Shown here: positions 1 through 64,000 of the stretch, in pieces
Numbering within the stretch: position 1 is the first letter of the stretch
Layout: every line of letters begins with the position of its first letter
Origin: Martinezella rhizogenes
GTDB taxonomy: Bacteria > Pseudomonadota > Alphaproteobacteria > Rhizobiales > Rhizobiaceae
Length of the DNA stretch: 64,000 bases
Assembly: GCF_000799715.1 (NCBI RefSeq)
Contig: NZ_JUHG01000016.1
Coordinates: forward strand, 186,001 to 250,000
Reading direction: 5' to 3'
Made by a program: the position numbers and the translations under genes
Notes under the pieces: model-generated
Databases searched by the model: none
Seen by the model: the letters and a program-made list of their open reading frames with translations, nothing else
What the model was told of the DNA's origin: nothing

Positions 1-311
1 AGGGCGGGACCGATGAAGGCGATCTCCGAACAGCGAACCACTCCCTGAAGCGGCATTTGCTTACATAAGTCCGCAAATTTACAAAGCGGTTGTATTTCGC
101 TTGCAGTCGCGCTGCATCCGCTGTCATGGGCCGCCCAATTGCCGGATACCGGGCCACTGCACGGTATCCGCGGTCCCGAACAGCGCTATCCTTGCGATTT
201 GTTTCCCACGCGACACTACGCCCATGCTTGTGTCCCGATTGACCGGAGGTCGCAAAAGGAGCATGTTTGGGGGGTATTCGAGTACGTCTGGATAGTGCGC
301 TGGGGGTGTAC
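1..311. other. leading non-coding stretch with one hairpin
   Basis: No credible gene was found before the first small CDS; the two short plus-strand frames here have no family resemblance. A perfect inverted repeat (9-bp arms CGGATACCG/CGGTATCCG at 143-151 and 162-170, 10-base loop) is present but has no T-tract, so it is not a convincing terminator. The window edge may cut a regulatory region. Confidence 0.4.
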
Positions 312-587
312 ATGGCTTTTAACAACGTCGGTCCAGTGGTTTGGCTGGATGAGGGGCAGTCGGTGACATGGTGGTACACGCGCGACGGCGGCGCTGACTT
401 CGGCACCCAGTTTGCCAGCGCAGATATCAAAATCAGCGACCCCTTCAGCCCCGGTGCTATTCTCGTCGCAGAACAACAAGGCAAGCAAACCAATTCGTGG
501 ACAGGGATAACTACTTACTACGTCACGATCAAGAGTATCGCCCACGGTGGTGCCTATTATAACCTGCAAGGTGGAGGGATGGCATAG
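312..587 (+). CDS. small hypothetical protein, beta-rich, unrecognised
   Basis: A 91-residue protein starting MAFNNVGPVVWLDEG and ending in a Gly-rich YYNLQGGGMA tail. I do not recognise the family. It is rich in Thr, Tyr, Trp and Gly with alternating hydrophobic and polar residues (VTWWYTRDGGADFGTQ, TTYYVTIKS), which suggests a soluble beta protein. There are no membrane segments, signal peptide or cysteines. I chose the ATG at 312 rather than an upstream in-frame start because a GGGGGTGTAC stretch lies just before it. It ends two bases before the next small gene, so the two are probably co-transcribed. It could be phage- or secretion-related, but nothing in the sequence shows that. Confidence 0.55.
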   Translation: MAFNNVGPVVWLDEGQSVTWWYTRDGGADFGTQFASADIKISDPFSPGAILVAEQQGKQTNSWTGITTYYVTIKSIAHGGAYYNLQGGGMA

Positions 588-589
588 GC

Positions 590-865
590 ATGGACCTCAC
601 CCTCATTCGCGATAGGCATGGCAAGATCATCGGCGCGGCGCACGGTCACATTGCGGACCGGCCGCCACATCAGCTCGCCCCAGGGGATCAGGCGGGGCCA
701 ATGGCTGTGGCAGGCCAGACGTTCGAACACGTCACTGTCTCAGATGAATTCGCTCAGCTCAAGGGTGACCCCCAATCGTTCGGGCAACGAATCAAGGAAC
801 ACTTCCGGGCGGAGGCACCGGCAACGGGGCGATCGCCCAAAAGGCGAGGGCCAGAACCAGGCTGA
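590..865 (+). CDS. small hypothetical protein, second gene of a pair
   Basis: A 91-residue protein starting MDLTLIRDRHGKIIGAAHGH. It is mostly polar and charged, with no signal peptide, membrane segment or cysteine. The middle (AVAGQTFEHVTVSDEFAQL) looks like a small alpha/beta fold. The C-terminal 20 residues are Arg/Pro/Gly-rich (GRSPKRRGPEPG) and probably disordered. It starts immediately after the previous gene's stop, which indicates translational coupling. The family was not recognised. The first 70 residues look more protein-like than the tail, which could be a frame run-on into decayed DNA beyond 800. Confidence 0.5.
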   Translation: MDLTLIRDRHGKIIGAAHGHIADRPPHQLAPGDQAGPMAVAGQTFEHVTVSDEFAQLKGDPQSFGQRIKEHFRAEAPATGRSPKRRGPEPG

Positions 866-979
866 GAACGCCGAAATGAAGAGACTGATTGCGAGTCGTA
901 CATAGCACCGTCCCTTCTCTGCAAGCGAGCCGCCTTGACGCGCCATCCAGTCGAAGTTGCGGACTCGGCCGAGCGATAG

Positions 980-1228
980 CATCGTCTGGAAGTCGATTCC
1001 CAGCCGACGAAGGAACTCGCCGCCATCAACGGCACCGGCTCCCCGGCCGTCAGCGACGGCGGGTTCTCCGTCGCCTATCCGCTCCCGGATTCCATGGTCC
1101 CGTCGAAGAAGGAGCGAAATCCACCCGCCGCGCTGCCCCCTTCGACCGCGACGGTCGCCAAGTCCTCGCGCCCCGCGCAGATCGCAACGATGCGGCGTTA
1201 TGGAGCAGTTGTGGCACTTGCTCCATAA
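980..1228 (+). pseudogene. possible decayed coding remnant
   Basis: One plus-strand frame from 980 (just after an in-frame TAG at 977-979) to the TAA at 1226-1228 reads as plausible protein for 82 codons (for example TKELAAINGTGSPAVSDGG, then a Pro/Ser/Ala-rich tail) but has no good start codon. The overlapping longer frames at 889-1260 are Arg/Ser-rich and look spurious. It may be the C-terminal relic of a broken gene. The family was not identified and the call is weak. Confidence 0.25.
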
Positions 1229-1232
1229 CGCC
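1194..1232 (+). terminator. strong hairpin, possible terminator
   Basis: Perfect 14-bp inverted repeat (GGCGTTATGGAGCA / TGCTCCATAACGCC) with an 11-base loop, followed by GGATTTTTG. It could terminate transcription from the left, or form the outer part of the repeat element that starts immediately after it. Confidence 0.4.
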
Positions 1233-1240
1233 GGATTTTT

Positions 1241-1421
1241 GTAAGGGCGGGGGTAGGTAGGGACGCACTTAATCCTTGGAATGATTTAAGCAAGAACGTG
1301 ACCCCCGCTCTGGCAATTTCAATGGCTTAGAAATTGCGCTTAGTCTCAAATATGCTGAGACCTCGGTATCGCAATTCCTAAACCAGTGAAATTGCTTTCT
1401 CGCCCGCCGAGGGCGAGATAA
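1241..1421 (+). repeat. dispersed intergenic repeat, partial copy of a MITE-like element
   Basis: About 175 bases align with the second copy near 37225-37401 in the same orientation. Shared blocks include GGGGGTAGGTAGGGACGCAC, CCCCCGCTC, TGCAATTTCAATGGCTTAGA, GCAATTCCTAAACCAGTGAA and ATTGCTTTCTCGCCCGCC. This copy keeps the right end (GGGCGAGATA) but lacks the left terminal inverted repeat present in the other copy, so it is 5'-truncated. It lies between the small-gene region and the metallopeptidase gene. Confidence 0.8.
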
Positions 1422-1466
1422 GGCCCCGAATTTGCGGCCGCCACCTATCCTAACAGGATATTGTAC

Positions 1467-2522
1467 TTACACCCCGCCAATCACCTGCCGTATATATTCC
1501 AGCTTCGTCACCACCGGCGACGACAGGATAAAGGGGTAGGAATCCGGCTGACCCATGCTGCGCTGGATGGCATTGATCGCGACGCTCAAGGGAATCCAGG
1601 CGCTGACCAGCTGTGCGGCGCTTTCGGCCCTGTAAGGATTGAAATCCACCTCCGCCGCCATATCGTGATAGCCGAAGGGATCGACCGCCAGGCCGAAGGA
1701 GCGGGCGGTTTCCAGTGTGTCGACAATGTGGAGATAATGCGCGAAACATTCGGCGAAATCTTCCCAGGGATGGGCGCTGGCATAGGCGCTGATGAAATTG
1801 TCCTGCCAGTTGGGCGGCGGACCATTGTCATAGTGCCGCTGCAGGGCTTCGCCGTAATCCACCCGCTCGTCGCCAAAGACGGCCCGGAAGGCGTCGAACT
1901 GGTTGCGGTCACGGATCAGCTTGTTCCAGATAAAATGGCCTGTCTCATGACGGAAATGGCCAAGTAGCGTGCGGTAAGGCTCGTTCATCGAGGCGCGCGC
2001 CTGTTCGCGTGTCACATCATCGGCCTCGGCGGCGCGGATGGCGATCAACCCTTCCTCATGGCCGGTCCTGGCCGGCACGACGTAGCCGCCCTGCACCTCG
2101 TCCTCGAGGAAATCAAAGACCAGCCCGCCCTGCGGATCCTGTTTGCGATCGGGATGCGGCAAGTTCCAGCGCAAGAGCGAATAGAACAGATGCCGCTCAG
2201 CCTGGCCAATCCGCCGCCAGCGGTCCCTGCCCTGCTGCGTATCGGTGTTCGGCACCAGGCGATTGTGACGGCAGGCCAGGCAGAAAGGTTCCGGATCCGC
2301 CGCATCCACGAGCCAATTGCAGATGTCGAGTTCGGCATTGGCGCAGAAACGCACCATGTGGTCTGACTCGGCAACCACGCGCCAGTTCTGCCCATCACCG
2401 GGCTCCAGCGCATAGATCGCCAGACGCTCGGGAACAAAGCCGAGCTGATGACCGCATCGTATGCATTGCCTGTTATCGAAATGTACCGGCTGACCGCAAT
2501 GATCACAGGCAAAAAGCCGCAT
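1467..2522 (-). CDS. putative zinc-binding metallopeptidase with N-terminal zinc ribbon
   Basis: A 351-residue protein. The N-terminus carries zinc-ribbon cysteine pairs (C6/C9, C20/C23) and a third pair at C81/C84. The catalytic domain has the HExxH motif HETGH at 192-196, with a downstream acidic segment (PWEDFAECFAHYLH) that probably supplies the third zinc ligand. This matches the DUF2248/zinc-binding peptidase family of proteobacteria, whose substrates are unknown. There is no signal peptide, so it is expected to be cytoplasmic. It is transcribed away from the CsbD-like gene, with a strong hairpin in between, so it probably has its own promoter. Confidence 0.85.
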   Translation of the reverse strand: MRLFACDHCGQPVHFDNRQCIRCGHQLGFVPERLAIYALEPGDGQNWRVVAESDHMVRFCANAELDICNWLVDAADPEPFCLACRHNRLVPNTDTQQGRDRWRRIGQAERHLFYSLLRWNLPHPDRKQDPQGGLVFDFLEDEVQGGYVVPARTGHEEGLIAIRAAEADDVTREQARASMNEPYRTLLGHFRHETGHFIWNKLIRDRNQFDAFRAVFGDERVDYGEALQRHYDNGPPPNWQDNFISAYASAHPWEDFAECFAHYLHIVDTLETARSFGLAVDPFGYHDMAAEVDFNPYRAESAAQLVSAWIPLSVAINAIQRSMGQPDSYPFILSSPVVTKLEYIRQVIGGV

Positions 2523-2556
2523 GGAAGACCCCCGTAATTAAACCATGACGGACATA

Positions 2557-2590
2557 AAAGAGCCTGCCGCGACATCGCGGCAGGCTCTTT
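2557..2590 (-). terminator. rho-independent terminator of the CsbD-like gene
   Basis: Perfect 15-bp stem (AAAGAGCCTGCCGCG / CGCGGCAGGCTCTTT) with a 4-base loop, followed on the minus strand by TTTTATG. It lies just downstream of the CsbD-like gene and just upstream of the metallopeptidase gene, both on the minus strand. Confidence 0.75.
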
Positions 2591-2662
2591 GCTTTGCCGC
2601 ATACGCGGCAGCATATCAAATGGTTCGGCGATTCATAAGCTGATGCTCAACCACCAGCCGGA

Positions 2663-2854
2663 TTACATCCGGTCGACCGCGCCCTTGACCTTATCTTTCG
2701 CCTTACCGACTGCGCTTTGCACCTTGCCCTTGGCTTCCTGGGCGGCGCCTTCGGCGCGCATGCGCCTGTTATCGGTGGCCTTGCCCGCGGCCTGCTTGGC
2801 CTTGCCAGCCATTTCGTTGGCTTTGCCGGATATCTTGTCACTCATGCTGCCCAT
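2663..2854 (-). CDS. CsbD-family stress protein
   Basis: A 63-residue, Lys/Ala-rich, highly charged protein ([38 protein letters not shown]) of the CsbD family. These are general-stress proteins of unknown biochemical role and probably intrinsically disordered. The start at 2854 (MGSMSDK) is chosen because GAGGAGGTG sits about 7 bases upstream; the next ATG (2845) would be too far from it. A longer upstream extension of the frame overlaps the AlgH gene antisense-style and has no family similarity. The gene is a single unit ending in a strong terminator. Confidence 0.85.
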
Positions 2855-2942
2855 GTCGAGCACCTCCTCATTCGGCACTGGCGGAGTTGCCGGTGCTGTC
2901 TTGGGAAACGTCACGGACAATACTTCGTTCCGCGCGAGCGGC

Positions 2943-3548
2943 TCAAGCGTGTCCCGCATGCGGCGACAGCATCGCGGCATTGATGCCCATCAGAGCCAGA
3001 GCGCGCTCATATTTGTCGTCAAGGCTACGGTCGAAGATCAGCTCGTCATTGGCCGGGCAGTTCAGCCACCCGTTGCTGCCGATCTCCGCCTCCAGCTGAC
3101 CCGCGCCCCAGCCGGCGTAGCCAAGCAGCATGGTAGCCCGCTTCGGCCCGCTTCCCCTGGAAATGGCGCGCACGATATCCAGCGTCGCCGTCAGGCTGAT
3201 GTCGTCACTGACCGGAATACTGCCGTCGCTCAGATAGTCGTCGGAATGCAGGACAAAGCCCCGGCCGCTTTCGACCGGCCCGCCGGTCTGGATCGGGAAA
3301 TCCCGTGCGACCGGTGGCAGGACGATAGCGTCGTCATCCTTGATCATATCCAGATGCAGCAGCACATCGGCAAAGGTCAGGTTCTGTGCGCGGTTGATGA
3401 CGAAACCCATGGCTCCGGCATCGGAATGAGCACAGATATAGATCACCGTACGGTTGAAATTCCGGTCTTCCATGCCAGGCATGGCAATCAGGAACTGGCC
3501 GTCGAGCAAACCTCTTTCGCGTCTATTCTTCAACGTCGATAGGGACAT
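2943..3548 (-). CDS. YqgE/AlgH family protein (UPF0301)
   Basis: A 201-residue protein of the UPF0301/AlgH family, whose members are single-domain cytoplasmic proteins with a proposed regulatory role. Characteristic segments are [20 protein letters not shown] near the N-terminus, [16 protein letters not shown] and the C-terminal [17 protein letters not shown] plus [10 protein letters not shown]. The ATG at 3548 (MSLSTLKN) is preceded by TCAGGAGGC and is preferred over an in-frame start 60 bases upstream. It is divergent from the DsbD-like gene that follows. Confidence 0.93.
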
Positions 3549-3688
3549 CGTGCCTCCTGACTGCAGTCCATAACTGCGCCCCCAAGAAGAAAGATGGGGC
3601 AATGTCATAAATCAATCAACTGAAAATGATCATTTCTTTCTCCCGCTGTTCTGGCACAGCACGACGCCATCCGGTAAACCCTTGCTTC

Positions 3689-4528
3689 ATGTTGGAAAAA
3701 CTCTGTTTTGCTGGCCTATTGAGAATGCCGCTGGGCGTGCTCGCGGCAACGATACTGGCCTCTTCGCCTGTCCATGCCGCCACGAGCGACTGGGCCGACA
3801 ATCCGGGCGGCCGCATGCGGTTGGTGGCGCTGGCGCCGGACGCTCACGGTCATATTCGCGCCGCGTTGCAGATCGAGCCGGCGCCCGGCTGGATCACTTA
3901 CTGGCGCGAGCCTGGAGAAAGCGGAATTCCGCCACAGGTGAGCCCCGCGCCCAATAGCGGCGTGACGCTTGCGAAGATGGGGTTTCCCGTGCCCAAGCCG
4001 ATCACCGTCGGCGCGATCCAGGAGATCGGCTATGATGCGCCGGTGACATTGCCGCTGGATTTCCGTGTCGAGGGCAAGCAACCGGCAAAACTCGAGCTTA
4101 CGGCCTTTATCGGCCTCTGCAAGGATATCTGTATTCCATTCCAGGCCGAGCTTTCGCTGCCGCTTTCGGCCGCCGGTCAGTCGACCCCGCATGAACAAGC
4201 CTTGCTCGACGCCGCCGATGCGTCACTGCCGCAGGCTCCTGCCCCGGATTTTGCCGTCGAAAGCCATGGTCTCTCAGCTGATTCGAAGACACTGTCGCTG
4301 AGCCTGACGCTGCCGGAGACAAGCGGAGACGCACCACTGATCTATGTGACCGGACCGACCGGTTACGTCTTTTTCAAACAGACAAGCGGCAAGCGCGATG
4401 GCAAGAGCTTTGCGACCGATATCGCCATCGGCAAGCTGCCTAAAAATTATGACATCAAGGGCAAGAGCTGGGGCATTCTCGTCATCGACGACGAGCACGC
4501 CATGGAAACCATGCTTGCGTTCGAATAG
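3689..4528 (+). CDS. exported protein with DsbD alpha-like (thiol:disulfide interchange) domain
   Basis: About 279 residues from the ATG at 3689 (an in-frame ATG at 3626 gives 300). The N-terminus is a typical Sec signal peptide (LLRMPLGVLAATILASSPVHA). The mature part resembles the periplasmic N-terminal domain of DsbD/ScsB proteins (GWITYWREPGESGIPPQ, PLDFRVEG) and has one redox-type cysteine pair, GLCKDICIP. Unlike full DsbD it has no transmembrane electron-transfer domain and no C-terminal thioredoxin domain, so it would need a partner to be reduced. It may act in periplasmic thiol homeostasis or cytochrome/oxidase maturation. It precedes a peroxiredoxin gene on the same strand. Confidence 0.8.
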   Translation: MLEKLCFAGLLRMPLGVLAATILASSPVHAATSDWADNPGGRMRLVALAPDAHGHIRAALQIEPAPGWITYWREPGESGIPPQVSPAPNSGVTLAKMGFPVPKPITVGAIQEIGYDAPVTLPLDFRVEGKQPAKLELTAFIGLCKDICIPFQAELSLPLSAAGQSTPHEQALLDAADASLPQAPAPDFAVESHGLSADSKTLSLSLTLPETSGDAPLIYVTGPTGYVFFKQTSGKRDGKSFATDIAIGKLPKNYDIKGKSWGILVIDDEHAMETMLAFE

Positions 4529-4609
4529 GCCGGATCTATAGTTTCGCCCAACATCTTCATCCAGGGCGGCAGTCCCACCGCCCCACAATCGCAACCCAAG
4601 GAGAGAGCC

Positions 4610-5095
4610 ATGACCATCGCTATCGGCGACAAACTGCCCGCCGCCACCTTCAAGGAAAAGACCGCCGACGGCCCGGTGGAGATCACCACCGAGCAGCTGT
4701 TTGCCGGCAAGCGCGTCGTGCTCTTCGCGGTTCCCGGCGCCTTTACGCCCACCTGCTCGCTGAACCATCTGCCGGGCTACCTGGAAAACCGTGACACCAT
4801 CCTCGCCAAGGGCGTCGACGATATCGCCGTGATCTCCGTCAACGACTGGCACGTCATGGGTGCCTGGGCGCAATCTTCCGGCGGCATGGGCAAGATCCAC
4901 TTCCTCGCCGACTGGGACGGCGCCTTCGCCAAGGCCGTCGGCCTCGACATCGACCTCTCCGCCGGCGGCCTCGGCGTCCGCTCCAAGCGCTACTCCATGC
5001 TGGTAGAAGACGGCGTGGTGAAGACGCTCAACATCGAGGAAAGCCCCGGCCAGGCCACGGTTTCGGCGGCGGCTGCGATGATCGAGCAGCTTTAA
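4610..5095 (+). CDS. peroxiredoxin, Prx5-like, one-cysteine
   Basis: A 161-residue thioredoxin-fold peroxidase that reduces hydrogen and organic peroxides. The peroxidatic Cys is C49 in PGAFTPTCS, the Prx5-subfamily signature, and the TSA/AhpC fold continues through WHVMGAWAQ and the C-terminal QATVSAAAAM helix. No other cysteine is present, so resolution must come from an external thiol such as glutathione/glutaredoxin. The ATG at 4610 follows an AAGGAGAGA ribosome binding site. It is probably a single-gene unit downstream of the DsbD-like gene. Confidence 0.95.
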   Translation: MTIAIGDKLPAATFKEKTADGPVEITTEQLFAGKRVVLFAVPGAFTPTCSLNHLPGYLENRDTILAKGVDDIAVISVNDWHVMGAWAQSSGGMGKIHFLADWDGAFAKAVGLDIDLSAGGLGVRSKRYSMLVEDGVVKTLNIEESPGQATVSAAAAMIEQL

Positions 5096-5112
5096 GCTCT
5101 TTAGTAAGGTAG

Positions 5113-5280
5113 CGAACCACGGGGCCAACCCTCGTGGTTCGAGGCCCCGCTGCCTTTGCTTCGCTGCGGCCACGGCGCACCTCACCATGAGGGTTTGAGC
5201 GAATGCGCAGATGTCGAGAGAGCCTCACCCTGAGGAGCTCTTTGAGGCGTGAGCCGAAAAGGGCCTCGAAGGGCGATGGC
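5113..5280 (+). repeat. intergenic palindromic repeat, copy A
   Basis: A string of short palindromes after the peroxiredoxin gene (GAACCACG...CTCGTGGTTC, CCTCACCATGAGG, CCTCACCCTGAGG, GGGCCTCGAAGGGCGA). The same blocks recur in the same order and orientation at 12724-12871. It is a rhizobial-type dispersed intergenic element with no coding potential. The rest of the gap up to 5403 holds nothing recognisable. Confidence 0.75.
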
Positions 5281-5403
5281 GGGCGCGCATAAGCGGCGAC
5301 CATTCGACACCTGGACTTGCAGCCCCTCCCCAACTTTCGATCCTGTCAAACACTCTATCCACACCCCGCCTCTTTTTCGCCGCATTCTCTCGGCTACTAC
5401 ACG

Positions 5404-5419
5404 TAACGTTATTACATTA
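5404..5419 (+). promoter_or_regulatory. putative Zur operator (zinc uptake repressor box)
   Basis: TAACGTTATTACATTA is an imperfect 16-bp palindrome (12 of 16 positions symmetric) that fits the alphaproteobacterial Zur-box pattern (TAATGTTATAACATTA-like). It lies 12 bases before the first ATG of the zinc importer operon, where a bound repressor would block transcription under zinc sufficiency. The Zur assignment is by motif and context. Confidence 0.65.
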
Positions 5420-5431
5420 AGAGAACCCCGC

Positions 5432-5560
5432 ATGCCTTTCAGCAACGATCCCTTCGCCGCCTCCCTGATCGGGCGCTCCGTGTTGACGCGCCTGGTCTTT
5501 GTCGCGGTCGGCATTGCGGTTCTCTGGGCGGCCATCGGCTGGGCGGTGGCTTTGGCATGA
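5432..5560 (+). CDS. 42-residue single-pass membrane peptide leading the zinc importer operon
   Basis: A 42-residue peptide with a polar N-terminus (MPFSNDPFAASLIGRSV) followed by one hydrophobic helix of about 20 residues (LVFVAVGIAVLWAAIGWAVA). I do not recognise a named family. It is the first gene after the Zur-like box, and its stop codon overlaps the start of the ATPase gene (ATGA), so it is translationally coupled to the importer. Possible roles are a small accessory or stabilising subunit of the transporter, or a leader peptide. The longer in-frame extension back to 5249 runs through the repeat and the operator and is rejected. Confidence 0.65.
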   Translation: MPFSNDPFAASLIGRSVLTRLVFVAVGIAVLWAAIGWAVALA

Positions 5561-6339
5561 GCGCTCTGATCCGCCTTGACAATCTCACCGTCACCTATGA
5601 GCGCCATCCGGCCGTGCACCATGTCTCCGGCGCGTTCCAGGCGGGCAGCCTGACGGCGATTGCCGGGCCGAATGGGGCGGGCAAGTCGACGCTTTTGAAG
5701 GCGATCATCGGTGAGCTCAGGGTCGCTGAGGGATCCATCGATCGCGGCTCGTTGACGCGCAATGATTTCGGCTATCTGCCGCAGGCGGCCGATATCGTCA
5801 GGCGCTTTCCGATTTCGGTTGCCGATACGATCATGCTCGGCGCCTGGAAGAATTCCGGCGCCTTCGGCCGTTTCTCGCGCGCGGATGCCGAGCGGGCGCG
5901 GGATGCGCTGGCCGCCGTTGGCCTTTCCGGCTTCGAGCGCCGGCATATCGGCTCGCTCTCGGCCGGGCAGTTCCAGCGCGTGTTGTTTGCCCGGCTGCTG
6001 CTGCAGGACGCCCGCGTCATCCTGCTCGACGAACCTTTCACCGCCATCGATCAGCGCACGACGCGCGATCTGCTCGACATCGTGCTGCGCTGGCATGGCG
6101 ACGGACGTACCGTAATCGCCGTGCTGCATGATTTCGATCAGGTGCGGGCGCATTTTCCCGAGACGCTGCTGATCGCGCGCGAGCTGGTCGGCTGGGGCCG
6201 GACCCAGGATGTGATGAGCCCCGCCAACCTCATCAAGGCGCGGGCCATGGCCGAAAGCTGGGATGAGGAGGCTGAAAGCTGCTCGCCCGAGCCGGATCAT
6301 GCCGGCCACCAACTGGCAAAGCAGGAGCCGGCCGAATGA
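5557..6339 (+). CDS. aztA: zinc ABC transporter ATP-binding protein, AztA-type
   Basis: A 260-residue ABC ATPase. Walker A is GPNGAGKST (residues 37-45), the signature is LSAGQFQR, Walker B is VILLDEPF, and the switch His follows in AVLHDFDQ. It energises the permease encoded by the next gene, with which it overlaps by 4 bases (ATGA). The family is the metal-cation (zinc/manganese) importer ATPases. The AztA name is chosen because the gene order ATPase-permease-binding protein and the upstream Zur-like box match the AztABC type; a manganese role is less likely but not excluded. Confidence 0.88.
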   Translation: MSALIRLDNLTVTYERHPAVHHVSGAFQAGSLTAIAGPNGAGKSTLLKAIIGELRVAEGSIDRGSLTRNDFGYLPQAADIVRRFPISVADTIMLGAWKNSGAFGRFSRADAERARDALAAVGLSGFERRHIGSLSAGQFQRVLFARLLLQDARVILLDEPFTAIDQRTTRDLLDIVLRWHGDGRTVIAVLHDFDQVRAHFPETLLIARELVGWGRTQDVMSPANLIKARAMAESWDEEAESCSPEPDHAGHQLAKQEPAE

Positions 6340-7208
6340 CGGCCTACGATATTTTCCTGGCGCCCTTTGCCGATTACGGCTTCATGCGGCGCGCGCTCAT
6401 CGCCTGCCTCTGCCTCGGCCTCGGCTCCGGCCCAATCGGCGTCTTCCTGATGCTGCGGCGCATGAGCCTGATGGGCGACGCCATGAGCCATGCGGTGCTG
6501 CCCGGTGCTGCTATCGGCTATCTCATCGCCGGCTCGCTGTCGCTGACGGCCATGGGGCTTGGCGGGCTGGTGGCGGGCCTCTCCGTGGCGCTGCTCTCCG
6601 GGCTTGTCAGCCGCATGACGGTGCTGCAGGAGGATGCGAGTTTCGCCAGCTTCTATCTGACCTCGCTGGCGCTCGGCGTGCTCATCGTCTCTCTGCGCGG
6701 CTCCAATATCGATCTGCTGCATGTGCTGTTCGGCACGATCCTCGCCATCGACGCTCCTGCCCTTTACCAGATCGGCGCGATCACCACCGTGACGCTGCTG
6801 ATGCTCGCCGTCATCTATCGGCCACTGGTGATGGAGTGCTTCGATCCGGGCTTCCTGCGCGCCGTCGGCGGGCGCGGGCCGGTCTATCATTTCCTGTTCC
6901 TGCTGCTCGTCGTGCTCAATCTCGTCGCCAGCTTCCAGGCGCTCGGCACGCTGATGGCCGTGGGGCTGATGATGCTGCCTGCGGCGATTGCGCAGCTCTG
7001 GTCGCGCAGCCTGCCGGCGATGATGGCGATCGCGACGGCAACGGCGGCGGCCTCGGGCTATATCGGCCTCGTCGCCTCCTACCATCTCGAATTCGCCTCC
7101 GGCCCGACCATCATCATCACGGCGAGCATCATCTACGGCTTTTCCATTCTGTTCGCACCGTCGGGCATCGCCCGCCGGTTCATCCCCCGTCCCCATCTCA
7201 GGGGCTAA
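6336..7208 (+). CDS. aztB: zinc ABC transporter permease, AztB-type
   Basis: A 290-residue ABC-3 family metal permease with about eight hydrophobic helices (for example ALIACLCLGLGSGPIGVFLM, FHFLFLLLVVLNLVASF-like stretches). The typical early loop RRMSLMGDAMSHAVLPGAA is present, as in ZnuB/MntB permeases. It forms the inner-membrane channel with the AztA-type ATPase, whose gene it overlaps by 4 bases. The substrate-binding protein gene starts 20 bases downstream. A large overlapping plus-strand frame over the same DNA is Arg/Pro-rich and is a shadow. Confidence 0.9.
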   Translation: MTAYDIFLAPFADYGFMRRALIACLCLGLGSGPIGVFLMLRRMSLMGDAMSHAVLPGAAIGYLIAGSLSLTAMGLGGLVAGLSVALLSGLVSRMTVLQEDASFASFYLTSLALGVLIVSLRGSNIDLLHVLFGTILAIDAPALYQIGAITTVTLLMLAVIYRPLVMECFDPGFLRAVGGRGPVYHFLFLLLVVLNLVASFQALGTLMAVGLMMLPAAIAQLWSRSLPAMMAIATATAAASGYIGLVASYHLEFASGPTIIITASIIYGFSILFAPSGIARRFIPRPHLRG

Positions 7209-7228
7209 TCTTGATCAAGGAGACATTC

Positions 7229-8131
7229 ATGAGCAAACACAGACTGCTTCTCTCCACTGCGGCGGCGGCCTTCGTCGCCTTCGGTGTTGCGGCTCCCGCC
7301 TCCGCCGAGACACTGAACGTCGTCGCCTCCTTCACGGTGCTTGCCGACGTCGTCAAGCAGGTCGGCGGCGACCATGTGAAGGTGTCGAGCCTCGTCGGCC
7401 CGAACGGCGACCCCCATGAATTCGAGCCCTCGCCGGCCGACGCCAAGAAGCTGAATGCCGCCAAGGTCACCTTCGTCAGCGGCGAAGGCCTGGAAGGCTG
7501 GATGGACCGGCTGATCAGCGCCTCGGGCTACAAGGGCACGCCGGTCGTTGCGTCGGAAGGCATCAACACCCGCACCATGGTCGACGACGGCAAGACGGTT
7601 ACCGATCCGCATGTCTGGAACAGCCCGGTCAATGTGAAGATCTGGGTCGCCAACATCGAAAAGGCGCTGTCCGCCGCCGATCCGGCCGACGCCGCCGATT
7701 TCAAGGCCAATGCCGAGCGCTACACCAAGGTGCTCACCGAGCTTGACGCCTATGCCCACGGCAAGTTCGACAAGGTCGCTGAGGATCGCCGCAAGGTGCT
7801 CACCAGCCACGATGCCTTCGGCTATTTCGGCCGCGAATACAATGTCAGCTTCCTGTCGCCGCTCGGCGTCTCGACGGAAACCGAAGCCTCGGCCGCCGGC
7901 GTCGCCAAGCTGATCGAGCAGATCAAGACCGAGCATGTGAAGACCTATTTCTTCGAAAACTCCAACGATCCGCGCCTGGTCAAGCAAGTCGCCAAGGCCA
8001 CCGGCGCCGAACCCGGCGGCGAGCTCTATGTCGAATCCCTCTCCAAGGCCAACGGCCCGGCTTCGACATATGAAAAAATGTTCCGTTATAACGTTGACCA
8101 GATCGCCGCCGCGATGGCGAAATCGAGCTGA
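7229..8131 (+). CDS. aztC: zinc ABC transporter substrate-binding protein, AztC-type
   Basis: A 300-residue periplasmic cluster A-I metal-binding protein. The signal peptide is about 26 residues (cut after APASA). Predicted metal ligands are H63 (GDPHEFEP), H128 (TDPHVWNS), H194 (TSHDAFGYF) and an acidic residue near D247 (ENSNDPR). The loop before H128 lacks the His-rich stretch seen in ZnuA, as is known for AztC proteins. AGGAGACATTC precedes the ATG. It is the last gene of the operon, followed by a good terminator; no aztD-like metallochaperone gene follows in this window. Confidence 0.88.
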   Translation: MSKHRLLLSTAAAAFVAFGVAAPASAETLNVVASFTVLADVVKQVGGDHVKVSSLVGPNGDPHEFEPSPADAKKLNAAKVTFVSGEGLEGWMDRLISASGYKGTPVVASEGINTRTMVDDGKTVTDPHVWNSPVNVKIWVANIEKALSAADPADAADFKANAERYTKVLTELDAYAHGKFDKVAEDRRKVLTSHDAFGYFGREYNVSFLSPLGVSTETEASAAGVAKLIEQIKTEHVKTYFFENSNDPRLVKQVAKATGAEPGGELYVESLSKANGPASTYEKMFRYNVDQIAAAMAKSS

Positions 8132-8147
8132 GCCAGCCGGACGAACA

Positions 8148-8180
8148 TGGCCGCAGGCACCAGCCTGCGGCCACTTTTTA
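8148..8180 (+). terminator. rho-independent terminator of the azt operon
   Basis: A 10-bp G+C-rich stem (GGCCGCAGGC / GCCTGCGGCC, loop ACCA, closed by T-A) followed by CTTTTTATTT, 17 bases after the aztC stop codon. It may also serve the convergent Dabb gene. Confidence 0.85.
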
Positions 8181-8181
8181 T

Positions 8182-8490
8182 TTAAAGATTGAGATCGAAG
8201 ACCAGCAGCCCGGCAAGCCCGCCATCGGTCGATGAGACGATGCGCTCGCCAACGGCGACATGCTCCGGATGCACCAGATAGACATCCCGCGCCTCGACAC
8301 TTTCAAACGTCACCGCGAAGCCATCGACAAAGCCGCCATGCAGCCCTTCCGGCGAGACATTCGGCCCGTATTTGATATCGACGATGCCGGGAATGACCTG
8401 CTGCAACGCGGCCACGGATTCGAAAAGCGCTTTCTTCTCATCCTGTGTCATGGCGGATTTCAGCCGCAGGAAAACGCAATGCAGGATCAT
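8182..8490 (-). CDS. Dabb family protein (stress-responsive A/B barrel)
   Basis: A 102-residue small alpha/beta-barrel protein of the Dabb family, typically a homodimeric cytoplasmic protein of unknown enzymatic role. Family features are the N-terminal ILHCVFLRLK strand, the VIPGIVDIKYGPNVSPEG segment, the GFAVTFES strand and HPEHVAVGERI near the end. The start at 8490 has GGAGGCT just upstream on the minus strand; the frame extension to 8667 is unrelated Pro/His-rich sequence. It is convergent with aztC. Confidence 0.88.
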   Translation of the reverse strand: MILHCVFLRLKSAMTQDEKKALFESVAALQQVIPGIVDIKYGPNVSPEGLHGGFVDGFAVTFESVEARDVYLVHPEHVAVGERIVSSTDGGLAGLLVFDLNL

Positions 8491-9017
8491 GGATACAGCC
8501 TCCCTGGATGTTGGGGGCAGCATAGAGGGAAAGGGGGATGGGGCAAGATGGGGTGTGGGTGATGTTTGGGGTTTTTGGTGGTGGTGGCCGAGGTCGCAGT
8601 TTTGGCCCAAAGCGGACGTCTGTTCGTTGTTGAAGAATAAGGCTACTTCGCGCCCCAAATCGGACATAGGCGATAGCTTTGCGCTGTGTCAAAATAAACA
8701 TCAGTGATGATGGTGCCGCCGAAGCTTTACTCCTCATACCCTTTTCCGAGCGCACTGACCTCCCATTCGACGAACTCACTTGCAACAGGGCGATCTTCTG
8801 CTGCAGTGCCTCGTTTTGAGCTATATTATCCTTGAATTTCCAGGATAGTCGATATAGAACAAAAAAGGAACATAGCTATTTTCGATGGATTGTGCCGAGA
8901 TCGAGCGTCTGTTTGCGATTGCTTATCCATCAACATGGTTTTGTAGGCTTGGAAGGCCAGCCAATTGACGAATCAGAGCCTTCCGCAGAGAACTTGGCCG
9001 ACACAGGGGAATGGACA
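8491..9017. other. intergenic and uncertain 5' region before the dNTPase gene
   Basis: No confident gene. G-rich and A+T-rich tracts alternate, and the base composition shifts from the flanking core genes, so this is a plausible left junction of an accessory insertion. The dNTPase frame is open back to a TTG at 8832, but the translation of 8832-9017 does not look like family sequence. No attachment-site duplication was recognised. Confidence 0.4.
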
Positions 9018-10442
9018 TTGGGTGACCTGAACTGGGAAAAGCTGCTCAATTCGCAGCGCCGCAAGCACAAGGTCAAAGGAAAGGACGCAGAGCGCTCTGC
9101 CAAGACCGCCGAGCATCGTACCGAGCTCGAGCGCGACCACGACCGAATTCTGTTCTCTACGCCGGTCCGGCGTATGCAAGACAAGACTCAAGTTTTCCCC
9201 CTTGACCCTCATGACAGTGTCCGCACCCGCCTGACTCATAGCCATGAAGTCGCCAACATGGCGCGCAGTTTCGGTACAGCCCTCGTGTACGCCTATCCAG
9301 AGCAGTTCAACTTGCCGAAGAAGCTCAAGCCGGAACGAAACGTCCCGGCCTTGCTCGAAGCGATTGGTCTTGCGCATGACCTCGGCAACCCGCCATTTGG
9401 CCATCAAGGTGAGGACGCCATTCAGTCATGGATGAAGGCTCGGGCACCAGAAGTTTTCGAGGGGCTTGACGAAGCCGCACTTAAGGAAGACTTCCTCAAG
9501 TTCGAAGGCAACGCCCAGGCGTTTCGCCTTCTGACTCGCTTGCAAATTGTCAACGACTCTTACGGTCTGAACATGACTTACGCCTTCCTCGCGGCGCTCA
9601 TGAAGTATCCCAGCCCATCGGACAAGGTGAACAAGGCGAAATTGGCGCGCAAGAAGTTCAACTATTTTCAATCAGAAGCCGATATTGCCAAGGAAGTATG
9701 GGCGGAAACGGGCTTGGCGGAGGGTGTTCGGCATCCGCTGACCTTCATCATGGAGGCCTGTGACGACATCGCCTATTCCGTCGTCGATGTCGAAGATGCT
9801 GCAAAAAAGGGCTTGGTAAATTTCGATCAGCTAGTAGGTTTCCTTGAGTTCGAAGGCGGAGTTAATTCCTGCGTCGCTTCTGTGATTGCCAAGGCGAAGC
9901 AACAGCACCAAGAATATCGTGCGCAGTCTTTGTCTGCCGCGGAACTTGACGACATCACGATGCAGATGTTCCGGGTCAATGCAATCGGAGTGATGATGGA
10001 GGCGGCGACCAAGGCTTTCGCTGATAACTTGCCGGCGATGATGGCGGGCACTTTCGACCAAGAACTGATGGGAGAGTCGGATGCCAAGTGTTTGTGGGCT
10101 CTACTGAAACAGTTTGCCGGAAAGCACATATATCCGCACCGCCAGGTGCTGGAGGTCGAGTTGAAGGGGCATCAAACGATTCACGGGCTCATGGACATCT
10201 TCTGGGCCGCGATCGTCAACCGGAAAGATCCGCTGGATATAGCGTCGAAGCGAACCTCTCCATTACATCGCTATGTTTATTCACGCATCTCGGAGAACTA
10301 TAGGCGAGTTGCCGAGTCTAAAGATAATCGGATGCCAATCCGCTATCGTGAACTGCAACTGGTGACGGACATGATGTCGGGTATGACAGATAGCTTCGCG
10401 ATTTCGCTGCTGAAAGATCTGCGTGAGCGGGGGACGGTATGA
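9018..10442 (+). CDS. HD-domain dGTPase-like dNTP triphosphohydrolase
   Basis: About 474 residues from a TTG at 9018 preceded by AGGGG; the frame stays open to 8832 (536 residues), so the start is uncertain. Family members cleave dNTPs to deoxynucleoside plus triphosphate. The HD signature is complete: RTRLTHSHEVANMARS, then GLAHDLGNPPFGHQGE with the catalytic His-Asp, then EACDDIAYSVVDVEDA with the last metal-binding Asp. The N-terminal NWEKLLNSQRR is typical of the dGTPase start region. Its stop overlaps the start of the nucleotidyltransferase gene by 4 bases, so the two form one operon. Composition appears lower in G+C than the flanks. A housekeeping role is possible, but anti-phage dNTP depletion is a known role of related enzymes. 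Confidence 0.88.
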   Translation: MGDLNWEKLLNSQRRKHKVKGKDAERSAKTAEHRTELERDHDRILFSTPVRRMQDKTQVFPLDPHDSVRTRLTHSHEVANMARSFGTALVYAYPEQFNLPKKLKPERNVPALLEAIGLAHDLGNPPFGHQGEDAIQSWMKARAPEVFEGLDEAALKEDFLKFEGNAQAFRLLTRLQIVNDSYGLNMTYAFLAALMKYPSPSDKVNKAKLARKKFNYFQSEADIAKEVWAETGLAEGVRHPLTFIMEACDDIAYSVVDVEDAAKKGLVNFDQLVGFLEFEGGVNSCVASVIAKAKQQHQEYRAQSLSAAELDDITMQMFRVNAIGVMMEAATKAFADNLPAMMAGTFDQELMGESDAKCLWALLKQFAGKHIYPHRQVLEVELKGHQTIHGLMDIFWAAIVNRKDPLDIASKRTSPLHRYVYSRISENYRRVAESKDNRMPIRYRELQLVTDMMSGMTDSFAISLLKDLRERGTV

Positions 10443-11290
10443 GCGCTGGCCACCACTTTCGGGACCGGGATCTAAGTCACGACATTGCCGACTTCATCAG
10501 AGGACCGCAAGGCGGCGAGATCGGCACCCTGGTAGATATTCTAAGCGGTGCTGGCGATAGCGCAATTTTTGGCGGCCTGCCGCGTGATTTCGCACGCGAG
10601 GGGCGCAATGCCTTCAACTCCGATGTCGATTTGGTGGTGGATGCGTCGCCGGACGTGTTGGGTACTCTGCTTGGCGCGCTTGGCGGTCACCGCAACCGCT
10701 TTGGCGGATACAGGCTCAGATACGGTCGATTCGATTTCGACGTGTGGGCGCTGCAATCGACATGGGCTGTAAGCAATGGCTACGTGGCCGCGCACTCTCT
10801 GAACGATCTGATCAAGACCACGTTCTTCGACTGCGATGCAGTGCTCTTCCATTGTCGCACGCTTGAAATCACAAGTTCGGACCGGTTCTGGACAAGCATC
10901 AAATACGGCATCGTCGATATCAACCTCGAAGCCAATCCACATTATATCGGCACGCTGGCACGCACCTTGCGGATTTTGTTGGATTGGCGTCAGGACCTGG
11001 GTCCCAAGCTTACGAGCTATCTCGCTAAGGGCATGGCCCGCAACGGCGGCGAGATTGTGGACTATGTTGCCCGCAACGGCCTTGGGCGCCGTCTGGCAGC
11101 AGGAAGCGATCCGAATGCCGTGATTTTGGAGCTCTACAAAGACGTTGCGGTCCGATCACCTTGCAATTGTTCGGTAAAGTTCAACCCGCTTCACTACGGC
11201 CGTTACGTGGCGGAAGCGCAGGGGACGTGTCCGGAGACTATTAGGGGCCTAAATATTGGCCCCACCTCACGACCCCCTACTTCCGCTTAA
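10439..11290 (+). CDS. PAP-head/tRNA nucleotidyltransferase-like protein coupled to dNTPase
   Basis: A 283-residue protein. Residues 43-68 carry the class-II polymerase-beta nucleotidyltransferase signature: GG at 45-46, RD at 49-50, and the DxD metal pair D62/D64 in [12 protein letters not shown] candidate third carboxylate (D99 or D101) is in [10 protein letters not shown]. It is shorter than CCA-adding enzymes or poly(A) polymerases, and its C-terminal half matches nothing I recognise, so the nucleotide and acceptor are unknown. It is coupled to the dNTPase gene by ATGA. Its last 14 bases overlap the convergent rnhA gene, and its C-terminal tail ([10 protein letters not shown]) may be run-on sequence from insertion. 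Confidence 0.75.
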
Positions 11291-11717
11291 ACGGCTCCAT
11301 CCCCTTGCGCGCCAGTTCATCCGCCCGCTCGTTCTCGGGATGCCCGGCATGGCCCTTGACCCAGTGCAGTGTCACCTGATGCCGGTTGCGGGCTTCTTCG
11401 AGCGCCTGCCAGAGTTCGGCGTTTTTCACCGGCTTCTTGTCGGCGGTTTTCCAGCCGTTTTTCTTCCAGCCGAAAATCCACTTGGAGATGCCGTCCATCA
11501 CATATTTGGAATCGGTATAGAGGTTGACCTCGCAAGGGCTCTTCAGCGCGTTGAGCGACGAGATCGCCGCCATCAGTTCCATGCGGTTATTGGTCGTCTC
11601 GGCTTCGCCGCCGCACAATTCCTTTTCCTTATCGCCATAGCGCAGCACAGCACCCCAGCCGCCCGGGCCGGGATTGCCGGAGCAAGCGCCGTCGGTAAAA
11701 ATATCGACCTGTTTCAT
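11277..11717 (-). CDS. rnhA: ribonuclease HI
   Basis: A 146-residue RNase HI that degrades the RNA strand of RNA-DNA hybrids. The catalytic acidic residues are in standard places: D9 ([12 protein letters not shown]), E47 (NNRMELMA), D69 (YTDSKYV) and D133 (NERADELA), with the HWVKGHAGH loop at 118-126. The length is typical of the family. Its ATG overlaps the stop codon of thrB (ATGA), placing it at the end of an ispH-thrB-rnhA run. The 3' end overlaps the nucleotidyltransferase frame from the other strand. Confidence 0.97.
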
Positions 11718-12679
11718 GCCTTCAGCCCATATTCGGCTGATGAGGCGATCTGGCGATGGAAGCGCAGCTTGCGCAGATATTCGAGCGGGTCCTTCTTGGT
11801 GACCATGGCGCCGGCCGGCGTCGTCAGCCAGTCGTAGAGGCGGGTCAGGAAGAAGCGCAGCGCCGAGCCGCGCGCAAGCGTCGGCAGGGCGGCGATTTCG
11901 GCCTCGCTCAGTGGCCGCACGCTCTGGTAGCCCTCCAGCAGCGCCATGCCCTTGGTGATGTTATAGGCGCCATCCTTCTCGAAGCACCAGGCGTTGAGGC
12001 AGATCGAGACGTCGTAGGCGAGCTGATCGTTGCAGGCGAAATAGAAGTCGATCAGGCCGGAAAGCTCGTCGCCGAGGAAGAAGACGTTGTCCGGGAAGAG
12101 ATCGGCATGGATGACGCCATCCGGCAGGTCCTTCGGCCAATGGTGGCCGAGAAAATCAAGCTCGCCGCGGATTTCGTCCTGCAGGCCGGGCTCGACCTCG
12201 TCGGCACGCGCCTCGGACTTTTCCCAAAGCCCCTGCCATCCCTGAAGCGACAGCGCGTTCGGCCGCTTGATATCAAAGCCTTCGCCCGCGACATGCATGG
12301 CGGCCAGCGCCCTGCCGACTTCGCGGCAATGCTTCGCCTCGGGCTTCCTCAGCCACATGCCCTCAAGGAAGGAGATCAACGCCGCCGGGCGGCCGGAGAG
12401 ATGGCCGAGCAGCTCGCCGTCTCTACGCGGCAGCGGCAGCGGGCAGGAAAGGCCACGGCTCGACAGATGCTGCATCAGGCCGAGAAAGAACGGAAGGTCG
12501 TTCTTTTCCACGCGCTTTTCGTAAAGCGTCAGGATCAGCGGATCGCGCGAGGTGTGCAGCAGGAAGTTGGAGTTTTCGACGCCCTCGGCGATGCCCTTGT
12601 AGGAGAGCAATGTGCCGACATCATATTCCGTCAGGAACCACTTCAGATCGTCTTCGGTAATATCGGTATAAACGGCCAC
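11714..12679 (-). CDS. thrB: homoserine kinase (ThrB, aminoglycoside phosphotransferase fold)
   Basis: A 321-residue kinase of threonine biosynthesis (homoserine to O-phosphohomoserine) of the APH/choline-kinase fold type used by alphaproteobacteria. Visible motifs are [11 protein letters not shown] near the N-terminus, the catalytic loop [13 protein letters not shown] and the metal-binding [10 protein letters not shown]. The start codon is GTG ([12 protein letters not shown]). It overlaps rnhA downstream; ispH lies upstream on the same strand, separated by a repeat. Confidence 0.95.
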
Positions 12680-12723
12680 GAATTATTCCCTGTTAGATAC
12701 ATGCCCGCCACCAGTAGCCACCC

Positions 12724-12871
12724 GCCCTCGTGGTTCGAGACGGCCCTGCGGGCCTCCTCACCATGAGGACTGATCTTTGGTGCCTGGTGGCGAAACTCTC
12801 TCCACCTCATCCTGAGGTGCCTTGCCGATGCAGCGTGAGCGCAAGCGGCAGGGCCTCGAAGGACGAGGTGG
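12724..12871 (+). repeat. intergenic palindromic repeat, copy B
   Basis: Shares with the element at 5113-5280 the ordered blocks CCCTCGTGGTTCGAG, CCTCACCATGAGG, CCTCATCCTGAGG, GCGTGAGC and GGGCCTCGAAGGACGA. It lies between ispH and thrB, inside an otherwise compact gene run, so it may form mRNA hairpins within that transcript. Confidence 0.75.
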
Positions 12872-12878
12872 CCACTCT

Positions 12879-13886
12879 TCACTCGCCGTTGACGAAAGCC
12901 ATGTCGGCCGTCGTCAGCTCGATGTTGCGCAGCTCGCGGTTGACGAGGAAATTCTCGGTTTCCTTGACCGTCTCGGCCAGCTCCACCACCGCATTGTAGC
13001 GGGCGCGGAAGGCTTCGATGATCTCGTTGACGATAACTTCCGGCGCAGATGCACCGGCGGAGAGGCCGACGGTCTTGATATCGCCGATGTCGTCCCAATC
13101 GATCTCGGCGGCGCGCTGCACGAGCACGGACTTCGTCGCCCCTGCCCTCAGCGCCACTTCGACCAGACGCTTGGAGTTGGACGAGTTCGGCGCGCCGACG
13201 ACGATGAAGAGATCGCAGCCGGGAGCCGCCTGCTTCACGACTTCCTGACGGTTTGTGGTGGCGTAGCAGATCGAATCGGCGGATGGGGCCGTCAGGTTCG
13301 GGAAGCGCTCCTGCAGCCGCGCGATAACGCCGGCGGTGTCGTCGACAGAGAGCGTCGTCTGGGTGACGTAGCCGAGATTGTCCGGATCAGTGGGCTCATA
13401 GACATCGACATCCTCGACCGTCTCGATCAGCGACACCGTGCCTTCGGGAAGCTGGCCCATGGTGCCGATCACTTCCGGGTGGCCGGCATGGCCGATGAGG
13501 ACGACGTGGCGGCCGAGGCGATTGTGGCGCATCGCCTGCTTGTGCACCTTGGACACCAGCGGGCATGTGGCGTCGAGATAGAAGAGATTGCGGGCATCCG
13601 CATCCTCCGGCACGGCCTTCGGCACGCCATGGGCGGAAAACACCACCGGCTGGGCGCGATGTTCCGCCGGGATTTCGTCCAGCTCCTCGACGAAGATGGC
13701 GCCCTTGGCTTCCAGCCCTTCGACCACGTAGCGATTGTGCACGATCTCATGGCGGACATAGACCGGCGCGCCATAGGACTTCAGCGCCAAGACGACGATC
13801 TGGATGGCGCGATCGACGCCGGCGCAGAAGCCGCGCGGGCCGCAGAGCCGGATGGTCAGGTCAGGTTTGGAAACTGCTATGTTCAT
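12879..13886 (-). CDS. ispH: 4-hydroxy-3-methylbut-2-enyl diphosphate reductase (LytB/IspH)
   Basis: A 335-residue iron-sulfur enzyme of the last MEP-pathway step, producing IPP and DMAPP. The cluster cysteines are visible in [10 protein letters not shown] (N-terminal), DATCPLVSK and [10 protein letters not shown]. The substrate-binding His motifs HEIVHN and SAHGVP are present. The length matches the family. The ATG at 13886 follows GGAAGAGAC on the minus strand. Isoprenoid supply links it to dxs elsewhere in this window and to heme O synthesis by ctaB nearby. Confidence 0.96.
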
Positions 13887-13956
13887 GTCTCTTCCGAAAT
13901 CCGGGACGATGGCTAAGCGATAGATAGGTTCGCCTTGCCGCTTATCCCACTCGTCC

Positions 13957-14000
13957 GCATGATCTTATCCAAAAACCGCTGCGCACTTTTGGGATCATGC
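13957..14000. repeat. rhizobial intergenic palindrome
   Basis: Hairpin with arms GCATGATC and GATCATGC and inner CCAAAA/TTTTGG pairing around an ACCGCTGCGCAC loop. This kind of palindrome is very common between genes in rhizobia. Here it sits between ispH and the SURF1 gene, both on the minus strand. Confidence 0.75.
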
Positions 14001-14046
14001 TCTAGCCGAATATTCCATCGAAATGAAGCTATTCTATTGCATGCCT

Positions 14047-14808
14047 CTATTGCTGAGGCGCGCCCGGATGATGTTTGCGCCACCAGGAGATCGCGACGAT
14101 GGCGACCAGCGCCGCCGCCAGGCCATACCATGTGACGGCATATTGCAGGTGGCTGTTGGGCAGGTCGACAATGGTGACGCCGCCGATCGGCAGGCCGCCG
14201 GGGTTTGGAGCCTTGCCGGCATCGACGAAGAAGGGCAGCACCTTGTCCTTCGGCAGCCCGTCGCTCGCCGCCATGGCGTCCAGGTCTTTCCAGTAGAAGA
14301 TGTCCTTGGCGAGATCATTATCCGGCATGCCGGAGGGCTGGCTGGCGAGCCTGGCGCGGGCAAGGCCGGTGACGGTCTGCTCGTCCGTCAGCTGCCCCTG
14401 CATGCGCATTTCCGGCGCCTTGTCGACATCGGGGACGAAGCCCCGGTTGACGAAGAGATAGCGCCCGTCGGCAAGCTGCAAGGGCGTATAGACATGATAG
14501 CCGGCATCGCCTTCATTGGTGGTGAAGAAATGCCGTTCCTTGTCGTTGAGGTAATGGCCTGATGCCGTGACGACACGATATTCGATATCGCCGCCGGACG
14601 CCGCCATGGCCTCGATCGCCGACAGCGGCACGGCAGGCGCGGACTGGCGCTCGGCGATATCGGCGAGCAGGCCTTCCTTCCAGTGCAGCCGCTCGACCTG
14701 CCATGTGCCGAGCGCCAGCAGGATGCCAAGCGCCACGAGCAGGATCAGCGCCTTGCCGACCTGCCAGAACGGGTTAGCGCGGCGAGCCGGGATGGTGGCC
14801 TCAGTCAC
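14047..14808 (-). CDS. SURF1 family cytochrome c oxidase assembly protein
   Basis: A 253-residue membrane protein with an N-terminal helix (KALILLVALGILLALGTW) and a C-terminal helix (YAVTWYGLAAALVAIVAISW), the two-helix topology of SURF1. The family motifs LGTWQVERLHWK and the region YLFVNRGFVP are present. SURF1 helps insert heme a into oxidase subunit I. The GTG at 14808 is chosen because it overlaps the stop codon of the DUF983 gene (GTGACTGA), indicating coupling. The oxidase operon it serves lies 3 kb upstream, across an accessory block. Confidence 0.92.
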   Translation of the reverse strand: MTEATIPARRANPFWQVGKALILLVALGILLALGTWQVERLHWKEGLLADIAERQSAPAVPLSAIEAMAASGGDIEYRVVTASGHYLNDKERHFFTTNEGDAGYHVYTPLQLADGRYLFVNRGFVPDVDKAPEMRMQGQLTDEQTVTGLARARLASQPSGMPDNDLAKDIFYWKDLDAMAASDGLPKDKVLPFFVDAGKAPNPGGLPIGGVTIVDLPNSHLQYAVTWYGLAAALVAIVAISWWRKHHPGAPQQ

Positions 14809-15220
14809 GGTGAAGACGCCCTTCGCTGGCCTTGTTGCGGTATTGCAGGGCAATCAGAATGCCCTTGCACCAGCGCAGCGACAAAAGCGACAGGATGATG
14901 GTCAGCGGCGCGAACAGCAGGATATGCACCCAGATCGGCGGCCCGTAATTGGCCTGCAGCCAAAGCACCAAACCGATGACGATAAAGCCGACGATGAGGA
15001 TGACGAAGACCGCCGGCCCGTCGCCGGCATCGGCAAAGGCATAATCGAGATCGCAGGCCGCGCAGCGTGGTTTCAGCCCCAGCAGCCCGTCAAAGAGCTT
15101 GCCATTTCCGCAACGCGGGCAACATCCCTGAATGCCGACCTTGAAGGGATCGACAGGCGGGAAAAGCGCGCTGTCATTGCTTGCCTCGTGATCTGGTCCG
15201 CTATCTTGCTCTGAATTCAC
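14801..15220 (-). CDS. DUF983 family membrane protein
   Basis: A 139-residue protein with an N-terminal zinc-ribbon-like pair of Cys motifs (GCCPRCGNGKLF and PRCAACDLDY) followed by two hydrophobic helices (AVFVILIVGFIVIGLVLWL and ILLFAPLTIILSLLSL). This is the DUF983 architecture. The family is regularly found beside cytochrome oxidase assembly genes but has no proven role. It overlaps the SURF1 gene by 8 bases. The start at 15220 is the first ATG of the frame. Confidence 0.9.
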   Translation of the reverse strand: MNSEQDSGPDHEASNDSALFPPVDPFKVGIQGCCPRCGNGKLFDGLLGLKPRCAACDLDYAFADAGDGPAVFVILIVGFIVIGLVLWLQANYGPPIWVHILLFAPLTIILSLLSLRWCKGILIALQYRNKASEGRLHRD

Positions 15221-15361
15221 GGTTTAATCTCTATCATTTCGGACAAGCTCCACCTCTCGTCCCCTTTCATCATCAGTAACCGCGATGCGGCCCTCCGTGC
15301 AATCCAAAAGCTTGGCGAGCGCGTCGGGACTGCTACAATAAAGACGCCACGGAGGATGCCC

Positions 15362-16012
15362 ATGGACACCCATCAAGATCACGAAGCCGGGCGGATCATC
15401 ATTCTGAACGGTGCGCCGCGATCCGGAAAATCCAGCATTGTCGAGGCCATTCAGGCCAGTTTCGATGGTCTGTGGATGAATCTTGGCGTCGACGCCTATG
15501 TCAGGCACGTCACGCCAAAACGTTACGGGCCGGGGATCGGCCTGCGGCCAGGCGGCGAGAGGCCTGATCTCGAGCCGCTTGTCCCGCGCTTTTATGCCGC
15601 GCTCTACGCTTCCATTGCCGCCCATAGCCGGCTGGGGCTCAACGTCGTCGCCGAGTTCGGCCATCATGACGCCCATTCGCGTCCGCTTGGCATTCTGGAG
15701 GATTGCGCAAAACAGTTGGCAAGTCTGCCTGTGTTCTTCATCGGCGTACGCTGCCCGATCGAGACCATTATGCAACGACGTCTAGCGGAAGGCCCTGAAC
15801 GGCGCGGCACCTATGTCGGTGTTTCCGCCGATGCTCCCATTCCCGCGCCGGTGCTTGCCTGGCAGGAAGCGGTGCATCGGCCAGGGCTCTACGATCTGGA
15901 GGTCGATACCTCGATCAAAAGCGCGGAGGCCTGTGCCGAAGAGATCAGACAACTGATGGACCGGAGTATTCCACGACCGACGGCATTCGAGCGGCTTGCG
16001 GCGGGCCGCTGA
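15362..16012 (+). CDS. chloramphenicol phosphotransferase-like kinase (CPT family)
   Basis: A 216-residue P-loop kinase. Walker A is GAPRSGKSS near the N-terminus, followed by WMNLGVDAYV and NVVAEFGHHD, as in the CPT-like family (PF07931-type). These enzymes phosphorylate small hydroxylated molecules, including chloramphenicol; the real substrate here is unknown. The ATG at 15362 is chosen because GGAGG lies 6 bases upstream; the ATG at 15356 would abut it. It is the only plus-strand gene in the block between DUF983 and the oxidase operon. Confidence 0.82.
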   Translation: MDTHQDHEAGRIIILNGAPRSGKSSIVEAIQASFDGLWMNLGVDAYVRHVTPKRYGPGIGLRPGGERPDLEPLVPRFYAALYASIAAHSRLGLNVVAEFGHHDAHSRPLGILEDCAKQLASLPVFFIGVRCPIETIMQRRLAEGPERRGTYVGVSADAPIPAPVLAWQEAVHRPGLYDLEVDTSIKSAEACAEEIRQLMDRSIPRPTAFERLAAGR

Positions 16013-16058
16013 GCGACTGTAAAGGCTCGTTGCTGATCATTAAGTCCTGAGCCCAGCT

Positions 16059-16475
16059 TCACATCGGCGGCATCTTCTCGAATTTCGGCACGGCCGGATC
16101 GAGCTGGTCCCAGGCGCGACCGCGCACCGTGTACGTCACCATCTGCGGTTCGTATCGGCCGGGATCATCAAGGCTCGCGGCGTGAATGGTGAAGAAGTCC
16201 GGCATGGCCGCGAAGGTCAGATAGACGGGCGATCCGCAGGCGGGACAGAAGCCGCGCGTCTTCACGTTCCCGCTGTCGCCAACCATATCCCAATGCGTCG
16301 CCTCGCCCTCGAGCTTCACCGCCGCCCTGCTCGGGAAGGTCAAATAAGATCCGTGCCCGGTGCCACTCGTGCTCTGGCAGTCGCGGCACTGGCAGTCGTT
16401 CATCGCGATCGGCTCGGCCGAGATTTCATAGTGGATCGCACCGCAGGCGCATCCGCCGGTGTAGGGCTTGCTCAT
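16059..16475 (-). CDS. GFA family protein (glutathione-dependent formaldehyde-activating-like)
   Basis: A 138-residue zinc protein with the GFA cysteine pattern: GGCACGAIHYE, CQCRDCQSTSG and GFCPACGSP. Related enzymes (Gfa) speed the formation of S-hydroxymethylglutathione, but most family members have no known substrate. The start has AGGAGAGAGAC upstream. It lies downstream of the ArsR and SRPBCC genes on the same strand and is probably part of their transcript. Confidence 0.9.
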   Translation of the reverse strand: MSKPYTGGCACGAIHYEISAEPIAMNDCQCRDCQSTSGTGHGSYLTFPSRAAVKLEGEATHWDMVGDSGNVKTRGFCPACGSPVYLTFAAMPDFFTIHAASLDDPGRYEPQMVTYTVRGRAWDQLDPAVPKFEKMPPM

Positions 16476-16523
16476 GTCTCTCTCCTGGTTAAGCGCTTCA
16501 TTGGCCGCGACACTTCCGCCGCG

Positions 16524-16988
16524 TCAGTCTTTCCCGTCGGCGATAGCGCCAATGTTCTGGACTACCTTCTTCCAGCCGTCGCTCATCTTCTGGAAGGCGG
16601 TATCGTTCTTCGGAACGACGAAGCCGGAATGGATGAGGCGGAGGCGCGTGCCGGTTTCGACCTTGGAAAGGATGAACGTGACCACAGTGTCGAGCTGTGA
16701 GCCGTATCCGACATTTCCCTCGTGGCCGCCTTTCCAGGCATAAGCCAAACGTTCGTACGGCTTTACCTCCAGCACCTCGCAATGAATGGTGCCGTCCCAC
16801 GCGCCGGCCGGCGTGGTCTGGTAGGTGAAATGCTTGCCTTCCACGGCCTCGAAGCCAGCCGGCATCATCAACCAGCGGCCCATCAAACTCGCCGTGGTCA
16901 ACGTTTTCCAAATCGCCTCCGGCGTATGCGGGAAAACCTCGTCGACCACTATGTCTTGCGTGCTGGGTTCCAATACGGTGTCGTTCAT
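16524..16988 (-). CDS. AHSA1/SRPBCC domain protein
   Basis: A 154-residue START-like protein of the AHSA1 (activator of Hsp90 ATPase homologue 1-like) family: VDEVFPHTPEAIWKTLTTA at the N-terminus, the central strands, and the C-terminal helix KMSDGWKKVVQNIGAI. These proteins bind hydrophobic ligands in a cavity; the function is usually unknown. Its ATG overlaps the stop of the ArsR gene (ATGA). The ArsR-AHSA1 pair is a common bacterial arrangement in which the regulator controls the pair. Confidence 0.9.
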   Translation of the reverse strand: MNDTVLEPSTQDIVVDEVFPHTPEAIWKTLTTASLMGRWLMMPAGFEAVEGKHFTYQTTPAGAWDGTIHCEVLEVKPYERLAYAWKGGHEGNVGYGSQLDTVVTFILSKVETGTRLRLIHSGFVVPKNDTAFQKMSDGWKKVVQNIGAIADGKD

Positions 16989-17314
16989 GGATCAATTTCC
17001 TTCAGCAGTGTCCTGAGATTTGCAAAACGTTCGCGCCAGAAGACGCCATAATGGCTCATCCACTCGACAAGCGGCTCGAGGCCTTCCGGCTGGGCACGGT
17101 AATAGACTTTCCGGCCCTCGGGGCGCTCGGCAACCAGGCCGGCCTGCTTCAGGGCCTTGAGATGTTGAGAAATGGCGCCCTGAGTCACTCCGCTCCCTCG
17201 CGTCAGTTCGACGACGGTAATCTCGTCGGAGCCGACGACCCTCTCAAACAAGGCCCTCCGTGTGGGATCGGCAAGTGCGCGCATGATGGCGTTGATGGGA
17301 GCGGCTTCGGTCAT
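16985..17314 (-). CDS. ArsR-family winged-helix transcriptional regulator
   Basis: A 109-residue small helix-turn-helix repressor: ALADPTRRALFERVV, then VTQGAISQHLKALKQAGLV as the recognition helix region, then the wing RPEGRKVYYRAQ. No metal-binding Cys motif (CxC) is present, so it is probably not a metal sensor but the kind paired with AHSA1 proteins. The start MTEAAPINA at 17314 is preferred over upstream starts because the extension covers the promoter palindrome. It is translationally coupled to the AHSA1 gene. Confidence 0.92.
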   Translation of the reverse strand: MTEAAPINAIMRALADPTRRALFERVVGSDEITVVELTRGSGVTQGAISQHLKALKQAGLVAERPEGRKVYYRAQPEGLEPLVEWMSHYGVFWRERFANLRTLLKEIDP

Positions 17315-17332
17315 GACAAACCAATAGCCGAT

Positions 17333-17360
17333 ACTAATTGATGAGTCAACGCTAATTAGT
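17333..17360 (-). promoter_or_regulatory. palindromic operator and promoter of the arsR-AHSA1 operon
   Basis: Inverted repeat ACTAATT ... AATTAGT with perfect 7-bp arms spanning 28 bases, 18 bases upstream of the arsR start. On the minus strand it contains TTGACT, a good -35 element; a TATTGG hexamer lies 17 bases further on. Its overlap with the promoter suggests autorepression by the ArsR protein. Confidence 0.55.
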
Positions 17361-17411
17361 TTATGGATTGCAAGCCGCCTTGCGCCGCGATGAACCAACT
17401 GATCGTCATGC

Positions 17412-17516
17412 CTACAAGCGGTTCAATAGGTCCTGTGCCCAGTGAAAGAGGATCTTCCAGCCTTCATCCACGCACGCCTGATGGTCGGGCGGTGTTGTCT
17501 CACCCGACCCGGCTCC
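17412..17516 (-). pseudogene. possible C-terminal relic of an SRPBCC-type gene
   Basis: The minus-strand frame ending at the TAG at 17412-17414 reads PPDHQACVDEGWKILFHWA followed by QDLLNRL and stop. This resembles the C-terminal helix of AHSA1/SRPBCC proteins (GWxxxLxxL pattern). No upstream body or start codon is visible in frame. It lies between the arsR promoter and the MBL hydrolase gene. Confidence 0.3.
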
Positions 17517-17557
17517 CGCGATAAATATCAGCGTGGCTTTTCGGCGAAATCCTACGG

Positions 17558-18418
17558 CTATGATTCAAGCAGCCGGATGTAGCGTTCGGCGGAGCGAGCG
17601 ACACTGTCCTTTGCCTTGCTCGCAATGAACTTGTCGCTCCAGGCGCCGTAGATGCGATCAAAGCGAATATCTGCAACGCGGTTTGCAATGCGCCGAACTT
17701 CGCGCGCTGGCAGAGGGATCAGATTGGGGAAGGAATACATGAAGGAAACCCATCCCCTTGCCGGGACCACCTGAATGGTATCGCCGACGAGCAGCGCGCC
17801 ATTTCCGTCCGCGCCGGCCTGCCATTCCAGAACGCTGCTTCCCTCGAAATGCCCGCCCAGCCGATGAAGAACTACGCCGGGCAGCACGTCGCGGCGATCT
17901 CCCCGCCAAGGCTGGATATGCTCACTCGGGCGCTGGACATGGGCCAGATCAGCCTCAGGCAGCAGGATCGGCACGCCGTCCAGAGCTTCGCTCCACTCCA
18001 CCATGCCGGTGTAGAAATGCGGGTGAGACAGGCAGATGGCCTTGATGCCGCCGAGTGCCAGAATGCGCTCCCGAGTCTTCTCGTCGAGAACAGGGGTGCA
18101 ATCCCACAGGACATTTCCATGGGGAGTGAGCACCAGAAGCGCGCGCTGGCCGATGCCGATGGCTGGAGAAACACCAATGGCAATCAAGTTTGGTTCCAGC
18201 TCGCTCCACTCGTTCGCATGGGTGGAGACCAGCTCTTCCCGGCCGATCCACTCCTGGCCGCCTTCGGGAACGAACTGTCGTTCATCCTCGCAAATGGAAC
18301 AATTTGGAGGCGGCGCGCTGTTCAGTGCAGAATGCGCGCCACATGTCTTGCAGATCCAAATGGGCAACGGAGCAATCCCTATGCACGGACGGAGACCCTG
18401 GAGGTGGAGAACGAACAT
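17558..18418 (-). CDS. MBL-fold metallo-hydrolase with N-terminal rubredoxin-like zinc motif
   Basis: About 286 residues from the ATG at 18418; a TTG at 18367 would give a start at PIWICKTCG and may be the true one. The N-terminus has two cysteine pairs (WICKTCGAH and CSICEDERQ), a zinc or rubredoxin-like knuckle. The metallo-beta-lactamase fold follows with CLSHPHFYTGMVEW (variant of HxHxxD), LHRLGGHFEGSSVL and LLVGDTIQVV. The variant metal motif (HPHFYTG) lacks the usual Asp, so hydrolytic activity is uncertain. It belongs to the accessory block upstream of ctaE. Confidence 0.8.
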   Translation of the reverse strand: MFVLHLQGLRPCIGIAPLPIWICKTCGAHSALNSAPPPNCSICEDERQFVPEGGQEWIGREELVSTHANEWSELEPNLIAIGVSPAIGIGQRALLVLTPHGNVLWDCTPVLDEKTRERILALGGIKAICLSHPHFYTGMVEWSEALDGVPILLPEADLAHVQRPSEHIQPWRGDRRDVLPGVVLHRLGGHFEGSSVLEWQAGADGNGALLVGDTIQVVPARGWVSFMYSFPNLIPLPAREVRRIANRVADIRFDRIYGAWSDKFIASKAKDSVARSAERYIRLLES

Positions 18419-18530
18419 GATGTTGCAATGCCGAAAAAATGCCGCCGCAAACGTTCCGACCCGAGCCAGACTTTGCGGCGGCAAGCATTGTTCGTTTCGG
18501 TCAAGGGCCGAACGCCGAAGTAGCGGTTGG

Positions 18531-19409
18531 TTAGCCTGCCGCTATCGGTGCGCCCCAGCTGCCCCAGATGTAGATGCAGAAGAACAGGAACAGCCAGACG
18601 ACGTCGACGAAGTGCCAGTACCAGGCAGCCGCCTCGAAGCCGAAATGCTGTTTCGGCGTGAAGTCGCCCCTGATCGCGCGGATCAGGCAGACCAGCAGGA
18701 AGATGGTGCCGATCAAGACGTGGAAGCCGTGGAAGCCGGTCGCCATGAAGAAGGTTGCGCCATAGATCGAGTTTTTGAACTCGAAGGGTGCATGGGCATA
18801 TTCATAGGCCTGCACGCAGGAAAAGAACGCGCCGAGCAGAACCGTGAGCGTCAGGCCCTGGATCATGCTCTTGCGGTCATTATGCAGCAGCGCATGGTGC
18901 GCCCAGGTGACGGTCGTGCCCGACAGCAGCAGGATGATGGTGTTGTAGATCGGGAGGTGCCACGGGTCGAGGACCTCGACGCCCTTGGGCGGAAATTGCC
19001 CGCCGAGGAAGGCCGTTCGCGACGCCTGGATCGCCTCGTTCGGGAAGAGGCTGACATCGAAATAAGCCCAGAACCAGGCGACGAAGAACATCACCTCGGA
19101 GGCGATGAACATGATCATGCCGTAGCGCAGATGCAGCGAGACAACGCGGGTATGCGCGCCCTCATGCGCTTCCTTCACCGTGTCCGACCACCAGCCGTAC
19201 ATGACGTAGAGGATCAGCGCCAGACCGATGAAGAACAGCCAGGGCTGCGCCCAATCGAGGCCGAACAGGTGCAGCGAGCCGCCATTCAGGTAGCGCATGA
19301 AGCAGACGCCGCCGAAGGTGATGACAAAGGCCCCGAACGCCGCCGTGATCGGCCACGGGCTGGGGTCGATGATGTGGTAGTCGTGTTTTTTTGTATGCGC
19401 CTCTGCCAT
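18531..19409 (-). CDS. ctaE: cytochrome c oxidase subunit III
   Basis: A 292-residue inner-membrane protein with seven hydrophobic helices, the standard subunit III of aa3-type oxidase: HDYHIIDPSPWPITAAFGAF at the N-terminus, HLRYGMIMFIASEVMFFVAW in the middle, and FEAAAWYWHFVDVVWLFLF at the C-terminus. The start MAEAHTKKHD is chosen over two upstream ATGs by family alignment and a GGGGA stretch upstream. It is the last gene of the oxidase operon in this window; the DUF983-SURF1 genes that often follow are 3.3 kb away. Confidence 0.96.
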   Translation of the reverse strand: MAEAHTKKHDYHIIDPSPWPITAAFGAFVITFGGVCFMRYLNGGSLHLFGLDWAQPWLFFIGLALILYVMYGWWSDTVKEAHEGAHTRVVSLHLRYGMIMFIASEVMFFVAWFWAYFDVSLFPNEAIQASRTAFLGGQFPPKGVEVLDPWHLPIYNTIILLLSGTTVTWAHHALLHNDRKSMIQGLTLTVLLGAFFSCVQAYEYAHAPFEFKNSIYGATFFMATGFHGFHVLIGTIFLLVCLIRAIRGDFTPKQHFGFEAAAWYWHFVDVVWLFLFFCIYIWGSWGAPIAAG

Positions 19410-19472
19410 GTCAGCAATCCCCGAATGACTTTTTCCCATATTGCTCTCGGCCCCGCCGAAGAGCACTCTCCA

Positions 19473-20087
19473 TCAAAGCTTCTTTTCCGCCGCCTTCGTC
19501 GCCGCACCCTCGTTCGACGCCACGGGCTTTGCGCCCTCGCGCGGATAGAAGGTGTAGGACAATGTCAGCGCGGTGATCGTCTTGGTCTCTTCCGCCTTGG
19601 CAATCTCGGGATCGACATAGAAAACCACCGGCATCTCGCGCTTTTCCCCCGGCGCCAGATCGGTCTCGTTGAAGCAGAAGCACTGCACCTTGTTGAAATA
19701 GGCGCCCGCTTCCACCGGCGAAACATTGAAGATAGCCTGCCCGCGCGTCGGCTGGTCGGATTTGTTCTCAACCAGGAACTTGATCTCCACCGTCTCGCCG
19801 ATCTTTGGCGTTACCGACCTCTGTTCCGACTTGAAATCCCATGGCACGCCCGGCGCCACATTCGCGTCAAAGGAGACGGTGATCGACTTGTCGAGGATGA
19901 CGCTGGATGCCTGGTCGACGCGCTGCGTCGTGCCGTTAAAGCCCGTCACCTCGCAGAAGATGCGATAGAGCGGCACGGCGGCGGCGCACATGGCGCTCAT
20001 GCCGACGACGAAGCTCAGGCACATGGCGACCACCAGGCCGTTGTTGCGGCCTGTCGTCCTCACCTTGTTCGTTGTCCCCTCCTCCAT
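19473..20087 (-). CDS. ctaG: cytochrome c oxidase assembly protein CtaG (Cox11)
   Basis: A 204-residue protein with one N-terminal membrane helix ([20 protein letters not shown]) and a periplasmic copper-binding domain, with the Cox11 copper motif [10 protein letters not shown] and the YFNKVQ region. It delivers copper to the CuB site of subunit I. The ATG at 20087 is favoured over the GTG at 20090 by the position of GAGGAGGCG. It follows the small coxF-like gene by a few bases. Confidence 0.95.
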
Positions 20088-20096
20088 CACGCCTCC

Positions 20097-20237
20097 TCAA
20101 ACGTGTCCGGTGCCGACCTTGATGATGGTGATCGCGTAGAACAGGATCACCAGGCCGGCGAGCACCAGGCCAAGCGCGATATTGCGCCCTCGCCGTGATT
20201 TCTTTTGTGCGTCTGTAAGCTTGACAAGTTCGATCAT
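20097..20237 (-). CDS. coxF: CoxF-like small cytochrome oxidase assembly membrane protein
   Basis: A 46-residue protein: [19 protein letters not shown], then one hydrophobic helix ([20 protein letters not shown]) and KVGTGHV. It is the small single-helix protein usually found between ctaB and ctaG in rhizobia and annotated as CoxF or an assembly protein. The start ATG overlaps the ctaB stop codon by 4 bases, and the stop is 9 bases before the ctaG start, next to its ribosome binding site. It is easy to miss because of its size. Confidence 0.85.
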
Positions 20238-21193
20238 AGCCAGCCTCCCGCACCGCCCGACATCAGCACGGCAACGAGCCTGTCGATCAAGAGCGCCGAA
20301 AAGATTGCGAAGAGATAGAAGATCGAAAAAGCGAAGAGCTTCTTTGCCGGCACCATCTTCACGTCGCCATCCGGCATCCGCCAGACAGAGATGGAACAGT
20401 GGACGAAGATCACACCGAGAACGGCGGCAACGATGCCATAGCCGAGGCTCGCAAAGCCCATGAAGGATGGGACGATGCCGATGATGGCGGTCAGCACCGC
20501 ATAGGCGACGATCTGGTTCTTCGTGGTGGGGATGCCCGCCACGTTCGGCAGCATCGGGACGCCGACGGCCTCGTAGTCACCCATCTTGAACAGCGCCAGC
20601 GCCCAGAAATGCGCCGGCGTCCAAAGGAAGATGATCAGGAAGAGCACGACGCTTTCGATTGTCACGTTGCCGGTCACGCAAGCCCAGCCGATGACCGGCG
20701 GGAAAGCGCCGGCGGCACCGCCGATGACGATGTTCTGCGGCGTCGAGCGCTTCAGCCACATCGTATAGACGACGGCATAGAAGAAAATGGTGAAGGCGAG
20801 AATGCCGGCCGACAGCCAGTTGACGGCAAGGCCGAGGATCGTCACCGAGAAGCCCGACAGCACCAGGCCGAAAGCCAGCGCCTCCGAGGGCGCGATCCGG
20901 CCAGCCGGGATCGGACGTTTCGCAGTGCGGGTCATGATCGCGTCGATATCGGCGTCGTACCACATGTTCAGAGCGCCGGACGCGCCAGCGCCGACGGCGA
21001 TGCAGAGAATGGCGATCAGGCCAAGGACCGGGTTGATATGGCCGGGCGCCAGAACCAGGCCGGCAAAGGCGGTGAAGACGACCAGCGACATGACGCGCGG
21101 CTTCAGGAGCTCGAAATAATCGCGCGCACTCGCTTCCGAGAGGCCATTTTCGCCTTCCTTCGCAAGCGCTTCGTGATTGTCGATGACCGTCAT
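20234..21193 (-). CDS. ctaB: protoheme IX farnesyltransferase (heme O synthase)
   Basis: A 319-residue UbiA-family prenyltransferase with about nine membrane helices that attaches a farnesyl group to heme B. The first Asp-rich motif [20 protein letters not shown] is exact for the family. The second region is in [20 protein letters not shown]. Heme O is the precursor of the heme A used by the oxidase encoded here. It is coupled to the coxF-like gene downstream and follows ctaD. Confidence 0.97.
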
Positions 21194-21252
21194 TCTTTCA
21201 TTTCCAATATCAGTTGAGCCGGACGCCGTTTATCACGGCGTCCGGAAACAGG

Positions 21253-22962
<1,710 letters not shown>

Positions 22963-23853
22963 TTACTTCGCGACGTTTTCAGCGACATTGACGGTAGCCG
23001 GCTGATCGACGGCGGCCATCAGGGCCTTGTTCGCCTTGCTCAGGTCGCCGGCGGCGGCGGTCAGCCACTGCTGGTATTGATCCTGGGAGACGATGCGGAT
23101 GGCGATCGGCATGAACGCATGGTCCTTGCCGCAGAGCTCGGAACACTGGCCATAGAACAGGCCTTCACGGTCGGCCTTGAACCAGGTCTCGTTCAGACGG
23201 CCCGGAACGGCGTCGATCTTGAGCCCGAAGGATGGCATGCCAAAGGAATGAATGACATCCGTGGGTGCGGCGGTGACGAGAACGCGCACGACCTTGCCCA
23301 CCGGCAGCACAAGCTCGTTATCGACGGCGAGAAGGCGCGGATATTTCGACTTGTCTTCCTTACCGGCGGCGGTGCGGTCCTGATCCTTCAAGAGGAAAGA
23401 ATCGAAAGCCAGCGGATTATTGCCGCTGTTTTCATACTCATAATTCCACTGCCACTGCGTCGCCGTCGCCTTGACGGTCACGTCGGGATTCTGCGGGAAG
23501 GTCAGCTGTGCGGTGAGAAGATCAAAGGAGGGAACGGCCAGGAACAGGAGAACAAGGACCGGCCCCACGGTCCAGATAACCTCGATCACCGTGTTATGGC
23601 TCGTCCTGGAGGGCACCGGATTTTTGGAGGCCCGGAACTTGACCATAACGACAATCAGGAGAACGAGAACCAGCAATGTAACCGGAATAATAAACCAAAG
23701 CGTGTATGCTTCGAACCAGCGTATTTCATGCATATTGCCGGTCGCCGCCTCCTGCAGACCGGTTTCCCATGGTTTTGGCTGATCGGCATAGCTGCCAGTC
23801 GCAAAAAGCAGACAGGCGATAGCCGCCAGAGCTGCATAAGCCCTCTTAATCAC
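22963..23853 (-). CDS. ctaC: cytochrome c oxidase subunit II
   Basis: A 296-residue protein with an N-terminal signal sequence (AYAALAAIACLLFATGSYA), two membrane helices, and the periplasmic CuA domain with YGQCSELCGKDHAFMP, which carries the CuA Cys, His and Met ligands. It accepts electrons from cytochrome c. The start is GTG at 23853, preceded by GGAGAGACATC. It is the first gene of the minus-strand oxidase operon. Confidence 0.97.
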   Translation of the reverse strand: MIKRAYAALAAIACLLFATGSYADQPKPWETGLQEAATGNMHEIRWFEAYTLWFIIPVTLLVLVLLIVVMVKFRASKNPVPSRTSHNTVIEVIWTVGPVLVLLFLAVPSFDLLTAQLTFPQNPDVTVKATATQWQWNYEYENSGNNPLAFDSFLLKDQDRTAAGKEDKSKYPRLLAVDNELVLPVGKVVRVLVTAAPTDVIHSFGMPSFGLKIDAVPGRLNETWFKADREGLFYGQCSELCGKDHAFMPIAIRIVSQDQYQQWLTAAAGDLSKANKALMAAVDQPATVNVAENVAK

Positions 23854-24191
23854 GATGTCTCTCCCTCCAGCGTTTGATCCCAGATCAACCTCAAACGCAG
23901 TATCCCTACAGTCCTCTGCGCTTCAAACCACAGTTTGGGGCACTCCGCAACAACTCACGACATTTGTCCGTGCGGCATTTTTGCGCGAAATATACTCCCC
24001 CGACCCGTCTAAACATGACAAGCATTTCATCATCATACGAAAAATTGCATGACGGTCCATCGCATAGCCGTGACAAAATAGGATAGAGGTCGTATTTCCG
24101 CCGCACTCGATTGGAATTCAGCAGGCGGGGCTTTTCATTTGCCAGGCTGGGCTTCAACAATAGCGGCACTGATTCGAATCTAGAGGTTTCC
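23854..24191. other. divergent intergenic region between ctaC and the IalB-like gene
   Basis: The region must hold promoters for the oxidase operon (minus) and the IalB-like gene (plus). No palindromic operator or riboswitch is obvious. The short frames here have no family similarity. An AGAGG ribosome binding site lies at its right end. Confidence 0.4.
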
Positions 24192-24803
24192 ATGGGTTTT
24201 CGTTCCCTCGCGCGGCTTTGGTTTGCCACCGCCAGCATCGCTGCCGCGGTTGTCGCACCCGCTTCGGCGCAACAGGCACAGCCGGCGCCGCAGGCCCAGC
24301 AACTGCAACCGCAGCAGCAGGGTCAGCAGCCGACTCATACCCAGCAAGTCCCCACCACCCAGGTTCCGCAACCTCCGGGTACGGTGCGCTCGAGCCATGG
24401 CGCATGGTCCGTGGTCTGCGACAAACCGGCGGGCGCCGCAACCGAGCAATGCGCGCTGATGCAGAATGTCATCGCCGAGGACCGGCCGGAAGTCGGTCTC
24501 TCGGTTGTCGTGCTGAAGACCGCCGATCGCAAGTCGAAGATCCTGCGCGTGCTTGCCCCGCTCGGCGTGCTGCTGCCCAACGGCCTTGGTCTCAACATTG
24601 ACGGCAAGGATATCGGCCGCGCCTATTTCGTGCGCTGCTTTGCCGATGGCTGCTATGCCGAAGTCGTGCTTGAGGACGAGCTGCTGAAAACGCTGCGCAG
24701 TGGCGCTACCGCCACCTTCATCGTCTTCCAGTCGCCGGAAGAAGGCATCGGCATTCCTGTCGATCTCAAGGGCTTTGCCGACGGCTACGACGCGCTTCCG
24801 TAA
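24192..24803 (+). CDS. invasion-associated locus B (IalB) family exported protein
   Basis: A 203-residue protein with a signal peptide cut after PASA, then a low-complexity Gln/Pro linker (QPAPQAQQLQPQQQGQQPT), then an IalB domain: GAWSVVCDKP, EQCALMQ, RVLAPLGVLLPNGLGLNIDG and AYFVRCFADGCYAEVVL, with four conserved cysteines. IalB proteins are periplasmic or envelope proteins tied to host-cell entry in Bartonella; in rhizobia the role is unknown. The start at 24192 has AGAGG upstream. It precedes tldD by 64 bases. Confidence 0.92.
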   Translation: MGFRSLARLWFATASIAAAVVAPASAQQAQPAPQAQQLQPQQQGQQPTHTQQVPTTQVPQPPGTVRSSHGAWSVVCDKPAGAATEQCALMQNVIAEDRPEVGLSVVVLKTADRKSKILRVLAPLGVLLPNGLGLNIDGKDIGRAYFVRCFADGCYAEVVLEDELLKTLRSGATATFIVFQSPEEGIGIPVDLKGFADGYDALP

Positions 24804-24867
24804 CGCGGCGGGGCTTGCTCTCTCGTCGCGCGACGCCTACATCCGCTCTGAACGGAGCACCTGACCC

Positions 24868-26283
<1,416 letters not shown>

Positions 26284-26368
26284 CCTCTGCCTTCGGGAAT
26301 TGTCGGGAACATCGCTCGGCGACAGGATTGGTCCTATCGGCAACTATTGAACCTGTGAGGCTTCCCGG

Positions 26369-27001
26369 ATGCGCTTGCTGTCACGCTGGCAGAATTCCGC
26401 AGGAGAAAGAGTGCGCATAGCACTTCACCTCAAGGGCATATCCTTTGCCTATGTTCCCGTGAATTCGTTGGCACCGGGAGAATATGCGCGGCTTAATCCT
26501 CAAGGTCTCTTGCCCGCCCTCGATATCGACGGCCGCATTATAGCCCAGTCTTCGGCAATTCTCGATTATCTGGAGGAGACATATCCTCAACCGAGCCTGT
26601 TGCCTGCCGATCCCGTCGTTCGCGCGGAAGCAAGAGCTTTTGCCGCCCTTATCACCTCGGAGATGCATTCCCTCAGCGTCCAGCGCGTGAGGCGCTTCCT
26701 GCAATCCGACATGGAGGTCGATGACAACAAGGTCGCGAACTGGGTCAATCACTGGCTGGTTCTCGGTCTGAATGCCCTGGAAGAAACGTTGCAACGCCGG
26801 CCAGTTCCATGGCGTTTCTGTTTCGGTACTCAACCCGGCTGGGCCGATCTGCATCTTGTTCCGCAATTGAGTGCGGCCCGTCGCCTGGGTATCGATCTAT
26901 CCGTTTATGCGCTGTTGTTGGCGACAGAGGAGCGGTGTACCGAGCTTGAAGCATTTCGTCTTGCTCGCCCGGAAGCACAGGTCGACTTCCCCCGTTCGTA
27001 A
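26369..27001 (+). CDS. glutathione S-transferase, zeta/maleylacetoacetate isomerase-like
   Basis: A 210-residue GST. The N-terminal thioredoxin-like domain has RVRIALHLKGISFAYVPV, the cis-Pro segment LNPQGLLPALDIDG and the glutathione-binding IIAQSSAILDYLEE. The helical domain contains FGTQPGWADLHLVPQLSAAR, as in zeta-class enzymes (MaiA). The usual SSxxR glutathione motif of MaiA is changed to QNSAGERVR, so the isomerase call is tentative. No tyrosine-degradation genes are adjacent, which also argues for a more general GST role. Confidence 0.85.
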   Translation: MRLLSRWQNSAGERVRIALHLKGISFAYVPVNSLAPGEYARLNPQGLLPALDIDGRIIAQSSAILDYLEETYPQPSLLPADPVVRAEARAFAALITSEMHSLSVQRVRRFLQSDMEVDDNKVANWVNHWLVLGLNALEETLQRRPVPWRFCFGTQPGWADLHLVPQLSAARRLGIDLSVYALLLATEERCTELEAFRLARPEAQVDFPRS

Positions 27002-27044
27002 GTGTTGGTGCAAACGCGCAAATCCAACTGCCTATAGCCGGATC

Positions 27045-27353
27045 TCACCCCTCCTCCGGCCGAAAGCGCCATTTCCGTTCCACGGCGGCGGCGAGATCCA
27101 GATCGTTGCGGTGAGCGAACAGCAGGATATGGCCGAGCACGTCGGCCGTTTCGTCCGCCAGCGCGGTCGCCAGTTCTTCATCCGTCATGCCCTTGCGCCG
27201 GCCGCGGCCGGTCGTCTTGTTCCAGATCTGGGTGAGCTCGCCCATTTCCTCCTGCAGTTTGAGCACGAACCAATCGTCGTCGCGATCGACGTCATTGGCG
27301 GCAGCGTAAGTGGCGGAAGCTTTTTCGAATTGCTGGATCAGGCCGGAGAGCAT
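27045..27353 (-). CDS. MazG-like nucleotide pyrophosphohydrolase family protein
   Basis: A 102-residue all-alpha NTP-PPase-like protein with the metal-binding motif KLQEEMGELTQ and the second acidic set LADETADVLGHILLF, typical of MazG/PRA-PH-like enzymes that hydrolyse (d)NTPs to monophosphates. The insert KTTGRGRRKGMTDEEL is common in small rhizobial members. It may have a house-cleaning role. It is on the same strand as the peptidase gene upstream, but a terminator separates them. Confidence 0.85.
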   Translation of the reverse strand: MLSGLIQQFEKASATYAAANDVDRDDDWFVLKLQEEMGELTQIWNKTTGRGRRKGMTDEELATALADETADVLGHILLFAHRNDLDLAAAVERKWRFRPEEG

Positions 27354-27406
27354 CGCTATCGTTCCCTTTATGTTCAGGGCATCAATGAACGATTCTCCAA
27401 AAAATG

Positions 27407-27440
27407 TCGAGACGGCGGAGCTTACGCCCCGCCGTCTCGA
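27407..27440 (-). terminator. rho-independent terminator of the DacF-like gene
   Basis: A 12-bp stem (TCGAGACGGCGG / CCGCCGTCTCGA) with a 10-base loop, followed on the minus strand by CATTTTTTGG. It lies 23 bases downstream of the peptidase stop codon. Confidence 0.8.
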
Positions 27441-27463
27441 TCGTTCCAGATTTTGATTTTCGC

Positions 27464-28759
27464 TCAGCCCTTGTGCGGCAGAAGCAGGCAGTCGAAATCA
27501 TTCCGCTTCAGCGCAGCACAGGCGGAGTTCGCGTCGTCGCGGCTACCGAAGCCGACGAAGCGGGCGCGATAGACCGTGTTGCTGCCCTTGCCGACGGCTT
27601 CGGTATAGGGCGAAGCATTGGCGAGCGCATTGCCGGCCTTCGACTGCGCGGCGGAAAGCAGATCCTTGGCGGCCTGTGCCGTTGGGGTCGCGGCGATCTG
27701 TACCTGCCAGCGGCCCGTGGCCGGCTTGCCGGCATTCAGAATTTCATCCATCGCCACCGGGCGGTCCATCGGCACGGTCACGTTCGGAACGGCGGCGAAG
27801 GCGAGCGGGGCCGGGACCTGCGCTGGATTGAACTCCGCGCGCTTGCGGGTTGTCGCCGTGGTCTGCGTATCGACGTCGACGGCAACGTCATCCGATGCCG
27901 AGGCTACCTCGACCTGCTTGACCTTGCCGCCACCGATGCTTGCAACCAGACGTGAGGTGGCGACAGAGTTGGCCTTCGGCACGTAGCGATCGAGAAGCGA
28001 AGCCATCAGCGCATCGCGGCCGCGGGCGGTCGCGCCGCCCATGACAACACCAATAACACGGCGATTGCCCTGGCGCACGGCGCTGACAAGGTTGAAGCCG
28101 GAAGCGTTGGTATAGCCGGTCTTGATGCCGTCCATGCCCTCATAGCGATACATCAGATTGTTGTGACCGCGAACGCGCTGGCCGCGATAGCTGAAGCCCG
28201 TCTGCGAGAATAGCCGGTATTCCTGGGGATAGTTGTTGATGAGCGCGACGGCAAGCGTCGACATATCGCGCGCCGTGGTCACCTGTGCCATGCTCGGCAG
28301 GCCCGAGGGATTGGTGAACACCGTGCGGCGCATGCCGAGTTCGCGCGCCTTCTGCGTCATCATGCGCGCAAAGCCGTTCTCGCTGCCACCGAGCGCCTCA
28401 CCCATGGCGGCGGCGGCATCGTTGGCCGACTTGATGATCATGCCGTCGACAGCATCACGCACGCTGACGGTGCTGCCCGCCTTCAGGCCGAGCTTGGTCG
28501 GGCTCTTGCCGGCGGCGTTGCGCGATACCGGTATCCTGCTGTCCCAGCTGAGCTTGCCGCGATGGATCGCCTCGAATGCCATATAAAGCGTCATCATCTT
28601 GGTCAGCGATGCCGGGTGATTGAGATCATCGGCATTGCTCGAAGCCAGCACCGAGCCGGTCTTCGCGTCCATGATGAAATAAGCGCTGCCCGCAAAGCTC
28701 GCCACGGGCGCCGCCAAAAGCACGACGGCCGCGGAGAGGGCCATCAGAATTTTTTTCAT
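27464..28759 (-). CDS. D-alanyl-D-alanine carboxypeptidase with C-terminal SPOR domain
   Basis: A 431-residue penicillin-binding protein (S11 family, DacF/DacA-like) that trims peptidoglycan stem peptides. The signal peptide is MKKILMALSAAVVLLAAPVASFA. The active-site motifs are S51-LTK, S111-AN and K213-TG. The last 80 residues form an SPOR domain (RWQVQIAATPTAQAAKDLL ... DDANSACAALK), which binds denuded septal glycan and suggests division-site localisation. The start at 28759 gives the signal peptide; an 11-codon extension upstream is rejected. Confidence 0.95.
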   Translation of the reverse strand: MKKILMALSAAVVLLAAPVASFAGSAYFIMDAKTGSVLASSNADDLNHPASLTKMMTLYMAFEAIHRGKLSWDSRIPVSRNAAGKSPTKLGLKAGSTVSVRDAVDGMIIKSANDAAAAMGEALGGSENGFARMMTQKARELGMRRTVFTNPSGLPSMAQVTTARDMSTLAVALINNYPQEYRLFSQTGFSYRGQRVRGHNNLMYRYEGMDGIKTGYTNASGFNLVSAVRQGNRRVIGVVMGGATARGRDALMASLLDRYVPKANSVATSRLVASIGGGKVKQVEVASASDDVAVDVDTQTTATTRKRAEFNPAQVPAPLAFAAVPNVTVPMDRPVAMDEILNAGKPATGRWQVQIAATPTAQAAKDLLSAAQSKAGNALANASPYTEAVGKGSNTVYRARFVGFGSRDDANSACAALKRNDFDCLLLPHKG

Positions 28760-28987
28760 ATTCGTCCCCAAACGAAACAAATGCCAATACACCGCGTCAA
28801 ACCGTTGTACGCTTTTGCGACAGAAGCCTGATATTCGGTGCGATATTGAGGCAACACCCTCAAGAGATTCCCAATTTTGCCTTTGCTGGTAAAATAACGG
28901 TTAACATATTGAAAATATGGCGCAGATTCAGCAAGGATTAACGGCGGTCAGGTACAGCATGGGGCTTCGCTAATCGGGTCAATCCCA

Positions 28988-30049
28988 ATGGAACAGGGCA
29001 TCAGAGATCGTCTCAAGCGCGCCGCGATCTCCGGCGGGCTGGAAACCGCCACATTTCTAAAGCGCCTAGGACTGATGCGCGACGCCGCCGGCCTCGGCGC
29101 CATCTTCACCCTGCATCATGTCCGCCCGACGCTGTCCCGCCGCTTTGCGCCGAATGCCCATCTGGAAATTTCTCCGGAATTTCTCGACCTCACACTGACG
29201 CGGCTGAAGCACGACGGTTATGATTTCATCGCCCTCGATATGCTGCCGGAGCGGATGGCAAGCAAAGACGACAAGCAGCCCTTCGCAGCCTTCACCCTCG
29301 ATGACGGCAATCGGGACAATCTCGACCATGCGCTGCCGGTCTTTGCTCGCCATGGCGCACCCTTCACGGTCTTCGTCGCCCAGGGCCTTTCGGAACGGAC
29401 GCACAGCCTATGGTGGGAAACGCTGGCCGATCTGCTGGAGCGGCTGGATCGCCTGACATTCGATTTCGGCGTGGGTCTGGAGAGCTTCGATCTCAATAAA
29501 GCCGGCCAGCGGCGGGCCGTATTCGCTCGTTTCGCGGCCTATGTCCATGACCACGACGAGACGGAGGCTGTCGGTCGGATCGATGAGCTTGCCCGCCAGA
29601 ACGGCCTGGAACCGCTCGATCTCGTGCGTGCCTCGATCATGGACCGAACGGAATTGAAGCGGCTTGCCATGCATCCGCTCGCCTCGCTCGGTGCCCATAC
29701 GGTGAGCCATCGCGCGCTTGCCCGGTTGCCGGAGGCAGAAGCGGCGGCGGAAATGTCGCTGTCGGCAGACTATGTTGCCGAGATCATCGGCCAGCGGCCA
29801 GTGGCGATCGCCTTTCCCTATGGTACGATTGAGGCAGCCTCATCCCGCGAAGCCCGGCTTGCGGCGAAACTCGGCTTTGAGATCGGCGTCACGACCCGGC
29901 CCGGGACGATCACGGCAGCAAATGCCGCTGCCGCCACCCTCTTGCCCCGGCTATCGCTGAACGGCCACTATCAGAAGGCGCGTTATGCCTCGGCGCTTGC
30001 CTCCGGCATCCCCATGCGACTAGCGCATAACCCCTTAAATCGGAATTGA
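28988..30049 (+). CDS. polysaccharide deacetylase (NodB homology domain)
   Basis: A 353-residue CE4-type protein. The catalytic region has AAFTLDDGNRDNLDHAL with the metal/catalytic Asp pair, and SLGAHTVSHRALARL with the His metal ligands; PVAIAFPYGTIEAASS is the typical later motif. There is no clear signal peptide, so it may act on a cytoplasmic or lipid-linked sugar, as in exopolysaccharide or lipid modification. The last codons (AHNPLNRN) lie inside a perfect 21-bp inverted repeat that probably ends the transcript. Confidence 0.9.
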   Translation: MEQGIRDRLKRAAISGGLETATFLKRLGLMRDAAGLGAIFTLHHVRPTLSRRFAPNAHLEISPEFLDLTLTRLKHDGYDFIALDMLPERMASKDDKQPFAAFTLDDGNRDNLDHALPVFARHGAPFTVFVAQGLSERTHSLWWETLADLLERLDRLTFDFGVGLESFDLNKAGQRRAVFARFAAYVHDHDETEAVGRIDELARQNGLEPLDLVRASIMDRTELKRLAMHPLASLGAHTVSHRALARLPEAEAAAEMSLSADYVAEIIGQRPVAIAFPYGTIEAASSREARLAAKLGFEIGVTTRPGTITAANAAAATLLPRLSLNGHYQKARYASALASGIPMRLAHNPLNRN

Positions 30050-30068
30050 TTTAAGGGGTTATGCGCTA
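30021..30068. terminator. perfect 21-bp palindrome between convergent genes, bidirectional terminator or REP element
   Basis: Arms of 21 bases (TAGCGCATAACCCCTTAAATC and its exact complement) around a 6-base loop. The left arm overlaps the end of the deacetylase CDS. It sits between convergent deacetylase and pdxH genes. A degenerate relative (CTTAAAT ... ATTTAAGGCCTTATGC) occurs at about 54382-54411, suggesting a repeat family. Confidence 0.7.
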
Positions 30069-30149
30069 ACTCAAAGTGTTACTGCGACCTTAGCGCGGCC
30101 GATTGGACGCGCGGCGCAGTAGTGGCGCGCCGGGCGCCGGTATAGTTCG

Positions 30150-30770
30150 TTACGGATACATCCGCACCTTTTCCCAGGCACCTTCCGGCACCTCGCGGCG
30201 GAATTCGACCCGGTCGTGCAGGCGGAATGGACGATCGTGCCAGAATTCGATCGACAGCGGCCGGATGCGGAAGCCGGACCAATAAGGCGGGCGCGGAATG
30301 TCGCCGAGGGCATAGCGCGCCGTATATTCGGCGACCGCCTTTTCCAGCGCAAAACGACCCTCGAGCGGGCGCGACTGCTTTGAAGCCCAGGCGCCGATGC
30401 GGCTGCCACGCGCCCTCGTCTTGTAATATTCGTCGGCTTCCCTGTCGCTCACCACATCAACCAGCCCGCGTAGCCGCACCTGCCGTCGTAGCGACTTCCA
30501 GTGGAAGCACATGGCCGCTTTCTTCTGGGAAAGAATTTCTTGGCCTTTCTGGCTCTCAAAATTTGTATAGAATACGAATCCCTGACTATCGAAACCTTTC
30601 AGAAGAACCATGCGGACATTTGGCAATCCATCCTTATCGACCGTTGCCAAGGCAACCGCATTCGGATCATTCGGCTCCGTGGCCTCTGCTTCGCGCAGCC
30701 AGGCGGCGAAAAGCGTGAAGGGTTCATTCTGTTCGGTGAAGTCACCGCTTGTTAACTCGTTTTCCGACAT
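30150..30770 (-). CDS. pdxH: pyridoxamine 5'-phosphate oxidase
   Basis: A 206-residue FMN flavoprotein that oxidises pyridoxamine/pyridoxine 5'-phosphate to PLP. Family motifs are [49 protein letters not shown] and the C-terminal [16 protein letters not shown]. The length is typical. It faces the lipoprotein gene divergently, with only about 65 bases between them. Confidence 0.96.
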
Positions 30771-30834
30771 ATTAGCTCAAATGCTCCGCAATTCCTAAAA
30801 ATCGCCAGTCCTTGATGCTGGCCAAGATACTCGG

Positions 30835-31293
30835 GTGGAAGTCATAACAAAGTCGACGGTTCATACAAAGCGCAAGCTTGTAAAAGGCGCGGCGATGGCG
30901 GTTGCCATTCTCTCCCTTTTCTCCCTTGGCGGCTGTGTCAGCGGCGGCATGGATATATTGAGTTCGGCGAAAGTGGATCGAAGCGTATCCACGGGCACCG
31001 TTCCGACAGCACCCGTCACCACCGACAGCATTTCCGACGAGACCACCGTGCGCAACGCCGTGACCTCGGCGGACCTCCACAAGCTCAATGGACAACCCGT
31101 GCCGTGGGCAAACGCCTCGACGGGCAGCGCCGGCGTCATCGACATGATCGTCGAAAACAATGGCTCCGGGCAGGTCTGCCGCCAGTTCCGCACGACCAGG
31201 CATTCCTATCAGGGTATCGCCAATTTCTCCGGCAGAACTTGCCTCCTCGGGCAAGGCGAATGGCAATTGCTAAGTTTCCAGCAGGCCGGCTGA
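30835..31293 (+). CDS. RT0821/Lpp0805 family surface lipoprotein
   Basis: A 152-residue protein starting with GTG. The signal sequence ends in a lipobox (LSLFSLGGC), so it should be lipid-anchored. The mature domain, with VRNAVTSADLHKLNGQPVPW, VENNGSGQVCRQFRTTRHSY and GQGEWQLLSFQ, fits the RT0821/Lpp0805 (17-kDa surface-antigen-like) family common in rhizobia. The ATG at 30895 would remove the positive n-region and is less likely. Function unknown. Confidence 0.85.
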   Translation: MEVITKSTVHTKRKLVKGAAMAVAILSLFSLGGCVSGGMDILSSAKVDRSVSTGTVPTAPVTTDSISDETTVRNAVTSADLHKLNGQPVPWANASTGSAGVIDMIVENNGSGQVCRQFRTTRHSYQGIANFSGRTCLLGQGEWQLLSFQQAG

Positions 31294-31600
31294 CCGCACC
31301 CCCTCCTCTTTCATGCCTCTGAAGCGACCCGCCTGAACAGACGGGTCGATGAGACGCGTATTGGCGAGCAACCCGGTGGAGACATTTTCGTTCTCCCGCG
31401 TCGAAGCTTAGCGAACGGCTAACCATTCCGGCAGATCGCCTGAGCAGGCTTGCCCGGCGTAACAACTGATTAGCAACTGTTCCCGCAGGATCACACCATA
31501 TGCGCGTCGACCCTCTTCGCATCCGCGGCACGGAGGGAGCGCGATCCATTCTATTGTTTCTTTTTGGGCGCCCCAATCAGGCCTGGCGCCGTCCAAATCG
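31294..31600. other. intergenic region before the DnaJ-like gene
   Basis: A weak 7-bp hairpin (CGACCCG/CGGGTCG at 31325-31348) with no T-tract may end the lipoprotein transcript. Nothing else was recognised; short frames here have no family similarity. Confidence 0.35.
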
Positions 31601-32764
31601 GTGGTTGAGATGATGCGCGATCCGTACAAGCTACTTGGCGTGAAGAGAGATGCAGGGCCGGACGAAATCAAGGCGGCATGGCGCAACTTGGCGAAGGCGG
31701 TTCATCCCGATCATAATATCGGCGATCCCACGGCAACGGAGCGCTTTGCCGAAATCGGCCGCGCATACGAGACGCTGAAGGACCCGCAGAGGCGCAGCCG
31801 TTACGATCAGGTGGCACAGATGGCCCAAGCCAAGACGCAGAGCCGCGAGCAGACCATTATGCAGCAACGCCATGCGGCCCGTGAAGCCGAGGAACGCGCC
31901 AAAGCTGCCCGCGCCAACGCCGAAAAAATCATGGAAGAACTCGCCCGCGCCAATGCGCGCAAGGCACAGGCAGCGGCGCCCGCCAATCCGCAGGCCACCG
32001 GCGCGAGCGAATCGCCCGAGGATATGGTCGAGCGCATTTTCGGAGCGAAGGCCGCGCGCGTGGCCCCAAGCCAGGCCGCGGCCGATACCGACACCGCAGA
32101 GGCGGAAAAGGCGAACAGCGCTGCGATCGACGAAACCCTTGCCGATGAGGAGCAGCTTGCGACGGGAACCGGTTCGAGCACCTCGCGCTCCCCTTTCGGC
32201 ATACTCGGTTCTCTCGTGCGTCGCATCACCGGCGTCGCTCCGGATAAGCCACCGGAGAAAACGCCGGAGATCGCCGCCGAGGCGACCATCACGCTCGACG
32301 ACATGCTCAAGGGGCAGTGGATCACAGTGCCGCTTTCCGAAGGGCGGGAAGCACGCTTCCAGGCGACGACCGATATCGGCAACGGGCAAGTCCTCCACCT
32401 GAAGAATCAGGGGCTGAAACTGCCGGGCATGCTGCGCGGCGATGTGGCGATCACCGTCCATCTTTCCACCGACAACCGCTTTACGCTGGACGGCTTCGAC
32501 GTCCGCACGACGCTTCCGGTCACCATCGAAAATGCCGTGCTCGGTTATGAGACAGAGGTCGAAGGGCTGAACGGTCAGGTCCGGCTAACGGTTCCCGCCT
32601 GGTCCGGTTCGGATCAGATCATCCGAATCTCCGGTGAAGGCTTACCGGACGGACAGGGTGGAAAAGGCGACCTGGTGGTGGAGTTGCGCCTGATGCTCTG
32701 GGAAAAGCCGGATGACAAAGTCACCGATTTGATGCGCAGCATGCGGGAAGGCTTTTTTCTATGA
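31601..32764 (+). CDS. DnaJ-domain co-chaperone-like protein (CbpA-like, no zinc finger)
   Basis: A 387-residue protein. The J domain at residues 6-70 (DPYKLLGVKRDAGPDEIKAA, HPD in KAVHPDHNIGD) is followed by an Ala/Glu/Lys-rich coiled-coil-like region (residues ~75-130), a low-complexity linker, and a C-terminal DnaJ substrate-binding-like domain (TLDDMLKGQWITVPL, GGKGDLVVELRL). It lacks the zinc-finger domain of DnaJ. The start is a GTG; an ATG two or three codons later is an alternative. It lies upstream of fabI with its own spacing, so shared transcription is possible. Confidence 0.88.
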   Translation: MVEMMRDPYKLLGVKRDAGPDEIKAAWRNLAKAVHPDHNIGDPTATERFAEIGRAYETLKDPQRRSRYDQVAQMAQAKTQSREQTIMQQRHAAREAEERAKAARANAEKIMEELARANARKAQAAAPANPQATGASESPEDMVERIFGAKAARVAPSQAAADTDTAEAEKANSAAIDETLADEEQLATGTGSSTSRSPFGILGSLVRRITGVAPDKPPEKTPEIAAEATITLDDMLKGQWITVPLSEGREARFQATTDIGNGQVLHLKNQGLKLPGMLRGDVAITVHLSTDNRFTLDGFDVRTTLPVTIENAVLGYETEVEGLNGQVRLTVPAWSGSDQIIRISGEGLPDGQGGKGDLVVELRLMLWEKPDDKVTDLMRSMREGFFL

Positions 32765-32885
32765 AATTTCAGTGACAACCGCACCCTTTGTTACGCTCCC
32801 TAACAGTTGATGATCTTGACAATGCTTGAACAGGGGATCGGCCTATGCCATAGGCAGGTTCAATTGTAATTCAAGGGAGCATAAT

Positions 32886-33704
32886 ATGGCTCAAGCCACT
32901 GGCCTCATGGCAGGCAAGCGCGGCGTCATTCTCGGCGTCGCAAACAACCGTTCCATAGCGTGGGGTATTGCCAAGGCCTGTTCGGACGCCGGTGCCGAAA
33001 TCGCATTGACCTGGCAGGGCGACGCTTTGAAGAAGCGCGTCGAGCCGCTCGCTCAGGAACTCGGCGCCGTTATGGCCGGCCATTGCGACGTCACGGAACC
33101 CGCGACCATCGACGCCGTCATCGATGCGCTCGAAGCCAAGTGGGGCAAGATCGATTTCGTCGTGCATGCCATCGCCTTCTCCGACAAGGACGAACTGACC
33201 GGCCGTTACGTCGACACGAGCCGCGATAACTTCGCGCGCACGATGGACATCTCGGTCTATTCCTTCACCGCCGTTGCCCAGCGCGCCGAGCGAATCATGA
33301 ATGACGGCGGCTCGCTGATCACCCTCACCTATTACGGTGCGGAAAAGGTCATGCCGCATTATAACGTCATGGGCGTCGCCAAGGCTGCTCTCGAAGCGAG
33401 CGTTCGTTATCTCGCCGTCGACCTCGGCGGTCGTGGCATTCGCGTCAACGCGATTTCGGCCGGCCCGATCAAGACGCTGGCCGCTTCCGGCATTGGCGAC
33501 TTCCGCTATATCCTGAAGTGGAACGAATATAACGCGCCGCTGAAGCGTGGGGTTACGATCGATGAGGTCGGCAATTCCGCACTTTATTTGCTCTCCGATC
33601 TCTCCACCGCCGTCACCGGCGAAATCCATCATGTCGATTCCGGTTACCACACCGTCGGCATGAAGGCTGTGGATGCGCCCGACATGTCGGTTCTCAAGGA
33701 CTGA
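32886..33704 (+). CDS. fabI: enoyl-[acyl-carrier-protein] reductase (NADH)
   Basis: A 272-residue SDR-fold enzyme for the last reduction in each fatty-acid elongation cycle. The nucleotide-binding loop is GVANNRSIAWGIA, and the catalytic Y-x6-K is Y159/K166 in MPHYNVMGVAKAALE, with GPIKTLAASGI as the substrate loop. GGGAG lies 7 bases upstream of the ATG at 32886; the 20-codon upstream extension is rejected. It is followed closely by the histidine-phosphatase gene. Confidence 0.96.
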   Translation: MAQATGLMAGKRGVILGVANNRSIAWGIAKACSDAGAEIALTWQGDALKKRVEPLAQELGAVMAGHCDVTEPATIDAVIDALEAKWGKIDFVVHAIAFSDKDELTGRYVDTSRDNFARTMDISVYSFTAVAQRAERIMNDGGSLITLTYYGAEKVMPHYNVMGVAKAALEASVRYLAVDLGGRGIRVNAISAGPIKTLAASGIGDFRYILKWNEYNAPLKRGVTIDEVGNSALYLLSDLSTAVTGEIHHVDSGYHTVGMKAVDAPDMSVLKD

Positions 33705-33723
33705 ACAACAGGAAGTCTGCACC

Positions 33724-34320
33724 GTGCCGCCCATCCTTTATGTGATCCGCCACGGTCAGACCGACTGGAATGCCGAACGCCGGCTGCAAGGCCAGAAGGA
33801 CATCGACCTCAATGCCATCGGCCGCGCGCAGGCGCGGCAGAACGGCCTTGAACTGGCCGAGATCCTCGCCTTCGAAAACCAGCCCTTCGACTTTGTTGCA
33901 AGCCCCATGCGGCGTACCCGCGAGACGATGGAGATCGCGCGGGAAGCCATTGGTCTGCCGCCGAAAGACTACCGCACCGACGAGCGGCTGGTCGAAGTCT
34001 CCTTCGGCGCCTGGGAAGGCTTCACCATCAAGGAACTGAAGGCGACCGAGACGGAGCGCCTTGCCGAACGCAATGCCGGCAAATGGGATTTCATCCCGCC
34101 CGGCGACGATGCGGAAAGCTATGAGATCCTCTCCTGGCGCGTCGGCGCGTGGCTGACATCCGTCGACAAGCCGACGGTCTGCGTCACCCATGGCGGCGTC
34201 ATCCGTTCGCTATTCCGGCTGGTCGGCGATGTCTCGAAAGAAGATGCGTCGGAGACGGAAATCCCACAGGACCGCATCCTGAAGATCGATCTACAGATGA
34301 AGATCATCGGCTGGATCTAG
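33724..34320 (+). CDS. histidine phosphatase family protein (phosphoglycerate mutase-like)
   Basis: A 198-residue protein starting with GTG after AGGAAG. The catalytic RHG motif is VIRHGQTDWNAE at the N-terminus, with the conserved Arg in ASPMRRTRETMEIA, the acidic EVSFGAWEG, and the second His in CVTHGGVIRSLF. Substrates vary in this superfamily (phosphoglycerate, sugar phosphates, cobalamin intermediates), so the function is not fixed. It is 19 bases after fabI and probably co-transcribed. Confidence 0.9.
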   Translation: MPPILYVIRHGQTDWNAERRLQGQKDIDLNAIGRAQARQNGLELAEILAFENQPFDFVASPMRRTRETMEIAREAIGLPPKDYRTDERLVEVSFGAWEGFTIKELKATETERLAERNAGKWDFIPPGDDAESYEILSWRVGAWLTSVDKPTVCVTHGGVIRSLFRLVGDVSKEDASETEIPQDRILKIDLQMKIIGWI

Positions 34321-34354
34321 GAGCAGCCGTTTGCTCGGCTAACGGCCACCAATT

Positions 34355-34615
34355 TCACTGCACGATATCGAGATCGTTGATGACGCGCTTGCCGTCGACT
34401 TCGGTGTAGAAAACGTCGACCTTGACGCCGACCTTCAGGCCGCTGAAATCGAAATCCTCCGGCGCCTGATAGTTCTTGCCGTCATCGAGCGTGATGCTGA
34501 AATTCTTCGCATCGACCTTCTTGATGGTGGACTGAACGTCGGCGCTTTCGGCAAAGCCGGCAACGGGGGCAAGAAAACTTGCCGTGGCCAGGAGCGTCGC
34601 AACAAAGAAGCGCAT
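34355..34615 (-). CDS. DUF1344 family small exported protein
   Basis: An 86-residue protein with a signal peptide (MRFFVATLLATASFLAPVAGFA) and a short beta domain (VQSTIKKVDAKNFSITLDDG ... DVFYTEVDGKRVINDLDIV), matching DUF1344, a small periplasmic family of rhizobia. There are no cysteines. It is a single gene convergent with the phosphatase gene. The frame extends upstream to 34744 but without a plausible start or family match. Confidence 0.85.
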   Translation of the reverse strand: MRFFVATLLATASFLAPVAGFAESADVQSTIKKVDAKNFSITLDDGKNYQAPEDFDFSGLKVGVKVDVFYTEVDGKRVINDLDIVQ

Positions 34616-34924
34616 CGGAGGGACCCTTTTATTCCATTTCAGTGCCAATTTTGATCTGACATAGATAATACTTTGAATATGGCGGAAGTTGCCCGCAACA
34701 ATGGCTTTCGCCGCCCAATTGATAAATGTGTCGTCACAATCCACAGCATGGTCTAATCTTTGTTTACCATATCAGGTGCTTGGCGGGCTTTCACCTTGCC
34801 GGTGCTCGCGCCGTCATCATGGAAAGAAAGATTTGCCTCGGCGGCTTTTTGGCCTATGAGTGTGCCGCAATTCCAAGAGACAAGACGCGGCCCGCCGCCG
34901 GGCCGCCGCAATCCGGTTGTTCCC
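34616..34924. other. divergent intergenic region between the DUF1344 gene and aroC
   Basis: The aroC frame is open back to 34760, but the translation there ([15 protein letters not shown], Pro/Arg-rich) is not AroC-like, so this is leader or promoter DNA. No riboswitch-like or palindromic operator was recognised. Confidence 0.35.
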
Positions 34925-36022
34925 ATGTCGCATAATAGCTTTGGTCACCTCTTCCGCGTCACCACCTGGGGCGAAAGCCATGGGCCGGCGCTCGGCTGCG
35001 TCGTCGATGGCTGCCCTCCCGGCCTGCGCTTCAAGCTGGAAGACATCCAGACCTGGCTCGACAAGCGCAAGCCCGGCCAGTCGCGGTTCGTGACGCAGCG
35101 GCGCGAGGACGATCTCGTCAAGATACTCTCCGGCGTGATGCTGGACGAGGACGGCGAAACGATGATTTCGACAGGCACACCGATCTCGATGCTGATCGAA
35201 AATACCGACCAGCGTTCCAAGGACTATGGCGAGATCGCGCGTAGCTATCGCCCCGGCCATGCCGACTATACCTATGACGTGAAATACGGCATTCGCGACT
35301 ATCGCGGTGGCGGTCGTTCGTCGGCCCGCGAGACCGCTGCGCGCGTCGCCGCCGGTGGCATTGCCCGTCTCGTCGTGCCCGGCGTCACCGTGCGCGGCGC
35401 GCTGGTGCAGATCGGCAAGCACAAGATCAACCGCGCCAACTGGGATTGGGCGCAGGTCGACCAGAACCCGTTCTTCGCACCCGATCCGGCGATCGTGCCC
35501 GTCTGGGAAGAGTATCTCGACGGCATTCGCAAGGCCGGCTCCTCGATCGGCGCGGTGGTCGAAGTCATCGCCGAGGGCGTGCCCGCCGGCCTCGGTGCGC
35601 CGATCTATGCCAAGCTCGACCAGGATATCGCCTCACTGCTGATGTCGATCAACGCCGTCAAGGGCGTCGAAATCGGTGAAGGCTTTGCATCCGCCGAACT
35701 GACCGGCGAGGAAAATGCCGATGAAATGCGCATGGGCAATGACGGCAACCGTATTTTCCTGTCCAACCATGCCGGCGGCATTCTCGGCGGCATTTCCACC
35801 GGCGAACCCATCGTCGCCCGCTTCGCCATCAAGCCGACCTCCTCGATCCTGACCGAGCGCCAGTCGATCGACGCCGACGGCAAGAATGTCGATATCCGCA
35901 CCAAGGGCCGCCATGACCCCTGCGTCGGTATCCGCGCCGTTCCGATCGGCGAAGCGATGGTTGCATGCGCCATTGCCGATCATTACCTCAGAGACCGTGG
36001 CCAGACAGGCCGGCTGAAATAA
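34925..36022 (+). CDS. aroC: chorismate synthase
   Basis: A 365-residue FMN-dependent enzyme converting EPSP to chorismate, the branch point to aromatic amino acids. Signatures are [20 protein letters not shown] at the N-terminus, [38 protein letters not shown], and near the end [19 protein letters not shown]. The start at 34925 ([10 protein letters not shown]) is the family start. It is followed by ribB 10 bases downstream, a coupling also known in other rhizobia. Confidence 0.97.
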
Positions 36023-36032
36023 GGACTTTCTC

Positions 36033-37136
36033 ATGCCCTATGACCAGAAGCGTGTCGTGGAAGCCCTCCGGGCATTCGAGGCCGGCGAGATCGTCGTCGT
36101 CATGGACGATAACGACCGCGAAAACGAAGGCGACCTGATCGTCGCCGCCGTTCATTGCACGCCCGAGAAGATGGCCTTCATCGTCCGCCACACCTCGGGC
36201 ATCGTCTGCACGCCGATGCCGCGCGAGGAGGCCAAGCGCCTGAACCTCAATGCCATGGTGGCGGAAAACGATTCGGCGCACACGACCGCCTTCACCGTCT
36301 CTGTCGACTTCAAGCACGGCACGAGCACTGGCATTTCCGCCGACGACCGGACGCTGACGGTGCGCAATCTCGCCAATCCGAATGTTGGCCCGACCGATTT
36401 CGTCCGTCCCGGCCATATTTTCCCGCTGATCGCCCGTGAAGGCGGCGTGTTGATGCGCTCCGGCCATACGGAAGCCGCTGTCGACCTCTGCAGGCTCGCC
36501 AATCTGCCGCCGATCGGCGTCATTAGCGAACTCGTCAATGACGACGGCACGGTAACGCGCGGCCCGCAGGTGGTCGAATTCGCCGAGCAGCATGGGCTGA
36601 AGCTCGTCTCCGTCGCCGATCTCATCGCCTATCGCCAGCGCAAGGAAACGCTGATCGAGCTCGGCACCAGCTTCGACATCGACACGCCGTTCGGCAAGGC
36701 ACGCGCGCATACCTATTCGCTGCCCTGGGACACGATGCAACACCTCGCCGTCGTCTTCGGCGACATCCGCGACGGTATCGACATTCCGGTCCGCCTGCAT
36801 CCGGAAAGCGTCGCCGAGGACCTCTTCGGCAAACGCCGCCCGGTTGATTTCTACATGAAGAAGATCGCTGACGAAGGCCGCGGAATCATCGTCTATCTGC
36901 GCGAAGGCTCCGTCGGCGTCGGCCATTTCGACAATGGCCGCAAGGCGCGACAGGCCGAGCGTGAAAGCCATGCGGAAGCGCAGGCACGCGACAGCGAATG
37001 GCTGGAAATCGGCCTCGGTGCCCAGATCCTCAAGGATCTCGGCGTCAGCTCGATCAAGCTACTCACCAGTCGCGAGCGGCACTATGTCGGTCTGGAAGGC
37101 TTCGGCATCAAGATCGCCGCGACGGAGATTTGTTGA
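36033..37136 (+). CDS. ribB: 3,4-dihydroxy-2-butanone 4-phosphate synthase with degenerate GTP cyclohydrolase II-like domain
   Basis: A 367-residue RibBA-shaped protein. Residues 1-205 are a full DHBP synthase domain: VMDDNDRENEGDLIVAA, HGTSTGISADDRT, FVRPGHIFPL and SGHTEAAVDLC. Residues ~210-367 resemble GTP cyclohydrolase II (DEGRGIIVYLREG, DLGVSSIKLLTS), but the three zinc-binding cysteines of that enzyme are absent and the GQ/GE catalytic loop is changed. Only the RibB activity of riboflavin synthesis is therefore expected, with the second domain structural or regulatory. It lies 10 bases after aroC. Confidence 0.92.
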   Translation: MPYDQKRVVEALRAFEAGEIVVVMDDNDRENEGDLIVAAVHCTPEKMAFIVRHTSGIVCTPMPREEAKRLNLNAMVAENDSAHTTAFTVSVDFKHGTSTGISADDRTLTVRNLANPNVGPTDFVRPGHIFPLIAREGGVLMRSGHTEAAVDLCRLANLPPIGVISELVNDDGTVTRGPQVVEFAEQHGLKLVSVADLIAYRQRKETLIELGTSFDIDTPFGKARAHTYSLPWDTMQHLAVVFGDIRDGIDIPVRLHPESVAEDLFGKRRPVDFYMKKIADEGRGIIVYLREGSVGVGHFDNGRKARQAERESHAEAQARDSEWLEIGLGAQILKDLGVSSIKLLTSRERHYVGLEGFGIKIAATEIC

Positions 37137-37142
37137 GAGATT

Positions 37143-37401
37143 TATCTCGCCCCTGGCGGGCGAGAAAGTAAAAACTTGGGCTTAGATGAGGGCTTGTCCC
37201 TCGTCTAAGTCTTAGTTTTTACAAGAGAGGGGGTAGGTAGGGACGCACCCAATCTCTGAGGGGCATAATCAAGAAACGGACCCCCGCTCTTGCAATTTCA
37301 ATGGCTTAGAAATTGCACTAAGGTTTAAGACAAGCTGAACCTCCGGTGTCGCAATTCCTAAACCAGTGAAATTGCTTTCTCGCCCGCCAAGGGCGAGATA
37401 G
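37143..37401. repeat. MITE-like element with 26-bp terminal inverted repeats, complete copy
   Basis: Bounded by TATCTCGCCCCTGGCGGGCG (extended by AGAAAG) on the left and its near-exact complement on the right (one mismatch in 26). Inside, next to the left end, is a long hairpin (GTAAAAACTTGGGCTTAGAT ... AGTCTTAGTTTTTAC with CCCTC/GAGGG pairing). The right 175 bases match the truncated copy at 1241-1421. It has no coding capacity and lies between ribB and the YcaQ-type gene. Confidence 0.8.
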
Positions 37402-37436
37402 GGTTCCACATGCCCTGCGCCTTCTGCGGTTAAAAG

Positions 37437-38630
37437 CTAGCTTCCCCGCCACCCCTCCAGAAACACCACCTTCTCAACGCCCGTAAACCGCGCAACGCGC
37501 TCCAGTTCCGCCTCCAGCTTCTCCAGCCGACCGGCTGATGCCTTGACGCCCGGCTCCAGCCACAGGCGCTTGACATCCAAAGTCCCCGCCTTGCGGTCGG
37601 CCTTCATGTCGATCCGTCCAATTAGACGGTCTCCTTCCAGGAGCGGGAAGACGTAATAGCCATATTCGCGTTTCGGTTCCGGCACGAAGATTTCGATGCG
37701 GTAGAAGAAGCCGAAAAGGCGTTCGGTTCGGTTGCGATCACGCAATGTCGGATCGAAGGGGCTGAGGACACGGATGCGTGCCGGCGCTTCGGGGAAGCTG
37801 TCGAGCGTGGCCGGAAAATCGGCGAAGGCGAAGGAAGGGCGCGGCTTGCCGTCGCCCACGGGCTCGATCAGCATTTCCGTGAGTTCGTCGCGACGCGCTT
37901 CCACCCAGGCTTTCGCCTCCTGCGGCGTCACCAGAGCCCAGAAGGCGGCGATTTCGCCCGAGGTGGCGAAGCCCAGGCGCTGCAGGGCGCCGCGGCAAGC
38001 CCAGTCGACGAATTCGTCATGATCGACCTCGGGTGTATGGACATGATCCGGCAGCACGCGTTCGACCAAGTCATAGACCTTTTGGAAGTTCGTGCGGCCG
38101 GCGATGGCGAACTTGCCGGTGCGCCAGAAATATTCGAGCGCGGTCTTATTCGGATGCCAGTTCCACCAGCCGCCGGAGACGTGGTTTTCCGCCTTGATCT
38201 CACGGGCCATGATGGCGCCGTTCTTCAGCACACGCTCGTAGGTCTCCTCGAAAGCAGACTCGAACCCCTCGCCGCGCCACTTGCGCCAGCGTTCGACCAG
38301 CGCCAGCTCCTCGCGGCGGAACCGGTGTTTCCAATAGACGAAGAAGGCGCTGGGCAGGATTGAAGCGTCGTGCGTCCAGTGTTCGAACAGCGCGCCGTCC
38401 TTTTCGAGGAGTTCGGTCAGATGTTCGCGCCGATAGGTCTGATTGCGCGAAAACAGGATCTGGTGATGCGCCCGCTCGACGGTGCCGATGCTGTCGACCT
38501 GCACAAAGCCGATCTCGTGGATCAGTTGCAGCAGCCCCGCCTTGGTCAAGGCGCGGTTTGGCGGATTGGCAAGCCCCTGCTTGGCGAGAAAGACCCGGCG
38601 GGCGTCGCGATTTGAAAGCAGATTCGTCAT
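37437..38630 (-). CDS. YcaQ-family winged-helix protein (crosslink-repair DNA glycosylase-like)
   Basis: A 397-residue protein of the HTH_42/YcaQ family: RDARRVFLAKQGLA, FVQVDSIGTVERAHHQILFS, LFEHWTHDASILPSAFF, the central LGFATSGEIAAFWALVT and the late RLFGFFYRIEIFVPEPKREY. E. coli YcaQ (AlkX) unhooks DNA interstrand crosslinks and AlkZ homologues do the same; the QxD-type active-site segment appears here as QVDS. The start at 38630 (MTNLLSNRDA) is preferred over longer ones. It is divergent from bioM. Confidence 0.88.
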   Translation of the reverse strand: MTNLLSNRDARRVFLAKQGLANPPNRALTKAGLLQLIHEIGFVQVDSIGTVERAHHQILFSRNQTYRREHLTELLEKDGALFEHWTHDASILPSAFFVYWKHRFRREELALVERWRKWRGEGFESAFEETYERVLKNGAIMAREIKAENHVSGGWWNWHPNKTALEYFWRTGKFAIAGRTNFQKVYDLVERVLPDHVHTPEVDHDEFVDWACRGALQRLGFATSGEIAAFWALVTPQEAKAWVEARRDELTEMLIEPVGDGKPRPSFAFADFPATLDSFPEAPARIRVLSPFDPTLRDRNRTERLFGFFYRIEIFVPEPKREYGYYVFPLLEGDRLIGRIDMKADRKAGTLDVKRLWLEPGVKASAGRLEKLEAELERVARFTGVEKVVFLEGWRGS

Positions 38631-38692
38631 GATGCGATCATAGGCATAAATTCCCATGCTTTCAAACGGCTCTGATTTGATAATTCTCTGCG

Positions 38693-39415
38693 ATGGGCTA
38701 TAGGACCGCAACACCACCACGAAATGGGACCAGCCGCTTGGATATCCGCTTCGACAATGCCGGCGTCGATTTCGGCAAACGGGCAGCTCTTGTGCCGCTC
38801 AGCCTGACGCTGAGGGAACGGCGGATCGGCGTGATCGGGCTGAACGGTTCCGGCAAGACGACATTCGCGCGGCTGATCAACGGGCTGACCAAGCCAACGA
38901 CGGGCCGCGTCATCGTCGATGGGCTCGACACTGTCGGTGACGCCAAAGCCGTGCTCGGCAAGGTCGGCTATATCTTCCAGTCGCCGCAGAACCAGATCAT
39001 CCTGCCCATCATCCGCGACGACATCGCCTTCGGCCTCAAGGCGCGCGGGCTTGGGAAAGCCGAAATCGAGACGGCGGTTGATGGCATTCTCGACCGTTTC
39101 GGCGTGCGCCATCTGGCGGAACGGCGGGCGCATGAGCTTTCGGGCGGCGAGTTGCAGATGGCCGCCCTCTGCTCGGTGCTCGTCACCGGGCCTGATATCC
39201 TCATCCTTGACGAGCCGACCAACCAGCTTGACCTGAAAAACCGGGCGCTGGTGCAGAAAACCATCGCCGCCCTGCCGGAAAGCGTCATCGTCATCAGCCA
39301 TGACCTTCCGCTGATTGCGGATTTCGACCGCGTGCTGCTGTTCGACCAGGGCCGCCTTGTCGCAGACGCGCCGCCGGCCGAAGCCATTGCCCACTACAGG
39401 GAGCTGGCTGCCTGA
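38693..39415 (+). CDS. bioM: biotin ECF transporter ATPase BioM
   Basis: A 240-residue ABC ATPase of the energy-coupling-factor type. Walker A is GLNGSGKTT, the Q-loop is YIFQSPQNQ (the SPQNQ form is typical of ECF ATPases), the signature is ELSGGELQM, and Walker B is ILILDEPTNQLDL. It powers biotin uptake with BioN and BioY, encoded next. A TTG at 38738 is an alternative start; the ATG at 38693 adds 15 non-conserved residues. No BioR-type box was recognised upstream. Confidence 0.93.
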   Translation: MGYRTATPPRNGTSRLDIRFDNAGVDFGKRAALVPLSLTLRERRIGVIGLNGSGKTTFARLINGLTKPTTGRVIVDGLDTVGDAKAVLGKVGYIFQSPQNQIILPIIRDDIAFGLKARGLGKAEIETAVDGILDRFGVRHLAERRAHELSGGELQMAALCSVLVTGPDILILDEPTNQLDLKNRALVQKTIAALPESVIVISHDLPLIADFDRVLLFDQGRLVADAPPAEAIAHYRELAA

Positions 39416-40017
39416 TGCGGACGCTGCATGTCGATGCCGATACGTGGATGCACCGGATATCGCCACGCCTGAAGCTCGGCGTGCTGGCGGTGCTCGGCAT
39501 TGTCCTGTTCCTGATCGACTCCGTGGCACTACTCGCTCTCGCCGTTGCAATCGGCGCCCTCCTCTATTTCCGCACCGGTCTACCGGTCGGCGAAGCATTG
39601 AAACGGCTGCGGCCGATCCTTCTCTCCATCGCCGTCGTGGCGCTGTTCGGCCTGATCTTCAACCCGATTCATGTCGCTATCGTCACCGTGCTGCGACTGG
39701 TCGCGCTGGTGCTGTTCGCAGCCACAGTGACGGCGACGACATCGATCGCGGCCTTCATGGACGAGATCACGGCGCTTGCCGCGCCGCTGGAAAGGTTCGG
39801 CCTCCTCAGAGCCGCCGACATCGGGCTTGCAGTCGGCCTCGTCGTCCGCTTCGTGCCCGAAATTCTTGATCGCTACCGCGCCATCCGCGAGGCGCATGAG
39901 GCGCGCGGGATCAAGATCCGCATCGCCACGACGCTGGTGCCGCTGATCATCCTGACCTTGCGCGATGCCGATAATATCGCGGCGGCGATTGACGCCCGCG
40001 GCATTCGGCGGCATTGA
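39415..40017 (+). CDS. bioN: biotin ECF transporter T-component BioN
   Basis: A 200-residue membrane protein with about five helices and the CbiQ-family coupling motif AREAHEARGIK-like (EAHEARGIKIR), plus the shorter second motif IDARGIRRH at the C-terminus. These Ala-Arg-Gly motifs dock on the ATPase. The ATG overlaps the bioM stop by one base. The start MRTLHVDADTWMHRISPRLK is typical. Confidence 0.92.
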   Translation: MRTLHVDADTWMHRISPRLKLGVLAVLGIVLFLIDSVALLALAVAIGALLYFRTGLPVGEALKRLRPILLSIAVVALFGLIFNPIHVAIVTVLRLVALVLFAATVTATTSIAAFMDEITALAAPLERFGLLRAADIGLAVGLVVRFVPEILDRYRAIREAHEARGIKIRIATTLVPLIILTLRDADNIAAAIDARGIRRH

Positions 40018-40045
40018 ACAGAGACTGTTTTTGAATGGAGCCGCC

Positions 40046-40603
40046 ATGACGACCCGCGACCTCGTCCTCTCCGCGCTGTTTGCCGCCATCATCGTGGCGC
40101 TCGGCCTGCTGCCGCCGATCCCGATCGGCATCATTGCCGTGCCAATCACGGCGCAGTCGCTCGGCGTCATGCTGGCGGGCGTGGTGCTTGGCGCGAAACG
40201 TGGCGCGATCGCGGTGCTGATCGTCGTCGTGCTGGTCTCAATCGGCCTGCCGGTGTTGTCGGGTGGCCGTGGCGGACTTTCCGTCTTCGCAGGACCGACG
40301 GCCGGTTTCTTCGTCGGCTGGGCCTTTGCCGCCTATATCACCGGCTATCTCTCCGAACGCCTGGTAAAGACTGAGCAGACCGCCATCGTTCAGGGCATCG
40401 GCTTCTTTATCGCCTCGGTGATCGGTGGGGTCGTCGTTCTCTACGCCTTCGGCATTGCGTGGCTCGCCACCAATATTGGCTTGCCCACGGCATTTCTCGG
40501 CTCGATGGGTTTCATACCCGGCGATATCGTCAAGGCAGTGGTCGCCGCCCTCGTCGGCCGCGCCGTCATGGCCGGTTATCCGCTGCTGCCGCAGCGGACC
40601 TGA
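40046..40603 (+). CDS. bioY: biotin ECF transporter S-component BioY
   Basis: A 185-residue biotin-binding integral membrane protein with six helices: MTTRDLVLSALFAAIIVALG at the start, VPITAQSLGVMLAGVVLGAK, VSIGLPVLSGGRGGLSVFAG (the conserved BioY loop), and FIPGDIVKAVVAALVGR at the end. The ATG at 40046 follows bioN by 28 bases. With bioM and bioN it forms a complete BioMNY uptake system; no biotin synthesis genes are in the window. Confidence 0.95.
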   Translation: MTTRDLVLSALFAAIIVALGLLPPIPIGIIAVPITAQSLGVMLAGVVLGAKRGAIAVLIVVVLVSIGLPVLSGGRGGLSVFAGPTAGFFVGWAFAAYITGYLSERLVKTEQTAIVQGIGFFIASVIGGVVVLYAFGIAWLATNIGLPTAFLGSMGFIPGDIVKAVVAALVGRAVMAGYPLLPQRT

Positions 40604-40606
40604 TCC

Positions 40607-41008
40607 TCAATCAAGATATTTATAAAGCCAGTCGCGGGTGTCTTCAGGCAATGGCACTGGCTCTTGCTCCTCGCCGCGCACGGCGAGCCAGAGGATCTCC
40701 ACCTCGGCGGCCAGCTCATGGCCGGTTTCGACTGTGATCTTGAAGCCGACGGACCTGCCGCCGATCTTGCCGATCCGGACCGAAAAGCGGGCGAGATCGT
40801 CATGGCGCAGTGCTCGAAGCAGCGAGCAGGAAGCCTTGGTGGCGATGTAAGCCGGCTCGTCGTCGACCAGTGGCCGGGTCCGCCAGAAATTCGACAGCGC
40901 TGTTTCCGCCTGGGAAATGTAGGACGCTATGAACATCCGCCCATGCCTGTCGACATCGCGGGGTGGCACCCGCATCTCGACGACATCGGATCGCTCTGCA
41001 CTTGTCAT
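40607..41008 (-). CDS. acyl-CoA thioesterase, hotdog fold (4HBT family)
   Basis: A 133-residue hotdog-fold protein: MRVPPRDVDRHGRMFIASYI with the conserved Asp/His region, AETALSNFWRTRP, the central strands SVRIGKIGGRSVGFKITVET, and EVEILWLAV. YbgC/4HBT-type members hydrolyse acyl-CoA thioesters. The start MTSAERSDVVEM at 41008 is preferred to upstream in-frame starts that add Gly/Thr-rich sequence. It is convergent with bioY and ends 4 bases after it. Confidence 0.82.
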   Translation of the reverse strand: MTSAERSDVVEMRVPPRDVDRHGRMFIASYISQAETALSNFWRTRPLVDDEPAYIATKASCSLLRALRHDDLARFSVRIGKIGGRSVGFKITVETGHELAAEVEILWLAVRGEEQEPVPLPEDTRDWLYKYLD

Positions 41009-41176
41009 CACGAAAAGACCTTGGCCGGCGCTATTCGCGCCTGTTTGAAAGTTTAACACCGTGCCCCCGGAAGTAAACGGCGCGGTCCTTCCCCTCGTAC
41101 CGGTAATTGTTGACATTGCGGTGATACCGCCCATGTCCTGTAGCAGCCGTCATATCTCCTCTATAGATTGGTTTTC

Positions 41177-42118
41177 ATGAGCACACGTCTTTACGAACAT
41201 CCGATCTTTCTCGAACACATCGTTCCACCGGGCCATCCGGAGAGGCCGGACAGACTGCGGTCGCTGAATATTGCGCTCGAGCATCCGAACTTCGACCGGC
41301 TGGACCGGCGCAAGGCGCCGCTGGCGCATGAGGACATGGTGCTACTCGCCCATCCCGAGGAGCATCTGGATTTCGTCCTGCGCTCGATCCCCGACAAAGG
41401 CGACGAGGGTGAGATCAACCAGCTTGAAGCCGACACCTATGCCAGCCCGAAGACGTTGCAGGCGATCCTGCATGGCGTCGGTGCTGCGACGGCGGCGGTC
41501 GATGACGTGTTTTCAGGTGCCGCTGACAACGTCTTCGTCGCGGCCCGCCCGCCGGGCCACCATGCCGAGAAGAACAAGGCCATGGGCTTCTGTTTCTTCA
41601 ACAATGCCGCGATCGCTGCCCGCCATGCCCAGAAGGCCTATGGGGCCGAGCGTGTCGCCATCGTCGACTGGGACGTGCATCACGGCAACGGCACGCAGGA
41701 TATCTTCTGGGACGATCCGTCCGTGCTCTTCTGTTCCACCCACCAGATGCCGCTCTATCCCGGCACCGGCAAGAAGGATGACCGTGGCGCGCATAACACC
41801 ATCGTCAATGCGCCGCTCTCGCCCAACACCGGCAGCGATCATTTTCGCGAGGCGTTCAAATCGCGCGTGCTGCCAGCGCTTGACGACTTCCGCCCAGACC
41901 TCATCATTATTTCCGCCGGCTTCGATGCCCATCACCGCGATCCGCTGGCGCAACTGAACCTCACCGGCGAGGATTTCGACTGGGCGACCGGGCGGATTCT
42001 GGAGGCCGCCGACCGCAGTGCCAAGAACCGGGTCGTCAGCCTGCTCGAAGGCGGCTATGATCTAGAAGGTCTGGCCGAATCGGCCGGGCTGCATATTCTG
42101 CGCATGATGAAGGGTTGA
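41177..42118 (+). CDS. histone deacetylase family protein (acetoin utilisation/acetylpolyamine amidohydrolase-like)
   Basis: A 313-residue zinc-dependent deacetylase-fold protein. Active-site segments are [51 protein letters not shown] and the C-terminal [13 protein letters not shown]. Bacterial relatives deacetylate polyamines, acetoin-pathway or acetylated proteins; the substrate is unknown here. The ATG at 41177 is chosen over a TTG three codons upstream. Its stop codon abuts the xseB start, so the two are probably coupled. Confidence 0.93.
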
Positions 42119-42120
42119 CG

Positions 42121-42372
42121 ATGAGCGAAAGCGCCAAGGTGGATGTATCCGACTATTCCTTTGAAAAGGCTGTAGCGGAGCTCGAAAGCATCGTTGCGCG
42201 GCTGGAACGCGGCGACGTGGCACTGGACGAATCCATCGCCATCTACGAGCGCGGCGAAGCGCTGAAGAAGCATTGCGAGACCCTGCTTTCGGCGGCGGAA
42301 AACCGGATCGAAAAGATCAGGCTCGACCGCGCCGGCAAGCCGCAAGGCACGGAGCCGCTGGACGGGCAGTGA
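42121..42372 (+). CDS. xseB: exodeoxyribonuclease VII small subunit
   Basis: An 83-residue helical protein: [40 protein letters not shown], the XseB family signature. It forms the ssDNA exonuclease VII with XseA, which is not in this window. The ATG at 42121 is chosen over a TTG six bases upstream; GAAGGG lies just before. It is co-transcribed with the deacetylase gene. Confidence 0.95.
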
Positions 42373-42446
42373 GCCGGAGCGTGGGAAAGTTTGAGTTTCC
42401 CGCCTATTCCCGGTAGGTTGCGCTTCAACCGAATGGAGCGCTCATC

Positions 42447-43370
42447 ATGTCCTTCTTTCCCGGAAAAGATCCGCAGCCCGGCGACGCCTTTGCCTGCGAC
42501 GCGATCGAGCATCTGATCATTCCGCGCACCAGTGACATCGGCGGCTTTTCCGTGCGGCGCGCGCTTCCGAGCAGCCGGCGTCGACTTGTAGGGCCGTTCA
42601 TCTTTTTCGACCGCATGGGACCGGCGGTGCTGCGGCCCGGCGAGGCGCTCGATGTCCGGCCGCATCCGCATATCGGGCTCTCCACCGTGACCTATCTCTT
42701 CGATGGTGAGATCCGCCACATGGACAGCCTCGGCACGGAAAAGGTCATCCGCCCCGGCGATATCAACCTGATGACGGCCGGGCGCGGCATCGTGCATTCG
42801 GAGCGCACGCCGGACAATCTGCGCGGTCATCCGCTGGCCATGTCCGGCCTCCAGACCTGGCTGGCGCTTCCAGACGACAAGGAAGAGATCGATCCGGCCT
42901 TCGCCCACACCGAAAAGACCGACCTGCCGCTGATCAGCGACGGCGGCGCGACCGGGCGGGTGGTGATCGGCAGTTTCGAGGGCGTGACCTCGCCCGTGAA
43001 GGTCTTTTCCGACACGCTGTATGTCGATCTTCAGCTCCGACCCGGCGCGAAGTTTCCTTTTGGGGCAGCGCATGAGGAGCGCGCGGTCTATATTCTCTCC
43101 GGCTCGCTCGTCGTCGCCGGCGATCGTTTCGAGCAGGATCAACTCCTGGTATTTCGCCCCGGCGACGCCATAACCCTGGAAGCGGCCGAAAAAGACTGTC
43201 ATTTGATGCTTTTTGGTGGTGCGGCGCTCAATTCGAAGCGCTATATCTGGTGGAATTTCGTATCGTCTTCCAAGGAGCGCATCGAAAAGGCAAAGGAAGA
43301 ATGGCGCACCGGCCGTTTCGATATCGTACCGGGAGACGAGGAAGAGTTCATTCCCTTGCCGGAGAGCTAA
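42447..43370 (+). CDS. pirin family protein
   Basis: A 307-residue bicupin. The N-terminal cupin carries the pirin metal-site region PHPHIGLSTVTYLFDGEI and INLMTAGRGIVHSER. The C-terminal cupin has VYILSGSLVVAGD. Some bacterial pirins are quercetinases or bind regulators; nothing here decides between these. It lies between xseB and dxs. Confidence 0.93.
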   Translation: MSFFPGKDPQPGDAFACDAIEHLIIPRTSDIGGFSVRRALPSSRRRLVGPFIFFDRMGPAVLRPGEALDVRPHPHIGLSTVTYLFDGEIRHMDSLGTEKVIRPGDINLMTAGRGIVHSERTPDNLRGHPLAMSGLQTWLALPDDKEEIDPAFAHTEKTDLPLISDGGATGRVVIGSFEGVTSPVKVFSDTLYVDLQLRPGAKFPFGAAHEERAVYILSGSLVVAGDRFEQDQLLVFRPGDAITLEAAEKDCHLMLFGGAALNSKRYIWWNFVSSSKERIEKAKEEWRTGRFDIVPGDEEEFIPLPES

Positions 43371-43495
43371 CGGGTTCATAACAGTGCCAAATGTTTCTTG
43401 TTCGGCCACTCCTTGAATTCGTCGGCTTTTGTCGCAATTTGTTTTGACGCAAAGGCGGGCCGCCGCCCAAGAATAGCAAGAAAGAGGCTCCAGCC

Positions 43496-45412
43496 TTGAC
43501 ACACATGCCAGAGACGCCCCTGCTGGATCAGGTCCATTATCCCTCCGACCTGCGAAAGCTGGAGGACCGGGATTTGCCGCAACTCGCCCGCGAAGTCCGA
43601 GACGAGATGATCGATGCGGTATCGCGCACGGGCGGACATCTCGGCGCCGGCCTCGGCGTCGTCGAACTGACCATCGCCATCCACAATGTCTTCGACACGC
43701 CGAACGATCGCCTGATCTTCGACGTCGGTCATCAATGTTATCCGCACAAGATCCTGACCGGCCGGCGCGACCGTATCCGCACGCTGCGCCAGGAGGGCGG
43801 ACTGTCCGGCTTCACCCGCCGGGCCGAGAGTGAATACGATCCCTTCGGCGCGGCCCATTCGTCCACGTCGATTTCCGCCGGTCTCGGCATGGCGGTCGCC
43901 GCCGATCTCGATAAGACCGATCGCCGCGTCATTGCCGTTATCGGCGACGGCGCGATGTCGGCCGGCATGGCCTATGAGGCGCTCAACAATGCCGGTGCGC
44001 TCGACGCCCGGCTGATCGTCATCCTCAACGACAACGACATGTCGATTGCGCCGCCGACAGGCGCCATGAGCGCCTATCTGGCGCGCCTCGCCTCCGGCCG
44101 CACCTATATGGGCTTCCGCGATCTCGGCAAGAAGCTGACCGCCTATCTCGGCAAGAATGTCGACCGCGCGATCACCCGCGCCGTCGAACATGCGCGGGGC
44201 TATGTCACCGGCGGGACGATGTTCGAGGAGATGGGTTTCTACCATATCGGCCCGATCGACGGTCACTCCTTCGAGCATCTGCTGCCGGTCCTGCGCAACG
44301 TCCGCGACAATGCACAAGGTCCGGTGCTGATCCACGTCGTCACGCAGAAGGGCAAGGGCTATGCCCCGGCCGAAGCAGCGGCGGACAAGTATCACGGCGT
44401 CAACAAGTTCGATGTCATCACCGGCGCGCAGGCCAAGGTGAAGCCGAATGCGCCGAGCTACACCAGCGTCTTCGCCGACGCCCTGGTGCAGGAAGCGACG
44501 TTCGACGACAAGATCGTCGGCATCACCGCCGCTATGCCGAGCGGCACCGGTCTCGACAAGCTGCAGGAAGTCTTCCCCAAGCGCTGTTTCGACGTCGGCA
44601 TCGCTGAGCAGCATGCCGTCACTTTCGCCGCCGGTCTGGCCGCCGAGGGCTTCAAGCCCTTCGCCGCGCTCTATTCGACCTTCCTGCAGCGCGCCTATGA
44701 CCAGGTCGTGCATGATGTGGCGATCCAGGGCCTGCCGGTCCGTTTCCCGATCGATCGCGCCGGTTTCGTCGGCGCCGACGGGCCGACCCATGCCGGTTCC
44801 TTCGACACGACTTTCCTCGCTACCCTGCCCGGCTTCGTCGTCATGGCGGCCGCAGACGAGGCGGAGCTGAAACATATGGTGCGTACGGCCGCAGCCTATG
44901 ATCTCGGCCCGATCTCCTTCCGCTATCCGCGTGGCGAAGGCGTTGGCATCGACATGCCGGAACGAGGCCAGATTCTCGAGATCGGCAAGGGCCGTATCGT
45001 CAAACAGGGCTCGAAAGTGGCGCTGCTGTCCTTCGGCACGCGTCTCGCCGACAGTCTCGCCGCCGCCGAAGACCTCGATGCAGCCGGCCTGCCGACCACC
45101 GTCGCCGACGCCCGTTTCGCCAAGCCGCTCGACCACGATCTCATTCGCCAGCTCGCCAGCCACCATGAGGTGTTGATCACCATCGAGGAGGGCTCCGTCG
45201 GCGGCTTCGGCAGCCAGGTCATGCAATTCCTCGCCAGCGAGGGCCTGCTCGACAACGGCCTGAAGATCCGCACGCTGGTCATGCCCGATATCTGGGTGGA
45301 ACAGGCCAAGCCCGAAGTCATGAACGCCCTGGCCGGCCTCGACCGGGCCGGCATTGTCCAGACGGTGTTCAAGGCGCTGGGTCGCAGCCGAATTGTCGGG
45401 GCGGCTGGGTAG
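43496..45412 (+). CDS. dxs: 1-deoxy-D-xylulose-5-phosphate synthase
   Basis: A 638-residue thiamine-diphosphate enzyme, the first step of the MEP pathway (pyruvate plus glyceraldehyde 3-phosphate). The TPP/Mg motif is [20 protein letters not shown]; the transketolase-like pyrimidine domain has [18 protein letters not shown]. The start is TTG at 43496, giving the family length; an ATG three codons later is an alternative. Large minus-strand frames over this gene are shadows. It supplies precursors for IspH, also in this window. Confidence 0.97.
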
Positions 45413-45416
45413 GTTT

Positions 45417-45556
45417 ACCTCCCCCTTGATGGGGGAGGTCGCCACAAAACGGCGGGTGGGGGTGATCTCTCGCGAAATGGAGTGAGACTACGGCGTATGC
45501 CGTCGTCACCCCGCCCCGGCACTGCATGCCGACCCTCCCCATCAAGGGGAGGGTTA
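45417..45556. repeat. paired hairpin intergenic element (RIME-like)
   Basis: Outer blocks CCTCCCCCTTGATGGGGGAG and its relative CCCTCCCCATCAAGGGGAGG form two self-complementary hairpins that can also pair with each other, with further palindromes between (CACCCCGCC, GGCGGGTGGGGGTG). It sits between convergent dxs and the chemoreceptor gene and may end both transcripts. Confidence 0.75.
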
Positions 45557-45560
45557 TAAA

Positions 45561-47501
45561 TCAGAACTCTTCCCACTCATCCTGAACAGCCGCGGCGGCC
45601 GTTGCCTTTCCGCCGAAGGCCTTGGCGACCGTGCGGCCAAGAGCCCTTGCCGGCGATACGGCGGGTTTTGAGCGCGCGGTTGCCGCCGCCGGTCGGGCAG
45701 GCGCCGCCCGCGATACGTCGCTCAGTCTGAACTGATGCAGCAGATCGTTCAACGCCGCCGCCTCGCGGGCGAGCGCATGGCTGGCCGCCGTCTGCTCCTC
45801 GACCATGGCGGCGTTCTGCTGCGTGCCCTGGTCCATGTTGTTGACGGCGGTGTTGATCTCCTGCAGACCAATCGACTGTTCACGGGTGGCCGTGACGATC
45901 GCGCCGACGTGGCGATTGATCTCCTGTACTTCGGAGACGATCAGCTCCAGCGCCTTGCCGGTCTCGCCGACCAGGGAGACGCCGGTATTGACCTGATCGC
46001 TCGAGGTGGTGATCAGCGCCTTGATCTCCTTGGCGGCGTTGGCGGAGCGCTGCGCCAGCTCGCGGACTTCCTGGGCGACGACGGCAAAACCCTTGCCGGC
46101 ATCGCCGGCACGGGCAGCCTCGACGCCAGCATTCAGCGCCAGCAGGTTCGTCTGGAAGGCGATGTCGTCGATGACGCTGATGATGTTGCTGATCTCGCCC
46201 GAGGACTTTTCGATCTGCTGCATGGCGGAAACGGCCTTGCGTACCACGTCTCCGGACTTCTCGGCGCCCAACCGCGCACGTTCGACCAGATGGCCAACAT
46301 CCTCGGCGCGCTTGGCCGAATCGCGAACGGTCGTCGTTACCTGCTCGAGGGCGGCGGCGGTTTCTTCGACGGCAGCGGCCTGCTGCTCGGTGCGGCGGGC
46401 AAGGTCATCGGCCGCCGAACGGATCTCGCCAGCGCCGGCATTGATCGCCGATGCATTGCTGCCAACCGACTGCAGGGCCGCTTCCAGCTTCTCGACGGCA
46501 TTGTTGAAGTCGGCACGGACGCTGTCGAACTGCGGCGCGAAGGCGCGGTCCAGACGTGCCGCGATATCGCCGCCGGCAAGTCCGGCGAGTCCATTGGCCA
46601 AGGCGTCCATGGCAAAGCGGATTTCACCGTCTTCGCGCGCCTTCTGCTCGTCGGTCATCTGGCGCTGGCGCTCGGCATCGCCGCGCATGCGCTCGGTCTC
46701 GCCGGCAAGACGCAGCTTCTCGATCGCCGCTTCCTTGAAGACGAGGACGGCACCGGCCATGCGGCCGACTTCGTCACCGCGACCCACGGCCGGAACGTCG
46801 ATATCGTGTTCGCCACCGGCAAGCCGGTCCATGGCGACGGTCATGCCGACGATCGGGCGAACGATGGTACGGGCGAGCAACCAGGCCAGCACGGCGGCGG
46901 CCAGCGAAGCAACGATGCTGCCGACGAGCAGCGTCAGGCGCAAGTCGGCATTGGCGTCGTCCTGCGTGGCCGTCAACTCGCTGGCCTTGGCGCGCGCCGC
47001 CTGCTTGATCTTGGCTGCGGCCTCGCGGAAGCCGTCAAGCTGACCCTTGGTCTCGTTCTGGCCGATCTTGACGATCTGGTCGAGCGGCATCTCGGTTTCC
47101 TTGCGGGCCTTCGACTGCGGCTCGGCAAGCTGATGGAAATAGACATCAGCGGCTTTCCGCATGCTGTCGATTGACAGTAGCAGGTCCGGCGCATCGGCCG
47201 CCGCCACCTTGGCCGCGTCGATGCTCTTCAGCATACGGTCACGATTTTCGAAAATGCCGCCATAGGTACTGTCGCTGCGCAACAACAGGAAGCCGCGCAG
47301 GTTGACGGCCTGTTCCAGCATGGCCTGAAGCGAATCGTCGATCAGGCTCACGAGCTGCTGCGACCTAGCCTGTTCGTCGGCAGCCCCGGCGGATACTTCT
47401 TCCTTGGTGTAAACGAATGCACAAACACCAGCAAAAATAGCAATAAGAGCAGCAAAAGTGATGGCAAGCTTGCCATTCAAAGAAAGATTTTTCGCAAACA
47501 T
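45561..47501 (-). CDS. methyl-accepting chemotaxis protein
   Basis: A 646-residue chemoreceptor with TM1 (residues ~12-31), a periplasmic four-helix-type sensor region, TM2 (~187-210, [20 protein letters not shown]), a HAMP domain ([20 protein letters not shown]), and a signalling domain with [20 protein letters not shown], the CheA/CheW-binding hairpin. The C-terminus ends in DEWEEF, fitting the xWxxF-type CheR/CheB docking pentapeptide. AGGAGGCG precedes the ATG. The ligand is unknown. No che genes are nearby. Confidence 0.95.
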
Positions 47502-47840
47502 GGGCGAGCGCCTCCTGAGCGCTGGTCCTGGCGAACATCGACGAACCCACGGAGACGCGTGCGGCCGGATGCTCGAAAATTCAGGGAATAGGCATGATTG
47601 GACGCAAAGGGCGCAAAGCCGTCATGGCAGGCGATCATTTCCGAACCGGATAATCGCAATCACAAGCATAGTTAGATGCCACGGCTTTAAATTCATTTAA
47701 TTTTACGGGATGCCCGAAACGAAACGGATACCCTAATTTTGCGGCTTCAGGCTCAGTATCCGCATAGCGTCGAAGCCGACATTCGTGGCCATCACCACAA
47801 AACGCTTGCAACCTCGGCCATTGCCCTGCATGGACTGCCC
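47502..47840. other. intergenic region between the chemoreceptor and tlyA genes
   Basis: Divergent promoters are expected here. A+T-rich stretches (TTTAAATTCATTTAATTTTAC) near 47685-47705 may be part of the tlyA promoter. No operator, repeat or RNA structure was recognised. Confidence 0.35.
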
Positions 47841-48581
47841 ATGTCCGAACCACAACGCCTAGACCAACTTCTTGTCTCCCTCTCGCTTTTCGCCAGCCGA
47901 TCGCGGGCGCGCGACGCTATTCAACGCGGCACGGTGAAGGTCGGCGGCACGGTGGTGACCAAGCCGGGCACGCTGTTTACCGAAGATGTAGAGATCGCCA
48001 TCAACGATCCAGCGCAGGACTACGTCTCGCGCGCGGCGCTGAAACTGGTGGCGGCACTCGATCATTTCAAGCTCGACCCCAAGGGACAGCACTGTCTCGA
48101 CGTCGGCGCATCGACCGGCGGCTTTACCGAAGTCCTGCTTCTGCGGGGTGCCGAGCATGTCACCTCGATCGATGTCGGGCATGGACAGATGCATCCACGC
48201 ATATCGGCCGATCCACGCGTGACCAGTATGGAGGGGCTGAACGCCCGAAACCTGACGGCTGAAGATGTCGGCAAACCCTTCACCTTCCTCGTTTCCGACG
48301 TTTCCTTCATCTCGCTGAAGCTTGCGGTGGCACCAGCACTTGAGCTTGCCGAGCCCGGCACGCGCACGGCCCTCTTGGTGAAGCCGCAGTTCGAGGCCGG
48401 GCGCGATGCGGTCGGCAAGGCTGGCCTGCTGAAGGACCCATCTTCCGCGCCCGCCGTAGCGGAGGAGCTGGAGCGCTGGCTTGTCGAGGATATGGGCTGG
48501 AAAAGCCTCGGCCTTATCCCCTCGCCGATTGCAGGCGGCGACGGCAACAACGAATTTCTTCTTGCGGGGATCAAGCCATGA
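47841..48581 (+). CDS. tlyA: TlyA family RNA methyltransferase
   Basis: A 246-residue protein: an N-terminal S4 RNA-binding domain (QRLDQLLVSLSLFASRSRAR, GTVKVGGTVVTKPG) and an FtsJ-like Rossmann methyltransferase domain (CLDVGASTGGFTEVLL for SAM; the DVSFISLKLA and VKPQFEAGR catalytic region). TlyA makes 2'-O-methylcytidine in rRNA in mycobacteria; older names call it hemolysin A. The start MSEPQRLD at 47841 is the family start. It overlaps the next gene by 4 bases. Confidence 0.93.
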   Translation: MSEPQRLDQLLVSLSLFASRSRARDAIQRGTVKVGGTVVTKPGTLFTEDVEIAINDPAQDYVSRAALKLVAALDHFKLDPKGQHCLDVGASTGGFTEVLLLRGAEHVTSIDVGHGQMHPRISADPRVTSMEGLNARNLTAEDVGKPFTFLVSDVSFISLKLAVAPALELAEPGTRTALLVKPQFEAGRDAVGKAGLLKDPSSAPAVAEELERWLVEDMGWKSLGLIPSPIAGGDGNNEFLLAGIKP

Positions 48582-49828
48582 GCACCGAAACCGTCACCAT
48601 CCAGAAGCTCGGCGCCCAGGGCGACGGCATTGCGCAGGGCTCGGACGGGCCGATCTACGTGCCCTTCGCGCTGCCCGGCGAGACCGTCGCCATTGCCCGC
48701 GTAAAGAGCGAAGGCACACTGATGTCGATTGCCTCGGCCTCGCCCGACCGCCGGGAGCCACACTGTCGGCACTTCGGCCCGGATGGGGTCAACGGCACCT
48801 GCGGCGGCTGCACGCTGCAGCACTATGCCGATCAGCCCTACCGCGCCTTCAAACGCCAGCTCGTGATCGACGCACTGCGCTCCAAGGGGCTGACGCCCGA
48901 GGTGGACGATATCATCGCCGCCCATCCCGGCGAGCGCCGGCGTGTCGTCTTTGCCGCGCGCAAGACCGAGAAGGACATGCTGATCGGCTTCAATCAAGCC
49001 GAAAGCCACCACATCGTCGCCATCGAGGAATGTCCCATCGCGTCGCCCGGCATCATGGCGCAGCTACCGGCGATCAGGGCTGTCGGGGCAGCGCTTGCCA
49101 TCAATGCGGAAGCATTTCGCATCTCGGTGCTCGAAACGCGCACCGGCCTCGACCTTGCCGTCGATGGCATCAAGGGTCTCTCCGACAAGCACCGACGCAG
49201 CGCCATCGAGACCGTACTTGCCCTTCGCGGTGTTGGCCGTGTTTCGCTGAATGGCGAAGTCCTGGTCGAGACGACGAAGCCGATAATCGATTTCAGCGGC
49301 GTGCAGATCTCACCACCATCGGGCACCTTTACCCAGGCAACGAAGCCCGCCGAAGAGGCGATGGTCGAGCTGGTCGCCGCCCATGTCGGCAAGGCGAAAC
49401 GCATCGCCGATCTCTTCGCTGGCAGCGGCACCTTCTCGCTGCGTCTTGCACGCATCGGCCGCGTGCACGCCGTCGAAAGCGAGGAAAAGGCCCTGGCAGC
49501 CCTCGACCATGCTGCCCGCAACACACAAGGGCTGAAGCCTGTCTCGATCGAACGCCGCGACCTCTTCCGCCGACCGCTGATGGCACAGGAGTTGAAGAAC
49601 TACGACGCCGTCATCTTCGACCCGCCGCGCGCCGGCGCGGAATTCCAGACCAAGGAACTGGCCCGCTCGGTCGTCAAAAAGATCGTCGCCGTCTCCTGCA
49701 ACCCGCTGACATTGGCGCGCGACCTTGCCATCCTGACGGAGGCCGGCTACCGGATCACGAGGGTGACCCCGATCGACCAGTTTCTCTGGACCTCGCATGT
49801 CGAGGTGGTGGTGGCGCTGGAGAAGTAA
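48578..49828 (+). CDS. 23S rRNA (uracil-5)-methyltransferase-like, RlmD/TrmA family
   Basis: A 416-residue class I methyltransferase with an N-terminal TRAM-like domain (TIQKLGAQGDGIAQGSDG), a Cys cluster (HCRHFG, GTCGGCTLQHY, plus CPIAS) that probably holds a 4Fe-4S centre, the SAM domain (ADLFAGSGTFSLRLAR, FDPPRAGAE) and the catalytic Cys in VAVSCNPLTLARDL. It makes m5U in RNA; whether the target is 23S rRNA or tRNA is not decided. It is coupled to tlyA. Confidence 0.92.
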   Translation: MSTETVTIQKLGAQGDGIAQGSDGPIYVPFALPGETVAIARVKSEGTLMSIASASPDRREPHCRHFGPDGVNGTCGGCTLQHYADQPYRAFKRQLVIDALRSKGLTPEVDDIIAAHPGERRRVVFAARKTEKDMLIGFNQAESHHIVAIEECPIASPGIMAQLPAIRAVGAALAINAEAFRISVLETRTGLDLAVDGIKGLSDKHRRSAIETVLALRGVGRVSLNGEVLVETTKPIIDFSGVQISPPSGTFTQATKPAEEAMVELVAAHVGKAKRIADLFAGSGTFSLRLARIGRVHAVESEEKALAALDHAARNTQGLKPVSIERRDLFRRPLMAQELKNYDAVIFDPPRAGAEFQTKELARSVVKKIVAVSCNPLTLARDLAILTEAGYRITRVTPIDQFLWTSHVEVVVALEK

Positions 49829-49837
49829 GGCCTCGCC

Positions 49838-50590
49838 TCACCGCTTCATGAACGCCTCGAACGCCGCCCTGGCTTCCGCGCTCTTCAGCTGTGCGGCAAA
49901 GAGCGTTGCTTCCTCATCGATGCGGGCGAGAACGTCCGCTGTCGAGCCGCGGATCAGGTCGCGTGCGATCCGCAGCGCCTCGGGTGGTTTGGCGGCGAGC
50001 CTGGTGGCGAGCGACAGGGTTTCGGCCTCCAGCGCATCAGGCGTCGTCACTTTCCAGATCAGGCCTGCATCCTTTGCATCCGCAGCGGAAAGACCTTCGC
50101 CGAGCGCCAGCAAGGCGAAAGCGCGTTGGTGACCCATCACGCGCGGCGCAAGCAGGCTGGAGGCGGCTTCCGGCACGAGGGCGAGATCGACGAAAGGTGT
50201 TTTGAACAGGCTGCGGTCGGAAGCAATCGTTAGGTCGCAATGCATATGGATGGTCGTGCCGATGCCGATCGCCAGGCCATCGACGCCGGAGACGATGGGC
50301 TTTTTCGCGGTGGCGAGCGCGGCCAGGAAGTCCAGCACTTCGCGGCCCATGCTGCCGCCCATGGCGAAGGCCAGGAAATCGCCCATGTCGTTGCCGGCGG
50401 AGAAGCAGCCTTCGCTGCCGAGAAAGGCGGTGACGCGGATATCCGGATCCTCATCCGCCGCCCGCAGTGCGTCCGTCATCGTCTGATACATGACGCGGGT
50501 GATGGCGTTTTTCTTTTCCGGTCGATTGAAGCGGATGACCTGCACATGCGGTGCTGTCTCGGGACGCTGGATCAGGATATGGTCGGTCAA
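49838..50590 (-). CDS. enoyl-CoA hydratase/isomerase family protein
   Basis: About 250 residues from a TTG at 50590 with GAGGA upstream (an ATG at 50629 gives 263 and overlaps the upstream gene). Crotonase fold: VIRFNRPEKKNAITRVMYQT, the oxyanion-hole segment GCFSAGNDMGDFLAF, and VDGLAIGIGTTIHMHCDLTI. The hydratase catalytic Glu pair is not clearly conserved, so it may be an isomerase. It follows the acyl-CoA dehydrogenase gene on the same strand, forming a fatty-acid or branched-chain catabolic pair. Confidence 0.9.
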   Translation of the reverse strand: MTDHILIQRPETAPHVQVIRFNRPEKKNAITRVMYQTMTDALRAADEDPDIRVTAFLGSEGCFSAGNDMGDFLAFAMGGSMGREVLDFLAALATAKKPIVSGVDGLAIGIGTTIHMHCDLTIASDRSLFKTPFVDLALVPEAASSLLAPRVMGHQRAFALLALGEGLSAADAKDAGLIWKVTTPDALEAETLSLATRLAAKPPEALRIARDLIRGSTADVLARIDEEATLFAAQLKSAEARAAFEAFMKR

Positions 50591-50600
50591 ATTGTTGTCC

Positions 50601-52379
50601 TCAGGCAAGAGCGATGCGTGCGGCTTCAAGGCTGGACGCGCCGGTCACGACACGATCGGTGAGCGCGGCGGTTTCGGCCAGCATGTTTTCGGCGGCAAAG
50701 CGGCAAAGTGCGATGCGCTTTTCGCTTTCACCATCCGCGACATCCACCAGGCCGCCCTTGGCGAGATAGCATCCCGTCAAGACGAGGCCGAAGAGCCGCT
50801 GATAAGGTGTTGCACCCGCTAAAGCCTCGGCCACATGCCCGCCGGCCTGCTGTGCCAACAGCCATTCGCTTGCCGTCTCGAGATCTGCGATGGCGGCATT
50901 CAGCCGGTCGGCTGTCTCACCGAAACCGTCGAGATTGGATTTGGCGACGGCATCGGCGGTCGCGCGCAATTCGGCGATGAAGCCACGCACATGCTCGCCA
51001 TTGGCGATGGTCAGTTTACGCGTGACGAGGTCGATCGCCTGGATACCGTTGGTGCCTTCGTAGATCGGCGCGATGCGAGCGTCGCGCAGCAGGCGGGCAG
51101 CACCGGTCTCCTCGATGAAGCCCATGCCGCCATGCACCTGGATGCCGAGCGAGGCAACGTCGACACCGGCGTCGGTGGAGAAGGATTTGGCGATCGGCGT
51201 CAACAGCGCGGCCCGCTCCTGCCAATAGCGCGCCTTGCCGGCATCGCGATGCGACATGTCGATCGCCTCGGCGCAGGCGTAGCAGATGGCGCGGGAGCCC
51301 TGCGTCAGCGCCTTCATGGTCAAAAGCATACGGGCGATGTCGGGATGTTCGATGATCGGGCTCATACCGAAAGCTGTCGTGCCCGGCGCCCTGCCCTGCG
51401 TGCGTTCTTTTGCGTAAGCAATGGCCTTCTGCGTCGCCGCCTCGGCGATTGCCACGCCCTGAATGCCGACGGCAAGGCGCGCATTATTCATCATCGTGAA
51501 CATGCAGGCGAGACCCTTGTTCTCCTCACCGACGAGCCAGGCAACCGCGCCTCTCTCGTCCCCGTATTTGCCGTCGCCATAGATCATCGTGCAGGTCGGC
51601 GAGCCATGGATGCCGAGCTTATGTTCCAGAGAATGGGCGAAATAGTCGTTGCGGGCACCGAGCGAACCATCATCGTTGACGAGGAATTTCGGCACGAGGA
51701 ACAGCGAAATGCCGCGCGTGCCGGCCGGCGCATCCGGAAGACGGGCGAGTACAAAATGGATGATGTTCTCGGCTGCCTCGTGATCGCCCCAGGTGATGAA
51801 GATCTTCTGGCCGAAGAGGCGATAGGTGCCATCGTTGTGGCGATCGGCGCGAGTGCGCAAGGCACCCACATCGGAGCCGGCATGCGGCTCTGTCAGGTTC
51901 ATCGTGCCGGCCCATTCGCCGGTGACCAGTTTCGCAAGGTATTTTCTCTTGAGGTCCTCGCTGCCATGGGCGACCAACGCCTCGACGGCGCCCATCGTCA
52001 GTGTCGGCGCGAGGCCAAAGGCCATGGAGGCGGAATTCCACATTTCCAACGTCGCGACGTTCAGCATATGCGGCAGGCCCTGGCCGCCAAATTCCTCCGG
52101 CGCGGTCAGCCCGTTCCAGCCGCCGGCGATCCAGTCGCGATAGAGCTTCTCCCAGCCATCGGGCAACACCACCTTGCCGTCGACAAGCCTGGCGCCCTGC
52201 CGGTCGCCGATCTCGGCCAGAGGCTCCATCTCGTCGCCGGCGAAACGGCCGGCCTCCGTCAGGATGGCATCGAGGACATCGCCGCTCAGATCGCCGAGAC
52301 GCCCCTCCTCCATCGCCTGCCCCATGCCGGTGACATGCTTCAGCGTGAACGCGATTTCTTCGACAGGCGCCTTGTACAT
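50601..52379 (-). CDS. acyl-CoA dehydrogenase (large, with C-terminal extension)
   Basis: A 592-residue FAD enzyme for the first oxidation of beta-oxidation. Visible parts are NLTEPHAGSDVGALRT (FAD/substrate loop), FGQKIFITWGDHE, the GLACMFTMMNNARLAVG helix, VHGGMGFIEETGAARLLRDA and the catalytic Glu in IYEGTNGIQAIDLVTRKL. The extra C-terminal domain (about 130 residues) and N-terminal cap place it with the DmdC/FadE-like long ACADs. It starts upstream of the hydratase gene; a LiuR-like motif lies 80 bases before its start. Confidence 0.93.
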   Translation of the reverse strand: MYKAPVEEIAFTLKHVTGMGQAMEEGRLGDLSGDVLDAILTEAGRFAGDEMEPLAEIGDRQGARLVDGKVVLPDGWEKLYRDWIAGGWNGLTAPEEFGGQGLPHMLNVATLEMWNSASMAFGLAPTLTMGAVEALVAHGSEDLKRKYLAKLVTGEWAGTMNLTEPHAGSDVGALRTRADRHNDGTYRLFGQKIFITWGDHEAAENIIHFVLARLPDAPAGTRGISLFLVPKFLVNDDGSLGARNDYFAHSLEHKLGIHGSPTCTMIYGDGKYGDERGAVAWLVGEENKGLACMFTMMNNARLAVGIQGVAIAEAATQKAIAYAKERTQGRAPGTTAFGMSPIIEHPDIARMLLTMKALTQGSRAICYACAEAIDMSHRDAGKARYWQERAALLTPIAKSFSTDAGVDVASLGIQVHGGMGFIEETGAARLLRDARIAPIYEGTNGIQAIDLVTRKLTIANGEHVRGFIAELRATADAVAKSNLDGFGETADRLNAAIADLETASEWLLAQQAGGHVAEALAGATPYQRLFGLVLTGCYLAKGGLVDVADGESEKRIALCRFAAENMLAETAALTDRVVTGASSLEAARIALA

Positions 52380-52458
52380 GGTGTTTTCCTCCGCGGTGAT
52401 GATGCCGACAGTTTACCTCACCCAAACCATCGGCCGCTTATTGCCTATAGCTAATTGA

Positions 52459-52476
52459 TTTTTACGTAAGCGTCAA
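52459..52476 (-). promoter_or_regulatory. LiuR/MerR-type operator candidate upstream of the acyl-CoA dehydrogenase gene
   Basis: On the minus strand the site reads TTGACGCTTACGTAAAAA, an imperfect palindrome with 10 of 16 symmetric positions. It is close to the proteobacterial LiuR consensus (TTGACGTTTACGTAAA-like) that controls branched-chain and fatty-acid catabolism genes. It is 80 bases upstream of the start codon, where a MerR-type activator/repressor usually binds. No liuR gene is present in the window. Confidence 0.5.
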
Positions 52477-52650
52477 TTTTAGGAAAGGGGGATGTTGCAT
52501 CAAAATTGCGACTGCCCGAACTGGCGTCTCCAGCTCCAGTCGCCGGAAAGAATTTCGAGCCACTCGACCGTCCTGGCGATAAAAGCTGCGGTATTTTCAC
52601 CATTCCGCGCGATTGTCCCGCAGCCGTCCGCACTTGCATAAACAATCGTC

Positions 52651-53700
52651 ATGAACAATGACTATGGCAACTCTCTTGATAATGCGAAACCTCCAGCCAT
52701 GAACACGATCACGACAGCCAACAGGATTCCGGGTTTTGTCTGGGCCTATCGCTTCAGCCCCGGCGCGGGCAAGGCCGAGCGGCTATCCGACGAGACGCAG
52801 CGCACCCGGCTATTCGATGGCGAAGGTTTCGTCTGGCTGCACCTGAACCTTGTCGACGCCCGTGTCGCCGCATTCCTCGAAGATATCCCCGGATTGAACG
52901 AACCATCCCGCACGGCCCTGACCACGCATGAGACCCATGCGACGATCACCGTCGACGAGCAGATGCTGTTCGGGACGCTGGTCGATTTCCAGCGCGAATT
53001 CGATCAGGAGACGAGCGATATCGGCTGGCTGCATTTCGTGCTCACCGACCGCATGCTCATCACGACCCGGCTACAGCCGCTGCGCAGCGTCGAACGGGTG
53101 CGTATGGCGGTGGAGAAGAACGCCGCGAAATTCGCAAACCCGATCGACCTTTTCGAGCTGCTGGTCGTGGAGTTCCAGCGCACGCTGATCTCACTGGTGA
53201 TCGAGATCACCGAGGAACTGAACCTCATCGAGGATTTCGTCTATGACAATGCGCCGCGCGACGAACGGCGACGGCTGGCGCCGGTGCGCCGCACGATCGT
53301 GCGCCTGCACCGGCATCTGCGCAATGTGCTGACGCTGATGCGGCGGGCAGGCGCCTCCGACGACGATGAGATGCCGCTTGGCTTCGAGGATGTCGCGGGG
53401 CGGCTGACCGGGCGGCTGGAATCGGTCGACCACGATATTTACGCACTGCAGGAGCGCGCGCGCTTGCTGCATGAAGAAATCGACTCGAAGCTTTCCTCGG
53501 AAATCAACCGTCACCTCTACATCCTGTCGATCATGACGGCACTGCTGTTACCGCCGACGCTGGTGACCGGCTTTTTCGGCATGAACACATCACATCTGCC
53601 GTTTTCCGAGGGCAGTTCGGGCACCACATATGCCATCGGCCTCATCGTCGCTTCGATTGCGCTCGCCTGGTGGCTGCTGAAGCGGACAAACATTCTCTGA
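52651..53700 (+). CDS. CorA/ZntB family divalent-cation transporter
   Basis: A 349-residue protein (or 333 from the ATG at 52699). A large cytoplasmic N-terminal domain with FVWLHLNLVDARVAAFLED, long helices (ERVRMAVEKN...; EELNLIEDFVYDNAP), then two C-terminal membrane helices around the GMN signature GFFGMNTSHLPF. This fits ZntB-like zinc transport (proton-coupled uptake or efflux); magnesium transport cannot be excluded. It is followed by a strong terminator. Confidence 0.9.
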   Translation: MNNDYGNSLDNAKPPAMNTITTANRIPGFVWAYRFSPGAGKAERLSDETQRTRLFDGEGFVWLHLNLVDARVAAFLEDIPGLNEPSRTALTTHETHATITVDEQMLFGTLVDFQREFDQETSDIGWLHFVLTDRMLITTRLQPLRSVERVRMAVEKNAAKFANPIDLFELLVVEFQRTLISLVIEITEELNLIEDFVYDNAPRDERRRLAPVRRTIVRLHRHLRNVLTLMRRAGASDDDEMPLGFEDVAGRLTGRLESVDHDIYALQERARLLHEEIDSKLSSEINRHLYILSIMTALLLPPTLVTGFFGMNTSHLPFSEGSSGTTYAIGLIVASIALAWWLLKRTNIL

Positions 53701-53721
53701 CATCAGGACATCCGCCAACAA

Positions 53722-53750
53722 AAACCGCCCGGCGGATGACCGGGCGGTTT
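53722..53750. terminator. bidirectional rho-independent terminator
   Basis: An 11-bp stem (AAACCGCCCGG / CCGGGCGGTTT) with a 7-base loop, followed by GTTTCG and preceded by AACAAA. It lies between the convergent ZntB-like and BA14K genes. Confidence 0.8.
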
Positions 53751-53775
53751 GTTTCGATAGATCCTGATCTCTCGC

Positions 53776-54267
53776 TCAGAAATAGGGCGAGTAACACTGC
53801 TGACGCGGGCCGTTATAGGGCTGGAACGTGTTGTCGTAGGACCTGTAGGAGCGATAGCGCGCATAGCACCAGTCGACATGGCGCGGATTGACACCCGCGG
53901 CTCTCGGCGGAGCCGCATAGCGCGGCTGGCTGGCGATAGCGCCGCCAATGAGAGCCCCGGCGCCGAAGGCTGCCAGCGGGAACCAGTAGCCATCACGATA
54001 GCGATAGCCGCGACGATAGTCCCGGTAGCCACGATGACCGCCGTACCAACCTTCACGATAGTAGCCCCGACGATAATAGCCGCCACGGTAACCGCCGTAG
54101 CCGCCATACTCACGCCATTGAACCTGCTCGACGCCGGCAGGCGCGGCCTTGTCCGCCGCAACAACGGGTGCGGCAGGCATCTGCATTGCGAAGGACGGCG
54201 TGAAACTCGTCAGAGCCACGGCGGCCGAAAGAGCGATAGTCGTAATTCTCGCACGGAAACCAAGCAT
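53776..54267 (-). CDS. BA14K family exported protein (lectin-like)
   Basis: A 163-residue protein: signal peptide ([20 protein letters not shown]), then a Gly/Tyr/Arg-rich repeat region ([20 protein letters not shown]), one hydrophobic helix ([15 protein letters not shown]), and the C-terminal BA14K domain [20 protein letters not shown] with QQCYSPYF and two cysteines. In Brucella the BA14K protein is immunoreactive and lectin-like. A large overlapping minus-strand frame from 54164 is a shadow. Confidence 0.92.
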
Positions 54268-54484
54268 TTACTTCTCCATTCCCTGGCTTGTCTTGTGCTC
54301 AAGCAAACAATGTTCCGTATCGGGGACGGCTCCCCTTACTGCTCTGCGCATCCACAAGTCGCGCGGACATTTAGTCCACCCTTAAATATGCACCTATTTA
54401 AGGCCTTATGCACAGACTCCACGGCAAATTTATAGCGATCCCATTCTTAACCCGCGATTAACCATTCGTCCTTACCCTTAGTTC

Positions 54485-55486
54485 ATGAAGGGATACCGGC
54501 AGACTCACCCTCTGATTTGCAGTCTCCTGATGGTCCTGGCGTTGCTGGGACTGGCCTCCAGGCTTGCGGCCGGCGAAAGCCAGCCCTGGACCGACCCGCA
54601 AAACGCTCTCATCGTCGATGCCTACGAGCTGAATACCATCGATTGGGAACAGCTCCTGCAGGACAAGCGCATCTCCGCCTTCATTTCCAAAGCCTCAGAT
54701 GGCCTGCCCGAGAGCTTCAGCTGCACCGGCGACCATGCCGGCGACACCTTCGCGCACTGCAAGACCATGTGGCGCAAATATGCGGTCAGCCGCGAACTCT
54801 ATCAGACGCGGCGGATGCTGGCGAAAATGAACGGGCTGCTATGGGGTGCCTATCATCTCGGACGCCCCGGCAATCCGGTCGATCAGGCCAATCATTTTCT
54901 CGACTACGCCGATCCGAAACCGGACGAGCTGATGGTGCTCGACATAGAGGGCCTCGATGTCATGCGCTATATGTCGCTCTCCGACGCGCAGGTCTTCGTG
55001 GGCCATATCAAGGTGAGGACCGGGCGCTATCCGATCCTCTATACCAACCACAATACCGCTCAATACATCGCCGACCACCGCCAAGATTACCCGATCCTGG
55101 CGCGGCTGCCGCTATGGTATGCACGCTACAAATCCGATGTGAAGGACACTTTCCCGCTCGGCAACTGGGATACATACGCCCTCTGGCAATTCGCCTCGTC
55201 CGACAATTGTTCGGAAAGAAGCTGCCCCTACCGGGTGCCCGGGACGCTGAAGGACATCGACGTCAATGTCGTGCCGATGACGAAGATGCAGCTCGCCAGG
55301 GTCTGGCCGCAGGGCGATCTCCTGCCCGCCAAACCGATGCCCGCACCTGAGATGATCGCCAAGGCGCCGAGCTGCGTCGAACCACTACAGACACTCGTGT
55401 CGCTGCTGGTGGACCCGGTCGTCACCGCCTCGACACAGCAAACAAAACCGGTCGAGGTCAACGAGCTGAACTATCAGGATTTCTAG
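54485..55486 (+). CDS. glycoside hydrolase family 25 lysozyme-like protein
   Basis: A 333-residue exported protein (signal peptide LLMVLALLGLASRLAAG). The GH25 fold is shown by IVDAYELNTIDWEQLLQ with the first catalytic-type Asp, the SKASDG strand, MLAKMNGLLWGAYHLGRPGN, DELMVLDIEGLDVM with the DxE catalytic pair, and TYALWQFASSD. It should cleave N-acetylmuramyl bonds of peptidoglycan in the periplasm. The C-terminal 70 residues (PAKPMPAPEM...) are a low-complexity tail. It is convergent with gbcB, overlapping it by 4 bases. Confidence 0.9.
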   Translation: MKGYRQTHPLICSLLMVLALLGLASRLAAGESQPWTDPQNALIVDAYELNTIDWEQLLQDKRISAFISKASDGLPESFSCTGDHAGDTFAHCKTMWRKYAVSRELYQTRRMLAKMNGLLWGAYHLGRPGNPVDQANHFLDYADPKPDELMVLDIEGLDVMRYMSLSDAQVFVGHIKVRTGRYPILYTNHNTAQYIADHRQDYPILARLPLWYARYKSDVKDTFPLGNWDTYALWQFASSDNCSERSCPYRVPGTLKDIDVNVVPMTKMQLARVWPQGDLLPAKPMPAPEMIAKAPSCVEPLQTLVSLLVDPVVTASTQQTKPVEVNELNYQDF

Positions 55487-56571
55487 GCTTCGATCTGCAC
55501 ATCCGTCTTCGGACGCGAACAGCAGGCGAGGATGTAGCCTTCCTCGATCTCGTCATCGAGAATGCCGCCATTGTGGCTCATCTCGACCTCGCCCGAGAGC
55601 TTCAAGACCCGGCAGGTACCGCATAGGCCCGACTCACAGGCAGCACCGATGCGTACGCCGGCACCGCGCGCGGCCTGCAGGATCGTCTGGCCGGGAGCAC
55701 AGGGGACATCCTTGCCGGCCATGGTGAAGCTGATCGAGGTGGCTGCTTCCGTCGGTGCGTCATCGCTGACTTCGGCCAGCGGCGTTGTCGCCTGCGCCGG
55801 CTGGAAGCTTTCCTGATGAAAGCGCGCCATGTCGAAGCCATGGGCTACCAGCATGGAGCGAACGGCATCCATGAAGATTTCGGGGCCGCAGCAGAAGATC
55901 GTGCGGTCCATGAAATCGGGCGCCAGCAGCCCTATCTTCGCCTTGTCGATACGGCCTTTCAGTCCCGACCAGAGATCCGTGCGACCACAGCCCTCGACGA
56001 TGAAGCCGAGATCTAGGTTCGGCATGAAGCGGGCGAGATATTCCAGCTCCGAGCGGAAGATGATGTCGGCGGGGCTGCGCGAGCAATTGATGAAGGTGAT
56101 GTCCGATAGCGGCGCGGTATCGGCCATGTAGCGCGTCATCGCCATCATCGGCGTGATGCCGGACCCAGCGGAGACGAAGAGATATTTCTCGCCGGGATGA
56201 CGAATATGGCTGAAATCGCCGAGCGGACCGAAAGCCTTGACACGCATGCCGGGCTTCAGGTTCTCGAACATCCAGCGCGTGCCGATGCTGTCCTTCTGCG
56301 CCTTGACCGTGATGGCGACGGAAAACGGCCGCGACGGGGTCGAGGACAGCGTGTAGGTACGCATGACCGGCTCCGCGGCCGCCGGCAGCTCCAGGGTGAC
56401 GAACTGGCCGGGCAGATAGCGGAACCAGTTGTCCTTATCGGAGCGGAAGGTGAAGGTCATCACATCGGGTGCTTCCGGCGTTGCCGAAAGGCATTCGAGC
56501 AGATGCTGCCTGTCGCTCCAGGGTTTCATCTGATCCAGGTGCTGATGGCGGAGGGAGACGGTCATGTTCAT
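55483..56571 (-). CDS. gbcB: glycine betaine demethylase reductase subunit GbcB (FNR-type, 2Fe-2S)
   Basis: A 362-residue electron-transfer protein: FAD-binding domain (QFVTLELPAAAEPVMRTYTL with the RxYS-type motif), NAD-binding domain (YLFVSAGSGITPMMAMTRYM, FCCGPEIFMDAV) and a C-terminal plant-type ferredoxin with the cysteine set CESGLCGTCRVLK and ILACCSR. It passes electrons from NAD(P)H to the Rieske oxygenase GbcA. It begins 3 bases after the gbcA stop codon, so the two are co-transcribed. Confidence 0.9.
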   Translation of the reverse strand: MNMTVSLRHQHLDQMKPWSDRQHLLECLSATPEAPDVMTFTFRSDKDNWFRYLPGQFVTLELPAAAEPVMRTYTLSSTPSRPFSVAITVKAQKDSIGTRWMFENLKPGMRVKAFGPLGDFSHIRHPGEKYLFVSAGSGITPMMAMTRYMADTAPLSDITFINCSRSPADIIFRSELEYLARFMPNLDLGFIVEGCGRTDLWSGLKGRIDKAKIGLLAPDFMDRTIFCCGPEIFMDAVRSMLVAHGFDMARFHQESFQPAQATTPLAEVSDDAPTEAATSISFTMAGKDVPCAPGQTILQAARGAGVRIGAACESGLCGTCRVLKLSGEVEMSHNGGILDDEIEEGYILACCSRPKTDVQIEA

Positions 56572-56574
56572 AAC

Positions 56575-57819
56575 TCAGGCAACCGCCGACAGCTTGGCCT
56601 GATCGCCCTGTAGCCGGTTGATCATGAAATTCGCGTACCATTCGACGAACTGCATCACGCCGCCTTCATCTTCCTGCGAATAGGGGCCGGGCTCGTAGGC
56701 GGGCGAGCGGATGCCGAAGGCATTTTCCTCGACAATCCGGCGGTCCTGGTCGTTGGTCTCGGTCCAGACGTGGGTCAGCTCCTTGAGATCGTAGTCGACG
56801 CCTTCGACCGCGTCCTTGTTGACGAGCCACTTGGTCGTGACCTGCGTTTGCTCGGGACCGAGCGGCAGCACGCGGAAGGTGATCGCATGGTCGGCGAGCA
56901 CATGATTCCATGTCGTCGGATAGTGGAAAAGCAGCAAGGTGCCGATATGGCTTTCCAGCACGTCTTTGGAGAGCGGCCGCTGCACGGCGCGCGCGCCCGA
57001 CATGGTGTAGCTCTCGGCATCCTGGATGAGCGGCATGCGTGCGGCGCGGAACTGGCCCGTCGGCGTCATGCGGAATTCGCTTGGAAGACCCGCCGCCTCG
57101 CACTTTGCCCAGTGTTCCGAAATCACCGGATCGTCCTTGGCGCCCTGTACGCCGGTCGCGCTCGGTGCTTCCGGATAGGTGCGGCAGAGTTCGGGATGGT
57201 TGGCCGCGCAATGATAGCATTCGCGATTGTTTTCCCACACGAGCTTCCAGTTGCCCTTCTCGATGATCGTGCTTTCGAAGGCGACCTTGGTCTCACCGAG
57301 GTGGTGACGGGCGAGATAAGGCTCGACCATAGCGCGGAACGGCGCGAAGTCCGGCGCCTGATCTGCAAGGCAGATGAAGATATAGCCGCCAACGCTTTCG
57401 CAATGGACCGGCTTCAGCGAGAACTGGCTCTTGTCGAAATCCTCCGGCATATGCCGGGCAAAGAGCAGGCTCCCGTTCAGTTCGTAGGTCCACTGATGAT
57501 AGGGGCAAACCAGCTTTGCCGAGGAACCGCGCTCGGAAGAACAGACGCGCGAGCCGCGATGGCGACAGCTATTGTGGAAGGCGCGGATCACCTGATCGCG
57601 GCCGCGAACGATGACGACGGGATAATCGCCGATCTGGACGGTGAAATAGTTGCCGGCGCGCGGCACCTCGCAATCATGGCCGATGAACAGCCAGTCGCGA
57701 TAATAGATCATCTCCATATCGAGCTTGAAATAATCCTGATCGGTATAGAAGGGCTGCTCCAGGCTGAAGCCCTCGCGGCGGTTCTTCAGTTGCCGCAAAA
57801 CATTGCTGCTGATGTCCAT
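56575..57819 (-). CDS. gbcA: glycine betaine demethylase oxygenase subunit GbcA (Rieske)
   Basis: A 414-residue Rieske non-heme iron oxygenase. The 2Fe-2S ligands are C85-x-H87 (SCRHRGS) and C105-x2-H108 (VCPYHQW); the mononuclear iron His pair lies in RECYHCAANHPELC. The sequence fits the GbcA branch, which demethylates glycine betaine to dimethylglycine and formaldehyde. AAGGATAGG precedes the ATG at 57819. The only upstream regulatory structure is a cobalamin riboswitch, on the same strand, about 105 bases from the start. Stachydrine or carnitine oxygenases are related alternatives. Confidence 0.88.
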   Translation of the reverse strand: MDISSNVLRQLKNRREGFSLEQPFYTDQDYFKLDMEMIYYRDWLFIGHDCEVPRAGNYFTVQIGDYPVVIVRGRDQVIRAFHNSCRHRGSRVCSSERGSSAKLVCPYHQWTYELNGSLLFARHMPEDFDKSQFSLKPVHCESVGGYIFICLADQAPDFAPFRAMVEPYLARHHLGETKVAFESTIIEKGNWKLVWENNRECYHCAANHPELCRTYPEAPSATGVQGAKDDPVISEHWAKCEAAGLPSEFRMTPTGQFRAARMPLIQDAESYTMSGARAVQRPLSKDVLESHIGTLLLFHYPTTWNHVLADHAITFRVLPLGPEQTQVTTKWLVNKDAVEGVDYDLKELTHVWTETNDQDRRIVEENAFGIRSPAYEPGPYSQEDEGGVMQFVEWYANFMINRLQGDQAKLSAVA

Positions 57820-57925
57820 TTGCCTATCCTTGCGCAGTAGCGGTCAGCAGGCAGAGGACACGCATGATCGGCCGCGAACGACCGCAACGCAATGTCCCGA
57901 CCGCCCGCCGCGGTCAGTAAATCAT

Positions 57926-58114
57926 ATCTCCCCAAGGCTGGTTTCCGGGCTCTGGAGCGGTCCCCTAGGGGACCCCATGGCACCTTCCCAGGCTGTCTCA
58001 GCCCAGTGGCTTTATCCGCCATGCCTTACTCCACCACCGTTGCGGGGGCAGCGCCGGATTTCGACCGGCTTCCCAATTCTCCGCCTCCCTAGCAGGCGGC
58101 ACCTTGAGATTGAT
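57926..58114 (-). promoter_or_regulatory. cobalamin (adenosylcobalamin) riboswitch controlling gbcAB
   Basis: On the minus strand the aptamer runs from GGTGCCGCC (58113) through GGGAAGCCGGTCGAAATCCG, CGCTGCCCCCGCAACGGTG, GCCACTGGGCTGAGACAGCC and GGGAAGGTGCC, to the 3' B12 box AGAGCCCGGAAACCAGCC at about 57936-57953. These are the classic conserved cobalamin-riboswitch blocks. The 105-base linker to gbcA has alternating GACCGC and GCGGTC segments (57840-57845, 57880-57885, 57899-57904, 57910-57915) that can pair in exclusive ways, a plausible expression platform. No other gene lies between it and gbcA. Confidence 0.93.
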
Positions 58115-58335
58115 ATCATCATAATCCCCGCCCCTCCCGCTGCTCTGCTGCAATGCGACATCGGCTTCGAAATTGACGACAGACGAAAGAAGATTTTCGG
58201 AGACGTGGCGCGGCCAAAATATCCGAAGACAATTCAAACCGTTATGCTCCCGCGAAGAGTATTGGTTCCCACCCCGGCCACGCATTGTCCACGGCGCTTT
58301 GTCTTGATTGCGACAGGCCCGTCGGCAAGCGGGCT

Positions 58336-58749
58336 TTAGAGAGGATATTGCCCCGCCGAGAGTGCCTGCAGCGCGGCCATCGCGCGCCCGGCATCGACCG
58401 CCGGCACGAAGATATGATCATGGTAATAGCCGGCGACGACATTGGCACTGATCCCTTCCTGCCCCAGCGCCGTCGCAAAGGCAGCCGTGAGACCCACGGC
58501 TTCCAGTGAGGAGTGAATCTCAAGAGTGATCATCCGCATTGCCGGCGCAACCGGAAGTCCTGCCTGCCGGGCTGTCTCGACCGGCAGGATCAGCGTCACA
58601 CCTTCTCTTTCCTGAAACAGTCCGATCGGTTTGAGATCGATATGATCCATCAGCGACGAAGCCGGCATGCTGCAATAGACGAACTCGCCCTCGACGAGAT
58701 CAGGTTTCATGCCGGCAAGCAGCTGCTTGAGGTCGGTAATGCCAGGCAT
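58336..58749 (-). CDS. ACT domain-containing protein
   Basis: A 137-residue protein with two ACT-like segments: LVEGEFVYCSMPASSLMDHI, GLFQEREGVTLILPVETAR, and MRMITLEIHSSLEAVGLTAA ... ISANVVAGYYHDHIFVPAVD. It belongs to the small COG3602-type ACT family, probably an amino-acid-binding regulator of unknown target. The start MPGITDLKQLL at 58749 has GAGGGTGAG upstream. It is upstream of the riboswitch on the same strand, but separated by about 220 bases. Confidence 0.88.
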   Translation of the reverse strand: MPGITDLKQLLAGMKPDLVEGEFVYCSMPASSLMDHIDLKPIGLFQEREGVTLILPVETARQAGLPVAPAMRMITLEIHSSLEAVGLTAAFATALGQEGISANVVAGYYHDHIFVPAVDAGRAMAALQALSAGQYPL

Positions 58750-58853
58750 GGTTCTCACCCTCTTCAACAATCCGCCGACAAAGGCACAGGCTTCAGCCCG
58801 GCTCAAGCTAGGTGATCTATCATGCGGTATTCAGACCTCCATGGCGAGCCGGC

Positions 58854-59462
58854 ATGGCAAAACTCAGATATTTCGATGCCAAGAAACCCGCCGACCCGGA
58901 GCCGACGCTGCCGGCAGCTGGATATACGGAATTCCTGCGCACCGGCCGCATCAATCGAGACAAGACACATTGGCTCGCCGAGGAGCGACGTTACCTCACG
59001 TTCGAGGAAGTGGCCGAACGCACGGCTAGCAAGCTCAGAAGCGCCGGCGAGACGACCCATGACCGCCTCAACAGCTTTCACCAGTCGATCCGCTTTCCGA
59101 AACTGATCTTCCATCACACGCTCAGGGATACGCCGCATCTCGGCTATTGCCACGTCACCGCGGCGCGGACGCAATTCGCGCAATATGAGGAGGTAAGCTG
59201 GGCCTTCTACATCGCCAATTTCTTTGCCCGCCTCGGCCAGAACGACAATTTCTTCGAAGACATCAGCCTGAAATATTCGCGGATGTATTTCGCCGTCGCC
59301 ATAAGGCCGGATGAGGATGCGTCGAAGAAGTTGACGATCAATCGCGAAGTGCGCGGCAACGGTGTGCTCTTCCACACCCATGATCCACAGATCGCCATCC
59401 GCAATGTCTTGCTGCTCGGCGCGCGCAACGAACAGCTCCGCGACATCATTCGCCAGCTTTGA
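58854..59462 (+). CDS. conserved rhizobial protein of unknown function (DUF6656-like)
   Basis: A 202-residue soluble protein starting MAKLRYFDAKKPADPEPTLP. It contains HDRLNSFHQSIRFPKLIFHH, LRDTPHLGYCHVTAARTQFA and SLKYSRMYFAVAIRPDED. There is no signal peptide or membrane helix. It resembles a small rhizobial family of unknown function; the family name is from memory and is not certain. The ATG at 58854 is chosen over the one at 58812. It is divergent from the ACT gene and followed 58 bases later by the Sua5 gene. Confidence 0.7.
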   Translation: MAKLRYFDAKKPADPEPTLPAAGYTEFLRTGRINRDKTHWLAEERRYLTFEEVAERTASKLRSAGETTHDRLNSFHQSIRFPKLIFHHTLRDTPHLGYCHVTAARTQFAQYEEVSWAFYIANFFARLGQNDNFFEDISLKYSRMYFAVAIRPDEDASKKLTINREVRGNGVLFHTHDPQIAIRNVLLLGARNEQLRDIIRQL

Positions 59463-59520
59463 TCATTGATCCGCAAACTCGAAAAGCATAAGAACGGCCT
59501 GAACGGCAATCGGTCAGGCC

Positions 59521-60495
59521 ATGGCGCGACATATAGACATTCTCCAGCATCCCGAGGCGGCAATAGCGGCGGCGACTGCCACCCTCGCCGAAGGATTGCC
59601 GATCGGGCTGCCGACTGAGACGGTTTACGGGCTTGCCGCCGACGCCACCAATCCCGCCGCCATCACCCGCATCTACGAGACCAAGGGCCGGCCGCGCTTC
59701 AACCCGCTGATCTGCCACATGAGCGACCTCGCCATGGCCGAGCGATACGCGATCTTCGATCCGGTTTCGCGAAAGCTGGCGGAAGCCTTCTGGCCCGGCC
59801 CCTTGACGTTGGTGCTGCCGCTGCGCCCGGAAAGCGACATTCATCCACTGGCGACCGCCGGGCTCGATACGGTCGGCATCCGGGTGCCGCAGGGCTTTGC
59901 CGGCGAGCTGATCCGCGCCTTCGGACGGCCGCTTGCCGCGCCCAGCGCCAATACGTCCGGCAAGATCAGCGCCACCAGCGCCGATCATGTTCATGACGAT
60001 CTCGGCGAGCGGATTTCACTGATTCTCGATGCCGGCGCTTCGGTCGTCGGCGTCGAGTCGACCATCGTCAAGGTCGAGAATGGCGAGATGCGCCTGCTCA
60101 GGCCCGGCGGGCTGGCGGCAGACGAGATAGAGCGGATCGCGGGTCAATCGTTGAAACGCAAAAACGGCGCGTCAGCAGCCATCGAAGCGCCGGGGATGCT
60201 CGCCTCGCATTATGCGCCGGGTGCCGCCGTTCGGCTCGATGCGACCGCCGTTACCGCCGGCGAAGCGCTGATCCGCTTCGGCAGGCCCGATATCGCCGGC
60301 ATCGAAACGGCGTCCATCGTGCTCGACCTCAGCCCGTCCGGCGACCTCACGGAGGCCGCCGCCAATCTCTTCGATTTCATGAAGCGCGCCGATGCCAGCG
60401 GTGCTGCAACCATCGCCTTTTCCAGCATTCCCGACGAGGGCCTCGGCGAGGCCATCAACGACCGGCTGCAACGCGCGGCCGCGCCGAGACAGTAA
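59521..60495 (+). CDS. L-threonylcarbamoyladenylate synthase (Sua5/TsaC)
   Basis: A 324-residue protein with the YrdC domain (LPIGLPTETVYGLAADATNP, YETKGRPRFNPLICHMSD, FWPGPLTLVLPL, RPLAAPSANTSGKISAT) followed by a C-terminal Sua5 domain (SAAIEAPGMLASHYAPGAAV). It makes threonylcarbamoyl-AMP for the t6A37 modification of ANN-decoding tRNAs. The two-domain form is the Sua5 type. It is followed 34 bases later by the FAD-dehydrogenase gene. Confidence 0.95.
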   Translation: MARHIDILQHPEAAIAAATATLAEGLPIGLPTETVYGLAADATNPAAITRIYETKGRPRFNPLICHMSDLAMAERYAIFDPVSRKLAEAFWPGPLTLVLPLRPESDIHPLATAGLDTVGIRVPQGFAGELIRAFGRPLAAPSANTSGKISATSADHVHDDLGERISLILDAGASVVGVESTIVKVENGEMRLLRPGGLAADEIERIAGQSLKRKNGASAAIEAPGMLASHYAPGAAVRLDATAVTAGEALIRFGRPDIAGIETASIVLDLSPSGDLTEAAANLFDFMKRADASGAATIAFSSIPDEGLGEAINDRLQRAAAPRQ

Positions 60496-60529
60496 ATCCG
60501 ACCACACGCAATTCGGTAAAGGACACGCC

Positions 60530-61960
60530 ATGAGCAGCGCCGCCCCCTCCTCCGCCCTTCTCGATCGCTTTGCCGCCATCGTCGGCGAAAAGCACGCATT
60601 GCGGGAGGCGGCGGATATCGCCCCGCATCTGGTCGAAAATCGCGGTCTCTATCATGGCGCATCACCGATGCTGCTCAAACCCGGCTCCGTGGAAGAGGTT
60701 TCGGCGATCCTGAAGCTTGCCAGCGAGACCGGCACGGCGATCGTGCCGCAGACCGGCAATACCGGCCTTGTCGGCGGCCAGACGCCACGCGAGGGTGGCT
60801 CCGATATCATTTTGTCGCTGGAGCGGATGAACCGCATCCGCGACGTCGATCCCGTCGGCAACACCATGGTCGTCGATGGCGGTTGCATCCTTGCCGAGGT
60901 GCACAAGGCCGCGGCGGAGCATGGCCGCATGTTTCCGCTGACGCTCGGCTCGGAAGGCTCCTGCCGCATTGCCGGCAATCTCTCCACCAATGCAGGCGGC
61001 ACCGCCGTTCTTGCCTATGGCAATATGCGCCAGCTCTGCCTCGGCCTCGAAGTGGTGCTACCGACCGGCGAAATCTGGAATGGGCTGCGCCGGCTGAAGA
61101 AGGATAATACCGGCTACGACCTGCGCGATCTCTTCATCGGCGCCGAAGGCACGCTCGGCGTCATCACCGGCGCGGTGCTAAAGCTCTTCCCGCAACCGCT
61201 CGGCCATCAGGTGGCCTTTGCCGGCATCCAGTCGGTCGAAGACGCGCTCACCCTGTTCAAGAACGCCTCCGGCCTTTGCGGCACGGCGCTGACCGGCTTC
61301 GAACTGATGCCGCGCATCGGCATCGAATTCACCGTCCGCAATATTCCCGGCGTCCGTGATCCCCTGGAAACGATGCATCCCTGGTATGTGTTGATCGACG
61401 TCTCCACCTCGGATTCATCCGAAACCGCCGAGCGGATGATGATGACGCTGCTGGAGCAGGGTTACGAGGCCGGCCTGATCCAGGATGCAACAATCGCCAG
61501 CTCCGAAGCACAGCAGAAGGCGCTATGGCACATGCGCGAGAGCATGTCGGACGCGCAGAAGCCGGAGGGCGGCTCGATCAAGCACGACGTTTCCGTACCG
61601 GTCGCGCGGATCCCGCAATTCATGGCCGAGGCCGAGACGGCAGTGATGGCTGCCCTGCCCGGCGCCCGCATCTGCGCCTTCGGCCACATGGGCGACGGCA
61701 ATATCCACTACAACATTTCCCAGCCCATCGGCGCCGACAAGGACGAATTCATCGGCCGCTGGCACGACATGAACAAGATCGTCCACGGGCTGGTGCTGAA
61801 GTATAACGGCTCGATCTCCGCCGAACACGGCATCGGGCAGTTGAAGCGCGACGAACTGGCCTCAATCCGCTCCGACATCGAGATGGACCTGATGCGCCGG
61901 ATCAAGACGGCGTTCGATCCGGCGGGGGTGATGAATCCGGGGAAGGTTTTGAGGGTCTGA
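60530..61960 (+). CDS. FAD-binding 2-hydroxyacid dehydrogenase (D-lactate/D-2-hydroxyglutarate type)
   Basis: A 476-residue VAO/GlcD-family flavoprotein. FAD domain: AIVPQTGNTGLVGGQTPREG and GSCRIAGNLSTNAGGTAVLA. The C-terminal metal site is GHMGDGNIHYN, and the ending is AEHGIGQLKRDELASI and DPAGVMNPGKVL. Family members oxidise D-lactate, D-2-hydroxyglutarate or glycolate; the substrate is not fixed by the sequence. AAAGGACACGCC precedes the ATG at 60530. The longer frame back to 60392 overlaps the Sua5 gene and is rejected. Confidence 0.92.
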   Translation: MSSAAPSSALLDRFAAIVGEKHALREAADIAPHLVENRGLYHGASPMLLKPGSVEEVSAILKLASETGTAIVPQTGNTGLVGGQTPREGGSDIILSLERMNRIRDVDPVGNTMVVDGGCILAEVHKAAAEHGRMFPLTLGSEGSCRIAGNLSTNAGGTAVLAYGNMRQLCLGLEVVLPTGEIWNGLRRLKKDNTGYDLRDLFIGAEGTLGVITGAVLKLFPQPLGHQVAFAGIQSVEDALTLFKNASGLCGTALTGFELMPRIGIEFTVRNIPGVRDPLETMHPWYVLIDVSTSDSSETAERMMMTLLEQGYEAGLIQDATIASSEAQQKALWHMRESMSDAQKPEGGSIKHDVSVPVARIPQFMAEAETAVMAALPGARICAFGHMGDGNIHYNISQPIGADKDEFIGRWHDMNKIVHGLVLKYNGSISAEHGIGQLKRDELASIRSDIEMDLMRRIKTAFDPAGVMNPGKVLRV

Positions 61961-62010
61961 GAGCTCTCTGCGTAGGAATAGCTTGGCTTTGAGTATGCCG
62001 AGCCTCTGAT

Positions 62011-62201
62011 ACCCCCCTCTGTCACTTCGTGACATCTCCCCCACAAGGGTGGAGATTGGTAACTCGTGGCTCGTACTCGCCTCAAACAAGCATCGTATCC
62101 GCAGAGACCAAAGCATGATCATTTGGTTAGGCGGCACAGCATACTCCTAACGATCTCCCCTCTTGTGGGGGAGATGTCACGTCAGTGACAGAGGGGGGGT
62201 G
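62011..62201. repeat. inverted intergenic repeat pair (RIME-like)
   Basis: Left arm CCCCCCTCTGTCACTTCGTG continuing ACATCTCCCCCACAAGG at 62011-62057, and right arm CTTGTGGGGGAGATGTCACG continuing TCAGTGACAGAGGGGGGG at about 62162-62199, are near-perfect complements that could pair over about 100 intervening bases. Each arm also has an internal hairpin (GTCACTTCGTGAC, GTCACGTCAGTGAC). It is a typical rhizobial intergenic mosaic element, here between convergent genes. Confidence 0.8.
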
Positions 62202-62246
62202 CGCACTCTCCACGACTACCGCGGCCAATGTCATCCCCCTGCTGGA

Positions 62247-64000
<1,754 letters not shown>

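Follow-up and report, generated by a model that had tools for sequence, protein, structure and literature searches.

What could a cobalamin riboswitch be for when it stands in front of an enzyme that is expected to need no cobalamin? The question is raised by a locus of Martinezella rhizogenes where such an RNA precedes a pair of gbcAB-like genes, the biochemistry of the Rieske demethylase GbcAB being B12-independent. A first-pass annotation of the 64,000-nucleotide stretch of DNA analysed here (the window) had placed a complete cobalamin riboswitch directly 5' of these genes and on their strand, and cmscan bears this out, RF00174 being the sole Rfam match at the gathering threshold in the whole window. 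The aptamer is full-length relative to the model, scores 107 bits against a gathering cut-off of 31.5 bits and includes the 3' B12 box (Table 1), whose GAGCCCGGAAACCAGCC block is mostly invariant in an alignment of 38 riboswitches. The boundaries initially drawn, 57820-58114, turn out to enclose the linker and all but 7 bases of the aptamer. With the start of the gbcA-like ORF at 57819, on the strand of the aptamer, this linker is 99 nt long. The CTGCCCCCGCAAC block is presumably the loop called L5 in the literature on this riboswitch class, and the RNA as a whole is expected to bind cobalamin. A scan of positions 57700-58400 returned no sigma-70-type promoter match. A gene for an ACT-domain protein lies at 58336-58806 on the same (minus) strand, ~215 nt upstream of the aptamer.

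Table 1. Positions of the features discussed, in window coordinates except for mtgB, which is given by contig of the same genome.
Feature	Position	Strand	Basis or remark
Cobalamin riboswitch aptamer, complete	57919-58121	minus	cmscan RF00174, 107 bits, E 8.2e-26, model 1-189
CTGCCCCCGCAAC block	58051-58039	minus	string located; likely loop L5 of kissing interaction
GCCACTG	58010-58004	minus	string located
3' B12-box block GAGCCCGGAAACCAGCC	57952-57936	minus	exact string located
P13-like hairpin CTGACC-GCGGCGGGC-GGTCGG	57917-57897	minus	string located; directly 3' of aptamer
GACCGC copies	57962-57957, 57915-57910, 57845-57840	minus	strings located
GCGGTC copies	57904-57899, 57885-57880	minus	strings located
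5' helix arms GTGTCC and TGCCT	57861-57856 and 57853-57849	minus	free fold of linker; imperfect helix drawing in start region
Shine-Dalgarno-like AAGGAT	57831-57826	minus	6 nt 5' of ATG
3' helix arms AGGCA and GGACAT	57825-57821 and 57817-57812	minus	free fold; flank and overlap ATG
gbcA-like Rieske oxygenase, 414 aa	56575-57819	minus	Pfam Rieske and Ring_hydroxyl_A; NCBIfam GbcA; PDB 3n0q, 3vca, 4qup
gbcB-like FAD/NAD/2Fe-2S reductase, 362 aa	55483-56571	minus	NCBIfam GbcB; Pfam FAD_binding_6, NAD_binding_1, Fer2
mtgB, MttB-family methyltransferase	C1:615868-617364		own genome

The two genes, adjacent on one strand and separated by 3 nt, encode an oxygenase and ferredoxin-reductase pair in a putative operon, with no B12-binding domain among the Pfam matches of either protein. 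GbcA (NF058607) and GbcB (NF058606) are their best NCBIfam models, at 523.9 and 374.7 bits, under the respective curated cut-offs of 670 and 500; likewise, the window oxygenase is the top GbcA match of its own genome (525.6 bits) and still falls under the cut-off. The name gbcAB given by the first-pass annotation is a family-level call, sound as to the betaine-demethylase family and short of what the curated models demand. In gene order and in the pairing of homologous oxygenase and reductase the window agrees with the GbcAB monooxygenase of Pseudomonas and Chromohalobacter, but its oxygenase is only 45-49% identical to 20 above-cut-off GbcA proteins from other classes of the phylum. Identities are higher to a Ruegeria sp. 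TM1040 gene product (58%; PDB 3n0q) and to the Stc2-type product encoded beside stc4 in S. meliloti (57%), the latter being nearly identical to PDB 3vca, an entry that, together with 4qup, we take to represent Stc2. An orthologue from Paracoccus versutus, 69% identical, has as neighbours genes for a GlxA-type regulator, ETF, FolD, formaldehyde dehydrogenase and a BCCT transporter. On these comparisons it is fairly safe to regard the window enzyme as a betaine-type N-demethylase, and glycine betaine is its likely substrate; nonetheless, the sub-cut-off scores together with the 57% identity to Stc2 mean that the substrate may be another one.

The genome to which the window belongs (6.54 Mb in 20 contigs) also carries what is probably a B12-dependent counterpart of GbcAB, namely mtgB accompanied by mtgC, mtgD, mtgE and ramA homologues, and here MtgBCD and GbcAB probably share a substrate. 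The first-pass annotation named B12-independent isozymes among the usual targets of these RNAs but could not recognise gbcAB as a possible case, because mtgB sits on a different contig (G000:C1) that the window does not include. Besides mtgB, the cluster comprises genes for a corrinoid protein, a DUF1638 protein, an MTHFR, a pterin-binding protein, a RACo/RamA activator and a homocysteine methyltransferase. MtgBCDE was described from Ruegeria pomeroyi mutants and proteomics as a B12-dependent betaine demethylase and split methionine synthase, with the mtg set of S. meliloti lying beside a cobalamin operon (Mausz et al., PMC12478193). The cluster found here resembles its S. meliloti and Ruegeria counterparts and is likewise near cob genes, the cob riboswitch of C1 being ~8-24 kb away; in contrast, the available text of that paper separates bacteria with GbcAB from those with MtgBCD, and the present genome carries both. 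Three RF00174 matches exceed the cut-off in this genome, at a BtuF/BtuC-like transporter (C2), at cobU-cobW-cobN (C1) and at gbcAB (C5). A fourth, weak match (25.5 bits, under the cut-off) lies at G000:C3:16200-16320, 5' of a gene for a CbtA cobalt transporter.

We consider it probable that the riboswitch acts as a B12-repressed isozyme switch for betaine demethylation, choosing between GbcAB and MtgBCD. One genome would thereby hold two routes for removal of the first methyl group from betaine: MtgBCD, a corrinoid (B12)-dependent methyltransferase, would pass the methyl group to tetrahydrofolate, and GbcAB, an oxygen- and NADH-dependent Rieske enzyme, would release it as formaldehyde. With B12 at hand, GbcAB would not be made and betaine would be demethylated by MtgBCD. 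A precedent exists in the metE/metH pair with its cobalamin riboswitch, for which metE was tested (PMC9600662).

The same isozyme logic could also serve another quaternary amine, the Rieske enzyme and the MttB-family protein both acting on stachydrine (proline betaine) or a compound like it. We hold this to be unlikely, though worth keeping in mind: the window oxygenase is closer to the Stc2-type product than to GbcA of other classes, its scores are under the GbcA cut-off, riboswitches are also found on the 3n0q-like clade next to Stc2, and MttB family members with different substrates are described in PMC12478193, yet the stachydrine demethylase Stc2 (S. meliloti; PDB 3vca, 4qup), for all its membership in the same enzyme family, is the product of a separate S. 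meliloti gene. That gene, beside stc4 on pSymA of strain ml45, is distinct from the orthologue of the window gene (75% identical, pSymB of strain Ak57) and bears no riboswitch, and the Paracoccus orthologue is placed within a betaine-catabolism-like cluster.

Conservation of the arrangement was evaluated in 199 sampled genomes of the family (Rhizobiaceae, as its named close relatives indicate), 72 of which contain a close gbcA orthologue, defined by at least 65% identity. cmscan at the gathering threshold places a riboswitch directly upstream of gbcA in 49 of these 72, distributed over 32 genus codes and including one genome (G061) detected at 68.8 bits though it has no core-motif match; three more distant loci (L157, L158 and L159, 55-58% identity) were excluded from this table. 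For named relatives and distant loci, a covariance model of our own was built from 38 of these RNAs, and with it a riboswitch was recognised upstream in 42 of 80 named relatives, a set that overlaps the 199-genome sample and in which one locus (L043) offers just 41 nt of upstream sequence. The orthologue of S. meliloti Ak57 (L205) is preceded by one as well. Two further relatives, R. freirei PRF 81 (L054:5810-5909) and R. lusitanum SEMIA 4060 (L057:5808-5907), which we assign to the R. tropici group, keep 100-nt remnants at the expected place, which have lost the central part of the aptamer and retain both of its ends, including the B12 box. Scans with filters off gave no convincing riboswitch at L071, L072, L102, L143 and L145. 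In two genomes (G104 and G176), a second strong cobalamin riboswitch occurs on the same strand ~1.5 kb beyond the end of gbcA (L122:1249-1456 and L125:4769-4975).

The survey of gbcA homologues that the first-pass annotation had proposed also bears on its own caveat, namely that the riboswitch might be orphaned, and on the wider reading of an accidental or left-over RNA without regulatory function after loss of another gene. Such an origin would fit a downstream gene that is not a textbook target and the fact that some relatives have lost the RNA. It is nevertheless very improbable in view of the riboswitch standing just upstream of 49 of 72 orthologues in 32 genus codes, of pairing arms around the Shine-Dalgarno (SD) sequence that covary between clades, of the RNA being missing or deleted where mtgB is gone, and of related enzymes that bear riboswitches at several places of the enzyme tree.

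The distribution of mtgB, the one gene of the mtg module that was scored across genomes, supports an isozyme switch. Among the 72 genomes, 47 have both riboswitch and mtgB, 21 have neither, 2 have the riboswitch alone and 2 mtgB alone (Fisher p 7.7e-14, a value that ignores relatedness); in the 49 mtgB-positive genomes the best match is at least 76% identical. Adding L157, L158 and L159 changes the counts to 47 with both, 2 with the riboswitch only, 4 with mtgB only and 22 with neither. On the gbcA gene tree, which stands in for the species tree, absence of the riboswitch marks 9 clades and absence of mtgB likewise 9, of which 8 are shared. A model of correlated evolution of the two traits is favoured with a likelihood ratio of 34.9 (p 4.8e-7) for 75 tips and of 35.7 (p 3.4e-7) for 72 tips, the riboswitch being lost at a rate of 32-33 without mtgB and of 0.04-0.13 with it, about 250-850-fold. 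A conservative pair test restricted to well-supported branches was suggestive but not significant, with 4.5 of 6 pairs changing the same way and 0 the other way (median p 0.06; 0.125 when reversed).

In the window's own genus, the three other genomes sampled (G029, G128 and G194) lack both riboswitch and mtgB. The exceptions fall within one genus each, the riboswitch occurring without mtgB in G094 and G169, with weak aptamers of 56-61 bits, and mtgB without the riboswitch in G102 and G174. In the named relatives mtgB was tested in 50 of the 80, hand-picked for presence or absence of the riboswitch, so that the margins are not random: all 30 with a riboswitch have an mtgB orthologue at least 87% identical, and 16 of the 20 without a riboswitch have no such orthologue, R. 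freirei PRF 81 (L054) being scored among the latter with an MttB protein only 35% identical. The four that do have it are L071, L072, L092 and L102, and L092 shows a 13-bit riboswitch remnant at the expected place despite the presence of mtgB. Neither of the two genomes with 100-nt remnants, R. freirei PRF 81 and R. lusitanum SEMIA 4060, has an mtgB orthologue.

General decay of B12 riboswitches was also considered as a cause of these losses and is ruled out, as all 23 gbcA genomes without a gbc riboswitch carry at least one other RF00174 match. Recognisable targets accompany 5 of 11 other riboswitch sites fetched from mtgB-lacking genomes, either B12-uptake-type genes (L276, L278 and L279) or ribonucleotide reductase genes (L272 and L275); the remaining 6 have none. 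In the two last-mentioned loci, from G190 and G189, the cobalamin riboswitch is situated ~0.8-1.1 kb 5' of the ribonucleotide reductase genes, another isozyme-type target.

The reason originally offered for the riboswitch was a different one: B12 would repress betaine demethylation since betaine feeds 5-aminolevulinate, corrin and cobalamin synthesis, closing a feedback loop on the supply of glycine and methyl groups. Repression by B12 of genes of the betaine-demethylase family remains the most likely behaviour, but the feedback reason appears quite improbable. Betaine feeding does raise B12 yield in industrial strains (PMC8123684), and at gbcA itself the action of the riboswitch would look identical. 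Nonetheless, such feedback should couple the riboswitch to B12 synthesis, whereas across genomes its observed correlate is mtgB, the gene scored; the riboswitch is absent in nearly exactly the clades that lack mtgB, and other cobalamin riboswitches persist in 23/23 of the genomes that lack the gbc one. Moreover, MtgBCD would feed the same pathways and should be repressed as well, and in the window's own genome riboswitches were found at btuFC, cobUWN and gbcAB, and weakly at cbtA.

A further alternative, improbable in our estimation, is one of methyl economy, by which low B12 would block MetH/MtgE and GbcAB would be turned on, regardless of MtgB, to burn betaine or to supply glycine and formaldehyde-derived C1 units. 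Because mtg is also a split methionine synthase (PMC12478193), and mtgB alone was scored, loss of mtgB may accompany loss of the whole module. Yet the joint loss of riboswitch and mtgB would be left unexplained unless MtgCDE is always lost too, and the genomes concerned retain other B12 riboswitches. For the isozyme switch, the exceptions within and outside the family indicate that mtgB is close to necessary for the riboswitch and not sufficient.

How B12 might turn off gbcA is suggested by the linker. It opens with a hairpin, presumably P13, whose loop could, judged by eye, pair with most of CCCCCGC in the L5 block, with one mismatch, and a GCGG[TC]GGG loop is found within the first 45 nt in 47 of 49 riboswitch linkers. 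In the cobalamin riboswitch class, a hairpin loop docks onto the aptamer in a kissing-loop interaction. Folded alone, the window linker reaches -50.2 kcal/mol and holds SD and ATG in an imperfect helix, in which 3 of the 6 SD bases are paired; the mean pairing probability is 0.47 for the SD and 0.42 for the ATG. The mutually exclusive GACCGC/GCGGTC pairings of the first-pass annotation do exist: the copies at 57915 and 57904 form the stem of the P13-like hairpin, which is lost in a constrained fold when GACCGC 57845-57840 pairs with GCGGTC 57904-57899, while pairing of the same GACCGC copy with GCGGTC 57885-57880 keeps the hairpin and dissolves the helix of the start region. As stable alternatives they fare worse, at -41.7 and -38.5 kcal/mol when forced, 8-12 kcal/mol weaker than the free fold; in the -38.5 kcal/mol structure the ATG and most of the SD are unpaired.

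Across the group, helices that take up the SD are enriched. When the SD was placed first, 48 riboswitch linkers compared with shuffles gave a combined p of 3.3e-6, against 0.96 for 23 orthologues without a riboswitch (group difference p 5.6e-5), values that are optimistic because the sequences are related; individually, p<=0.05 was reached in 7/48 with and 1/23 without the riboswitch. This version of the test was devised after viewing the sequences and the result of a first version, which cut the linker elsewhere and gave no signal (3/49 at p<=0.05, combined p 0.58). For the window alone, the simple SD helix does not exceed shuffles (p 0.34), and its platform is, as modelled, a weaker case than the riboswitch-bearing group. 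In that group, clades differ in the sequence of the SD arms and maintain their complementarity (GUCCUUG/CGAGGAC, GCCGCUUCC/GGAAGCGGC, UAUCCUCAUC/GAUGAGGAUA and UCCUGUCCU/AGGACAGGA). The platform is strongly conserved in 15 sequences chosen from one part of the tree, and in these a CCACC...UCAGUC strand is complementary to the hairpin's GACUGA...GGUGG, which on complementarity is a natural anti-sequester. A simple scan of 57700-58400 found no terminator-like site. From the enrichment in the group, the folds of the window and the lack of a terminator-like site in that scan, we infer that gbcA is controlled at translation and off with B12. Plentiful cobalamin would bind the aptamer, onto which the loop of the downstream hairpin would dock, and the rest of the linker would then fold so as to render the SD and start codon of gbcA less accessible; when cobalamin is short, MtgBCD would be inactive, the linker may adopt the alternative pairing and GbcAB would be translated.

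Outside Rhizobiaceae the pattern was followed with the 38-RNA model. In a family (f17) that we interpret as Rhodobacteraceae because its genes cluster with the Ruegeria gene, 38 genomes have a homologue and 30 loci were examined, with a riboswitch at 14; mtgB-like genes are present in 14/14 with it (~60% identical) and in 14/16 without it, a comparison of little power because 186 of 198 genomes there have mtgB-like genes. Of 29 homologues from other families of the class, 7 carry the riboswitch; each of these 7 genomes encodes an MttB protein with 66-71% identity to mtgB, and 12 of the 22 without it have an MttB match at E <=1e-80. That the riboswitch occurs only where the partner is kept holds widely; that it occurs wherever the partner is kept fails outside the family. 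None of the 20 above-cut-off GbcA loci from other classes carries a riboswitch, and 19 of those genomes are without mtgB; these reference genomes, one of which (L186) contains the Pseudomonas sRNA CrcZ, are probably gammaproteobacterial. Riboswitches are also lacking at the Paracoccus gene and at an Agrobacterium plasmid homologue, as they are at the S. meliloti Stc2-type gene.

On the Ruegeria sp. TM1040 megaplasmid (L207:5667-5869), a cobalamin riboswitch recognised by Rfam lies 5' of the gene for PDB 3n0q, an entry annotated as 'putative aromatic-ring hydroxylating dioxygenase'. Because a riboswitch precedes its gene, 3n0q may rather be a quaternary-amine demethylase, as this position suggests. 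In a wider enzyme tree, obtained by a quick method with SH-aLRT support only and some long branches, genes with riboswitches belong to the clade of the window gene, to the 3n0q-like clade close to Stc2 or to a third one (L219-L221) that, while from the same class as the window, adjoins GbcA of other classes. This suggests that the riboswitch may have been attached repeatedly, or else is of very old origin with later losses. Separately, at least 4 genomes, those of L282 (G104:C1:2249000-2257000), G080, G108 and G176, have a more distant Rieske homologue (~32% identity) in divergent orientation to a cobalamin riboswitch. We lean, with some reserve, towards a generalisation to Alphaproteobacteria as a whole, in which cobalamin, by way of a riboswitch, would set whether methyl groups of a major osmolyte go to tetrahydrofolate and methionine (B12-dependent MtgBCDE) or to formaldehyde (oxygen-dependent Rieske enzymes), the switch having been attached to more than one Rieske branch and erased when the B12 route was lost.

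Control of B12-independent isozymes by cobalamin riboswitches is well established. With metE/metH, the gbcAB locus has in common the RNA family and the logic of turning off a B12-independent isozyme with B12 (PMC9600662); it differs in that the pair is catabolic, serving betaine demethylation, and in that the target is an oxygen-dependent Rieske enzyme and not a methionine synthase. gbcAB would belong in the regulon category 'isozymes of B12-dependent enzymes' of Sun et al. 2013 (PMC3766115), the main text of which contains neither 'betaine' nor 'Rieske', and whose supplementary gene lists may name such a gene. In the available text of PMC12478193 the word 'riboswitch' occurs once, in a reference title. 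Searches of the main text of open-licence papers turned up no earlier description of gbcAB under a cobalamin riboswitch. As the isozyme kind is known and the betaine pair was not found in print, the locus would represent a known kind of control with a new target, catabolic rather than biosynthetic.

For the biology of these bacteria, an odd regulatory placement becomes a testable rule. It would join two betaine routes that the available text of PMC12478193 sets apart in different bacteria, and offer rhizobia a second, B12-independent one. The availability of B12 is predicted to set the fate of betaine carbon, including the amount of formaldehyde formed. Beyond betaine, the co-presence and co-loss of a riboswitch can point to the B12-dependent partner of an enzyme.
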